From the IMG/VR virus record IMGVR_UViG_3300046656_000389, positions 1 to 38,754 of that record: a stretch of 38,754 nt of DNA. One strand, 5' to 3'. Shown in pieces: positions 1 to 38,754 of the stretch. This DNA comes from a virus. Position 1 is the stretch's first letter. Each line of letters begins with the position of its first letter. The position numbers were made by a program, and so were the translations under genes. A model generated the notes under the pieces. It had not been told where the DNA came from. It saw only the letters and a list, made by a program, of their open reading frames with translations, and made no database searches.

Positions 1-250
1 CACCGTGCGCGACACCGTGCGCGACACCGTGGGCGCCACCGTGGACGCCACCGTGGGCGCCACCGTGCACGACACCGTGCGCGACACCGTGCGCGACACC
101 GTGGACGCCACCGTGGGCGACACCGTGCGCGACACCGTGGACGCCACCGTGGGCGCCACCGTGCACGACACCGTGCGCGACACCGTGGACGCCACCGTGG
201 GCGCCACCGTGCACGACACCGTGCGCGACACCGTGCGCGACACCGTGGGC
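1..250 (+). repeat. 12-bp tandem array, right part (20 full units)
   Basis: From position 11 to 250 there are twenty consecutive 12-bp units of form GNC-ACC-GTG-NNC, preceded by a partial unit at 1-10. ACC-GTG is invariant. Variation is confined to three bases: the first two bases of the NNC codon and the middle base of GNC. Linking dipeptides seen are RD (8), GA (4), DA (4), HD (3) and GD (1). A 48-bp higher-order unit, reading DATV-GATV-HDTV-RDTV, starts at 44, 140 and 188. The array continues at the other end of the window. Confidence 0.95.
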
Positions 251-937
251 GATCCGAACGAGCTCCGGCGGGCAATCGGGGAGGCCATCGGCAAGGTTTG
301 GAGCCAGCGGTGGCACTGGCGCTTTGGCGGTCGGCTCTGGCCGGCGTGGGATGCCTGGCGCTCGTTCTTCGTCGATGTGTGCGACCTCGATTTGGCCGAG
401 GCCAAGGAGCACTACGCGGCTTGGATGGCGGCGCAGTCCGCCGGCTGGTGGTGGCCCTTCAAGGATTTCGCGATGGTGTGCGACACACCCGAGGTCATCG
501 CGCGGGACGCAAACGGCCGCCTTCACGCGGAGACGGGCCCGGCGGTGCGCTTCCGTGACGGCTGGTCAATCTACTGCTGGCACGGCATGCGCATCCCCGC
601 TGAGTGGATCGAAAACAAGGCGAGTCTCGATCCGGTAACGGCGCTCAACTGGCCGAACACCGAGCAGCGTCGCTCAGCCGCCGAGATCATCGGCTGGACG
701 AGAATCCTCGAGCAGCTCAGGCCGACGGTCGTGCATGCGGACCCGAATCCGATGATTGGCACACTGCTCCGCGCGGACCTGCCGGACTCGCCCGGTGAGC
801 AATTCCTGCAGGTGAAGTGCGGCACGGGGCGCGACTTCGTTTTGCCTGTGCCACCGACCGTCACGACGGCGATGCAGGCGCAAGAATGGTGCTGGGGTCT
901 CAACCCCGGTGAGTACCAATTGGAGGCACGAACATGA
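1..937 (+). CDS. DUF6745-like repeat protein, C-terminal part
   Basis: This is the 3' part of a gene whose 5' part is at 38243-38754. The frame enters the window already open (codon ACC at 2-4). The first 83 or so residues are tetrapeptides of the form D/A-T-V-x. After them comes a globular domain with a Trp-rich stretch (GGRLWPAWDAW), then SAGWWWPF, a GRLHAETGPAV segment, IYCWHGMRIPAEWI and a late NTEQRR motif. From memory this order (GWWWPF, GRLH..GPA, Y.WHG..VP, N.E.RR) is that of the DUF6745 family, whose function is unknown and whose bacterial members carry weaker D/A-S-V-R type repeats at the same place. The stop TGA at 935-937 overlaps the next ATG. With the ends joined as they stand, the whole protein would be 482 residues; the true repeat number is unknown. 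No catalytic site is evident. Confidence 0.8.
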   Translation, partial: TVRDTVRDTVGATVDATVGATVHDTVRDTVRDTVDATVGDTVRDTVDATVGATVHDTVRDTVDATVGATVHDTVRDTVRDTVGDPNELRRAIGEAIGKVWSQRWHWRFGGRLWPAWDAWRSFFVDVCDLDLAEAKEHYAAWMAAQSAGWWWPFKDFAMVCDTPEVIARDANGRLHAETGPAVRFRDGWSIYCWHGMRIPAEWIENKASLDPVTALNWPNTEQRRSAAEIIGWTRILEQLRPTVVHADPNPMIGTLLRADLPDSPGEQFLQVKCGTGRDFVLPVPPTVTTAMQAQEWCWGLNPGEYQLEART

Positions 938-1290
938 AGCAGATCAGAACCATGGGCGCTCAGGGTGATGTCCTCTTTCGGCAGGTGAAGAAGCTGCCGA
1001 AGGGGCTCAAAGAGGTGGACCCCAAGTCGGTGCGCAAGGTCGTGGCGCATTCGGAAACGGGGCACCACCACGCGATCGATTCGGCCGGCGTGCGCATGTA
1101 CCAGGGCGACGACCCGCTGCGCTGCTACCTGTTGCTCGAGTCGGTCGAGAGCTGCGACGTGGTGCACCACCGCCCGCACGACACCCACGAGACGCTGCAG
1201 CTGCTCGGGCTCGGCGGCGTCGGGTCGGTGTTCGAGGTGATTCGCCAGCGTGAGTACGTTCCAAACGGCTGGCGTCGCGTCGAGGACTGA
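934..1290 (+). CDS. Conserved small His-rich protein downstream of DUF6745 gene
   Basis: This encodes 118 residues. The ATG overlaps the stop of the repeat gene (ATGA), so the two are probably translationally coupled. The N-terminus reads MKQIRTMGAQGDVLF, and residues 38-46 are AHSETGHHH. A further His cluster (HHRPHDTH) lies near residues 78-85. The repeated histidines suggest metal binding, but no known enzyme motif is complete. I recall similar GDV.F...AHSETGHHH proteins beside DUF6745 genes, though this rests on memory and not on a search. The function is unknown. Confidence 0.75.
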   Translation: MKQIRTMGAQGDVLFRQVKKLPKGLKEVDPKSVRKVVAHSETGHHHAIDSAGVRMYQGDDPLRCYLLLESVESCDVVHHRPHDTHETLQLLGLGGVGSVFEVIRQREYVPNGWRRVED

Positions 1291-1811
1291 TGCCGGTGTC
1301 TCGCCCCAAGTCCGGGACCGCGGTGAACGCCGCGTGGATTGCCGAGGCGCTGAACCGCGCCGACGTGGTCCTCGCGGCGCCACCGGCGAGGACCCATATC
1401 GTGCGCGTGCGGCCGGTAGGGCAGGGCCGGCTGGTCGCGCGGTTCGTGCTGCCGCTGCGCCTCTGCCCGACGCTGAACGCGTTTGCGGAGATGCCGTTCT
1501 ACGCTCGCAAGAAGCTGAAGAGCGAAGCGGCGGCGCTGATGCTGGCGCAGGCGCGGTTCCAGCGGGGTCCGCTCCTTCGGGGGCGTCCGTTCGTGCGAGC
1601 AGTGCGGTTCTCGAGCGTCGAGGCGGACCGCGACTCGGGCTGGTGCAAGGTCGCCGTCGACCGGCTCACCGGCAAGCACGGTGGCCTTGGCTATCTCGAG
1701 GACGACAAGCCGAGCAAGCTCGACCTCCACGCGTGGTGGGAGCCGGTAGCGCCAAAGCACGGCTTCGTGCTCGTCGAGCTCTGGACGGGCGCGCGGGCGG
1801 TGGCCGCTTGA
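1290..1811 (+). CDS. rusA: RusA-like Holliday junction resolvase
   Basis: This 173-residue protein probably resolves Holliday junctions and other branched DNA during replication, recombination or packaging. RusA enzymes are small metal-dependent dimers. The C-terminal half has the family order: an acidic patch D113-R-D115 followed by K120 and VDRL, then GYLEDD (D138, D139), then a beta strand ending the fold. This corresponds to the D-x-D...K...D set of RusA catalytic residues. About 45 residues precede the RusA-like core (LPLRLCPTLNAF), which is longer than E. coli RusA (120 residues). ATG at 1290 overlaps the previous stop by one base. Placement in an early replication block fits. Confidence 0.75.
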   Translation: MPVSRPKSGTAVNAAWIAEALNRADVVLAAPPARTHIVRVRPVGQGRLVARFVLPLRLCPTLNAFAEMPFYARKKLKSEAAALMLAQARFQRGPLLRGRPFVRAVRFSSVEADRDSGWCKVAVDRLTGKHGGLGYLEDDKPSKLDLHAWWEPVAPKHGFVLVELWTGARAVAA

Positions 1812-2272
1812 ACGCACCCGACGCGCGGGCTCTCACCCTCTGGCAGCCATGGGCTTGGCTGGTCGCTAACGGCCATAAGCAGATCGAGAACCGCCCGCGC
1901 GGTTTCAGCTTCAAGAGCTTCCGCGGGGACTTTTGGATCCATGCCGCGACGGAGAGCACAAAGCAGATCGCCTCTTTCCTCGCCGCCGACCGCCTTAGTC
2001 GCGATATTCTCGGCGACACCTTCCGCATCCCCGACGCGCGTACGCTTGCCTACGGCGCGATCATCGGGCGGGCGACGATCACTGGGATCGTCCTGCCGCA
2101 CGCTCTCGAGTTCGAGCAATTCCGCGAGCCGAGCCCGTGGCACTTCCCCGACCAATATGGGTTTCGCGTCGAGAACGCTCGTCCCCTCGCCACGCCGGTC
2201 CCCTGCCGCGGCTATCAGGGTTTCTGGCGCGTCCCGCCGGCCATTGTTGAGCAGCTTTGGGAGGGGGCGTGA
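1808..2272 (+). CDS. ASCH/PUA-like domain protein
   Basis: Start TTG at 1808 (TTGA overlap with the resolvase stop) gives about 154 residues beginning LNAPDARALTLWQPWAWL. The opening LTLWQPWAWLVANGHKQIENRP and the later FWIHAA, GAIIGRATITG and CRGYQGFWRVP are typical of ASCH-domain proteins, which have a PUA-like beta-barrel thought to bind RNA or modified nucleotides. Phages often carry stand-alone ASCH genes in early regions, and their roles are mostly untested. The longer open frame upstream is a shadow of the rusA gene, so the TTG was preferred, although its ribosome binding site is weak. Confidence 0.72.
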   Translation: MNAPDARALTLWQPWAWLVANGHKQIENRPRGFSFKSFRGDFWIHAATESTKQIASFLAADRLSRDILGDTFRIPDARTLAYGAIIGRATITGIVLPHALEFEQFREPSPWHFPDQYGFRVENARPLATPVPCRGYQGFWRVPPAIVEQLWEGA

Positions 2273-3165
2273 AGACACCGCACGTGCTCCGGCTGGAGGC
2301 CGTTACGAACCTCGTAGCAAACCGCGAGGAGCTGAGCGACGAGCAGCTCCTCGCGCTGCTGTGCTCGGCGCTTGGCATCGAGACGCTGGGGCAGAAGCGG
2401 GCGCGAGCCGGTCGCTCCGGTGGACTGCGCTCAGTAGAGTCTCGGCGCGAGGTGAGCGGCTCGGCACAGCCGAAGCAAGTTCCGAAGCAAATCCGAAGCA
2501 AACCGCCAGATGCTTCCGAACCAAACCCCGAAGCAAGAGCGAAGCAAACCCCGAAGCAAGAGCGAAGCAAACAGGCGCTTGCTTCGGGCCTAAGTCTTGG
2601 ATCTCTTCCGGCTCTTCCGGATTCAGATCCTAAAGAAATCGCCGTCGTTTCCGAAGGATCTGCCAAGTCTTCCGCGCGAGCGACGGCGGCGATGCGACCT
2701 AGGAATTACGAGGAAGCGCTGGCCGAACCGGCTGCAGCGGTCGCCATGTTCTGCCGTGACGATGGTCTCTACGCCGGACTGATTCAGGTGCACCGCATGC
2801 CGTGGGTCGTGGAACCCATCCGAGCCTGGCACGAGGCTGGTGGGGACATGCGCCCACTGGACCTCGAGGCCCGCGATGGCGAGGTAACCGCGGTCGTGAC
2901 ACTTACGGCACGGGGCTACCTGAAAAGCGACCTGGTGCGCGTCGCGCGGTATCTCCGCGGCACGGAAAAGTACCGCGACAAGGTGCTGGCCTCGAGCATG
3001 ACCAAGGCGGTGGTGGACATCGGGCTGGCGGAGCTGAACGAGCGGCGTGGCGCCGGAGCCACGCCATTCGCTCGTGACCTGGTCCGGCGCGTCGATTCCT
3101 CGAGCCGGGCGCCGGCCGCCCTGGGTGACGTTCTGCCGCGCCTTGCCTCGGGAGACGGCGAGTGA
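2269..3165 (+). CDS. Candidate replication protein with internal iteron-like DNA
   Basis: GTG at 2269 overlaps the ASCH gene stop and follows a purine-rich GGGAGGGGG, giving about 298 residues. The N-terminus (about 1-45) is helical and may bind DNA or a partner. Residues about 65-105 are a low-complexity K/Q/P/S linker, encoded by the CGAAGCAA repeats. The C-terminal half (from RPRNYEEALAEPAAAV) is a compact domain I do not recognise. A helical N-domain, a repeat-encoded linker and a second domain, in an early operon beside rusA, resemble lambda O, whose gene also contains the origin. That is inference from architecture. Another possibility is a helicase-loader or DnaD-like accessory protein. 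Confidence 0.5.
   Translation: MKTPHVLRLEAVTNLVANREELSDEQLLALLCSALGIETLGQKRARAGRSGGLRSVESRREVSGSAQPKQVPKQIRSKPPDASEPNPEARAKQTPKQERSKQALASGLSLGSLPALPDSDPKEIAVVSEGSAKSSARATAAMRPRNYEEALAEPAAAVAMFCRDDGLYAGLIQVHRMPWVVEPIRAWHEAGGDMRPLDLEARDGEVTAVVTLTARGYLKSDLVRVARYLRGTEKYRDKVLASSMTKAVVDIGLAELNERRGAGATPFARDLVRRVDSSSRAPAALGDVLPRLASGDGE
2471..2586 (+). repeat. Iteron-like CGAAGCAA repeats, candidate replication origin
   Basis: Exact copies of CGAAGCAA start at 2471, 2483, 2494, 2529, 2540, 2552 and 2563. A one-mismatch copy (CGAACCAA) lies at 2517 and an inverted copy (TTGCTTCG) at 2579-2586. Spacing alternates 12 and 11 bp, so the true period is 23 bp for two copies. Because 23 is not a multiple of three, the repeats move through different reading frames of the host gene. 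This suggests selection on DNA and not on protein. A somewhat AT-richer stretch with TCTTCCGG repeats follows at about 2595-2645. Confidence 0.65.
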
Positions 3166-3554
3166 TGGCCGGCAATGCGTTCGAGCTGCCTCCGAGCCTG
3201 CTGGCGCGGATTGACGAGGACGACCGGCGGGTCCGAGCGGAGCGAGCTCGAGCCGAGCGGCGCAACCGGGCCAAGCGCCTCTGCGGCCTGGCGATGCTGG
3301 CGGTGGATACCCTGCGGCAAGGCCCGCCAGCGCTCGCCCGAGAGGTCGAGGCCATCGTCCACGACGTAGGCGCGGGGGTCGAGGCGCTCGCGAGCTACGA
3401 GCTCGTGGCACGCCGGCACGAGCAGCCGAGCACCGAGCAGCGCCGAGCGGTGGCGGCCGTCATCGACCACGCCCCGCTCGCGTGGGCGCTCGACAAGGTG
3501 GAAAAGCTCGTGCGCCAAGCCGAGCGCGCGCAGCAGGAGGCAAAGCGCCGATGA
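3165..3554 (+). CDS. Hypothetical helical protein
   Basis: ATG at 3165 overlaps the previous stop (TGATG); GTG at 3162 is an alternative. The product is about 129 residues, rich in Arg, Glu and Ala, and predicted to be mostly helical. It has a charged segment (DEDDRRVRAERARAERR) at about 17-33 and a second helical region ending QAERAQQEAKRR. No family is recognised. Its place directly after the candidate replication gene, in the same overlapping chain, suggests an accessory replication or early role, which is inference only. Confidence 0.65.
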   Translation: MAGNAFELPPSLLARIDEDDRRVRAERARAERRNRAKRLCGLAMLAVDTLRQGPPALAREVEAIVHDVGAGVEALASYELVARRHEQPSTEQRRAVAAVIDHAPLAWALDKVEKLVRQAERAQQEAKRR

Positions 3555-3670
3555 CGCGCCACGCCGCAAAAAGACTTCGGCCCCCGGGAAAGCGCACGCA
3601 CGGAGAAGTTAGCGCTTCGTTCCGCAGCGACGCACCCGGGGGCCGTCGGCATTCGGAGGCTGCCACTTGA
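3551..3670 (+). CDS. Small basic hypothetical protein
   Basis: This 39-residue frame starts at ATG 3551, which overlaps the preceding stop (ATGA), and ends at TGA 3668-3670, which overlaps the next TTG start. The tight coupling on both sides is the main reason to call it. The product is strongly basic (MTRHAAKRLRPPGKRTHGE...) with no recognised domain. It could also be a spacer read by chance. Confidence 0.4.
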   Translation: MTRHAAKRLRPPGKRTHGEVSASFRSDAPGGRRHSEAAT

Positions 3671-3924
3671 TTCCCCTCTGGCAACGCCAAGCCCTGAATC
3701 CGGCCAACCTCGAGAGCCTTTGGCTGCTCGATGCGGCGTTTCACCTGAAGTTCGTCGCCTACCGAGACGTCGTGCTCCGAGAGCAGCTTCGGGAAGCGTG
3801 GCAGTGGGTGCTCAAGAACCCCAAGAACCCAACTTCTACGCTCGCCCTGCGCTCGAACGAGTACGCGCTGGGGTTTGGTGCAGCGACTCCGAAAGCGCTT
3901 CCCGGTCTGAAAGAGGCGCCGTGA
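3667..3924 (+). CDS. Hypothetical protein
   Basis: TTG at 3667 (TTGA overlap with the upstream small gene) begins an 85-residue protein starting MIPLWQRQALNP. It has a helical middle (LWLLDAAFHLKFVAYRDVVLREQLREAW). No signal peptide or known motif is seen. The reading frame is uninterrupted and meets the next gene by a GTGA overlap, so it is probably translated as part of the early chain. Confidence 0.55.
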   Translation: MIPLWQRQALNPANLESLWLLDAAFHLKFVAYRDVVLREQLREAWQWVLKNPKNPTSTLALRSNEYALGFGAATPKALPGLKEAP

Positions 3925-4529
3925 GTCGGGTGCCTGTCAAGAGTGACACCCGTCTCGAGTTCACTCGGCGTCGTGCGCGCGCGCGCGATCTAGAAGTGTC
4001 GCGCCTGTCGGCCGAGTGGCAGGACAGGGCCGCGCTCGCGGTCACCAAGGCCGAGCAGGTGAACTTCATGATCCTCGCCATGCGGCGGGGCATTTACCAG
4101 CGCGGGCACACGACGCTGGCGATGGCGAAGCTATGGGCGCTCGATGAGGGAACCGTCGAAGCCCGCGAGGTCGAGGCGGTCCGGGCGGTGCAGCGCATCA
4201 TCGAGGAGCAGCCGGGCGACCTACTCGCCGAGCTCGTGCTGCGCGTGCACGGCATCGGCCAAGACGCTCTCGAGCGTACCGAGGAGTACGTCGACCGGTT
4301 CGGGCACGTGCACACGCTGCGCAAGCCCGACCACCGGAGCGCGTTGCAGGCCGCCATGGACGTCGCCGAGCTCGCTGGGCTCCGGAAGCAGCGCATCGAG
4401 GTGGACGTGCGAACCCTCAGCGACGAGCAGATCACCGAGCAGCTTCGCGCCCACGGCGTCGAGGTGCGGGTAATCGAAACGACTGCGGAACCGGCTGGAC
4501 CGGTTCCAAGCGAAGGAGAGGCCCCATGA
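3921..4529 (+). CDS. Putative terminase small subunit
   Basis: GTG at 3921 overlaps the previous stop, giving a 202-residue protein. The N-terminal part is basic, followed by a possible helix-turn-helix around TTLAMAKLWALDEGTVEAREVE. A helical middle follows, then the segment KPDHRSALQAAMDVAELAGL, an R..A...A.ELAGL pattern often found near the C-terminus of phage small terminases. Small subunits recognise the packaging site and regulate the large subunit encoded downstream at 6017. The assignment rests on size, composition, position and this pattern, not on a firm family match. A DNA-binding regulator is the alternative. Confidence 0.45.
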   Translation: MSRVPVKSDTRLEFTRRRARARDLEVSRLSAEWQDRAALAVTKAEQVNFMILAMRRGIYQRGHTTLAMAKLWALDEGTVEAREVEAVRAVQRIIEEQPGDLLAELVLRVHGIGQDALERTEEYVDRFGHVHTLRKPDHRSALQAAMDVAELAGLRKQRIEVDVRTLSDEQITEQLRAHGVEVRVIETTAEPAGPVPSEGEAP

Positions 4530-4876
4530 TTCGGCAAGAGCTACACCTATTGACGTCCCTGGGTGGCGCGCGCGTATTCGTCGCCGGGGAGGACGGCTGC
4601 ACCCGCATCGACCATCTGCCGGGCGGCGCGGGCTACGAGGTGCACCAGGGCAGCAAGCTCTTGAAGGTGCCCGAGCACCGCGTCGAGCATTTCGAGCAGG
4701 ACCCACGCCCAGGCTACGAGCTCGAGCAGGCGAACGCCGCGAACGCGCTGCCGAAGTTCGTGGCCGAGCTGCCCGACGGGACCTTCGGCTGCCGGACCTG
4801 CAATAAGATCGGGTTTCGCACCGTGCACGCGGTGAAGGTGCATTTCGGTCGGGAGCACGGTGGCGAGCATGGCTGA
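4526..4876 (+). CDS. C2H2-type zinc-finger small protein
   Basis: ATG at 4526 overlaps the preceding stop. The product has 116 residues. The C-terminus carries C89-x2-C92 and H106-x4-H111 (with H101 nearby), arranged as a single C2H2-like finger with aromatic and hydrophobic core positions. The N-terminal 60 residues look like a small beta-rich domain (VFVAGEDGCTRI, GYEVHQGSKLLKV) reminiscent of phage head or tail accessory proteins. It could bind nucleic acid or stabilise a virion part. The sequence does not decide between these. Confidence 0.6.
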   Translation: MIRQELHLLTSLGGARVFVAGEDGCTRIDHLPGGAGYEVHQGSKLLKVPEHRVEHFEQDPRPGYELEQANAANALPKFVAELPDGTFGCRTCNKIGFRTVHAVKVHFGREHGGEHG

Positions 4877-5183
4877 GTGCACCGATGCCGAACGGGCGGC
4901 GCTCGACTCGTTGCGCGGGGGTAAGTCTGCCATCGATGTGCTCGCGGAACTCGCCATCCAAAGCGTGCCGCAGACCATCGTGTGCGAGCTCGCTCTCGCG
5001 CGCGCCGACGTAATGCGAGCCACCGCCCGCGACAGGGCGGCTTGGGAAAACTTTTGGGTGCGGTTCCCCAACTACCCGACCGGGAATCGCCCCGAGTTTG
5101 ACGCGCTTTACAAGCGCATCCAGGCGCTGGCCACGGCGTACATCGAAGGAGAAAAAGCATGCTCGAACGAACCGACAACGTAA
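4869..5183 (+). CDS. Hypothetical protein
   Basis: ATG at 4869 (104 residues) overlaps the end of the zinc-finger gene; GTG at 4860 would add three residues. The sequence is helical (TDAERAALDSLRGGKSAIDVLAEL, ADVMRATARDRAAWENFWVRF) and ends in a polar tail. The segment GKSAIDVLAEL is too short to be a P-loop. No family is recognised. The 3' end overlaps the ribosome binding site and start of the GroES gene. Confidence 0.55.
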   Translation: MAECTDAERAALDSLRGGKSAIDVLAELAIQSVPQTIVCELALARADVMRATARDRAAWENFWVRFPNYPTGNRPEFDALYKRIQALATAYIEGEKACSNEPTT

Positions 5184-5641
5184 GACCCCTGCGCGACCGC
5201 GTGCTCGTGAAAGAGCTGCCCTGGCCTGGCAAGACGGGCGGCGGGCTGCACCTGCCCGACCAAGCCAAGAAGCGCGACGAGCTCTGGCGCGCCGTCGTGG
5301 TGGCGGTGGGTCCGGGCAAGCCGGCGCCGGAGCTCCTGCGACGTGCGCTGAAGCTGCTCGATGAAGCGGGAGGCCAGCCGCCCGATCCCGAGTGGTATGA
5401 CCAGCGCGGCGAGCTCGAGGCTGACGTGCGCGCGGGCATCTCGGTCGGCTTCGGCGCGGACGTGAAGGTGGGCGACGTCGTGCTCGTGAGCAAGTACGTG
5501 CACACCAAGGTCAGCATCGGCGGTGAGGAGCATTGCGTCATCGCGGCCACCGACATTCTCGGCGTGGTGACGGACGGAAGCGAGCAGCTGCGCGAAGCCC
5601 TGCTCCACGCGCTCGGGCGGCTGCCCCAGGCGGCAGAATGA
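5159..5641 (+). CDS. groES: Phage GroES-like co-chaperonin
   Basis: A strong GAAGGAG site precedes ATG 5159. The 160-residue product opens with VRPLRDRVLVKELP, the signature strand of GroES. A mobile-loop region follows (PWPGKTGGGLHLPDQ, with LHL in place of the usual IVL), then WRAVVVAVGPG and, later, VKVGDVVLVSKY and ILGVV, which close the Cpn10 fold. About 45 residues (roughly 57-100) are inserted between the two halves and about 20 residues extend the C-terminus, so it is much longer than bacterial GroES (about 97). It probably caps the host GroEL to fold a virion protein, as T4 gp31 does for the T4 capsid protein. No GroEL gene is present. Confidence 0.85.
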   Translation: MLERTDNVRPLRDRVLVKELPWPGKTGGGLHLPDQAKKRDELWRAVVVAVGPGKPAPELLRRALKLLDEAGGQPPDPEWYDQRGELEADVRAGISVGFGADVKVGDVVLVSKYVHTKVSIGGEEHCVIAATDILGVVTDGSEQLREALLHALGRLPQAAE

Positions 5642-6051
5642 GCGACGAGATCGAGCAGGAGCAGCAGGCGCGGGACCGGTTGGTCCGGTTCATTGCGGGC
5701 CTGCTCGGACAGCTGCCGCGCAAAGCCGTCGAGCAATGCCGCGAGGATGCCTTGACCGCATGGCGCTACGCGAACGGCGAAGCCCTGAATGATTCCTACT
5801 GCCAGGACTTGGCTGGCTCGCTGCTCGGCGGCTGGGCCATACGCAACATGATCGCGGCCGGGGTCAGGGAGCAGCATGGCGCCCTCTGCGACGAGCTCGA
5901 CAAGGTCAAGAGGCGAAACAACCGGCTCGAGGCCGTCATCGAGCAGCTCGCGTATCCCGTGGGCCAGTTGCAATCAGCGGCGGAAGCCTTCGACAAGGCA
6001 AGGGCGCCCGAGCCGGATGCCGTTGCTCCCGGCGAAAACCCTACTCGCTGA
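5638..6051 (+). CDS. Hypothetical coiled-coil protein
   Basis: ATG at 5638 overlaps the GroES stop. The 137-residue product has an acidic helical start, a Gly/Ala-rich segment (LAGSLLGGWAIRNMIAAGV) and a heptad-like helix near 85-120 (ALCDELDKVKRRNNRLEAVIEQL). It is not recognised. Its 3' end overlaps the terminase gene by 35 bases, so it is probably co-translated with packaging genes. Confidence 0.55.
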   Translation: MSDEIEQEQQARDRLVRFIAGLLGQLPRKAVEQCREDALTAWRYANGEALNDSYCQDLAGSLLGGWAIRNMIAAGVREQHGALCDELDKVKRRNNRLEAVIEQLAYPVGQLQSAAEAFDKARAPEPDAVAPGENPTR

Positions 6052-7459
6052 GCTCGCCCGCCGGCGTGAGGATGCCGCGGCCCGCGCCAGCAACGCGGCG
6101 CCGCGGCTCGCGTTCATCGAAGCGCTGCACCCACTGCAGCGCGCCTTCGTGGCGGACAAGTCCCGGCAGAAGGCGGCGCTCTGCGGCCGGCGCTCGGGCA
6201 AGTCCTACGGCATCGCGGCGTGGCTGCTCGAGGGCGGGTATACCGACCCCGGCGGCCTGAGCGTCTACATCGCGCGCAGCAAGGGCGACGCCCGCATGAT
6301 CCTTTGGCCCGACGTGCTCGAGCCGATGGGGCAGCGCTTCAATCTCGGGCTGCGCCTGCGCGAAGTGGACAACCAGCTCATGGTTTGCCTGCCGAACGGG
6401 CACCGCATCTGGCTCGCGGGCTGCAAGGACGTTTCCGAGGTCGGCAAGTTCCGAGGCAAAAAGTACCGGCGTGCGTGCGTCGACGAGGCGCAGGAGCTGC
6501 CGTTCCTCGGGACCCTGATCGACGACTCGCTGCAGTGGGCGCTCATCGACAAGAAGGGCGAGCTTTGCGTGGCCGGCACCCCGAGCCCGGTGCCCGCAGG
6601 GTACTTCTACACCGCGACGACGGGGGACGGCGGCACGGCATGGCCAACGCACAGCTGGACGATTCTCGACAATCCCCACATTCCGGACGCCGCGGCCGAG
6701 CTCGATGGCATGCGGAAGCGGCACGGCTGGGACGAGTCGCACCCGAGCTACCTGCGTGAAGCGATGGCGAAATGGGTGCGTGACGAGGGGGCGCTTGTTT
6801 ACCCCTACGACGGCGAGCGAAACGCCTGGGACGGGGAGCTACTCGAGGGCTCGGAGTACATCTGGGCGCTCGGCGTCGACGTCGGGTACGCGGACTCGAC
6901 GGCGTTCGTGGTGGCGTGCTGCCGAAAGCGGCACCCGGAAGTCTTCATCGTCGAGGCCTGGAAGCGCGCCGGGCTCATCCCGAGCGCCGTCGCCGCGCAC
7001 GTAGAGCGGCTGCGCAAGGATCACCCGATCGGCATGGTCGTGGTCGACGAGGGTGGGATCGGCAAGGGCTACGCCGAGGAGATGCGGAAAACCTACGGCG
7101 TGCCGTGCCAGCCGGCCGAGAAGACGCGTAAGCGCGCGTACCAAGAGCTCACGGCCGGCGAGCTCCGCGCGGGCAGCGTGAAGATCAACCCCCGCACCAG
7201 CCGGGACCTCATCGACGAGCTCGCCCTCTTGCAGTGGGCGCCCGACCGCGCCGCGGAGGACGACCGGTTCGAGAACCATGCGGCCGACGCGTTCCTGTAC
7301 GTCACCCGCGCTCTCCGTCCCTGGTACCGCCCAGAGCTCGAGCCGCCGAAGCCAGGGACGCCCGAGCACCTGGCCGCCGAGCACACCAAGGCCCGCAAGG
7401 ACGCGCAGAAGGCCGCCCGGGAGCGCTCCCGCCGCATCGGGTACCGATCCGCCGCCTGA
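6017..7459 (+). CDS. terL: Terminase large subunit
   Basis: This 480-residue packaging motor pumps DNA into the prohead through the portal and cuts the concatemer. The ATPase domain has Walker A GRRSGKS (57-63), the following RSKGDARMILW strand, and Walker B ACVDEAQ (153-159, D156 and E157). A C-motif-like VAGTPSP is near 185-191. The RNase H-like nuclease domain has D288 in GVDVGYADSTAF, D344 in VVVDEGG and D424 in NHAADAF. The C-terminus is basic. ATG 6017 was chosen because the conserved LHPLQRAF adaptor region starts soon after it; the longer upstream frame overlaps the previous gene. Length is typical for a podovirus. Confidence 0.93.
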   Translation: MPLLPAKTLLAELARRREDAAARASNAAPRLAFIEALHPLQRAFVADKSRQKAALCGRRSGKSYGIAAWLLEGGYTDPGGLSVYIARSKGDARMILWPDVLEPMGQRFNLGLRLREVDNQLMVCLPNGHRIWLAGCKDVSEVGKFRGKKYRRACVDEAQELPFLGTLIDDSLQWALIDKKGELCVAGTPSPVPAGYFYTATTGDGGTAWPTHSWTILDNPHIPDAAAELDGMRKRHGWDESHPSYLREAMAKWVRDEGALVYPYDGERNAWDGELLEGSEYIWALGVDVGYADSTAFVVACCRKRHPEVFIVEAWKRAGLIPSAVAAHVERLRKDHPIGMVVVDEGGIGKGYAEEMRKTYGVPCQPAEKTRKRAYQELTAGELRAGSVKINPRTSRDLIDELALLQWAPDRAAEDDRFENHAADAFLYVTRALRPWYRPELEPPKPGTPEHLAAEHTKARKDAQKAARERSRRIGYRSAA

Positions 7460-7484
7460 AAGAAAATACCCGAGTCACTCTTCT

Positions 7485-7507
7485 CTGACACCGGTGTGGC
7501 CTGTCAG
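7485..7507. promoter_or_regulatory. Inverted repeat upstream of portal gene
   Basis: The 58-base gap between terminase and portal contains CTGACA (7485-7490) and TGTCAG (7502-7507) as inverted arms. Overlapping the left arm is the perfect palindrome ACACCGGTGT (7488-7497). This is one of the few true intergenic gaps on the plus strand, so it may hold an operator, a promoter element or an RNA processing hairpin. No clear -35/-10 pair is seen. Confidence 0.35.
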
Positions 7508-7517
7508 GGCGTACTGA

Positions 7518-9422
7518 GTGTCGATCCCTGAACCGGACCGATGGCATCGGCTGCCCCCTGACCAACAGGGTAAGTCGGTATGCGACATCGCCGACAAGCT
7601 GTGGGACGACGCGGGGACGTGGCGCGATCGGCTGCTCGAGTTTTCGAGCTGGTATGAGGGCTTCCAGATCCTCTCGCTCGACGCTGGCGCGTACCAGGCT
7701 CACGCGCGCCTGAGCGAGAAGGACCAGTTTGACCACGTCACCTGGAACGTGCCCCGCGCGCTCGTGCAGTCGCTCACGGCCAAGGTCGCCGGGCGGCAGC
7801 GGCCGAAGCCGCAGTTCGTCTGCACCGACACCGACTGGGTGACGAAGCGCCGCGCCAAGCGGCTCGAGCGGTTCGCAGAGGCCACGCTTTACCAGCCGCA
7901 GGGGCAATACCGCGACGCCTGGGAGCTCGGCACCCGGATGTTCGTGGACTCCTGCGTCTGGGGCATGGGCGTGATCAAGGCGTACGCCGATACCGTCGGC
8001 TTGCGCATCGCCGACGAGCGCTGCTTCCCGTGGGAGATCTTGGTGGACCCGCTCGAGGCCGAGCGCGGCATGCCGCTGAATCTGTTCCACCGGTACCACT
8101 ACGACAAGGACCGGTTGATCGCGGCCTTCCCCGACAAGAAGGACGAGATCAACAGCGCCCGGGACGAAGAGAAGAATAGGAAGCAGTACTCGTCCCACCT
8201 GCGCGTCGCACGGCAATGCCTGGTGCGAGAGGCTTGGCGCCTGCCGCTCGGCGACGACGACAAGGGCCGGCACGTCATCGCCATCAACGGCAAAACGCTG
8301 CTCTCCGAGGAGTGGACGCGAGACGAATTCCCGTTCCTCTTCCTGCGCTACGCGCCGCACCTGATGGGCTTCGGCAGCACCTCGCTCGTCGAGGAAGCCT
8401 TGCCGACCGCACGCGAGATGAACGCGTCACTCTCGCGCATGGCCGAGGGCGAGCGGAAGCTCGCGGCCGGCGCCATCGCGTTCGAAGAGGGTAGCGTCGA
8501 TGACACGGCCCTGGCCGACAACAAGATCGGCGCGCTCATCCCGGTCAAGCCCGGCTCGCAAATGCCGCAGGTGTTCCAGCCCCAAGGGTTCTCGGAATCC
8601 ACCATGAGCTGGATGAAGATGCAGTGGGACAAGTCGTTCGAGCTCCCAGGCATCTCGCAAATGGGCGCCACGAGCCGCAAGGAGCCGGGGCTCACCGCCG
8701 GCATTGCGCTTCGCACGGTGGCGCAAATGGAAACCGAGCGGTTCTCGGTGATTTATGGCGCTTACGAGCAGTCGCTCGCGGTGGATCTCACGCGGCACCA
8801 CATTGCCTGCGCGCGCGAGGTGGCCGAGGCCAACAGCGGCAAGTTTTCGCTGCGCTGGCCGGGCGGGCGCTTCCTAAACGAGATCGATTGGGGCGACGCG
8901 AGTCTGGAAGAGGACAAGTACGTCCTGCAGAGCCACGCCGTGTCGGGCCTGGTGAACACCCCCGCCGACCGGCTGCAGCTCGGCCAAGATCTCTTCAACT
9001 CCGGCACCATCAGCCAAGACGCGTTCCTCAGAATCACCCAGCTCAAAGACGTCGACGGCGAACTGAAGGTCAAGAACGTGCAGCACGAGCTCGTCGAGCA
9101 CTACGTCGAGAGCTGGCTCGAGGCGACGCCCGAGGACGAGGAGGACGGGAAGTTCCGCTACCGCCCGCCGGTGCCCTTCATGAACCACGCCGAAGCGATC
9201 GTGCAGGTGGCGACCGCTTACCTGCAGTCAGAGCTCGACGGCTGCCCCGACTGGAACCTGCAGCACTTCACCAACTTCATCACCCAGTGTGACGCGCTCA
9301 TCCAAAAGGCCGTCGCCGCGCAGCAAACCCCGCCCCCAGCGCCCGCTCCCGTGCTCCCCGGCGCGCCTGCTGGTGCCCCCATGCCCCCGCCGAGCGGCGG
9401 GCCCTCGCAGATGTTGAACTGA
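7518..9422 (+). CDS. Portal protein
   Basis: GTG 7518 gives 634 residues. The portal forms the dodecameric ring at the capsid vertex through which DNA passes and to which adaptor and tail attach. Support includes its position between terminase and scaffold and its length. Portal-like features are the helical N-terminus with W-rich SSWYEGF, the WNVPRALVQSLTAKVAGRQRPKP segment, WGMGVIKAY, WEILVDP, and the long helical stem region with MNASLSRMAEGERK and SQMGATSRKEP. The C-terminal tail is rich in Pro and Ala (QTPPPAPAPVLPGAPAG), as in many podovirus portals. It stops one base before the scaffold start. Confidence 0.87.
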   Translation: MSIPEPDRWHRLPPDQQGKSVCDIADKLWDDAGTWRDRLLEFSSWYEGFQILSLDAGAYQAHARLSEKDQFDHVTWNVPRALVQSLTAKVAGRQRPKPQFVCTDTDWVTKRRAKRLERFAEATLYQPQGQYRDAWELGTRMFVDSCVWGMGVIKAYADTVGLRIADERCFPWEILVDPLEAERGMPLNLFHRYHYDKDRLIAAFPDKKDEINSARDEEKNRKQYSSHLRVARQCLVREAWRLPLGDDDKGRHVIAINGKTLLSEEWTRDEFPFLFLRYAPHLMGFGSTSLVEEALPTAREMNASLSRMAEGERKLAAGAIAFEEGSVDDTALADNKIGALIPVKPGSQMPQVFQPQGFSESTMSWMKMQWDKSFELPGISQMGATSRKEPGLTAGIALRTVAQMETERFSVIYGAYEQSLAVDLTRHHIACAREVAEANSGKFSLRWPGGRFLNEIDWGDASLEEDKYVLQSHAVSGLVNTPADRLQLGQDLFNSGTISQDAFLRITQLKDVDGELKVKNVQHELVEHYVESWLEATPEDEEDGKFRYRPPVPFMNHAEAIVQVATAYLQSELDGCPDWNLQHFTNFITQCDALIQKAVAAQQTPPPAPAPVLPGAPAGAPMPPPSGGPSQMLN

Positions 9423-9423
9423 C

Positions 9424-10620
9424 ATGACTACAGCCGCCGCTGCCCCCGCGCCCACCGCTCCCGCCACCACGGCCGAGGCTGCTCCGGTCCCTGCCGAGGC
9501 CGCTGCCAACGCGGCGCCGGCCGAAGCGGAAGCGAAAGAGGAGAGCCCGGACCGCCGGCTCGACGCGCAGATCAGCCGGGCTCTCAAGAAGGGTCGCGCC
9601 GCGCTGAAGGCCAAGGAGGGCGTGCCCCCGCGCGGCGAGGGTGGCAAGTTCACCAAGCGAGCGGCCGAAGCAGTCGACGGTGGCGAGAGCGACGCGGGCG
9701 ACGCCGCGGCAGCCACCGAGGAGCCCGCGAAGGCGCCGGTTGCGACCGCTGGCAAGACGCCGCGTGAGCTGCTCGACGCGGGCGAGCTCGAAGCGGCCTT
9801 CGAAGCGGCCTTCGGTAAGAAGCCGCAAGACTTCAAGATCGACTCGCGCCGGTGGGAAGAGTGGCGCAAGGCCGGCGCGCGGCAGAAGCGTGACCTCGAG
9901 TCGCAGCGCACTGCGGCGATCGAGGAAGTGTCTGGGCACCGCCGGCAGCTGCACGACACGCTCGAGGCGGCAAAGAAGGCCTACGGCCCGATGGTCGAGG
10001 CGAAGAAGCTTTTCGATTCGGGGGATGTGATCGGCGCGGTCCGCTCCGCCTTCGGCATCGAGCTGAACGACCTGCAGAAGCGTGCGCTTGCCCAATTCCA
10101 CGGGAAGAATCCCGAGGTCGAGCAGCTACGGCGCGAGCTCGCCGAGCGCGATGCGAACGCCAAGAAGCGTGACGAGGAAGCCGCCGAGCAGGCTCGGCAG
10201 TCGCGCGAGCGCGAGCAAACGACCGCGTACCTCGAAGGTCTGCAGCAGACCCTGATCGACGGGAGCGATCCGGAGATCGCGGGCCTCGCGACCAAGCCGC
10301 GTTTCATTCAACGCGTGTTCCAAATTCAGCGACAGCACTACGACCCGGCGACGAAGACGTCACTGCCGGCTCAGCAGGCTGCCGCAATGGCCCGAGACGA
10401 GATCGTCACCGAGTTCGGTGGCGTTTTCGGCAAGGCTCGTGACACGGCCGTACCCGTGGAGTCCGCCCAGCCCGGCTCAAAGGCTGCGAAGGCGAAAGCC
10501 ACCACGTCACTTCCCCAACGCGGAGCTGCCGAAGCTGGCCCGCCTGGACGGAGACTCACGGCGCAGGAGCAGGTGAACAAATACACCGAGCTTGCGCGCG
10601 CTGAGGCCGGCCTGAGCTGA
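9424..10620 (+). CDS. Capsid scaffolding protein
   Basis: The 398-residue product is very rich in Ala, Glu and Lys, with an Ala/Pro-rich N-terminal 40 residues, a disordered middle and long charged helices (EQLRRELAERDANAKKRDEEAAEQARQ near 240-265). Phage scaffolds show this composition and lie between portal and major capsid genes, as here. The C-terminal helical segment (RLTAQEQVNKYTELARAEAGLS) may bind the coat protein. Scaffold guides prohead assembly and then leaves the head. No protease motif is visible, so it is probably released intact. Confidence 0.75.
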   Translation: MTTAAAAPAPTAPATTAEAAPVPAEAAANAAPAEAEAKEESPDRRLDAQISRALKKGRAALKAKEGVPPRGEGGKFTKRAAEAVDGGESDAGDAAAATEEPAKAPVATAGKTPRELLDAGELEAAFEAAFGKKPQDFKIDSRRWEEWRKAGARQKRDLESQRTAAIEEVSGHRRQLHDTLEAAKKAYGPMVEAKKLFDSGDVIGAVRSAFGIELNDLQKRALAQFHGKNPEVEQLRRELAERDANAKKRDEEAAEQARQSREREQTTAYLEGLQQTLIDGSDPEIAGLATKPRFIQRVFQIQRQHYDPATKTSLPAQQAAAMARDEIVTEFGGVFGKARDTAVPVESAQPGSKAAKAKATTSLPQRGAAEAGPPGRRLTAQEQVNKYTELARAEAGLS

Positions 10621-10636
10621 CAAGCGACGCGACTCC

Positions 10637-10651
10637 GGAGGCCTGACCTCC
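10637..10651 (+). promoter_or_regulatory. Shine-Dalgarno within a small hairpin before the capsid gene
   Basis: The likely ribosome binding site GGAGG (10637-10641) can pair with CCTCC (10647-10651) across the five-base loop CCTGA. The stem is five GC-rich pairs and lies directly before ATG 10653. Folding would hide the ribosome site, so translation could depend on ribosomes arriving from the scaffold gene. Spacing from GGAGG to ATG is 11 bases, which is slightly long. Confidence 0.4.
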
Positions 10652-10652
10652 C

Positions 10653-11921
10653 ATGTCTACACCCGCATTGTTCGACGCGTTCCTGCACGAGCGCTACGGC
10701 GACAAGAACGAAATCGAGAACCTGATGAACTCCGAGCGCCCCCTCTGGGCGGAGCTCGAGAAGGACGAAAACTGCTCCGGCGATGTTTTCGTCGAGCCCG
10801 TCATCGCGGGCAACCCGCAAGGCTTGGGCGCGACGCGAGCGAAGGCGCAGGCTGGCATGAACCAGACCGTGGCCGGCGCCTCGAGCGTGCTCGGCTACAA
10901 GTGGAACCTCACCTACGGCGACTATGCCGCGGGCGTGCTCGTCACCGAGAAGCTGATCCGAGCTTCGAAGGACGACCCCGGCGCGTTCTTCCGCGCGCAG
11001 CAGCTGCTCGTCGATGCGCTGTACGAGTCCACGGCCGATACGATGTGCACGTACATCTACTCGAACGGCGGGCAGTCCGTGGCCTCGGGTACGATCAGCG
11101 TGGGCGTCGTGACGCTCGCCGACAAGGAGGCGATCGCCAACGTCCATATCGGCATGATCCTGGTGGCATCGGCGGCCGACGGCTCCACGTCGACCGACGC
11201 GCTGCTGGGCTCCGGCTCCGCTGGCTACGTCATCGCGCGCGACCCGAACGCGGGCACGTTCACCGTTTCGGCTACCTCCGGCGGCTCCGCCGGCGTGCCG
11301 AGCGGCTGGACGGGCACCATGTACTTCTTCCGCGACGGCGACTTCGGCGGTACGGGCGCAACGGACATCTTCAAGGGCTTGGGCTTTTGGGTCCCGAGCT
11401 CGGCGCCGGGCGGCACGGACAGCTGCTATGGCGTGAACCGCTCGACGAACGGCCTGCTCCACGGCGTTCGACTGAGCTCGTCGGAAACCACCAACATGCC
11501 GATCGACCAGCGCTGCAAGCGCCTGGTCACGCGCATGACGGGGCGTTTCAGTGGGCCCGGTCCCGACCGGATCTACATGAACCCCGAGCGGTGGCAGGAT
11601 CTTGCCGATCTCGCCGAAACGCGCGGGCAGCGCCCGCTCGACGGCAAGATCGGCTCGCTGAACTTCTCGTACCTGCAGCTCGCGATGGGCGGCAAGTTCG
11701 TGAAGATCTACGCGGACCGGTTCTGCCCGCTCAGTACGGCGTTCGCGCTGCGCATGAAGAACTGGAAGATGCGCAGCTACGGCGGCGTGCCGAGCGTGCT
11801 CACGAGCCCCACGTACAAGATGCTGCTGCTCTCGGCGGCTGACACCTACGAGCACCGGCTCGTCGCGTTCCCGGTGTTCTCCACGAACGCGCCTTCCTAC
11901 AACGGGCGCACGCCGGTCTGA
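10653..11921 (+). CDS. Major capsid protein
   Basis: This 422-residue protein follows the scaffold gene and is close in length to P22 coat (430). It starts LFDAFLHERYGDKNEIENLMNSE, a helical N-arm. The core has KWNLTYGDYAAGVLVTEKLIRASK and a spine-like helix (FRAQQLLVDALYESTADTM). A Gly/Ser/Thr-rich inserted region lies at about 145-255. The C-terminal part contains RIYMNPERWQDLADLAE and GGKFVKIYADRFCPL, typical of HK97-fold coat proteins with known-state assays in the P-domain and A-domain. The call rests mainly on synteny and composition. A long stem-loop follows the gene. Confidence 0.85.
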   Translation: MSTPALFDAFLHERYGDKNEIENLMNSERPLWAELEKDENCSGDVFVEPVIAGNPQGLGATRAKAQAGMNQTVAGASSVLGYKWNLTYGDYAAGVLVTEKLIRASKDDPGAFFRAQQLLVDALYESTADTMCTYIYSNGGQSVASGTISVGVVTLADKEAIANVHIGMILVASAADGSTSTDALLGSGSAGYVIARDPNAGTFTVSATSGGSAGVPSGWTGTMYFFRDGDFGGTGATDIFKGLGFWVPSSAPGGTDSCYGVNRSTNGLLHGVRLSSSETTNMPIDQRCKRLVTRMTGRFSGPGPDRIYMNPERWQDLADLAETRGQRPLDGKIGSLNFSYLQLAMGGKFVKIYADRFCPLSTAFALRMKNWKMRSYGGVPSVLTSPTYKMLLLSAADTYEHRLVAFPVFSTNAPSYNGRTPV

Positions 11922-11935
11922 CCCGCGCTCGCGGT

Positions 11936-11971
11936 CTAGCGAGCGGCGACCCTCTCTCCGCCGCTCGCTAG
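11936..11971 (+). terminator. 13-bp stem-loop after the major capsid gene
   Basis: CTAGCGAGCGGCG (11936-11948) is perfectly complementary to 11959-11971, with a ten-base pyrimidine-rich loop (ACCCTCTCTC). It lies 14 bases after the capsid stop, in an 80-base gap. No T-run follows, so it is not a standard intrinsic terminator. It may be a leaky or factor-dependent terminator, or a 3' stabiliser that raises capsid mRNA over downstream genes. Confidence 0.55.
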
Positions 11972-12001
11972 GCCCGAGCCTTCTACCTCGAGGCAACGAA
12001 T

Positions 12002-12388
12002 ATGACGGCAGTAGCAGGCAACATTGCGAGTCAGTACAACAAGAAGGCGGCGCCCCCGAAGGGTGACCGGCTGCAGCTCAGCGCGGATATCGCGATCGGC
12101 TCGGCCGGTGCCGTCGGCACGACTAACGCCGACGATCCGGTGATGGTGCTCACCAAGAACGGCGGCACGGGCGACTACACGCTGGCTTTCCCCACGTCCC
12201 CCAAGGGGCGGATCCTCGCCCTCTACGTCGTGTCCGCCGCGCTCACGATCAAGGGCGTGGGCATCGTCTCGTTCGACGCGACGACCGGCGCGCTGAACTT
12301 CATCACCCAAAACGGCGGTGGCACCGCCACCAACCCCGCCAGCGGCGACGTGATCCACGTGTCGCTGGACCTCGATACGAGGGGCTGA
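12002..12388 (+). CDS. Putative head decoration or minor structural protein
   Basis: The product has 128 residues, with a GAGG site before ATG 12002. Composition is rich in Gly, Ala, Thr and Val and predicted beta strands (RLQLSADIAIG, DYTLAFPTSPKGRILALYVVSAALTI). There is no charge-rich coil, signal peptide or enzyme motif. Its position directly after the coat gene, its small size and its beta-rich sequence fit a decoration or head-stabilising protein. This is inference from context. Confidence 0.55.
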   Translation: MTAVAGNIASQYNKKAAPPKGDRLQLSADIAIGSAGAVGTTNADDPVMVLTKNGGTGDYTLAFPTSPKGRILALYVVSAALTIKGVGIVSFDATTGALNFITQNGGGTATNPASGDVIHVSLDLDTRG

Positions 12389-12642
12389 TGCTCGGCGGCA
12401 AGCACAAGGCCGATCCGGACATCGACCTGGCGCTGGTGCTCGGCGGCGAGCCCAAGGACAAGAAGCCCAAGCCCATGATGGGCGAGGGCGAAGGCGATAC
12501 CGAGGAAGCCGGCGAGGGCGAGGAGCTCCCGCCGGGCTTCGCTCAGGCGGCCGAGGAGGCCTTCGACACCGAGCGTTCCGTCGAGGAGCGCACGGCCGCG
12601 CTGCACCGCGCGATCGGCGCCTGCACGGGCGGGGGCTACTGA
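12388..12642 (+). CDS. Small acidic head-region protein
   Basis: ATG 12388 overlaps the preceding stop. The 84-residue product has a Gly/Glu/Lys-rich disordered middle (MMGEGEGDTEEAGEGEELPPGF) and a helical end (FAQAAEEAFDTERSVEERTAALHRAIGAC). Similar short acidic proteins with an F..A..EAFD....EER..ALHRAI tail are common after phage coat genes (recollection, not searched). The function is unknown. Confidence 0.6.
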   Translation: MLGGKHKADPDIDLALVLGGEPKDKKPKPMMGEGEGDTEEAGEGEELPPGFAQAAEEAFDTERSVEERTAALHRAIGACTGGGY

Positions 12643-12645
12643 AGG

Positions 12646-14664
12646 ATGGCGCGGACTCGCACCCTGGCGCTGCTCGAGGCGGACGTCCGCTGGCAAGCGG
12701 ACCGCGAGGGCACGGCCCTGCGGAATCAGTCGGCACAGGTGCGCCGCGCCATCAATCAGTCAATCGCCGAGTTTCGCGAGGCCGTGAGCGAGAGCGGCGA
12801 TCCCTACTTCCTTACCAAGTCGCAGGGCTCGCTGTCCGTCGGCCCCACGAGCCCGTACCACTTCGCGCTGCTCGACCTGTCGGCACTCTCGCCGGCCCAC
12901 CTGCGCGTCTACGGCTTCGACGTGAACGTGAACGGGTTTTGGCGCTCGCTCGATCCCGCCATGTTCCGCGAGCGCAATGACGTGCAGGTGATGCAGCCGG
13001 GCGGCTCGAGCATCCCCCTGCAGTTCTTCCAGTTCGACCGCACGAGCGTCGGCTATGCCCCGGCCTCGAGCTCGGCCTACGACTACCTGCTTTGGTACCT
13101 GCCGGTGCACGCCGATCTCACGGCGGACGCGGACACGTTCGACGGCATGAACGGTTGGGAAGATTGGGTGGTCTTCAACGCCGTCTCGCGCTTGCTCCTG
13201 CGCGACCGGGACGCCCACCTCGAGCGGTTCGAGGCCGAGCGGGCGCGCATCCTGGCGCGGGTGCTCCACGTCGCTCGGCAGCGGCAGCGGGCAGGCGCGC
13301 AGGTGCGGGGTGGCGTGCGGGGCAGCAACGATTGGAGGGGCCGCGGACGCCCCGATTTTTTTTCAGGGCCGGGTGACGGCTTGAACCAGCCTGGCTCTGG
13401 TGAAGCTGGACGCCTCGCGCTCGGGCGCAGCGACGGCAAGATCAATTGGTACCCGGGCGCCGACGAGGGCGACGACCTCAAATGGTCGGGCGGGATTTGG
13501 ATCAAGCGCCGCGGGTGGCTCAGTCCCGACGTGGATCCGACGGGTGTTGTGGATGCGACGACGGCCGTGCAAGCGGCCCTGAACACGCGCACCGGCGCGT
13601 GCGTGAATCTGCCCGACGGCAAGCTCCTGATCGGCGGCAACCTCACGATCCCGGCGGGCGTGACGCTCACCGGCAGCCCGCAATCCCTGCGCGGCGGCCC
13701 GTACATGTTCTCCCCGCTCAACCACGCGGGCACGCTCATCCTCGCGACCAGCACGGGGCGCCTCTTCACGCCTGCGCAGAACTCCCAGGTTCTGAACCTC
13801 GGGGTGCACTACCCGAACCAGGTCACGAACGCGACGCCCACGGTCTACGACTACACGTTCTGGATCGACACCGTGCACGGCGTTGCGATCGAGAATTGCT
13901 ACGTCACGAACCCCTATCGCCTGCTGTGGATCAACAACGCGGGCGGGGCGCGCATCGACAACGTGTATTCGTGGCCGCTCTCCCGGGGCATCGTCACGGG
14001 GCGCGTTCCCGACGTGCTGCGCACGAGCAACGTGCACTTCAACCCCGTCATTCTGGATAGCAACAACACCGCTACCACCCTCAAGGCTTGGGTTCTGGCG
14101 AACGGTGTCGCGTTCATCCTCGATGGCGCCGAGAGCTACGACTTCACCGACTGCTTCGCCATCTCCTACGCGATCGGCTTCTGGGCGGCGGACTTCGACG
14201 GTGATAGCTTCTGGGGCGCGTCGGGGAACTGGAAGGGCGGCAGCTTCGACAACTGCGCGCAGTGCGTGGTGCTCGATAGTCCGCCGTCCGTGGTGAACGC
14301 GGGGATCAAGTTCTACGGCGTGAACATGGCGCCGGCCACGGGCGGGCTCGGTGTCGTGTGCAACGACAACCAGGCGCTCCCGGGTGGGAATTCATACTAC
14401 CGGCCCGCGATCGATCTCACCGACTGCGCGATCGGCGGCGGCGCGCAGTACGGCATCGCGCTGGTTTGCAACGCGAACTCCCGGGCCACGATCTCGATGG
14501 TCGGCGGCACCGTCCAAAACTTCACGCTGTTCGGCGCATCGACCGCCGGCGCGAACGCCAAGATCGCGATGAACACCGTGCGGCGCTGGACGACCCTGCT
14601 CGGGGGCTCGGCCATCACCAACGGCGGCACAGGCATCACCGACATCAACGGGATCACGGTCTGA
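12646..14664 (+). CDS. Head-tail adaptor fused in frame to beta-helix tailspike
   Basis: This 672-residue frame holds two unlike parts. Residues 1-225 (RTRTLALLEADVRWQAD, RRAINQSIAEFREAVSE, DWVVFNAVSRLLLRDRD, and a basic end RARILARVLHVARQRQR) look like a helical head-tail connector or adaptor, as expected at this place. After about residue 245 the sequence becomes tailspike-like: WYPGADEGDDL.W.GG, DPTGVVDATTAVQAALNT (a common spike head motif) and many beta-helix repeats with Asn/Gly turns (pectate-lyase-like). The joint coincides with a T8 run at 13356-13363. A one-base slip there would end the first protein at TGA 13374-13376. Either a real fusion, two products by frameshifting, or a homopolymer error could explain it. 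Confidence 0.7.
   Translation: MARTRTLALLEADVRWQADREGTALRNQSAQVRRAINQSIAEFREAVSESGDPYFLTKSQGSLSVGPTSPYHFALLDLSALSPAHLRVYGFDVNVNGFWRSLDPAMFRERNDVQVMQPGGSSIPLQFFQFDRTSVGYAPASSSAYDYLLWYLPVHADLTADADTFDGMNGWEDWVVFNAVSRLLLRDRDAHLERFEAERARILARVLHVARQRQRAGAQVRGGVRGSNDWRGRGRPDFFSGPGDGLNQPGSGEAGRLALGRSDGKINWYPGADEGDDLKWSGGIWIKRRGWLSPDVDPTGVVDATTAVQAALNTRTGACVNLPDGKLLIGGNLTIPAGVTLTGSPQSLRGGPYMFSPLNHAGTLILATSTGRLFTPAQNSQVLNLGVHYPNQVTNATPTVYDYTFWIDTVHGVAIENCYVTNPYRLLWINNAGGARIDNVYSWPLSRGIVTGRVPDVLRTSNVHFNPVILDSNNTATTLKAWVLANGVAFILDGAESYDFTDCFAISYAIGFWAADFDGDSFWGASGNWKGGSFDNCAQCVVLDSPPSVVNAGIKFYGVNMAPATGGLGVVCNDNQALPGGNSYYRPAIDLTDCAIGGGAQYGIALVCNANSRATISMVGGTVQNFTLFGASTAGANAKIAMNTVRRWTTLLGGSAITNGGTGITDINGITV
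13356..13363 (+). other. T8 run, candidate slippery site
   Basis: Eight T residues lie exactly at the adaptor/tailspike joint. The run contains T-TTT-TTT, which meets the X-XXY-YYZ rule for -1 ribosomal slippage. In the -1 frame the ribosome reads only a few codons to TGA 13374-13376. A short stem GCCG/CGGC with loop GGTGA (13368-13380) follows. An in-frame TTG at 13381 could restart translation of the spike part alone. Confidence 0.45.
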
Positions 14665-15089
14665 TGCTGCAGCCGATCCGCTTCACCACGACCGAGCCCG
14701 GGAAGCTCTCGACGGAGCTCGACCGGCTCGTGCGCGATCTGCAGCGCGAGCTCGTCGCGGCGCGCCTTTCCTCGGGCGAGCGCTGGGCTCCCCAGCCGAC
14801 GGTGAACGGCATCGCTGGCCAGACCGTCGTCGCCAAGGCGAAGCCCGGTGACCTCTTGCCGGTCAATTCCGCGCTCGGCGCCGTCGACGTGGCCCTGCCG
14901 ACGCTCACGCCGGGCGAGGCCGCCCGGAGCGTGCTCGTCCTCCGCTCGAGCACGCTCAACGCCGTGACGCTGCGCAGCACGCGGCCCATCAACGCCGGGG
15001 CGACCTCTGTCGCGCTCCCCGGGCAGGCTTCCGCATTCCTCGCCGTCTGGGACGGCGCGAGCTGGTGGACGGTGAACGGTGCCCCCTGA
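14664..15089 (+). CDS. Small structural protein, unknown
   Basis: ATG 14664 overlaps the tailspike stop, giving 141 residues. There is an N-terminal helix (KLSTELDRLVRDLQRELVAARLSSGE) and then a beta-rich C-terminal domain (VVAKAKPGDLLPVNSALGAVDVALPTLTPGE, FLAVWDGASWWTVNG). The pattern of a short coil followed by a beta domain is frequent in fibre or spike accessory proteins. It may be a trimeric tail component, which is inference. Confidence 0.55.
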   Translation: MLQPIRFTTTEPGKLSTELDRLVRDLQRELVAARLSSGERWAPQPTVNGIAGQTVVAKAKPGDLLPVNSALGAVDVALPTLTPGEAARSVLVLRSSTLNAVTLRSTRPINAGATSVALPGQASAFLAVWDGASWWTVNGAP

Positions 15090-18000
15090 GCGGATGCCAC
15101 CGCTACACGTCGTGCCTGCCCCTGGCATGCACGAGGGCGTCGAGCCGCGCCTGGCGCCGCCCGGGACGCTCACCTACGCGCAGAACGTCAGGTGGGAGCG
15201 CCCTGGGCGCATTCGCAAGCGCGTGGGTGCGACGCAGAAGGGCGCCACGCCGGGCGGCGCCACCTATGGCGGCTCCTGGGTGCAGGGCGATCTCGTCGCC
15301 ATCGACGAAACCGTCCACCGCTTTCATGAGGACAACGCCAATTGGTGGCCGGTCGGGAACGACACCCCGATCGTGCCGGTCGGGCGGTACCCGCTCCCCT
15401 TCGACGAGACCAATGCCGCCGGCTTCCTGAGCGTCGCCGTCGCGAGCGGCGTGGTGGTGACGGCCTCGAGCCTGAACGGCACGACTCGGCTTATCGGCAC
15501 CACCGCGGAAGGCAGGGTGCTCTGGCAGGCGAGCTTCACGGGAGACAAGGCGCGCCTGCTGCTCGTCGGCTCCACGCTCTACTGCATTGCGTTCAGCTCC
15601 TCGACGCTGCCGGCCACGGTCGTGGCGCGCACCGTGCAGGCCTCGCTCGGGACGGTGGGCTCGCCGACCACGCTCTTCAGCTCGACGACGTACTCGGCCT
15701 TCGACATCGCCAACCTCGAGACGACGAGCAGCTGGCTCGTGGCCACGTGGGACGGCGCGCAGATCCGCCTGCGCATCATGTCGGGCACGAGCCAAACGGC
15801 GTTCAATAACGTTCCCGTCGCGGTCGCCATCCTGGGCGGCCTCGCCATCGCCGGCAGCGGGGCCAACAGCGACACCATCTGGGTCGCTTGGCACAACGGC
15901 ACGAACCTGATCGGGGCCGGCTACAAGTGGGACCTCTCGAACCTCTGGACCACGGGCAACACCACACTTTTCGCGGGCGGCGGTGGCGCGACCGGCGTGC
16001 CGCTCGGGCAGCCGACGATTTTGCGCGTCAACGCTACGCAGGCCCTGATCGCCTTCACGCGCATCAGCTCGCCCTCCGCGCTGCTCTCGAGCTTCAGCGT
16101 GCGCACGTGCCTGTTCGATACCGCCGCGGTCGGCACGGTGAGCCGCACGGGCGACTCATGGGGCTGGGCGCTCACGAGCAAATTCATGCCGGCGACGACC
16201 TCGCCCGCGCTCTCGTCGAGCACGCGCGCCCGCGTGTGGGTCGCGAGCGTCGCCAACGGTCTCGACCTGAGCTCGCGCAGCGCCATTCTCGACCTCAGCG
16301 TCACGGGTACATCGGGGCCCATCGACGGCACCATCCTCGCGCTCTCGTACGAACGCGATTCGGTGGGCGGCAGCGATCTGATCGAGGTCGCCGTGGGCTC
16401 GTTCTTGTTCCAGGAGTCGTATGGGCAGGTGCAGCGCTCGCTCGCGGTCACGCCGCTTGCGTCCTCGCCGCGCTCGCTGGCAGAGCTCGCCGTCTTCACC
16501 ACCCGGCAGGCGAGCTTTGCGCCGCGGGAGAATACTCGGACCGTTCAGCGGCTCGGCCCCGGGGAATACGTGTGCGGCGGCGGCGCGCTCGTCGAGGTGC
16601 AGTCGAAGCCCGCGGGGGTGACCTTTCGCTACCTCCCCCTGAACGGCTTCCCGCAGTTCCCCTTCATCGCTGGCGCACCCATTGCGGGCGGCGCGCTCAC
16701 GGGGCCGCAGGATTACACCTATCTTGCCCTATACGAGCACCTCGACGACCTCGGCCAGCGCGTTCGCTCGTCGCCAAGCGCGGCGATCGTCGTCGCGACC
16801 ACAGGCGTCAACAAGCAGATCACCATCGAGGGCACCGTGCCGAGCGGCACCGGTCGGCCAGGCGCGACGCTGCACCTCTACCGCTCGTGGCTCGGCGGTC
16901 CGTACCACCGGGTGACCCCCGACTTCGGGGCTCCGCTCATCACGAGCGGGGCGGGCGCGGCGACGACGGCCGGATATGTGAGCTTCACCGACAACATGAG
17001 CGACGCGACGGCGTCGACCAAGGAAGAGCTGCCCTACGCGGTGGACGCCCTCCCGAACGATCCGCCGAGCGGTGCGCGCCTCGTGGTGCAGGGTGACGGC
17101 CGGCTCTTTTGCGCCTGTTGGGACCCGCACGTGGTGTGGGTATCCAAGCTCTGGGTACCGGGCGAGCCGGCGCAGTTCGTGGATGACGACGCGTTCCGCA
17201 TCTTCTTCCCGGAGCCCATCGTCGCGCTCGCTTACCAGGACGGCGCGCTCGTCGGCTTGGGCAAGCATGCGGTCTACCTCGTCTCGGGCGATGGCCCGAA
17301 CGACAACGGCACGAACCCGTTCCCCGAGCCGCGCCTGCTCCCGACGGAAAGCGGGTGCGTGGATTGGCGCAGCGTCGTCACGAGCGCGATCGGCACGTTC
17401 TTTCAGTCCCAGTCCGGGATCATGCTGCTCCCCCGCGGCTTCGGGCCGCCCGTGCCCATCGGCGCGGACGTGATCGACAGCCTGTCCGGCGCGTCCGGGG
17501 GCGAAGGCGGGGTCGTGATCGGCAGTGCCAAGTCCCGGCAGCCGAACGGCGCCGAGCTCGTGCACTTCCTGATGAACCAGAAGATCCTCACGTACGACAC
17601 CCGCGCGCAGGCCTGGTCGGTCGACGTCTTCACGAGCTTCGCGCCGCTCGCGATCGGGACCCTGAACGACCGGCTCGTGATGACGTGGGCGAGCACGGGC
17701 GTCGACACCGTGCTTTGGATGAATGACCAAGGCGTCGGCAGCGGCGGTGACTACGGCTCGTCGGGCGCCGTGTGGGTCGAGATGCGGCTCCGCTTCGCTG
17801 AGCTCCGCCCGTTCGGCATCTGCGGCATGGGGCGGCTCGAAAAGGCCGTGCTCGCGCTCGAGGGCGATCTCGGGACGATTCAGTCCAACCTGGTCGCGCA
17901 AACCACGCTCGACGACGGCATCGACGTCGACGGGCAAACAGAGACGCGCACCTACCCGCTCGGCAGCCCTGGCGGCATGACAAGCGGCGAGGGCAATTCG

Positions 18001-18183
18001 GGGCTCTTATACCTCGGGGTTGTGCCCGCGCGGGCGAACGGCACGTCGTTCGGGCTCGAGCTCTACGACTCCAAGCTTTCCGCGGGGAGCGTCAATGCGC
18101 AGAGCTGGGACTTCTTCGGCTTCAGCCTTCAGGTGCAGGCCGAAGAAGGCTTGCGCGATCTCCCTGCAACGGCGGTGCAGTGA
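15079..18183 (+). CDS. Large tail protein (stabilisation or tail-hub like)
   Basis: This 1034-residue protein is read from GTG 15079, overlapping the previous gene; ATG 15094 is an alternative. The N-terminus HEGVEPRLAPPGTLTYAQNVRWERPGRIRKRVG, with strands pairing an L..A.N......G...KR.G pattern, is usual at the start of podovirus tail tube or P22 gp10-like stabilisation proteins. The rest is beta-rich with many Ser/Thr/Gly and repeated V.W or W.A blades (GRVLWQASF, WLVATWDGAQIRLRIM, RLFCACWDPHVVWVSKLWVPGEPAQF), suggestive of a beta-propeller. It would join the portal and adaptor to the tail needle or spikes. Confidence 0.65.
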   Translation: MPPERMPPLHVVPAPGMHEGVEPRLAPPGTLTYAQNVRWERPGRIRKRVGATQKGATPGGATYGGSWVQGDLVAIDETVHRFHEDNANWWPVGNDTPIVPVGRYPLPFDETNAAGFLSVAVASGVVVTASSLNGTTRLIGTTAEGRVLWQASFTGDKARLLLVGSTLYCIAFSSSTLPATVVARTVQASLGTVGSPTTLFSSTTYSAFDIANLETTSSWLVATWDGAQIRLRIMSGTSQTAFNNVPVAVAILGGLAIAGSGANSDTIWVAWHNGTNLIGAGYKWDLSNLWTTGNTTLFAGGGGATGVPLGQPTILRVNATQALIAFTRISSPSALLSSFSVRTCLFDTAAVGTVSRTGDSWGWALTSKFMPATTSPALSSSTRARVWVASVANGLDLSSRSAILDLSVTGTSGPIDGTILALSYERDSVGGSDLIEVAVGSFLFQESYGQVQRSLAVTPLASSPRSLAELAVFTTRQASFAPRENTRTVQRLGPGEYVCGGGALVEVQSKPAGVTFRYLPLNGFPQFPFIAGAPIAGGALTGPQDYTYLALYEHLDDLGQRVRSSPSAAIVVATTGVNKQITIEGTVPSGTGRPGATLHLYRSWLGGPYHRVTPDFGAPLITSGAGAATTAGYVSFTDNMSDATASTKEELPYAVDALPNDPPSGARLVVQGDGRLFCACWDPHVVWVSKLWVPGEPAQFVDDDAFRIFFPEPIVALAYQDGALVGLGKHAVYLVSGDGPNDNGTNPFPEPRLLPTESGCVDWRSVVTSAIGTFFQSQSGIMLLPRGFGPPVPIGADVIDSLSGASGGEGGVVIGSAKSRQPNGAELVHFLMNQKILTYDTRAQAWSVDVFTSFAPLAIGTLNDRLVMTWASTGVDTVLWMNDQGVGSGGDYGSSGAVWVEMRLRFAELRPFGICGMGRLEKAVLALEGDLGTIQSNLVAQTTLDDGIDVDGQTETRTYPLGSPGGMTSGEGNSGLLYLGVVPARANGTSFGLELYDSKLSAGSVNAQSWDFFGFSLQVQAEEGLRDLPATAVQ

Positions 18184-20102
18184 TGGGTGTTTTCGACGCA
18201 TTTACCGGTGGATTGGTTGGGGCAAGCCCATTCGGGGAGGGCAAGGTCCTGGGGCCACAGCACCCAGTCGGAGGCGATGAGGCTCGCCCTGGCCGCGAGG
18301 TCGATCCGCTCACCGGCGAGCGTGCCGAGGAGCACCGCGACGACTTCCTCTATGGCGGCTACCAGGGCGGCGCGCAGGACTTCAACGCGCAGACGCAGGG
18401 CATCGCGAGCGGCTACGGCCAGCAGATGCAGGGCGTGGGGCAGGCCTACGGTGGGCAGTTCCAAAACAACGCGCAGCAGTACGGCAACGACCTCGGCAAC
18501 CTCGGGCACGGGCAGTACGGCGAGGGCACGGCCCTCACCTCGATGGGCAGAGACACGCTCGGGAACGTCGACGCCAACGCCTACGTCGATCCGAACTCCC
18601 TTTACCAGTCGAACCAGGCCGCCGCGAACATGGGCGGGCAGGCCGCGTCGATGGACGTCGCTGCCGGGCAGCTGTTGAACATGGACTTTAGTGGCCCTTC
18701 GGTCGCGGAGGCGCAGCTGAACGCGGGGGCGCAGCAGACCGCGAATCAGAACCTTGCCCTTGCGCAGTCCGGGCGCGGCATGGGCGGCGGCGCCGCGGCA
18801 CGGCGCGCGGCGATGCGACAGAACGCGCAGGTCATGGGCGAGACGAACGCCCAGGCGGCAGGGCTCCGCGCGAACGAGGCCGCGACGCAGCGCGCCCAGA
18901 AGATGCAGGCAGTGCAGGCCGGCGGCCAGATGTACGGAGCGGCGGGAAGCCTGTACGGCCAGCAAGCGGGCGTCGGGTCGCAGAACCTCGGCACCCTCGC
19001 TGGCGCGCGTCAAGGCGCCGTGTCGGACGCGAACCAATTGGGACTCGGTCTGACCAATACCGGTGTGGGGGCGATGCAAGCGGGCGCGAACACGGCCGCG
19101 GCCGGCGCCAATGCGCAGACGAACGCGCTGCAGGCAGGGGCCAACACCCAGCTCGGCGCGCTCCAAGGCGGCGCGAGCACCGAGCTCGGCGGGCAGCAGC
19201 TCTCCAATCAAACGAACACTGCCGCGCTCGGTGGCACCATGGGATTCGAAGCGGACATGACGGGACGTCGTGGCCAAACGCTGCATGCGCAAGAGGTCAA
19301 TCAGCAGAATCAAAAAGAGAACCAAGCTGCTTCAGTGGGGCTCGTGGGCGAGGTGCTCGGCGGCATCGTGAGCGATCGCACGGCCAAGACAGACGTGAAG
19401 CGTATTCCGGTCGATGCACGCATCTTTGGCGGCGGGTCCGGTGCGCAGGGGTCCGAGGCTTCCCGCTTCGCCGATGCGCTTACCGGTTGGAAGCGCAGCA
19501 TGGGCATGGCCGAGGACAAGCCGGTGGGTGAAACCGGATATACGCAGTTTGCGCGCACTCTTGCGCGCCGTGAGCCATCGGGCGTCCGCGCGGAGCACGC
19601 CGCAGCCGCTGCGCGCGCGGGTGGGAACGAGCGTGTCAGCGCCACGCCCTATGGCGGCCCGACCGAAGCTGAGTACCAGGCTGCGCGTGCCTGGTCTCAG
19701 CCCGCATCGAGCTATGGCGGCGTGGACATCGCGGCGCTCGACGAGGCGAACCGACGCGCGCGCTCGAACTACGGCGCGAGCTCGCCGAGCCCCGAGGCCG
19801 CTTCGCACGCCATCGACCAGGCGAACCCCTACACGTTCGACTACAAGGACCCCGAGCGACACGGGGAGGGGCGCCGGCTCGGCGTCATGGCGCAGGATCT
19901 CGAGAAGACGCCCGCCGGATCTGAGGCCGTCATGCGCGCTCCCGACGGCACGCGGATGATCAGCGATCCGGAGCTCACGACGATCAACACCGCCGCCCTG
20001 CACAACCAGCAGGAGCAGCTCGACGACCTGAAGAAGAAGCTCGGCATCGACTACGAGGGGCTCGATAGCGCGTACGCACGGGAGGCCTCGGGATGGCGGT
20101 AG
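18183..20102 (+). CDS. Internal virion/ejection-like protein with S74-like C-terminal domain
   Basis: ATG 18183 (GTG 18180 possible) gives 639 residues. Residues about 30-395 are low-complexity Gln/Gly/Ala/Asn with repeats such as AQTNALQAGANTQLGALQGGA, consistent with an internal or tail protein. The C-terminal part begins VSDRTAKTDVKRI (Ser397) and later has NPYTFDYKDPERHGEGRRLGVMAQDLEKTP. This matches the peptidase_S74 or intramolecular chaperone pattern (SDR..K..I..I, Y.F.YK, G..AQ.LE..P). S74 domains help fibres trimerise and cut themselves off at a Ser-Asp bond. Two more long internal-type genes follow. An ejection protein and a tail fibre are both possible. Confidence 0.65.
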   Translation: MGVFDAFTGGLVGASPFGEGKVLGPQHPVGGDEARPGREVDPLTGERAEEHRDDFLYGGYQGGAQDFNAQTQGIASGYGQQMQGVGQAYGGQFQNNAQQYGNDLGNLGHGQYGEGTALTSMGRDTLGNVDANAYVDPNSLYQSNQAAANMGGQAASMDVAAGQLLNMDFSGPSVAEAQLNAGAQQTANQNLALAQSGRGMGGGAAARRAAMRQNAQVMGETNAQAAGLRANEAATQRAQKMQAVQAGGQMYGAAGSLYGQQAGVGSQNLGTLAGARQGAVSDANQLGLGLTNTGVGAMQAGANTAAAGANAQTNALQAGANTQLGALQGGASTELGGQQLSNQTNTAALGGTMGFEADMTGRRGQTLHAQEVNQQNQKENQAASVGLVGEVLGGIVSDRTAKTDVKRIPVDARIFGGGSGAQGSEASRFADALTGWKRSMGMAEDKPVGETGYTQFARTLARREPSGVRAEHAAAAARAGGNERVSATPYGGPTEAEYQAARAWSQPASSYGGVDIAALDEANRRARSNYGASSPSPEAASHAIDQANPYTFDYKDPERHGEGRRLGVMAQDLEKTPAGSEAVMRAPDGTRMISDPELTTINTAALHNQQEQLDDLKKKLGIDYEGLDSAYAREASGWR

Positions 20103-21958
20103 GCGGGGACTTCGGCATGCCGAACCCCCCGGTGCGGTTCGAGCAGGATCCGGATTCCCCGGACGGCACGGGTACGTTCCATTTTCAGGACGGCTCGAGC
20201 CTCTTCGCTCACGAGCCCGAGCTCGCGCAACGAGTGTCGGCGCCCGACGAGCGCACGGCCAACAACGACTCGCAGCAGAGCAAGGCGGGCTATTGGCTCG
20301 ACGCCCCCGTGGCGGCGCCCCAGGAGGCTCCCTCGCGTCTCGACGCGGGTGGCGGCCTCATGGCGGCGGCGGGCACCGGCAACGCCCACGCGGCGCCCAG
20401 CGGCCCGCTCCCCGGCAGCTACGGGCCCGGCGGTAGGCTCAACGTCGCGGGCGTGGTGCCGGACAAGCCGCTCGACGAGCTGCTCACGTCGGGGGCGCCC
20501 GCGCCCCAGTTCGCCCCAGACCCCGCCGCTGCCGCGGCGCTCCACCGCCGGCTGGCCGCAGGCCCTCCCGGTGCCGAGGCGCTCCCAGCGCCGGCTCCGC
20601 TCCACCGGCCTTGGGTTGGTGGCCGCGCCGGCGGCACCATGCCGGTCAGCTCGACGATGACGGTCGAGTCGCAGGGCGCGCCGTACTCCTACGAGGACAT
20701 GGCGCTCCGCGAGCGCGCCAATCAGCAGGTCGCCGAGGCGCAGCTCGCGGGCTACGCGGCGCAGAAGGCCGAGGCTGAAGCGCGCGGGGCAGCCATGCGG
20801 GCGGCCATCCCCGAACTCCGACAGAAGGAAGCGGAGGGCCGCGCTGAGCTGAGCAAGCTCGATCAGAACTACCGCGACGAGCGTTCCCATGTGCGCTCGA
20901 TCATTGAGGGGCACGACCGCCAGGCGAAGCCAGACCCAAACCGCTTCTACAAGCGTGCGGGCACGGGCGGACAGATCGCCATGGTCATTGGGCAGGCGCT
21001 TGGCGCCTACGCCGCGATCCTCGGTCACTCCGACAACTTTGCCCAGAAGCTCGTAAGCGAAGCCCAGGATCGCGACATGCGGGCGCAGGAGGACGAGATC
21101 GCGAGTGGTCGCGTCGGCGACAACAACTTGCTCGCCCGCCTTCGCGACCAGTTTGGCGATCTCGACCAGGCGAAGAGCGCGCTCAAGCTCGTGCAGTCCG
21201 ACCTGCTCGACCGGGAGATCAAGTCTTTCGCGGACCAGGCGCAGTCGGCGGCAGCGACCCGCGCGGCCGCGCTTTGGCTTGCTCAAAACCAGCAAGAGCG
21301 CCTGAAGGAAGAGCAGCGGTTCCGCGATCTCGCCATCGGCAAGCAGACGATGAAGACGGACGCGAAGATCGTCACGCCGAGCGCGGGCCACTACGCGACC
21401 GACGAAGAGCTCATGCGGCAGCAGCTCAAGCAAAACAAGCTCAAAGGCGATCTGATGCAGAGCGAGAACGAGCTCGGCTACCAGCGCCAGGGCGGCGAGC
21501 AGGCCGACAAGCTCACGAAGCGCGCGAACGCGAGCGCCGGCAAGCATGCGGTGCCGCGCGGTCTCATCCCCGTGGCGACCGCCGCGGACTCCACGCTCTC
21601 GATGGGCGACAAGATCCTGAACGCGTACGGCGTGAAGGAGGGCGATGACGTCGGCTACCTCCGTGGCAAGGCGCTCGGTGCGCGCGCCGTGCTCGACCAG
21701 TCGCGGCAGCGGGACATCGACTCGAACCTTCAGAACTACTACGCCGAAGTCCACAAGATGATCACGGGCGCGTCGCCCACGGAATCGGACAAGAAGGAAT
21801 TCGAGCACCGCGCGAGCAGCTGGTCACCCGCGCAGATCATCAACTACGTCAACAACTCCAACGAGCTCGCGCGGCACAAGCAGCAATTCATCGAGCAGAT
21901 GCGCGGCCAGGGCCAGGTCGGCGGCGGCGACGAGCCGACCGACGGGGGAGAGCGCTGA
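20093..21958 (+). CDS. Putative internal virion (ejection) protein
   Basis: The product has 621 residues. GGGAGG precedes ATG 20093, which overlaps the upstream gene by ten bases. The first 190 residues are Pro/Ala/Gly-rich and probably disordered. The middle (about 200-460) is helical and charged, with coiled-coil tendency (AEAQLAGYAAQKAEAEARGAAM, KEEQRFRDLAIGKQTMK). One hydrophobic stretch is IAMVIGQALGAYAAILG near 290. The C-terminus ends in a polar tail. Such sequence, next to other long internal-type genes, fits proteins expelled with DNA to form a channel, as T7 gp14-16 or P22 gp7/16/20. No enzyme motif was found. Confidence 0.55.
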   Translation: MAVGGDFGMPNPPVRFEQDPDSPDGTGTFHFQDGSSLFAHEPELAQRVSAPDERTANNDSQQSKAGYWLDAPVAAPQEAPSRLDAGGGLMAAAGTGNAHAAPSGPLPGSYGPGGRLNVAGVVPDKPLDELLTSGAPAPQFAPDPAAAAALHRRLAAGPPGAEALPAPAPLHRPWVGGRAGGTMPVSSTMTVESQGAPYSYEDMALRERANQQVAEAQLAGYAAQKAEAEARGAAMRAAIPELRQKEAEGRAELSKLDQNYRDERSHVRSIIEGHDRQAKPDPNRFYKRAGTGGQIAMVIGQALGAYAAILGHSDNFAQKLVSEAQDRDMRAQEDEIASGRVGDNNLLARLRDQFGDLDQAKSALKLVQSDLLDREIKSFADQAQSAAATRAAALWLAQNQQERLKEEQRFRDLAIGKQTMKTDAKIVTPSAGHYATDEELMRQQLKQNKLKGDLMQSENELGYQRQGGEQADKLTKRANASAGKHAVPRGLIPVATAADSTLSMGDKILNAYGVKEGDDVGYLRGKALGARAVLDQSRQRDIDSNLQNYYAEVHKMITGASPTESDKKEFEHRASSWSPAQIINYVNNSNELARHKQQFIEQMRGQGQVGGGDEPTDGGER

Positions 21959-24450
21959 TGGCCGTCTCGCTCGACGAAAACGGCAACTTGGTCGAGGTCG
22001 ACGAGGCGCCGGACCGCGTCGCGCAGATTGCCGCGCCCGCCCCGGCTCCGACCGCGCCCGCGCAGCACGCTGCCCTGCCGAAGCATTCGACCGGCGACGT
22101 GGGGGCCGAGCTCGTCGACAACCTGAAAGGTGCGGCCTCGACGATCGGGGCCACCGCGTTCGATGCGCTGATGGCGCCCGCGCGCGCGCTCGGCGCCGAC
22201 GTGCACGGCCGGAAGCTGCTCGAGAGCCTCGTGGCGCTCGGTGGCGGCGGGAACGAGCAGGCCCTCGAGTACACCGAGGAGCAGCGGAAGTGGGCCGAGG
22301 AGCATCCCTACCTGCACGGCGCGAGCGAGCTCGTTGGCACGGCGGCGGGCGGCTTTGGCCTTGGGCGTGCCGCTGAGGCGGGCGTCGAGGCGCTCGGGCT
22401 CGGCCGGACCGCGCAGGCGGTCGGAGCGGGTGCCGTGGAGGGTGCCGCGCAGAGCCTCTCCGGTGCGAGCGAGGACGCCTACATCCGGAACACCGACCTC
22501 ACCGGCGAGCAGATGCTCGCGGCCATGGGCTGGGGCGCCCTCATCGGCGGCGGCACCGGCCTCGCGGTGAGCAAGGCGGCGCAGAGCCTCTTCGGACGCG
22601 CGGGCAGCCGGGGCACGACTCCGCTCGACTCCCCGCGGGTGCCGGGGCTCGAGGAGGCACCAGCGCTCGGGGCAGCGCGCGAGGCCGGCGAAGCTGCCGG
22701 GGGCGAGGCTGCGCGGCCGTTCTCGGAGCGGTTCGCCGAGAAGCTCCGCGGCTTTTCCGAGGAGCGCACGGCCAAGGCCATCGGAGCCCGCGGCTCGGAC
22801 ATCCGAGGGCTCGGCAAGACGGCAGAAAAGGCCGAGGCCGAAATGCGGCGCATGACGCGCGACGTGCTCGAGGGGAAGCTCGAGGACGGCACGCCGATCT
22901 TCAAGGCGGTGCAGCCGCAAGACGAGCTCGTCTCAAACCTCGTCCGTGCCCGCGAGGAAGCCGGCTCCGCGCTCGGCGCCTTCCGGGAAAAGGTTGGCAC
23001 CTACATCGACAACGAGGCGCCCGCGCTCCGGCCGAAGCCGGCCGAGATCGCCGACCGCATCGAAGCGCAGGTGATTGCCCCGCTCGAGCAGAGCGTGGTG
23101 CCGCAGGTGCGTTCCAAGGCGAACGACGTGCGCGGCATCGTCGACGGGCTCCGCTCGCTCGGTGACGACGTCTCGCTCGAGCAGCTGCAGGGCGTGCGGC
23201 AGGAGCTCGCGAGCGTCATCTATCCCAAGAAGATCGGCCCCGGCCTGCCCCCGATGCCCCCGGCCTCTGCGGCCGAGCTGCAGCAGGCCGAGCGCATCAT
23301 CGAAGACGAGGTCGGCGCCACCATCGACCGCGCCGCCACCAAGATGGGCGGCGAGGAGCTCGGCCGATACGCCGAGCTCAAGGCCAAATATCGGTCGTAC
23401 CGCGAGGCCGCGCAGATCGCCGGCAAGGCGGACCTGCAGGATCTCGGCAATCGGGTGGTGTCGCCGAGCGACTACATGGCCGGCGTCGGGGGAGCCCTCA
23501 TGCACGGTAACCCGGTGACGGGCGTCGTCTCTGCCGCTGTGCACCACACGGTGCGTGAGCACTCGTCGGCAGTGCTCGCGGTCCTCGCCGACCGCTTGGC
23601 GCAGACGGTCGATCGGAAGATCGGCAAGGGTGTCGACGACTTCTTCACCCGCGCGCTCGGCCAGGCAGCCAAGGCTCAGCCGGCGAACGACGTGACCGCC
23701 GCCGCGACTGCCCCGGTGGCCACGCGGCGCGCGGCGTCGGCCGGCGCGCTCGCCACTCCCTTGGCCCTTTTCATGGGCAAGGAAAAGGACAAGCAGAAGG
23801 CGTATCGCGCCCGAGCGGCCGAGGTGCTCGAGGCCAACGCGGACTTCGGCGCGCGCATCCGGAACCGGAGCGAGGCGACGCTCGGCGATCTGCCGACGAA
23901 GGCGCCGAAGCTCGCGGCCTCGCTCGTGACGACGGCGACGCGCGGGGCGCAGTTCCTTTCCACCAAGCTCCCATCGCCCATCGTCAACGCCCAGAGCTTC
24001 ACGCCGCGCTCGAGCGTGCTGCCGGTGTCCGACGTCGAGCTCCACAAGTTCGCGCGCTACTGGTCGGCCGTCTCGAGCCCGCTCTCGACGCTCGACGACC
24101 TCCGCCGCGGCAAGCTCACCCCCGAGCAGGTCGAGGCGACGCGCGCCGTCTACCCCGAGCTTTACACGACCATCGTGACGAAGGTGCAGACGACCCTGCG
24201 CGAGCTCGACGCCAAGGGGACGTTCATCCCCTACACCGCTCGGCTGCAGCTCGATCTGCTGCTCGGGCTCGACGGCGCCGGCGAGCCGACCGCATCCCCC
24301 GCGTTCATCGCGCGCTTTCAGCAGATGCAGGCGCAGAGCGAGGCGGGCGGCGGGCGCGAGCAGGGCCCGACCCCAGCCAATCGACCCATCAACATCGCGC
24401 CACGCCTGCGCTCTGGCCTCGACGCGATGGTTTCAGGAGAGCCCCAATGA
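21958..24450 (+). CDS. Large putative ejection protein
   Basis: The 830-residue product starts at ATG 21958 (overlaps TGA of the preceding gene). An acidic N-terminus is followed by Gly/Ala-rich hydrophobic segments (ELVGTAAGGFGLGRAAEAGVEALGLG and MGWGALIGGGTGLAVSKAAQ, about 120-210) that could cross a membrane. Long charged helices cover about 250-500, and a second hydrophobic block (SPSDYMAGVGGALMHGNPVTGVVSAAVHHTV) is near 505. This mix of amphipathic helices and Gly-rich hydrophobic parts is usual for phage internal proteins that form the DNA-translocation conduit. No lysozyme signature was found. The assignment is from architecture and location. Confidence 0.55.
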   Translation: MAVSLDENGNLVEVDEAPDRVAQIAAPAPAPTAPAQHAALPKHSTGDVGAELVDNLKGAASTIGATAFDALMAPARALGADVHGRKLLESLVALGGGGNEQALEYTEEQRKWAEEHPYLHGASELVGTAAGGFGLGRAAEAGVEALGLGRTAQAVGAGAVEGAAQSLSGASEDAYIRNTDLTGEQMLAAMGWGALIGGGTGLAVSKAAQSLFGRAGSRGTTPLDSPRVPGLEEAPALGAAREAGEAAGGEAARPFSERFAEKLRGFSEERTAKAIGARGSDIRGLGKTAEKAEAEMRRMTRDVLEGKLEDGTPIFKAVQPQDELVSNLVRAREEAGSALGAFREKVGTYIDNEAPALRPKPAEIADRIEAQVIAPLEQSVVPQVRSKANDVRGIVDGLRSLGDDVSLEQLQGVRQELASVIYPKKIGPGLPPMPPASAAELQQAERIIEDEVGATIDRAATKMGGEELGRYAELKAKYRSYREAAQIAGKADLQDLGNRVVSPSDYMAGVGGALMHGNPVTGVVSAAVHHTVREHSSAVLAVLADRLAQTVDRKIGKGVDDFFTRALGQAAKAQPANDVTAAATAPVATRRAASAGALATPLALFMGKEKDKQKAYRARAAEVLEANADFGARIRNRSEATLGDLPTKAPKLAASLVTTATRGAQFLSTKLPSPIVNAQSFTPRSSVLPVSDVELHKFARYWSAVSSPLSTLDDLRRGKLTPEQVEATRAVYPELYTTIVTKVQTTLRELDAKGTFIPYTARLQLDLLLGLDGAGEPTASPAFIARFQQMQAQSEAGGGREQGPTPANRPINIAPRLRSGLDAMVSGEPQ

Positions 24451-25013
24451 TCAACAGCAAAGAAGTCCTACGCGCGATGAACCGCGACCTTTTCGCGGTC
24501 GCCAACGCATCGAGCGGTGTCGCGCCTGGCACGGTGCTTTCGACGACGCCCCCGATCGCGCTCTGGAATCCGCCGCAGTCGGCGCTGGTCGCGCCGGACC
24601 GCGAGATCACCGCGATCATCGAGTCGTCTCGCCTGGCCTACATCAGCGGCACGCTCGGCGCGGGGATCATCCTTTACGCCATCGTCGACCAGGCGACGAC
24701 GCCCACGGGCGGCACCGACCTCACGAGCACGATCAAGGCGACGCACGGCAGCCCGCTCACCGCGATCTGCAAGGCGTACCAAGGGGCCACGCTCTCCGGC
24801 ACGCCCGCGCAGCTCTTCCCGGCGTTCACCATGGCGAGCACGCCGAGCGGTGTGGGGCTCTTGAAAGACATGCTCGAGGGCGAGATCGCGCTCGCGCCGG
24901 GCAAGGCCCTGGTGCTGCAGGAGGTCGGCGCCGGCGGCAGCTCGCCGGTCGTCCAGTTCTCCCTGCAGTGGCTCGAGGTGACGACCAGCTTCGGGCAGCG
25001 CCGCATCGACTGA
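24447..25013 (+). CDS. Virion structural protein, unknown
   Basis: ATG 24447 overlaps the preceding stop, giving 188 residues. The sequence is beta-rich, with segments IIESSRLAYISGTLGAGIILYAIVDQATT and VVQFSLQWLEVTT. It has no signal peptide and few charged residues, like small phage virion proteins. It sits between the ejection genes and the lysis genes. No specific role can be given. Confidence 0.5.
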   Translation: MINSKEVLRAMNRDLFAVANASSGVAPGTVLSTTPPIALWNPPQSALVAPDREITAIIESSRLAYISGTLGAGIILYAIVDQATTPTGGTDLTSTIKATHGSPLTAICKAYQGATLSGTPAQLFPAFTMASTPSGVGLLKDMLEGEIALAPGKALVLQEVGAGGSSPVVQFSLQWLEVTTSFGQRRID

Positions 25014-25031
25014 AAGGAAAGACGGACCCCC

Positions 25032-25247
25032 ATGAATTCGACCCTCGCGAAAACCCTTCTCACCGTCGCCGCCGGCGCGCTCGGCGCCTTGGCGCTCGTC
25101 CCACAGTTCACGCCGTTCGCGTCGGCCATCACGACTTTCTCCGGGCTCCTGCTCGGCATCGCGCACGGCAAGCGGCCCGGTGACATCACCGCGGCCGACG
25201 TCGAGCAGCTCAAAGCCGCGCTCGCGAAGTACGAGGGCGGCCGATGA
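25032..25247 (+). CDS. Holin-like membrane protein
   Basis: AGGAAAG precedes ATG 25032 in an 18-base gap, giving 71 residues. Two hydrophobic segments are separated by a short turn: LLTVAAGALGALALV (9-23) and FASAITTFSGLLLGIAHG (29-46). A charged helical tail follows (DITAADVEQLKAALAKYEGG). Small size, two membrane spans and a charged C-terminus beside an endolysin fit a class II holin, which would open the inner membrane at lysis. The protein could instead be a pinholin or another small membrane protein. Confidence 0.65.
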   Translation: MNSTLAKTLLTVAAGALGALALVPQFTPFASAITTFSGLLLGIAHGKRPGDITAADVEQLKAALAKYEGGR

Positions 25248-25561
25248 AGTTCCACCACGTGATCGCGGCCATGTACGTGCTCGCTGCCACGAGCTATCTC
25301 GTGACCGCCTGCAGCGGCAACCCGCTCGCGAGCATGACCCCGGCCGATCGGGTGAAGCTCGGTATCGAGGCGCTCGAGGCATCGTGCGGCGCCTACCTCT
25401 CGAGCGACGGACCGCGCGAGGCCGATCTCGACGAGCTCTGCAAGGCCATCGTCAAGCCACCTGCCGCCGCGAGCGGCGTGCCGTACCCGCCCGCCGCGCC
25501 GCCGGCCCTGTCCGGTGAAGGCGGACGCGCGATGGCCGGCTCTGGAGAGCCCGGGGGCTGA
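25244..25561 (+). CDS. Small lipoprotein, candidate outer-membrane spanin
   Basis: ATG 25244 overlaps the holin stop. The 105-residue product has a lipoprotein signal: a short basic start, a hydrophobic core (VIAAMYVLAATSYLV) and lipobox V20-T21-A22-C23. The mature part has a helical stretch, then a Pro-rich region (KPPAAASGVPYPPAAPPA), a trait shared with Rz1-type outer-membrane spanins. Its position between holin and endolysin supports a role in the last step of lysis, disrupting the outer membrane. No matching inner-membrane spanin is certain; the helical proteins just downstream are candidates. Confidence 0.6.
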   Translation: MKFHHVIAAMYVLAATSYLVTACSGNPLASMTPADRVKLGIEALEASCGAYLSSDGPREADLDELCKAIVKPPAAASGVPYPPAAPPALSGEGGRAMAGSGEPGG

Positions 25562-26397
25562 TGAGACCTCTCCCCGAATACCGCGCCCTGGCCGTCGAGC
25601 TCGTGGAGTACGCCTGCGGCTACGGCCAGGGGCGCCCCGAGCCCGATCCGGTGTACCGAGCGGTCACCGAGGACCGGGATCTAGGCGCCGCGCAGCGGAG
25701 CTACAGCTCCTGTGCCGACCTCGCCCACTGGCTCTTCTGCCGGCTCGGCGTGCGCTCGCACTGGGTGAACCGCGCCGAGCACCGAGGCTTCACGCCCGGC
25801 GCGGGCGTCTGGCGGCTCGCGGGCGAGGCGCCGCACGTGGCGGACCCTCCGCCGGTCGAGCGCTTCAAGGCCGGGGACGTGGGCATCATCTGGGGCAAGC
25901 CGGACACCACCGACGCCCACGTGCTCGTGGTGCTCGACGACCAGCAGCCGCGGGGGATCTTCGTCGGCGAGTACGGGCAGCCCGGCGGCCACCTGGCGAC
26001 GCGGGTCACCGGCTACCACGGCGCGCTCATCAACGTCGGTACCCGGGCGCTCCGGCGCGTCCTGCCGCTCGAGCGCGTGCTCGCCATGGCGGACGAGTTC
26101 GGCGAGCTCGAGGAGCCCGAGACGGCCCTGGCCTACGCCCAGCGCCGCGGGCTGCCCCTGCCGCTCGGCGCCGAGCCCTCGGTCCCCCACGTGCCCCCGC
26201 TGCAGCCGCTCGCGACCCTGCGCGTGGGTGCCACCGGCGACGGCGTACGCCGGCTGCAGGAGGCGCTGCTCATCATCGTGGACGGGAAGTTTGGGGCGCA
26301 GACGAAAGCCGCTGTGGTCGCCTTCCAGGCGTCGCACGGCCTGGCGCCCGATGGTGTCGTCGGCCCGGCCACCTGGCGGGCCCTGGGGGTCGCATGA
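25561..26397 (+). CDS. Endolysin: NlpC/P60 or CHAP-like peptidase plus peptidoglycan-binding domain
   Basis: This 278-residue protein starts with ATG 25561. The catalytic part has SSCADLAHWLFCRLG, with C51 at the start of a helix, and TDAHVLVVLDD, with H120, a Cys/His arrangement of NlpC/P60 or CHAP amidase/endopeptidases. FKAGDVGIIWG before the His resembles the usual GDV strand. Residues about 218-277 (LRVGATGDGVRRLQEALL...DGKFGAQTKAAVVAFQASHGL...DGVVGPATWRAL) are a clear PG_binding_1 domain. The enzyme would cut peptidoglycan after holin release. There is no signal peptide, so holin-dependent export is expected. Confidence 0.85.
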   Translation: MRPLPEYRALAVELVEYACGYGQGRPEPDPVYRAVTEDRDLGAAQRSYSSCADLAHWLFCRLGVRSHWVNRAEHRGFTPGAGVWRLAGEAPHVADPPPVERFKAGDVGIIWGKPDTTDAHVLVVLDDQQPRGIFVGEYGQPGGHLATRVTGYHGALINVGTRALRRVLPLERVLAMADEFGELEEPETALAYAQRRGLPLPLGAEPSVPHVPPLQPLATLRVGATGDGVRRLQEALLIIVDGKFGAQTKAAVVAFQASHGLAPDGVVGPATWRALGVA

Positions 26398-26741
26398 GCA
26401 TCAGGACGCGCGTCTGGAAGCTGCTCGGCAAGTTCGACCGGCGGCTCACCCTCGTGGAGAGCGCGGTCGAGCGCATCGAGGGCGCCGTAGACGACATGCT
26501 CGCCATCGCAACGGAGCTCAAGGCGATGGCCGCGAACCTGAACGCGGCGGTAACGCGGCTCGAGGCGGCGGTGCCGCGGCTCGAGGCGGCGGTTACCGAG
26601 CAGGGCCGGACGCTCGGCAGCATGCTCGACACGGTACAGGACGAGCGGGAGCGGCGCGCCGGGATCGGGCGCGAGCAGATGGCCCAAAGCGGGCGGCTCG
26701 ACTACCTCGAGCGGAAGCTCGGGATCGGGTCCGGTGCCTGA
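26394..26741 (+). CDS. Coiled-coil protein after the endolysin
   Basis: ATG 26394 overlaps the endolysin stop. The 115-residue product is almost wholly helical with an octapeptide repeat, RLEAAVP and RLEAAVT, near 53-69, and heptads before it. A weakly hydrophobic basic N-terminus (MSIRTRVWKLLGKFDRR) is too polar for a clear membrane span. It may act in lysis as an inner spanin-like partner or be a structural coiled coil. Confidence 0.6.
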   Translation: MSIRTRVWKLLGKFDRRLTLVESAVERIEGAVDDMLAIATELKAMAANLNAAVTRLEAAVPRLEAAVTEQGRTLGSMLDTVQDERERRAGIGREQMAQSGRLDYLERKLGIGSGA

Positions 26742-27022
26742 TGGCCGACCGACGCAACGACGAGCGCGACCGCCTGCGCAGCGCCTGCGAGCGCGAGCTC
26801 GACGAGCTGCGCGAGGCGGACGAGGACGAAACGAGCGAGGTCGCCGACGTCGCGGCGGAGACGGCGGCGCGCACGGCCCGCCAGCTCAGCAAGCCCGACT
26901 CGGACGCCCCCGCCGCTCGCAAGAAGCACGGACCGGCGGCGGTGTTCGCGGCGCTCGTCGCGCTCGGCGCAGCCGCCACGGCGGCGCTCGAGGCGCTTCG
27001 CCAAGCAGGGGTTTTGAAGTGA
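26741..27022 (+). CDS. Small protein with one C-terminal membrane span
   Basis: ATG 26741 overlaps the previous stop. The 93-residue product has a strongly acidic helical N-terminal half (RDRLRSACERELDELREADEDETSE) and one hydrophobic segment near the end (AAVFAALVALGAAATAALEAL, about 66-86). The location in the lysis cassette suggests an antiholin, a second holin or a membrane anchor. No family is recognised. Confidence 0.55.
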   Translation: MADRRNDERDRLRSACERELDELREADEDETSEVADVAAETAARTARQLSKPDSDAPAARKKHGPAAVFAALVALGAAATAALEALRQAGVLK

Positions 27023-27032
27023 AAGGCCACCA

Positions 27033-27455
27033 ATGAGAAAAGCAGTCGCGCGCCGAGATGCCATGGGCAACTCGGAAAAGTCCCAGTACGACAGCGGCTA
27101 TATCCGGTTCTACTCGGGCAGCCGCCCTGCAGGTCCGGACACGGCCCTGTCGGGCAATACGCTACTGGCCGAGGCGCGTTTCGGGGCGACGGCCTTCGCG
27201 TCGATGTCCGGTGGCTCGATGACGGCGAATGCCATCACCGCGGACAGCTCCGCCGACGCGTCGGGCATTCCGACGTTCGCGCGGCTCTTCAAGTCGGACG
27301 GCACGACGGTGCTCGATGACGTGAGTGTCGGAAAGATCGGCGGCTCGGAAGAGATGCTGATCACCACCGTCGACGGCAGTGGAAACCCGTTCATTACGAT
27401 CGCTCTCCCGGTCTCGGTCGCTTCGCTGATCATGACCTACGGATTGGGAACCTGA
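27033..27455 (+). CDS. Small virion protein, tail region
   Basis: GAAAGG lies before ATG 27033, giving 140 residues; ATG 27063 (MGNSEKSQYDSG) is an alternative. The sequence YDSGYIRFYSGSRPAGPDTALSGNTLLAEARFG followed by beta strands with DGSGNPFITIALPV is a pattern I know from small proteins near phage tail fibre genes. These are possibly fibre-linked or capsid-decorating, but their role is not established. Confidence 0.6.
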   Translation: MRKAVARRDAMGNSEKSQYDSGYIRFYSGSRPAGPDTALSGNTLLAEARFGATAFASMSGGSMTANAITADSSADASGIPTFARLFKSDGTTVLDDVSVGKIGGSEEMLITTVDGSGNPFITIALPVSVASLIMTYGLGT

Positions 27456-27463
27456 GGTAAATC

Positions 27464-28750
27464 ATGGCTGACAACGTTACGCTTCCTGGCACCGGTGCAG
27501 TCGTCGCAACTGACGACGTGGGCTCTGCCCAGCACCAGTACGTCAAGGTCGAGTTCGGCGCGGACGGCACGGCCACGAAGGTGGACGCATCGAACCCGCT
27601 GCCGGTCACCGTCATCTCGAGCACGGCGATCACCCCCGGGACCGCCGCCGCGAACCTCGGCAAAGCCGAGGACGCCGTCCACACCACGGGCGACGTGGGC
27701 GTTATGATGCTCGCTGTCCGAAAGGACACGGCGAGCTCGTACGGAGCCGACGGCGACTATTCGCCGGTTTCGGTCACGAGCGACGGCTCGGTGCGCGTAC
27801 ACGTCGAGTCCGGCGGAGACGGCAGCGTCCAGGGCGTCGATGCCCATGACGCGGCGATCACGGCGGACCCGGTGCTCACGGGGGCCAGGGCCAGTGCGGC
27901 TGCGCCCACGAACGTTTCGGCCGACAACGATGCGGTCGAGCTTTGGGCCCTCCGCTCCGGCGCGCTCTGCACACAGCCCACGGCGAGCGGCACCCTGATC
28001 GCAGCCGGCAACGGCACGGCGGCGACGGCGATGCGGGTCACGTTGGCGAGCGATGGGACCGGCGTGGTGGACACCGAGCTCCCGGCGGCGGCAGCGCTTG
28101 CGGACGCGGCGTCGAACCCGACGACCCCCACGATCGGCTCGGCGCTGCTGAGCTACAACGGCTCGACTTGGGACCGGACGCTCAACGGCAACGGCACGGC
28201 GACGAAGGCTCTCCGGGTCACGCTCGCGAGCGACTCGACGGGCATCGTCGCGGCCACCTGCACCGGAGCCGCGGCGCACGGCGCGAGCGTGTCCGGCAAT
28301 CCCGTCCTGAACGGGCTCGAGGCCCGCACGGCGGTCGGCACCGCCGTCACCAACGGGCAAGCGGCTCGAACTCTTGGCGACGTGTTCGGCAAGCAGGTGG
28401 TGGTCCTCGGGGCGCTCTTCGAGGAATCGATCGGGCCCACAAGCGCGAACTTCACCGGCACGGCAGCGGCGGACATCATCGCGGCGCAGGCCTCGGGCAT
28501 CAAGATCGTGGTCACGTCGATCCTCGTCGTGAACGCGCACGCGACCGTCGGCACGAAAGTGACGGTGCGCGACAAGACGACGACCTCGCGCAAGTACGTC
28601 GGCTTCGCCGCGGCGCTCGGCGGCGGCTTCTGCATCTCAAACCCCCGTGGCGTGCTCATCAGCGACGCGGCTTCAGCGATCGAAGCGATCTGCACGACCA
28701 CGGGCGCAGATGTGGACGTGACCTGCTCCGGCTACCTCATCAAGAACTGA
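27464..28750 (+). CDS. Virion structural protein with repeated beta motifs
   Basis: GAGG precedes ATG 27464, giving 428 residues. The start (DNVTLPGTGAVVATDDVGSAQHQYVKV, then DASNPLPVTV) is a signature I recall in many phage virion proteins next to receptor-binding genes. Internal repeats include ALRVTLASD with TG following, at two places (MRVTLASDGTGVV and LRVTLASDSTGIV). The rest is Ala/Gly/Thr-rich beta strands. It is likely a tail fibre, baseplate-like or surface protein. Confidence 0.65.
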   Translation: MADNVTLPGTGAVVATDDVGSAQHQYVKVEFGADGTATKVDASNPLPVTVISSTAITPGTAAANLGKAEDAVHTTGDVGVMMLAVRKDTASSYGADGDYSPVSVTSDGSVRVHVESGGDGSVQGVDAHDAAITADPVLTGARASAAAPTNVSADNDAVELWALRSGALCTQPTASGTLIAAGNGTAATAMRVTLASDGTGVVDTELPAAAALADAASNPTTPTIGSALLSYNGSTWDRTLNGNGTATKALRVTLASDSTGIVAATCTGAAAHGASVSGNPVLNGLEARTAVGTAVTNGQAARTLGDVFGKQVVVLGALFEESIGPTSANFTGTAAADIIAAQASGIKIVVTSILVVNAHATVGTKVTVRDKTTTSRKYVGFAAALGGGFCISNPRGVLISDAASAIEAICTTTGADVDVTCSGYLIKN

Positions 28751-28757
28751 GGCGACG

Positions 28758-30068
28758 GTGGGCACCAATTACCGAGCATTTTGCTACCACCCGGAGCTGA
28801 AGCCGGCGCCGGCTACGGGCAACCCGCTCACGCTCTACGACTTCGACCAGGACCGCATCATCGACGGCTGGACGCTCACAGAGCCGACGACGCCGCAGGG
28901 TGCCCTCACGCCGGCCACTGTCACGAACGACTCGCAGTTCTCCGCGGCGATTGCGGCGGGCTCCCGCTACATCACGGTGACGACCGGCACGGTGCTCGGC
29001 ACGTTCAACTTCAACGGCACAGGCAACGACATCGAGATCGAGCTTCAGGGCACGGCCTCGATCAAGTGGCTCAAGTGCCAAGGTACCGGCGGCGCTCGGT
29101 GGCGCTTTCGAGGCGGCACCATCGGCAAGCTCGAGATCATCAACCGCACCGACTGGATCTTCGACGGCGTCATCATCAATCCGAACTCGACGTGGGCCTC
29201 GGGCCTGGCGACGGGGGACCCGGATAACGCCGTCTACGTCTACAACAGTTCGAAGATTGCGTTCCTGAATTGCGTGGGCGTGGCGTACACGACCGGCACA
29301 GACGGCCCAAGCAGCACCGGGCACGGGAACATTTTCTACATCACCTACGGCAGCAACAACCTGCTCTTCGCCGGGTGCAACTGGGCATCGAAGCCGAGCG
29401 GTGGTGGCAGCAACAACAACTGGGCTTTCCGGTTCTCGCTCGAGGCGACCGGTGCCCCCAGCATGTACAACTTCCTCTTCGTCGATTGCATCACGCGGCA
29501 GACCTGCCAGGCGATCCGCTTCAGTGGCGAGATCGCGAACACGGGATTGCTGGAGGAAAAGTTCCATTTCGACAACTGCACCATCGTCAACATCGACCAG
29601 TGCAACAATGCGATCCACTCGCAGGACACGCGCGGGCTCGCCACTGACAAGATTTGCACGCGCAGCTGCACATTCTACCTAGGGGACGGAGGTGCGGGCA
29701 CTCAAAGCCTGAGCCAGTTCGGGCCAATCCCAGCGCAGTGGACAAGCGCCGGCATTGACACCAAGTGGTACAACCTAGATTCCACGTTCATCGTCTCGAG
29801 CCTGAGCCTCGCGTCCAATACGCACCTCGCGACGATCGAATCGAACTGTGCGAGCAACACCTCGTTCGGGGTGAGCGACACGCGCCTGCGCGCGAAGGCG
29901 AGCAACTACAGCGCGACGGACGGCGCGGCGTTCACGGTCGATGCCAACGTCCACTTGCTCTGGCCGGCGACCGTCGGGGGCTCCGCGACGACGGGCCTTT
30001 GGCAGACCGTGCATAGCCCGCTCACGGGTAACGACGTGGGCGACAACCCCCTGAAGCTGGCGGCCTAA
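28758..30068 (+). CDS. Beta-helix protein, candidate tailspike or receptor-binding protein
   Basis: GTG 28758 gives 436 residues. From residue 45 on it shows a right-handed parallel beta-helix pattern, with regularly spaced short strands and Asn/Gly turns (ITVTTGTVLGTFNFNGTGNDIEIELQG, WRFRGGTIGKLEIINRTDWIFDGVIIN, LLFAGCNW, FLFVDCIT). This is the fold of pectate lyases and phage tailspikes. No signal peptide is present. The product could bind or cleave surface polysaccharide. It is the second beta-helix protein of the window, the first being the C-terminal part at 13381-14664. Confidence 0.7.
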   Translation: MGTNYRAFCYHPELKPAPATGNPLTLYDFDQDRIIDGWTLTEPTTPQGALTPATVTNDSQFSAAIAAGSRYITVTTGTVLGTFNFNGTGNDIEIELQGTASIKWLKCQGTGGARWRFRGGTIGKLEIINRTDWIFDGVIINPNSTWASGLATGDPDNAVYVYNSSKIAFLNCVGVAYTTGTDGPSSTGHGNIFYITYGSNNLLFAGCNWASKPSGGGSNNNWAFRFSLEATGAPSMYNFLFVDCITRQTCQAIRFSGEIANTGLLEEKFHFDNCTIVNIDQCNNAIHSQDTRGLATDKICTRSCTFYLGDGGAGTQSLSQFGPIPAQWTSAGIDTKWYNLDSTFIVSSLSLASNTHLATIESNCASNTSFGVSDTRLRAKASNYSATDGAAFTVDANVHLLWPATVGGSATTGLWQTVHSPLTGNDVGDNPLKLAA

Positions 30069-30069
30069 C

Positions 30070-30765
30070 ATGAGTCAACACGTCGTCACCGGATCGCACT
30101 GGCAGGACTGGACCGGCATCCCCACGATCGGCGGGGCCGGCGTCGCCGTCACGAGCGCCTACTGGGTCAACCCTACGGACAACGACCAGTCCGCGGCGAA
30201 CACGTTCAAGATGGCGGGAACGGGAGGGAACGGGATCGAGTGCATCCACTACTACGACGCGACGAACGCGATCCGCTACAAGCGTTGGAACACCACGCAC
30301 ACCGACCACCTCGACGTGAACTTCGGTATCACGATGAACTTCGGGTCGTGGAACTCGATCATGATCATCGACCCCGGCGACGGGGTGGGCGCCAACATCA
30401 AGTGCTACCTCAACGGGTCGCTGCTTACGACGAGCGTGCTCCAGGGCCTCACGACCGGCTCGTACGATAGCGGCACGGGGTGCGGCGTCGATAGCCAATG
30501 CACGGGGCAGTACGTGGCGCGGGTTGCTTTCTGGAACGCGGCACTCACAGGGGGCGACGCGACCTCGTTCAATGCAGGCGTCGCGCCGAGCGCCATCGGC
30601 GCCGTCGCATGGTGGCGCGAGCTCCTGAACGACTCCACGACGGGCGGCGGCTCAGGCGGCGGCGCGTCGAGCGGCACGGCGAACTTCGACGCCATCCACC
30701 CGACGAGCAGCAGCGGGAGCGTGGCGGTGGCTGGTCGAAGGCTCCTGCTGGGGGTAGGCGCGTGA
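30070..30765 (+). CDS. LamG/concanavalin-like surface protein
   Basis: ATG 30070 follows the preceding stop with one base between, giving 231 residues. The jelly-roll pattern (SAYWVNPTDNDQSAANTFKMAG, NSIMIIDPGDGVGANIKCYLNGSLL, YVARVAFWNAALTGGDATSFNAG) is that of LamG or concanavalin-A-like lectin domains used in phage fibres. The C-terminal 40 residues are a Gly/Ser-rich linker with a hydrophobic end. It probably binds glycans. Its position at the end of the late operon, after the spike gene, supports a receptor-binding role. Confidence 0.65.
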   Translation: MSQHVVTGSHWQDWTGIPTIGGAGVAVTSAYWVNPTDNDQSAANTFKMAGTGGNGIECIHYYDATNAIRYKRWNTTHTDHLDVNFGITMNFGSWNSIMIIDPGDGVGANIKCYLNGSLLTTSVLQGLTTGSYDSGTGCGVDSQCTGQYVARVAFWNAALTGGDATSFNAGVAPSAIGAVAWWRELLNDSTTGGGSGGGASSGTANFDAIHPTSSSGSVAVAGRRLLLGVGA

Positions 30766-30983
30766 GCTTGCTACTTCTTTTTCAGGCCGACACCAGCACC
30801 GACACCGTCGGCAACTGCACCGCTGACTACAGCGCTTGGTCCGCCACGTGCGTGGCTCAGGGCTCCGCTGTAGTGACTGGCACCGCCAGCTACTCTGCCT
30901 GGTCGGCAACGGGCTTCGACGTCGCGCCGGCCTCGAACATGACGTCGTGGCACGGCTGCCAGGGCGCGACGCTGCTGCAGTAG
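30762..30983 (+). CDS. Small terminal late protein
   Basis: GTG 30762 overlaps the preceding stop (GTGA), giving 73 residues. It has an internal duplication, DYSAWSATC and SYSAWSATG, 20-odd residues apart, with hydrophobic N-terminal residues (MSLLLLF). It could be a small beta-rich tail appendage. The frame ends exactly where a terminator-like hairpin overlaps the stop TAG (30981-30983). Confidence 0.5.
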   Translation: MSLLLLFQADTSTDTVGNCTADYSAWSATCVAQGSAVVTGTASYSAWSATGFDVAPASNMTSWHGCQGATLLQ

Positions 30984-31001
30984 GCGCTACGGCTCTTTTT
31001 T
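30977..31001 (+). terminator. Candidate intrinsic terminator of the late operon
   Basis: GCAGTAG (30977-30983) can pair with CTACGGC (30987-30993) across a GCG loop with one mismatch. TCTTTTTT follows (T6 at 30996-31001). It lies at the end of the plus-strand late genes, where transcription meets the convergent minus-strand operon. The stem is short, so the efficiency is uncertain. Confidence 0.5.
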
Positions 31002-31124
31002 CCCAGCAGCGAGCGCCGCGCGGATCGCTCGAACGAGACGCGCGGGCAGCAGCGCTAGCACCACGTCACGAAGCGCGTGAGTGAGTCTGGGTGGGCGCGG
31101 CGGATCGCTTTTGGGCTTGCTCAT
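30987..31124 (-). CDS. Small basic protein, end of the minus-strand operon
   Basis: ATG at 31124 overlaps the stop of the upstream gene (31121-31123). The 45-residue product starts MSKPKSDPPRPPRL and has an amphipathic basic helix (LLPARLVRAIRAALAAGKK). No family is recognised. It is the last gene of the leftward operon and meets the plus-strand late genes three bases away, in convergent orientation. Confidence 0.5.
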   Translation of the reverse strand: MSKPKSDPPRPPRLTHALRDVVLALLPARLVRAIRAALAAGKKEP

Positions 31125-31432
31125 GCTGAGTGCTCCCGCCCAGCCCAACCGACCTTCGCAATGCCGGTGAGCGTGGGCTTGTAGTAGATGGTGTTCCCGC
31201 TGCGCGCCGCCGCGCGGACAAGCCGCAGGCGCTCGAGCTCGAGGAGCTCGCCGCCGCTCGGCAGATGCAGCTCGGCCTCGCAATGCAGGAACTGAGCCAC
31301 CTCGGGGCGACTCGTGAGCGCGCCGTGCCGCCACCGCGCGACGACGGCGACCAGCATGCACAGCGCCGGGTATCCGACGCCGAACTCGTCGAAGCAGATC
31401 TCGTGCTTCTCGGGGAATCGACGGGCGCCCAT
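31121..31432 (-). CDS. Hypothetical early protein
   Basis: ATG at 31432 overlaps the stop of the upstream gene. The product has 103 residues. The C-terminal half (LLELERLRLVRAAARSGNTIYYKPTLTGIAKV) has the shape of a small winged helix, with a helix, a helix and a two-strand wing, but this is weak. The N-terminus (RFPEKHEICFDEFGVGYPALCML) is not recognised. It is likely part of the recombination operon. Confidence 0.5.
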   Translation of the reverse strand: MGARRFPEKHEICFDEFGVGYPALCMLVAVVARWRHGALTSRPEVAQFLHCEAELHLPSGGELLELERLRLVRAAARSGNTIYYKPTLTGIAKVGWAGREHSA

Positions 31433-31782
31433 CAGCTCGCGCCCCCCTCGAGCAGCGCCAGGCCGCGGATGGTGTCGGCCATGCGCTCCACAGCGACCAG
31501 GGCGAACTCGGTTCCACGGACCCCAGCCGCCGCGAGCACGCGCTCGACGACCGGCAAGAGGTCGGCCCCGGTCGTGTCGGCCGTGACCACGAGCACCTGC
31601 CCGCTCCGGTACGTCGTCGCCGGCTCAGGGACTGGCTGCCCGAAGATGGCCACCACCGCGGATTCGGACGCGACCCCAGCGAGCGGGCCGGCCTCGAGCA
31701 TGTTCGGGCTCGGGTCCTCCGTCGCCTTGCGGTAGCGGTACGCGACACGCCACAGCGTGGCTTGGATGGGCGTGCCGATCAT
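31432..31782 (-). CDS. Hypothetical early protein
   Basis: ATG at 31782 overlaps the exonuclease stop (31782-31784), giving 116 residues. Strands and a helix alternate (SESAVVAIFGQP, SGQVLVVTADTTGADLLPVVERVLAAAGV, FALVAVERMADTI). This is an alpha/beta pattern without a P-loop or metal motif. No family is recognised. The position after the exonuclease suggests co-expression. Confidence 0.5.
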   Translation of the reverse strand: MIGTPIQATLWRVAYRYRKATEDPSPNMLEAGPLAGVASESAVVAIFGQPVPEPATTYRSGQVLVVTADTTGADLLPVVERVLAAAGVRGTEFALVAVERMADTIRGLALLEGGAS

Positions 31783-32540
31783 CAGGCCGCCTTCCCGCCC
31801 TTGGGCGCTTTCTTTCTCGGGGGTGCCACCATCTTTTCGATCGACTGATCGAGGCGGTACATGCGCAGAGCGTGCTCGAAAAACTCCCACGCCACGTCCA
31901 GGGAGTCGGAGTCGAACGAACGCGCGTGTGGCTCGCCGGTCGCCTTGTCGAGGCGCACGAGGCACGCCCCGTCGGGAACCGGCAGGGCCTTGTCGCCCAG
32001 CTGCTCGCGCGCGTCGCGCAGGAGCTCGCGATAGGCGGCCTGCTGGATCAGGTGCTCGGCGTAGCAGCGGTTGCCGCTCTTCCAGTCGGCGAGGACGATC
32101 CGTCCCTCGACGAGCGCGATGGTGTCGAGCGTGCCGCCGTACCCGAGCGCCGAATGAACGAGCGGGATCTCGGTGGCGATTACGCGGAGCCCCACCTCGG
32201 CCGCCCACTTCTTGAAGGCGCCGAACGCCATCTGCGCCTGCGCTGTGAGCTCGTCGGGAACGTACGGCCACTGTCGGAGCGGACGCGCATGGACGTCGTC
32301 CTCGATCCACCCGTGCACCACAGTGCCTGCGTCGGCGGCCTTGTCCCGCGCCTCGTCTAGCGGGATGCGTTCCCACCCCTGCTGATGAGCCCACTTGATG
32401 AGCCCCGATTTGTCGCCGAAGCGCCCTGCGATCGTCGTGGTGCCGGGGACCTGCTTTCCGGCCGTGGTGAGGTACTTGCTGGGTCGGCCGGGCCCCGCGA
32501 TCGGGCCGGGCGTCTGCTCGAGCGCGATTGCCGGCGTCAC
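31782..32540 (-). CDS. PD-(D/E)XK exonuclease-like protein
   Basis: GTG at 32540 overlaps the upstream stop, giving 252 residues. The catalytic region has H76 (AGTVVHGWIE), E124 (VIATEIPLV), D139 in GGTLDTIA, then DWK (D152, K154) and Q167-x2-Y170. This is the order H..E..D..(D/E)xK..QxxxY of RecB-like and phage exonucleases. Such nucleases resect double-stranded ends for a partner annealing protein, and the gene just upstream is a candidate partner. No helicase domain is present. Substrate preference cannot be read from sequence. Confidence 0.8.
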   Translation of the reverse strand: MTPAIALEQTPGPIAGPGRPSKYLTTAGKQVPGTTTIAGRFGDKSGLIKWAHQQGWERIPLDEARDKAADAGTVVHGWIEDDVHARPLRQWPYVPDELTAQAQMAFGAFKKWAAEVGLRVIATEIPLVHSALGYGGTLDTIALVEGRIVLADWKSGNRCYAEHLIQQAAYRELLRDAREQLGDKALPVPDGACLVRLDKATGEPHARSFDSDSLDVAWEFFEHALRMYRLDQSIEKMVAPPRKKAPKGGKAA

Positions 32541-33499
32541 GGCTGTTCCCCCGTGGAGCCGTGGTCGTATTCGCGGCCGTCGTCATCGGCGCTCGGCGGC
32601 GGAGCTTTCAGCGCTGCCTCGCACTTCGCGTAGTCAGCGCGCAGCGTGGCAACCTGCGCCCGGCTCCACTTGCGATTCCGGTGCGCGCGGCTCACGGCCT
32701 CGAGCTCGGCCGCGCTCGTGCATTCCGCGTGCGCGGCGAGCACGTCGGCCAGGTCCTTTTCACTGGCCACGGCCGTGACGGGTGCCGCCTTGGGTTCGGG
32801 CTCGCTCGGTGCGTCGCCGCCGCCGTCGGTGTCCTCGACGTCCTGGGTGAAGAGCTCGCTCGCCCCCGTGACGAAGAGCGTCGCCGCGACGTGCGCGCGC
32901 TTGCACGCCATCTTCCGCACGGTGTTGTACTGATCGGCGATGTCCGGGTTCTCGACGCGATCCGTCTGCTGGCCTTCGATCTTGGGGTCGCCCGGCACGA
33001 ACTTCGCGCCGCACCCGCCCTTCTTCGCGTAGCAGAGCCAGCCGCCCTTGAAGCGCTCTTCACGCTCGTACTCGGGCTTTCCCTTGATGAGGGTCGCCTT
33101 GCCGCATTCCGTGCACAGCCGGCTTCCCTTGCGGTAGGCGTACTTGCTCTCCAGCGTCGAGCATGAGCCGACGGCGTTGCCGAGCTCGGTGCCGCTCGGC
33201 ACGTGCACGAGCACGCACGTCACGACCACCTCGAGGTGGCTGCCGTCCCAGCGCTCGTCGAGCTTGAAGTGAGGCGCGAGCTGGAACGCCATGCACAGCG
33301 TTTCGGCCCCGGGCTTGAGCAGGGTATCCTTGTCGGTGCCCGGCACCTTCCCGTAGTGCACGTCGGCCTTCATCACACGCTTGCGGACCTCGCGGATCTT
33401 GTCGACGCGCGCGATGATCTGCTCGATCGAGATGCCGATGTCCTCGGCCGGCCGCGCGAGCGCGGCCGTTTCCACCTTGGCGAGAGCTGCTTCGGCCAT
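32537..33499 (-). CDS. Candidate RecT-like single-strand annealing protein with zinc ribbon
   Basis: ATG at 33499 gives 320 residues; GTG at 33508, in the stop overlap of the upstream gene, is an alternative. The segment VMKADVHYGKVPGTDKDTLLKPGAETL and later GNAVGSCSTLESKYAYRK form a widespread phage family pattern that I associate with annealing or recombination functions, though this is from memory. Between them lies a four-cysteine zinc-ribbon insertion (C129, C132, C156, C163). The last 100 residues are acidic and flexible. The neighbour downstream is a nuclease, so the two may form an exonuclease and annealing pair like lambda Exo/Beta. Confidence 0.6.
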   Translation of the reverse strand: MAEAALAKVETAALARPAEDIGISIEQIIARVDKIREVRKRVMKADVHYGKVPGTDKDTLLKPGAETLCMAFQLAPHFKLDERWDGSHLEVVVTCVLVHVPSGTELGNAVGSCSTLESKYAYRKGSRLCTECGKATLIKGKPEYEREERFKGGWLCYAKKGGCGAKFVPGDPKIEGQQTDRVENPDIADQYNTVRKMACKRAHVAATLFVTGASELFTQDVEDTDGGGDAPSEPEPKAAPVTAVASEKDLADVLAAHAECTSAAELEAVSRAHRNRKWSRAQVATLRADYAKCEAALKAPPPSADDDGREYDHGSTGEQP

Positions 33500-33504
33500 G
33501 GGCG

Positions 33505-33819
33505 TCACGCGATGAGCTGCTCGAGGGGAGTCTCGGCAGCGGCAGGGGGTGGCTCGGTCGGCGCGGGCAGGCCGCACGGGTGGGTGTCACGCTCGGGCGC
33601 CGGGCCCGCGGCCTCGAGCACGCGGTCGATCGCAGCGGCGATGGTGGGCTCGTACGCGAGCTGCAGGCGATCTTCGTTGTCCCACAGCAAGGCGCAAAAC
33701 TGGTCGTCGCCGCTTTGCGCCAGCTCGACCCGCGCCCGGTACCCAGCGAGCACGGCCTCTGCGCGCCACTCGAGCAGCCGGTTGATCGCGAGCACGTCCT
33801 GTTCCGTTAGCAAATGCAT
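33505..33819 (-). CDS. Hypothetical early protein
   Basis: A GGAGAG site lies before ATG 33819, giving 104 residues. A helical N-terminal part (HLLTEQDVLAINRLLEWRAEAVLAGYRARVELA) is followed by a Pro-rich tail. No family is recognised. The strong ribosome site, the large hairpin just upstream and the overlap with the next gene suggest an independently regulated start within the operon. Confidence 0.55.
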   Translation of the reverse strand: MHLLTEQDVLAINRLLEWRAEAVLAGYRARVELAQSGDDQFCALLWDNEDRLQLAYEPTIAAAIDRVLEAAGPAPERDTHPCGLPAPTEPPPAAAETPLEQLIA

Positions 33820-33845
33820 GGTCTCTCCTTCGGTTGGTGGTCCGC

Positions 33846-33911
33846 CGAAGTGAGCGCCGCGGGATGCGGGGAGGTTGGTGTGTGGGGACACCGCCCGCGG
33901 CGCTCGCTTCG
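33846..33911. other. Long imperfect inverted repeat (18-bp stem) in the minus-strand operon
   Basis: 33846-33863 pairs with 33894-33911 in an 18-bp stem with one mismatch. The central 30 bases contain a second inverted pair (GGTGT and ACACC). The structure starts six bases after the stop of the first operon gene and ends before the ribosome site of the next. It has no adjacent T-run. It could be an attenuator, an antitermination or processing site. Confidence 0.6.
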
Positions 33912-33916
33912 AAGGA

Positions 33917-34252
33917 CTACCGAGCGCCCGCGCGCCTCTCCACGGGGCGGATCCCCAGGCGTGCCCACCGGGCCTCGTCCTCGGCCATCAGCCGCGCCCG
34001 GCGCTCCTGCCACGCGGCGCGCTGCCGCTGGTACTCGGGCGAGGCCTCGCGGGCCGCCTGCTCTGCCGCGCGCCGCTCGTCGGCCTCGCGGGTCAGCTCG
34101 GGGTTCGCCTCGACGCAGAACGAGCAAAGCCCGTCGTCACGGTCGGCCGTCTCTTCCTCGCAGTGCGAGCAGAGCGCGATCGGATCGGGGTCGTACTCCC
34201 GCTCGATTCCGTCGGCGCATTCGTAGATGCCGTTTCCCAGGTGGCGTGCCAT
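33917..34252 (-). CDS. First leftward gene, zinc-ribbon-like protein
   Basis: ATG at 34252 gives 111 residues. The N-terminus is GNGIYECADG, followed by two CxxC pairs (C28, C31 and C43, C46) that form a small zinc ribbon. The C-terminal half is charged and helical (ADERRAAEQAAREASPEYQRQRAAWQERRARL). Its place directly after the leftward promoter matches lambda N, so a regulator is possible, but no RNA-binding or antitermination motif is evident. The usual ribosome site is absent: a GGGGG block touches the ATG too closely. Confidence 0.6.
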   Translation of the reverse strand: MARHLGNGIYECADGIEREYDPDPIALCSHCEEETADRDDGLCSFCVEANPELTREADERRAAEQAAREASPEYQRQRAAWQERRARLMAEDEARWARLGIRPVERRAGAR

Positions 34253-34259
34253 GCCCCCA

Positions 34260-34296
34260 GTCGTATTGTCTTTAGACAGCACTGTCAAGAGACAAT
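34260..34296 (-). promoter_or_regulatory. Leftward early promoter with two operator half-sites (PL/OL-like)
   Basis: On the minus strand TTGACA (34288-34283), a 17-base spacer and TACGAC (34265-34260) form a -35/-10 pair; the -10 matches only partly. Two TGTC-N4-GACA operator half-sites lie at 34267-34278 and 34283-34294, 16 bp apart, covering the -35 and spacer. A repressor bound here would block transcription. The predicted start (about 34253) is next to ATG 34252. Confidence 0.65.
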
Positions 34297-34317
34297 CGAC
34301 CGGGCACCACACAAACC

Positions 34318-34334
34318 GCCCCGACGGGTGGGGC
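34318..34334 (-). terminator. Candidate terminator of the immunity operon
   Basis: On the minus strand GCCCC pairs with GGGGC across a seven-base loop, overlapping the stop of the zinc-ribbon membrane gene. GGTTTGTGT follows. The stem is short but all G-C, and the following bases are only weakly T-rich. It would stop transcription of the repressor operon before the leftward operators. Confidence 0.4.
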
Positions 34335-34645
34335 TAGACCCTACGGAGCAGCCACCAGAGGAGAGGCAAGGCCACACACGCGGCGAGCGTGTGCAGGGGA
34401 GCGAAGGCGATGCCGCCCAAGAAGGCGGCCATGAGCACCAACCGAATTGACCAGGTGATGGTGCGGTCTACTCGGTCGACGCGTTCGGCAAGGGTCTCAG
34501 GCCGCGCAACGGGTGCGGGATGGCGCGCGGGCGATTCCGGTGCGCGGAGTTCATCAAAGCCATCGTCGCTGTACCCGCAGTCGGTGCAGCGGTCGCGCCA
34601 CGGTTCGTAGAAGGTTCCGCACCGAAGGCATCGGGTGGCGGCCAT
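34334..34645 (-). CDS. Membrane protein with N-terminal zinc ribbon, immunity region
   Basis: ATG at 34645 begins two bases after the repressor stop, so the two are probably co-transcribed. The 103-residue product has C6-x2-C9 and C20-x2-C23 in a zinc ribbon (CLRCGTFYEPWRDRCTDCG), a linker, and two hydrophobic spans (about 65-81 and 84-100). Being expressed with the repressor, it may act in the lysogen, for example in superinfection exclusion. That is inference from position. No homologous family was recognised. Confidence 0.6.
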   Translation of the reverse strand: MAATRCLRCGTFYEPWRDRCTDCGYSDDGFDELRAPESPARHPAPVARPETLAERVDRVDRTITWSIRLVLMAAFLGGIAFAPLHTLAACVALPLLWWLLRRV

Positions 34646-34647
34646 GG

Positions 34648-35028
34648 TCAGGGTCGCGAGGAGCTGCGGATATTGGATTCCGGCAGGGGAGTGGGCGCGT
34701 CACGCGCAACGCTGGCGCCGCCGCTCAGGCCCGAGGGCTCCTCGCCGGTGAGCAGCCAAACCGGTCTCACCCTGAGGGCATGGGCGAGCAGGATCACGGT
34801 GTTCGCCGTGACGCCCTGCGCCTTTGTGCCGTCGAGTATCTTGGTGAGGTTGCCCCCGTTCATGTCGGCCGCCTCGGCGATGGCGTTTTGCGTGAGGTCG
34901 GGCTGCTCCCGCTGGCGCGTGCCCACCGCGAAGCGTAGCCGCTCGGGGAAGCCGGCCCACTCGGCCGTAGAGCGCCGCTGGCGTTTGCCCTTGCTGGCTG
35001 CCATTCGATGCGCGAATCCCCGATCCAT
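34648..35028 (-). CDS. XRE-family repressor, cI-like, without peptidase domain
   Basis: ATG at 35028 gives 126 residues; ATG at 35004 is an alternative. The helix-turn-helix domain covers about residues 30-95 (TQNAIAEAADMNGGNLTKILDGTKAQ, then TVILLAHALRVRPVWLLTGE), typical of cI/Cro-type regulators. The C-terminus is a short polar tail with no S24 self-cleaving peptidase domain, so induction through RecA would need another route. The gene lies between two matching operator pairs and faces the Cro-like gene, the classic immunity layout. It is the best candidate for the repressor of the TGTC-N4-GACA sites. Confidence 0.8.
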   Translation of the reverse strand: MDRGFAHRMAASKGKRQRRSTAEWAGFPERLRFAVGTRQREQPDLTQNAIAEAADMNGGNLTKILDGTKAQGVTANTVILLAHALRVRPVWLLTGEEPSGLSGGASVARDAPTPLPESNIRSSSRP

Positions 35029-35054
35029 TCAGGGCGCGCAAGGGCCGGTGAGAT

Positions 35055-35089
35055 TGTCTATTGACAGCATTGTCTAAAGACAGTAAGCC
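35055..35089 (+). promoter_or_regulatory. Rightward early promoter with two operator half-sites (PR/OR-like)
   Basis: TTGACA (35061-35066), a 17-base spacer and TAAGCC (35084-35089) form a -35/-10 pair with a weak -10. TGTC-N4-GACA half-sites lie at 35055-35066 and 35071-35082, 16 bp apart. Over 39 bp the unit is identical at 31 positions to the leftward unit at 34260-34296 read on the opposite strand. The predicted start is close to ATG 35099. Confidence 0.65.
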
Positions 35090-35098
35090 TTGCGGACG

Positions 35099-35311
35099 AT
35101 GAACCGCGGTGCCGTGGCTACCAAAGCAGCCTTCGAGGCCGAGGGACTCACGCAGAACGGGGCAGCTCGAGCGGTGCAGTGCGACTCAGGCAATTGGAGC
35201 AAGATCCTTTCGGGGAAGAAGCTCCCAGGTCGTGAGCTCACGCTGCGCATCGCCAAGCGTTTCAAGGTGCGGGGCGAACTTTGGGGCGAATCGGCGAAGG
35301 GGGCAGCGTGA
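35099..35311 (+). CDS. Cro-like XRE-family regulator
   Basis: ATG 35099 gives 70 residues; TTG 35090 would add three. The helix-turn-helix (LTQNGAARAVQCDSGNWSKILSGKKLPGRELTLRIAKRF) fills most of the protein, as in Cro. It lies just after the rightward promoter and diverges from the repressor gene. It probably binds the same operators and favours lytic growth, by analogy with lambda. No ribosome site is seen before the ATG, in line with a leaderless start. Confidence 0.75.
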   Translation: MNRGAVATKAAFEAEGLTQNGAARAVQCDSGNWSKILSGKKLPGRELTLRIAKRFKVRGELWGESAKGAA

Positions 35312-35646
35312 CCGACCGCCCGAAGTACATCGCGCGCAGGCATTCGCTGCCCGATCCGGCGCTCGAGGGGCTTTCGGCATCGGAGGCCCTTCTGTACAAA
35401 AAGCAGGCCAAGGCCGACTTCGCGGCGCTGATGCTCGAGATGGCGCGCCTGCGCGCGGACGGTTTCTCGAACTACGACGCGGCCGAGCTCCTGCTCGGCG
35501 ACCGCTTCCTCGAGGGCACGATCCGAGGCTGGCGCAACCCGAACGACCTCACGCGCTACCCGCGCCGGGGCGAGCGCGGCGTGCTCACTCGGCTCGAGAT
35601 GTTCGTTGCTGCAGAGCGCCTCACTTCTTTTGCGAGGGTCGGATGA
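35308..35646 (+). CDS. Hypothetical early protein
   Basis: GTG 35308 overlaps the Cro-like stop (GTGA), giving 112 residues. The central part (KADFAALMLEMARLRADGFSNYDAAELLLGDRFLEGTIRGWRNPND) could contain a helix-turn-helix: a GFSNYDAAELL turn and a second helix before GWRNP. It may be a DNA-binding regulator like CII in position, but this is uncertain and no family was recognised. Confidence 0.55.
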   Translation: MTDRPKYIARRHSLPDPALEGLSASEALLYKKQAKADFAALMLEMARLRADGFSNYDAAELLLGDRFLEGTIRGWRNPNDLTRYPRRGERGVLTRLEMFVAAERLTSFARVG

Positions 35647-35786
35647 GCGTCTCTTTTTTGATGCAACCGCTGCGCGCGCGCATGGTCAACGTGTCCCACG
35701 TCGCCAAAGTCGTGCTGCAAAAAGGCACAGTACTGAGCGCGGGCGCACTGCCGGCCCGTTCACTGCGCGCGCGGGGGTGCCCGTGA
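35643..35786 (+). CDS. Small basic hypothetical protein
   Basis: ATG 35643 overlaps the preceding stop and the next GTG overlaps its own stop, giving 47 residues. The product is basic (MSVSFLMQPLRARMVNVSHVAKVVLQKG). The coupling on both sides supports translation. The function is unknown. Confidence 0.4.
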   Translation: MSVSFLMQPLRARMVNVSHVAKVVLQKGTVLSAGALPARSLRARGCP

Positions 35787-35920
35787 ACACCATCGAGCGC
35801 GCAGTGCTCGCGGTGATCGTTTCGGTTCTGCTGGGCATCGGCGTGCGCGTGGCCATCGAGGCGACGCGCTCAACGCAGGTGCGCTGCTCGCCGTGCTCTG
35901 ACGACAGGTGGGCGCCGTGA
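35783..35920 (+). CDS. Small single-span membrane protein
   Basis: GTG 35783 overlaps the preceding stop, giving 45 residues. A membrane segment (AVLAVIVSVLLGIGVRVAI, about 7-25) is followed by a polar tail with two Cys (RCSPC). Small membrane proteins like this are frequent in early phage operons. The role is unknown. Confidence 0.45.
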   Translation: MNTIERAVLAVIVSVLLGIGVRVAIEATRSTQVRCSPCSDDRWAP

Positions 35921-36177
35921 GCGACGTGCCCCGCCGGCAGCTGGTCGAGCTCGACCCGGCTACGGCCCGCGTCGCGAGCATGCTCACGAAGCTGGTCGGC
36001 CCGACGCGCGCGGTCGTCGAGCGGTTCGAGATGACGGACCCCGAAGGCCGTGTGCTCCACGCGACCACGGCCGAGCTACACGAGGTGCTCGAGAACCTGC
36101 GCGGCCACTCGAGCGAGGAGCCCGAGGCCCTGCTCGCCCGGTTCGCCAAGCGCATGCGGGAGGCGTTTCGCCCGTGA
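35917..36177 (+). CDS. Hypothetical early protein
   Basis: GTG 35917 overlaps the preceding stop, giving 86 residues. The sequence is mostly helical with a charged end (ELHEVLENLRGHSSEEPEALLARFAKRMREAFRP). No family is recognised. Its end lies 16 bases before the integrase start. Confidence 0.5.
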   Translation: MSDVPRRQLVELDPATARVASMLTKLVGPTRAVVERFEMTDPEGRVLHATTAELHEVLENLRGHSSEEPEALLARFAKRMREAFRP

Positions 36178-36193
36178 AAGGCGAGCGGCTATC

Positions 36194-37489
36194 ATGCGAC
36201 CCTTGCCCAAGCGCGACGGCCTCTATCTGCGCGGCGCCATCTGGTGGATGCGGAAGGACCCCATCACGGGCCGCGAAGCCTCGACCCGTTGTCGCGACCT
36301 GGCCGCAGCTCGCCTCGTACGGGCTTCCCGGGAGCGCGCCGCCGCCGATCCGGCACACGCAACCGCGCAAGCCGCGACACTCACCACCGAGTGCCGCCGG
36401 CTCCTCGACGCCCGCCGTGCCATCGGCAAGGCCGCCAGCTTCCACGAGCAGAAGCTCGGGCACTGGGCGCGCCTGCTCGGTGACGACTTCCCGATCCTCC
36501 GAATCGACCCCGACGCCTTCGATCGCTTCGTCGCCGCGCGCCGTGCGGAAGGCGTCACCGACCACACGATCGGCAAGGAGATCGGGTGCATGCTGACCGT
36601 GCTGCGCCTCTCCAAGCGCGCGGGCGTCTACAAGGGCGATCTCGGCATCCTGCGCCCGCCGTGGCTCCCGAAGGGCTACGTGCCCCGCACCCGCGCGCTG
36701 GGCGCCCCTGAGCTCGCCGCGCTGCTCGCCGAGCTCACGCCCCAGCGGTGGGCCTTCGTCGCCCTGGTCGTGGGCCTCGGGCTCCGTCGCGGCGAGGTGC
36801 TCGCGCTCTCGCCCGTCGACGTCGACCTCGAGCTCGGCGTCGTGAACGTGGCCGGCACCAAGACGGTCGGCGCCCGCCGCGTGGTGCCCATCCTCGCGCC
36901 CTTCCGCCTGCTGGTGGAGAAAGCCGCGGGGTTCCTGCCGCTCGACGGCTGGGCTCGGTCCAAGGGCAACTACCTGCGGGACCTGAAGACTGCCTGCCGC
37001 CGGGCGAAGATCGAGCCCGTCTCCGCGAACGACCTACGCCGGACCCACGCGACCCTGCTCCGGCAGGCCGGTGTCGACCGCGACGTGGCGCGCCGGCTGC
37101 TCGGTCACACGCCGGGCTCGGTGCTGCTCGAGGTCGTCTACGACAAGCCCACTCCGGCGCAGCTCGTCGAGCGCGCGGGCGATCTCACCACACTGACGCG
37201 ACAATTGGGGTCGCCGCCCGAGCCCCGTGCTCACGATCTGCGGCGCGCCCGGAAGGATTCGAACCTTCGACCTACGGCTCCGGAGGCCCCGCGTGATCTC
37301 GAATCCGTCGAGGTTTTCGCTGAAGTCCTGGCGCCAGAGACGCTCAGCGCGTCTCCGCGCGACACAGTAACGCGACACTCGCCCGCCGCCCATGCCCTGG
37401 CGTTCGCTGCCGCCCGGGTGCTCGGCCGCCGCGTCCACTGGGTGACCGTGGTCGCCGTCCACGACGGCAAGGCGGTGCGGCGTGGGTAA
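36194..37489 (+). CDS. int: Tyrosine integrase containing attP in its 3' part
   Basis: ATG 36194 gives 431 residues. The core-binding domain is at about 60-150. The catalytic domain has R198 in GLGLRRGE, K223 (TKT), R282 in NDLRRTHAT (the first His of HxxR is Asn279), H305 in LLGHT and Y316 in VVYDK. This is the Arg-Lys-His-Arg-His-Tyr set with one change. The segment read after residue 350 comes from a tRNA-Arg-like sequence on the other strand (RRARKDSNLRPTAPEAP), so it is not a normal protein domain. Recombination there would replace about the last 80 residues without touching the active site. It integrates and excises the phage. Confidence 0.88.
   Translation: MRPLPKRDGLYLRGAIWWMRKDPITGREASTRCRDLAAARLVRASRERAAADPAHATAQAATLTTECRRLLDARRAIGKAASFHEQKLGHWARLLGDDFPILRIDPDAFDRFVAARRAEGVTDHTIGKEIGCMLTVLRLSKRAGVYKGDLGILRPPWLPKGYVPRTRALGAPELAALLAELTPQRWAFVALVVGLGLRRGEVLALSPVDVDLELGVVNVAGTKTVGARRVVPILAPFRLLVEKAAGFLPLDGWARSKGNYLRDLKTACRRAKIEPVSANDLRRTHATLLRQAGVDRDVARRLLGHTPGSVLLEVVYDKPTPAQLVERAGDLTTLTRQLGSPPEPRAHDLRRARKDSNLRPTAPEAPRDLESVEVFAEVLAPETLSASPRDTVTRHSPAAHALAFAAARVLGRRVHWVTVVAVHDGKAVRRG
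37243..37285 (-). other. attP: Candidate attP core: 3' half of a tRNA-Arg(CCG)-like sequence
   Basis: On the minus strand the sequence reads an anticodon loop CTCCGGA (37285-37279), a T-arm GAAGG-TTCGAAT-CCTTC (37268-37252) and an acceptor-like CGGGCGC followed by G and CC (37251-37242). This matches from memory the 3' half of E. coli-type tRNA-Arg(CCG). There is no matching 5' half in the window. Integration at such a site would restore the host tRNA gene. The core lies inside the integrase gene. Confidence 0.75.
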
Positions 37490-37703
37490 GATCATCGACT
37501 TCACCCAGCGTCGCCTGGCGCGTGGGCCGGTCGGGCGGCTCCCGCTCACCGTCGGGACCCATCAGGACGCGGTGTCGATGCTGATCCCTGGGTTCGAGTG
37601 GTGGCTGCACCCCGACCAGGCGGAGGAGCTCGCGAAGGACCTGGCGCGAGCCGCGCGCGAAGCCCGCGAGCTCGCCAGAGGACCACGGCCCCGCGGGGCC
37701 TGA
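37482..37703 (+). CDS. Hypothetical protein
   Basis: GTG 37482 overlaps the end of the integrase gene, giving 73 residues. The sequence has an amphipathic helix (HPDQAEELAKDLARAAREARELARG) after a short beta-rich start (GPVGRLPLTVGTHQDAVSML). It is not recognised. In an integrated prophage the attP would separate it from most of the integrase gene. Confidence 0.5.
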   Translation: MGKIIDFTQRRLARGPVGRLPLTVGTHQDAVSMLIPGFEWWLHPDQAEELAKDLARAAREARELARGPRPRGA

Positions 37704-37727
37704 TCGGAACGAGGAGAGAGAGAGCCA

Positions 37728-38246
37728 ATGTCCAAGAATGCAGGAAAGAAGCAGCCTTTCAAAGACGCGGTGCGGGTCGAGGCGTTTACGCGGCTTTGCC
37801 GCGTCGAGCTCACCCATTTGGAGCTTGCCGACAAGGCGGACCGCGCCGCCCACGTGCTCCGCGAGCGGGATGGCAAGGAGGCCGACCGGAAGGCCGCGAA
37901 CACGGCGGCCAAGAGCCAAATCGAAGAGCTTGAAGCGGAGCTTCGGAAGCTCTCGGGCGAGGTGCGCGACAAGGCCACCTATAAGCCCGTCGAGTGTGAG
38001 CGAACCTACGACTTTCGGATCGGCACGGTGCGCGAGGTGCGGAACGATACCCGCGAAGTTCTGCATCAGCACGCGATGACGGACGCGGAGCGGCAGCTAC
38101 CACTCGCGCTCGACAACGTGGCCAAGGAGGCCGACGAGCTCGGGAAGGTGGCGGCCGATAACGACCCCCCGCTGCCGACGCAGAAGCGAGGGAAGCCGAA
38201 ACAGGGAAAAGGCCGAAGGGCCCCGCGCGCGGGGGCCCGAGCGTGA
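37728..38246 (+). CDS. Coiled-coil hypothetical protein upstream of the repeat gene
   Basis: A strong site GAGGAGAGAGAG precedes ATG 37728, giving 172 residues. A helical region with heptads (KSQIEELEAELRKLSGEVRDKA) is followed by a compact part (TYDFRIGTVREVRNDTREVLHQHAMTDAERQLP) and a basic tail. No family is recognised. It overlaps the next gene by GTGA, so it is probably expressed with the DUF6745-like protein. Confidence 0.65.
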   Translation: MSKNAGKKQPFKDAVRVEAFTRLCRVELTHLELADKADRAAHVLRERDGKEADRKAANTAAKSQIEELEAELRKLSGEVRDKATYKPVECERTYDFRIGTVREVRNDTREVLHQHAMTDAERQLPLALDNVAKEADELGKVAADNDPPLPTQKRGKPKQGKGRRAPRAGARA

Positions 38247-38754
38247 GCACGTTCAAGAAAGGAACGGGGAAGCAGAAAAGGATCGAGAGGCTCACCCGTG
38301 AGCAGGAGGCCGCGATGGCGGGCTACGCCCAGGAGTGGATCGCCCGCGGGCTCTCGACGGCTCCCGCGGAACGCGCGGTGGTGGAGCAGGGCATCCGTGA
38401 ATGCTACCGGCTCGCGAAGCTCGAGCCGCCGAAGGCCATCGTTTGGGTGTCCTCGCCGGTCGTGGGCGCGCTCGCCGCTCCGGCGGCGGCCTTCACGCTC
38501 GAGCTCACCCGGCGTCTGCGAGCTCAGCAGATCATCACGCGCGACACCGTGGGCGCCACCGTGGACGCCACCGTGGGCGCCACCGTGGGCGCCACCGTGG
38601 ACGCCACCGTGGGCGCCACCGTGGACGCCACCGTGGGCGCCACCGTGGGCGCCACCGTGGACGCCACCGTGCGCGACACCGTGGACGCCACCGTGGGCGA
38701 CACCGTGGACGCCACCGTGCGCGACACCGTGGGCGCCACCGTGCGCGCCACCGT
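38243..38754 (+). CDS. DUF6745-like repeat protein, N-terminal part
   Basis: GTG 38243 overlaps the preceding stop (GTGA). About 100 residues of a globular N-domain (QEAAMAGYAQEWIARGLSTAPAERAVV, then RECYRLAKLEPPKAIVWVSSPVVGALA) precede the array. From memory this matches the beginning of DUF6745 proteins (EWI..GLST.PA.R, IVWV.SP). The frame then enters the 12-bp repeats at 38543 and is still open at the last base of the window. Joining to position 1 completes a codon and continues the same frame into the C-terminal part at 1-937. Confidence 0.8.
   Translation, partial: MSTFKKGTGKQKRIERLTREQEAAMAGYAQEWIARGLSTAPAERAVVEQGIRECYRLAKLEPPKAIVWVSSPVVGALAAPAAAFTLELTRRLRAQQIITRDTVGATVDATVGATVGATVDATVGATVDATVGATVGATVDATVRDTVDATVGDTVDATVRDTVGATVRAT
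38543..38754 (+). repeat. 12-bp tandem array, left part (17 full units)
   Basis: Seventeen complete 12-bp units of form GNC-ACC-GTG-NNC, then a partial unit at the window edge. Linking dipeptides are GA (7), DA (6), RD (2), GD (1) and RA (1); HD, present in the right part, is absent here. The minus strand is also open through this array and would encode a TV-rich peptide too. The array is continuous with 1-250 in the circular molecule. Confidence 0.95.

Follow-up and report, generated by a model that had tools for sequence, protein, structure and literature searches.

A pair of matched, outward-facing operator-promoter units flanking a short repressor gene in the uncultured virus record IMGVR_UViG_3300046656_000389 (IMG/VR) is very probably a lysis-lysogeny switch of the lambda type (PL/OL-PR/OR), with two operators per unit and a repressor devoid of the CI/LexA peptidase domain. 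The stretch analysed, referred to here as the window, covers positions 1 to 38,754 of the record (38,754 nt, or 38.75 kb). The preliminary description had proposed a lambda OL/OR-like switch; the order PL/OL, accessory gene, repressor, PR/OR, cro and, further on, integrase agrees with it and recurs in four other lineages. As in lambda, the repressor and Cro-like HTH genes are divergent, with operators and PR between them, and a matched outward OL/PL set lies beyond the repressor gene. The three operators per lambda set are replaced by two exact sites per unit, and in the 118-aa repressor Pfam detects no CI C-terminal S24/LexA-like cleavage and oligomerization domain. The switch is a variant working like that of lambda, not a lambdoid one in the strict sense.

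The left, OL/PL-like unit (TGTCTCTTGACAGTGCTGTCTAAAGACA) occupies positions 34267-34294 on the minus strand. Its operator O1 (34283-34294) overlaps the -35 element TTGACA (34283-34288), and O2 (34267-34278) lies within the spacer leading to the putative -10 element TACGAC (34260-34265), 17 bp from the -35; this -10 is weak, and the relatives have stronger ones at the same place. The right, OR/PR-like unit (TGTCTATTGACAGCATTGTCTAAAGACA) at 35055-35082 on the plus strand is built in the same way, with O1 (35055-35066) overlapping TTGACA (35061-35066), O2 (35071-35082) in the spacer, and the putative -10 TAAGCC (35084-35089) again 17 bp away, where G001, a relative described below, has TAATAC. 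Both units read outward, each consists of two exact TGTC-N4-GACA sites with centres 16 bp apart, and both are conserved in relatives. The promoter elements, the weak -10s and the tandem sites of the preliminary description are all borne out. Its wording of "two half-sites per operator instead of three" has to be corrected: there are two operators per unit, and each operator has two half-sites.

These four sites are the only exact copies of TGTC-N4-GACA in the whole window. Second-order Markov simulations gave a mean of 0.16 exact sites per window and a maximum of 3, with tandems in 0 of 400, so that the restriction of the sites to the two units is far above chance. Aligned outward, the units are identical at 30-32 of 39 positions in any register, the best registers giving 31 or 32, in line with the 31 of 39 counted earlier. 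A repeat search lists them first among the repeats of the last 8.7 kb, as a 44-nt inverted repeat of 80% identity (34254-34297 and 35052-35095). Both -10s are weak, and a consensus promoter scan of the window called neither promoter. Since an ATG follows only 7 nt past the left and 9 nt past the right predicted -10, the PL-like and PR-like early transcripts should be nearly leaderless, beginning no more than about 3 nt from the AUG, provided that the hexamers mark the promoters. The window contains no evident repressor promoter (PRM) and no evident third operator.

The genes between the units are those named in the preliminary description, a repressor and a membrane protein. The repressor gene (34648-35004, minus strand) encodes an HTH protein of 118 aa matching the PHROG transcriptional repressors at 8e-8 and Pfam HTH_19 at 3e-5, the latter below the Pfam cut-off; S24, the CI/LexA peptidase domain, has no Pfam match in it. 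The solved folds nearest to its structure model include P22 c2, the lambda CI N-domain and 434 Cro, all as weak matches (E about 0.01), and residues 90-117 are mostly modelled with low confidence. The membrane protein gene (34334-34645, minus strand; 103 aa) encodes a zinc-ribbon-like CxxC...CxxC motif and a hydrophobic stretch of 40 C-terminal residues. Because it takes the position of lambda rexAB, has no counterpart in G001 or G008 and gives way to a small lipoprotein-like ORF in G025, it is, on gene content, an accessory gene outside the conserved core. A terminator-like hairpin (34318-34334, minus strand), a consensus match only, lies after this gene and before the left unit; one such hairpin was found against 1.5 expected, which is not above chance by count.

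Outside the units, the first gene of the left operon (33917-34252, minus strand) has its ATG 7 nt past the left -10 and is predicted to be leaderless, as is the gene of the Cro-like HTH protein (35099-35311, plus strand; Pfam HTH_31, above the cut-off), 9 nt past the right -10. The repressor HMM retrieves the Cro-like protein with an E of 2e-7 and the reverse search also gives a match. Their recognition helices are identical at 6-7 of 11 residues, both in the window phage and in G001; those of G008 share 5 of 11, a different residue set. By these matches, the repressor and the Cro-like protein can be considered paralogous HTH proteins.

Downstream of cro, on the plus strand, lies a tyrosine integrase gene (36174-37489, the start being approximate; Pfam PF00589 and PHROG integrase at 8e-32 on the frame 36050-37489). 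Its 3' end holds the 3' half of a tRNA-Arg(CCG)-like sequence (37245-37294, minus strand), which is likely the attP core; ARAGORN found no complete tRNA there. An integrase gene with such an end indicates that the phage is temperate. Its host is probably a G+C-rich bacterium. It is also worth mentioning that the record ends (38540-38754) in short tandem repeats, GTGGACGCCACCGTGGGC..., which would read VDATVGATV in frame; similar repeats, read as VDARVSDRV, are found at the end of the G017 record (L209, about 19400-19800).

Relatives with the same operators were sought in a blind scan of the 2.9 million viral contigs of IMG/VR with the pattern TGTC-N4-GACA-N4-TGTC-N4-GACA. It yielded 11 records, including two independent phages with the layout of the window; a scan with a tighter operator pattern brought no additional phage of this layout. 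G001 (IMGVR_UViG_3300005577_000052) encodes a repressor 54% and a Cro 46% identical to those of the window. Its units lie at 25191-25218 and 25664-25691, the second with one mismatch, and their -10s, TAGATT and TAATAC, are followed by ATGs 8-9 nt on. G025 (IMGVR_UViG_3300047319_000592, with a second copy, G026) has the same layout and very different HTH proteins, too divergent to be retrieved by the profile derived from the window. The order is mirrored: a Cro-like HTH gene is followed by a unit, the HTH repressor gene, the lipoprotein-like ORF and an outward unit with one mismatch, and the integrase is on the Cro side. Candidate degenerate third operators, absent from the window, are present by the repressor start in G001 (TGTCAATCGTCA) and G025 (TGTCGAACGGCA); from their sequences, a role as third operators is suggestive only.

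Terminase relatives carrying an integrase were also fetched for comparison, a terminase being encoded in the window, and they present the same frame with other operators. The longest inverted repeat of G008 and G024 has 36-nt arms that are 100% identical (ATGCTAGTTGACATGGGATGCTAGGTGACATAGCTT), around about 0.4 kb in G008. Each arm holds two ATGCTA-N2-TGACAT operators 17 bp apart and a TTGACA-17-TAGCTT promoter followed at about 7-11 nt by an ATG; a Cro-like gene (Pfam HTH_3) starts from one of the units, and the two units enclose an HTH repressor gene. In G017 the operators of the pair are of the GTAAC-N2-GTTAC type and 18 bp apart; the promoters are TTGCGT-17-TAATAC/TAAGAG, with an ATG 7 nt on, and the arms are 72% identical. 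The first left-operon genes of G008 (L060, 2690-2887) and G017 (L061, 5003-5200) look homologous, sharing an AIRAVLE motif, despite the differing operators.

Sequences upstream of start codons were compared in about 40 stretches of relatives, with a threshold of 25 identities in 32 positions and inward pairs as a control. Ten outward pairs reached it, against none of 197,515 inward ones; 7 of the 10, counting duplicate records and alternative starts, are switch units and 3 are the dispersed promoter of G019/G020. G001 and G017, with scores of 23 and 22, fall within the background of this comparison and are supported by their operators and gene context. In all ten switch units the -35 is TTGACA or TTGCGT, the spacer measures 17 bp and the ATG comes about 7-11 nt past the -10. 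Matched outward units around an HTH repressor gene recur in four other lineages, two of which were found by the operator pattern alone, and the units are 0.44-0.89 kb apart in the relatives. As far as sequences tell, the geometry is constant while the operator sequence and the HTH proteins vary, as in heteroimmune phages.

Other searches and matches added no further switch. A genome scan with the repressor alignment revealed no relative, and the phage and plasmid collections contained no close relative of the repressor or the terminase. A genome scan with the terminase retrieved a single contig, L068 (31.7 kb, 51% identity), from an Aurantimicrobium MAG; the contig is likely a misbinned phage and was not taken as evidence of the host. 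A looser operator scan gave many matches, which were checked by PWM. Among them, L072, L077, L108, L181, L090, L112, L177, L179, L185 and L166 were discarded as having no HTH context or lying within coding sequence. L067 was set aside as an ordinary LexA-type repressor, L003 as an unrelated tandem array of many copies, and L009 and G019/G020 as dispersed promoter repeats. In L009, a different phage, same-strand repeated promoters (7259-7286 and 8033-8054; TTGACAT-N2-ATGTCAACCGACACCATATCT) precede several small genes, with no HTH gene between them. In G019/G020 (L224, about 8340-9130) the dispersed copies read CTTTTCCCCTTGAG...GATCGT. In the phage family of L072 (2567), L077 (4804), L108 (3370) and L181 (753), TTGACAGNNNTGTCTTTAGACAGTAG promoters stand where a long, putatively structural gene ends, and a small hydrophobic protein has its ATG about 10 nt past the promoter, which looks like a late one.

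These dispersed repeats raise the question of whether the two units are simply copies of a strong early promoter with no switching role, since in G019/G020 and L009 such copies do occur and one of them gives an outward pair. The window, however, has two copies and no more, one on either side of the repressor gene and each holding two palindromes, and the HTH-gene context common to five lineages is absent from G019/G020 and L009, which makes this explanation extremely unlikely. That the inverted pair serves as a substrate of site-specific recombination, delimiting an invertible segment with the repressor gene, is barely credible: an inverted repeat of 44 nt and 80% identity, and the perfect 36-nt one around about 0.4 kb in G008, would suit such a role, but the arms are composed of -35 and -10 elements and tandem palindromes and end by start codons, their identity drops to 72% in G017, and the repressor keeps one orientation towards cro in 5 of 5 lineages.

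A host regulator, LexA-like or other, could also bind the units and control both early promoters, leaving the phage HTH proteins to act elsewhere. The size of the palindromes fits host regulators as well, and with a repressor lacking its own cleavage domain a host signal must enter somewhere. We nevertheless consider this very unlikely, as the exact sites are confined to the immunity region and the operator sequence varies between related phages together with the HTH genes, as expected of phage-encoded recognition; moreover, we know of no LexA box with the sequence of the TGTC-N4-GACA unit.

In the lambda-type switch preferred here, the PL-like and PR-like promoters would share a 28-bp regulatory unit of two palindromic operators of 12-14 bp. 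The inner half-site of O1 is part of the -35 and O2 fills the spacer; judging from these positions, a bound dimer would exclude RNA polymerase. In the lysogen the short HTH repressor would shut both outward promoters, while the Cro-like paralogue expressed from PR would read the repressor's sites and favour lytic growth. As the two proteins are paralogous with similar recognition helices, both may read both units; the Cro of phiKO2 reads just one repressor operator (PMC4997575), and by this precedent the Cro-like protein of the window phage may not read every site. Both early mRNAs are predicted to begin at, or almost at, the AUG.

The repressor might also bridge the units by looping the roughly 0.8 kb of DNA between them, though this step is a weak one. 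In the three phages of the TGTC class the centres of the paired units are 788, 473 and 893 bp apart, each distance exceeding an integral number of helical turns (10.5 bp each) by 0.5 bp, a coincidence with a post hoc P of about 0.003-0.005. The spacing of 442 bp in G008 is near whole-turn phase and that of 751 bp in G017 is off phase; because G017 breaks the pattern, the phasing hints at looping in a suggestive way only.

The 28-bp unit can also be read as four TGTC half-sites in alternating orientation, one every 8 bp, with O1 and O2 on opposite sides of the helix at a distance of 16 bp, about 1.5 turns. Across the six units of the TGTC class, conservation is higher in a central dyad, GACAG-YR-CTGTC (middle G-Y-R-C/T), than in the N4 of O2, and the dimers could therefore bind in a register other than O1 plus O2. 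It is conceivable, if rather unlikely, that the repressor and Cro use mutually exclusive registers, two dimers on O1 and O2 versus one on the central dyad; the decision would then be made by register and not by three graded sites, with the units phased for looping in the absence of a CI-type C-terminal domain.

The lambda switch is the textbook bistable circuit, in which the roles of the third operator, of the cleavable, oligomerizing repressor and of the loop are still being studied. The uncultured phage group described here keeps the two-sided layout with just two operators on each side, a short repressor lacking a cleavage domain and near-leaderless early genes, and its members offer natural minimal versions in which the contribution of each of these three components can be tested. 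For lambda, the stability and the dynamics of the loop are reported to be better with two sets of three operators than with two sets of two (PMC5880393), and this makes it worthwhile to test a switch that is two-plus-two by nature. The group also presents several classes of operator, likely corresponding to heteroimmunity, on one fixed frame.

The lambda immunity region is arranged as OL/PL-rexBA-cI-OR/PR-cro, with three operators per set and about 2.3 kb between the sets. The window shares with it the gene order, the outward PL and PR, the matched operator sets, an accessory gene in the rex position and the combination of an HTH repressor with Cro. It differs in having two operators per unit, 16 bp apart, instead of three, units separated by 0.8 kb (0.44-0.89 kb in the relatives) and not by about 2.3 kb, a short repressor that lacks the S24/LexA-type domain, predicted leaderless transcripts from PL and PR, and no evident PRM or OR3. 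The repressors P22 c2 and 434, whose folds are among the nearest, though weak, matches of the repressor model (E about 0.01), possess the C-terminal oligomerization/cleavage domain that the window repressor is missing. The nearest precedent is provided by N15 and phiKO2, with three operators at OR, two at OL and a CB repressor lacking the residues for self-cleavage (PMC4997575); the absent cleavage domain and the two OL sites of the window fit this arrangement. PY54 has leaderless cI and cro mRNAs (PMC4488713), comparable with the predicted leaderless transcripts of the window. In contrast to the two OR sites of the window, the telomere phages have three OR operators (one in PY54) of the T-A-N10-T-A type, the OL of the N15-type immB controls the plasmid replication gene repA, and the prophages of N15, phiKO2 and PY54 are linear plasmids, whereas that of the window phage is integrated. 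The lambda-type layout is thus already known; what differs here is the number of operators and the short repressor.
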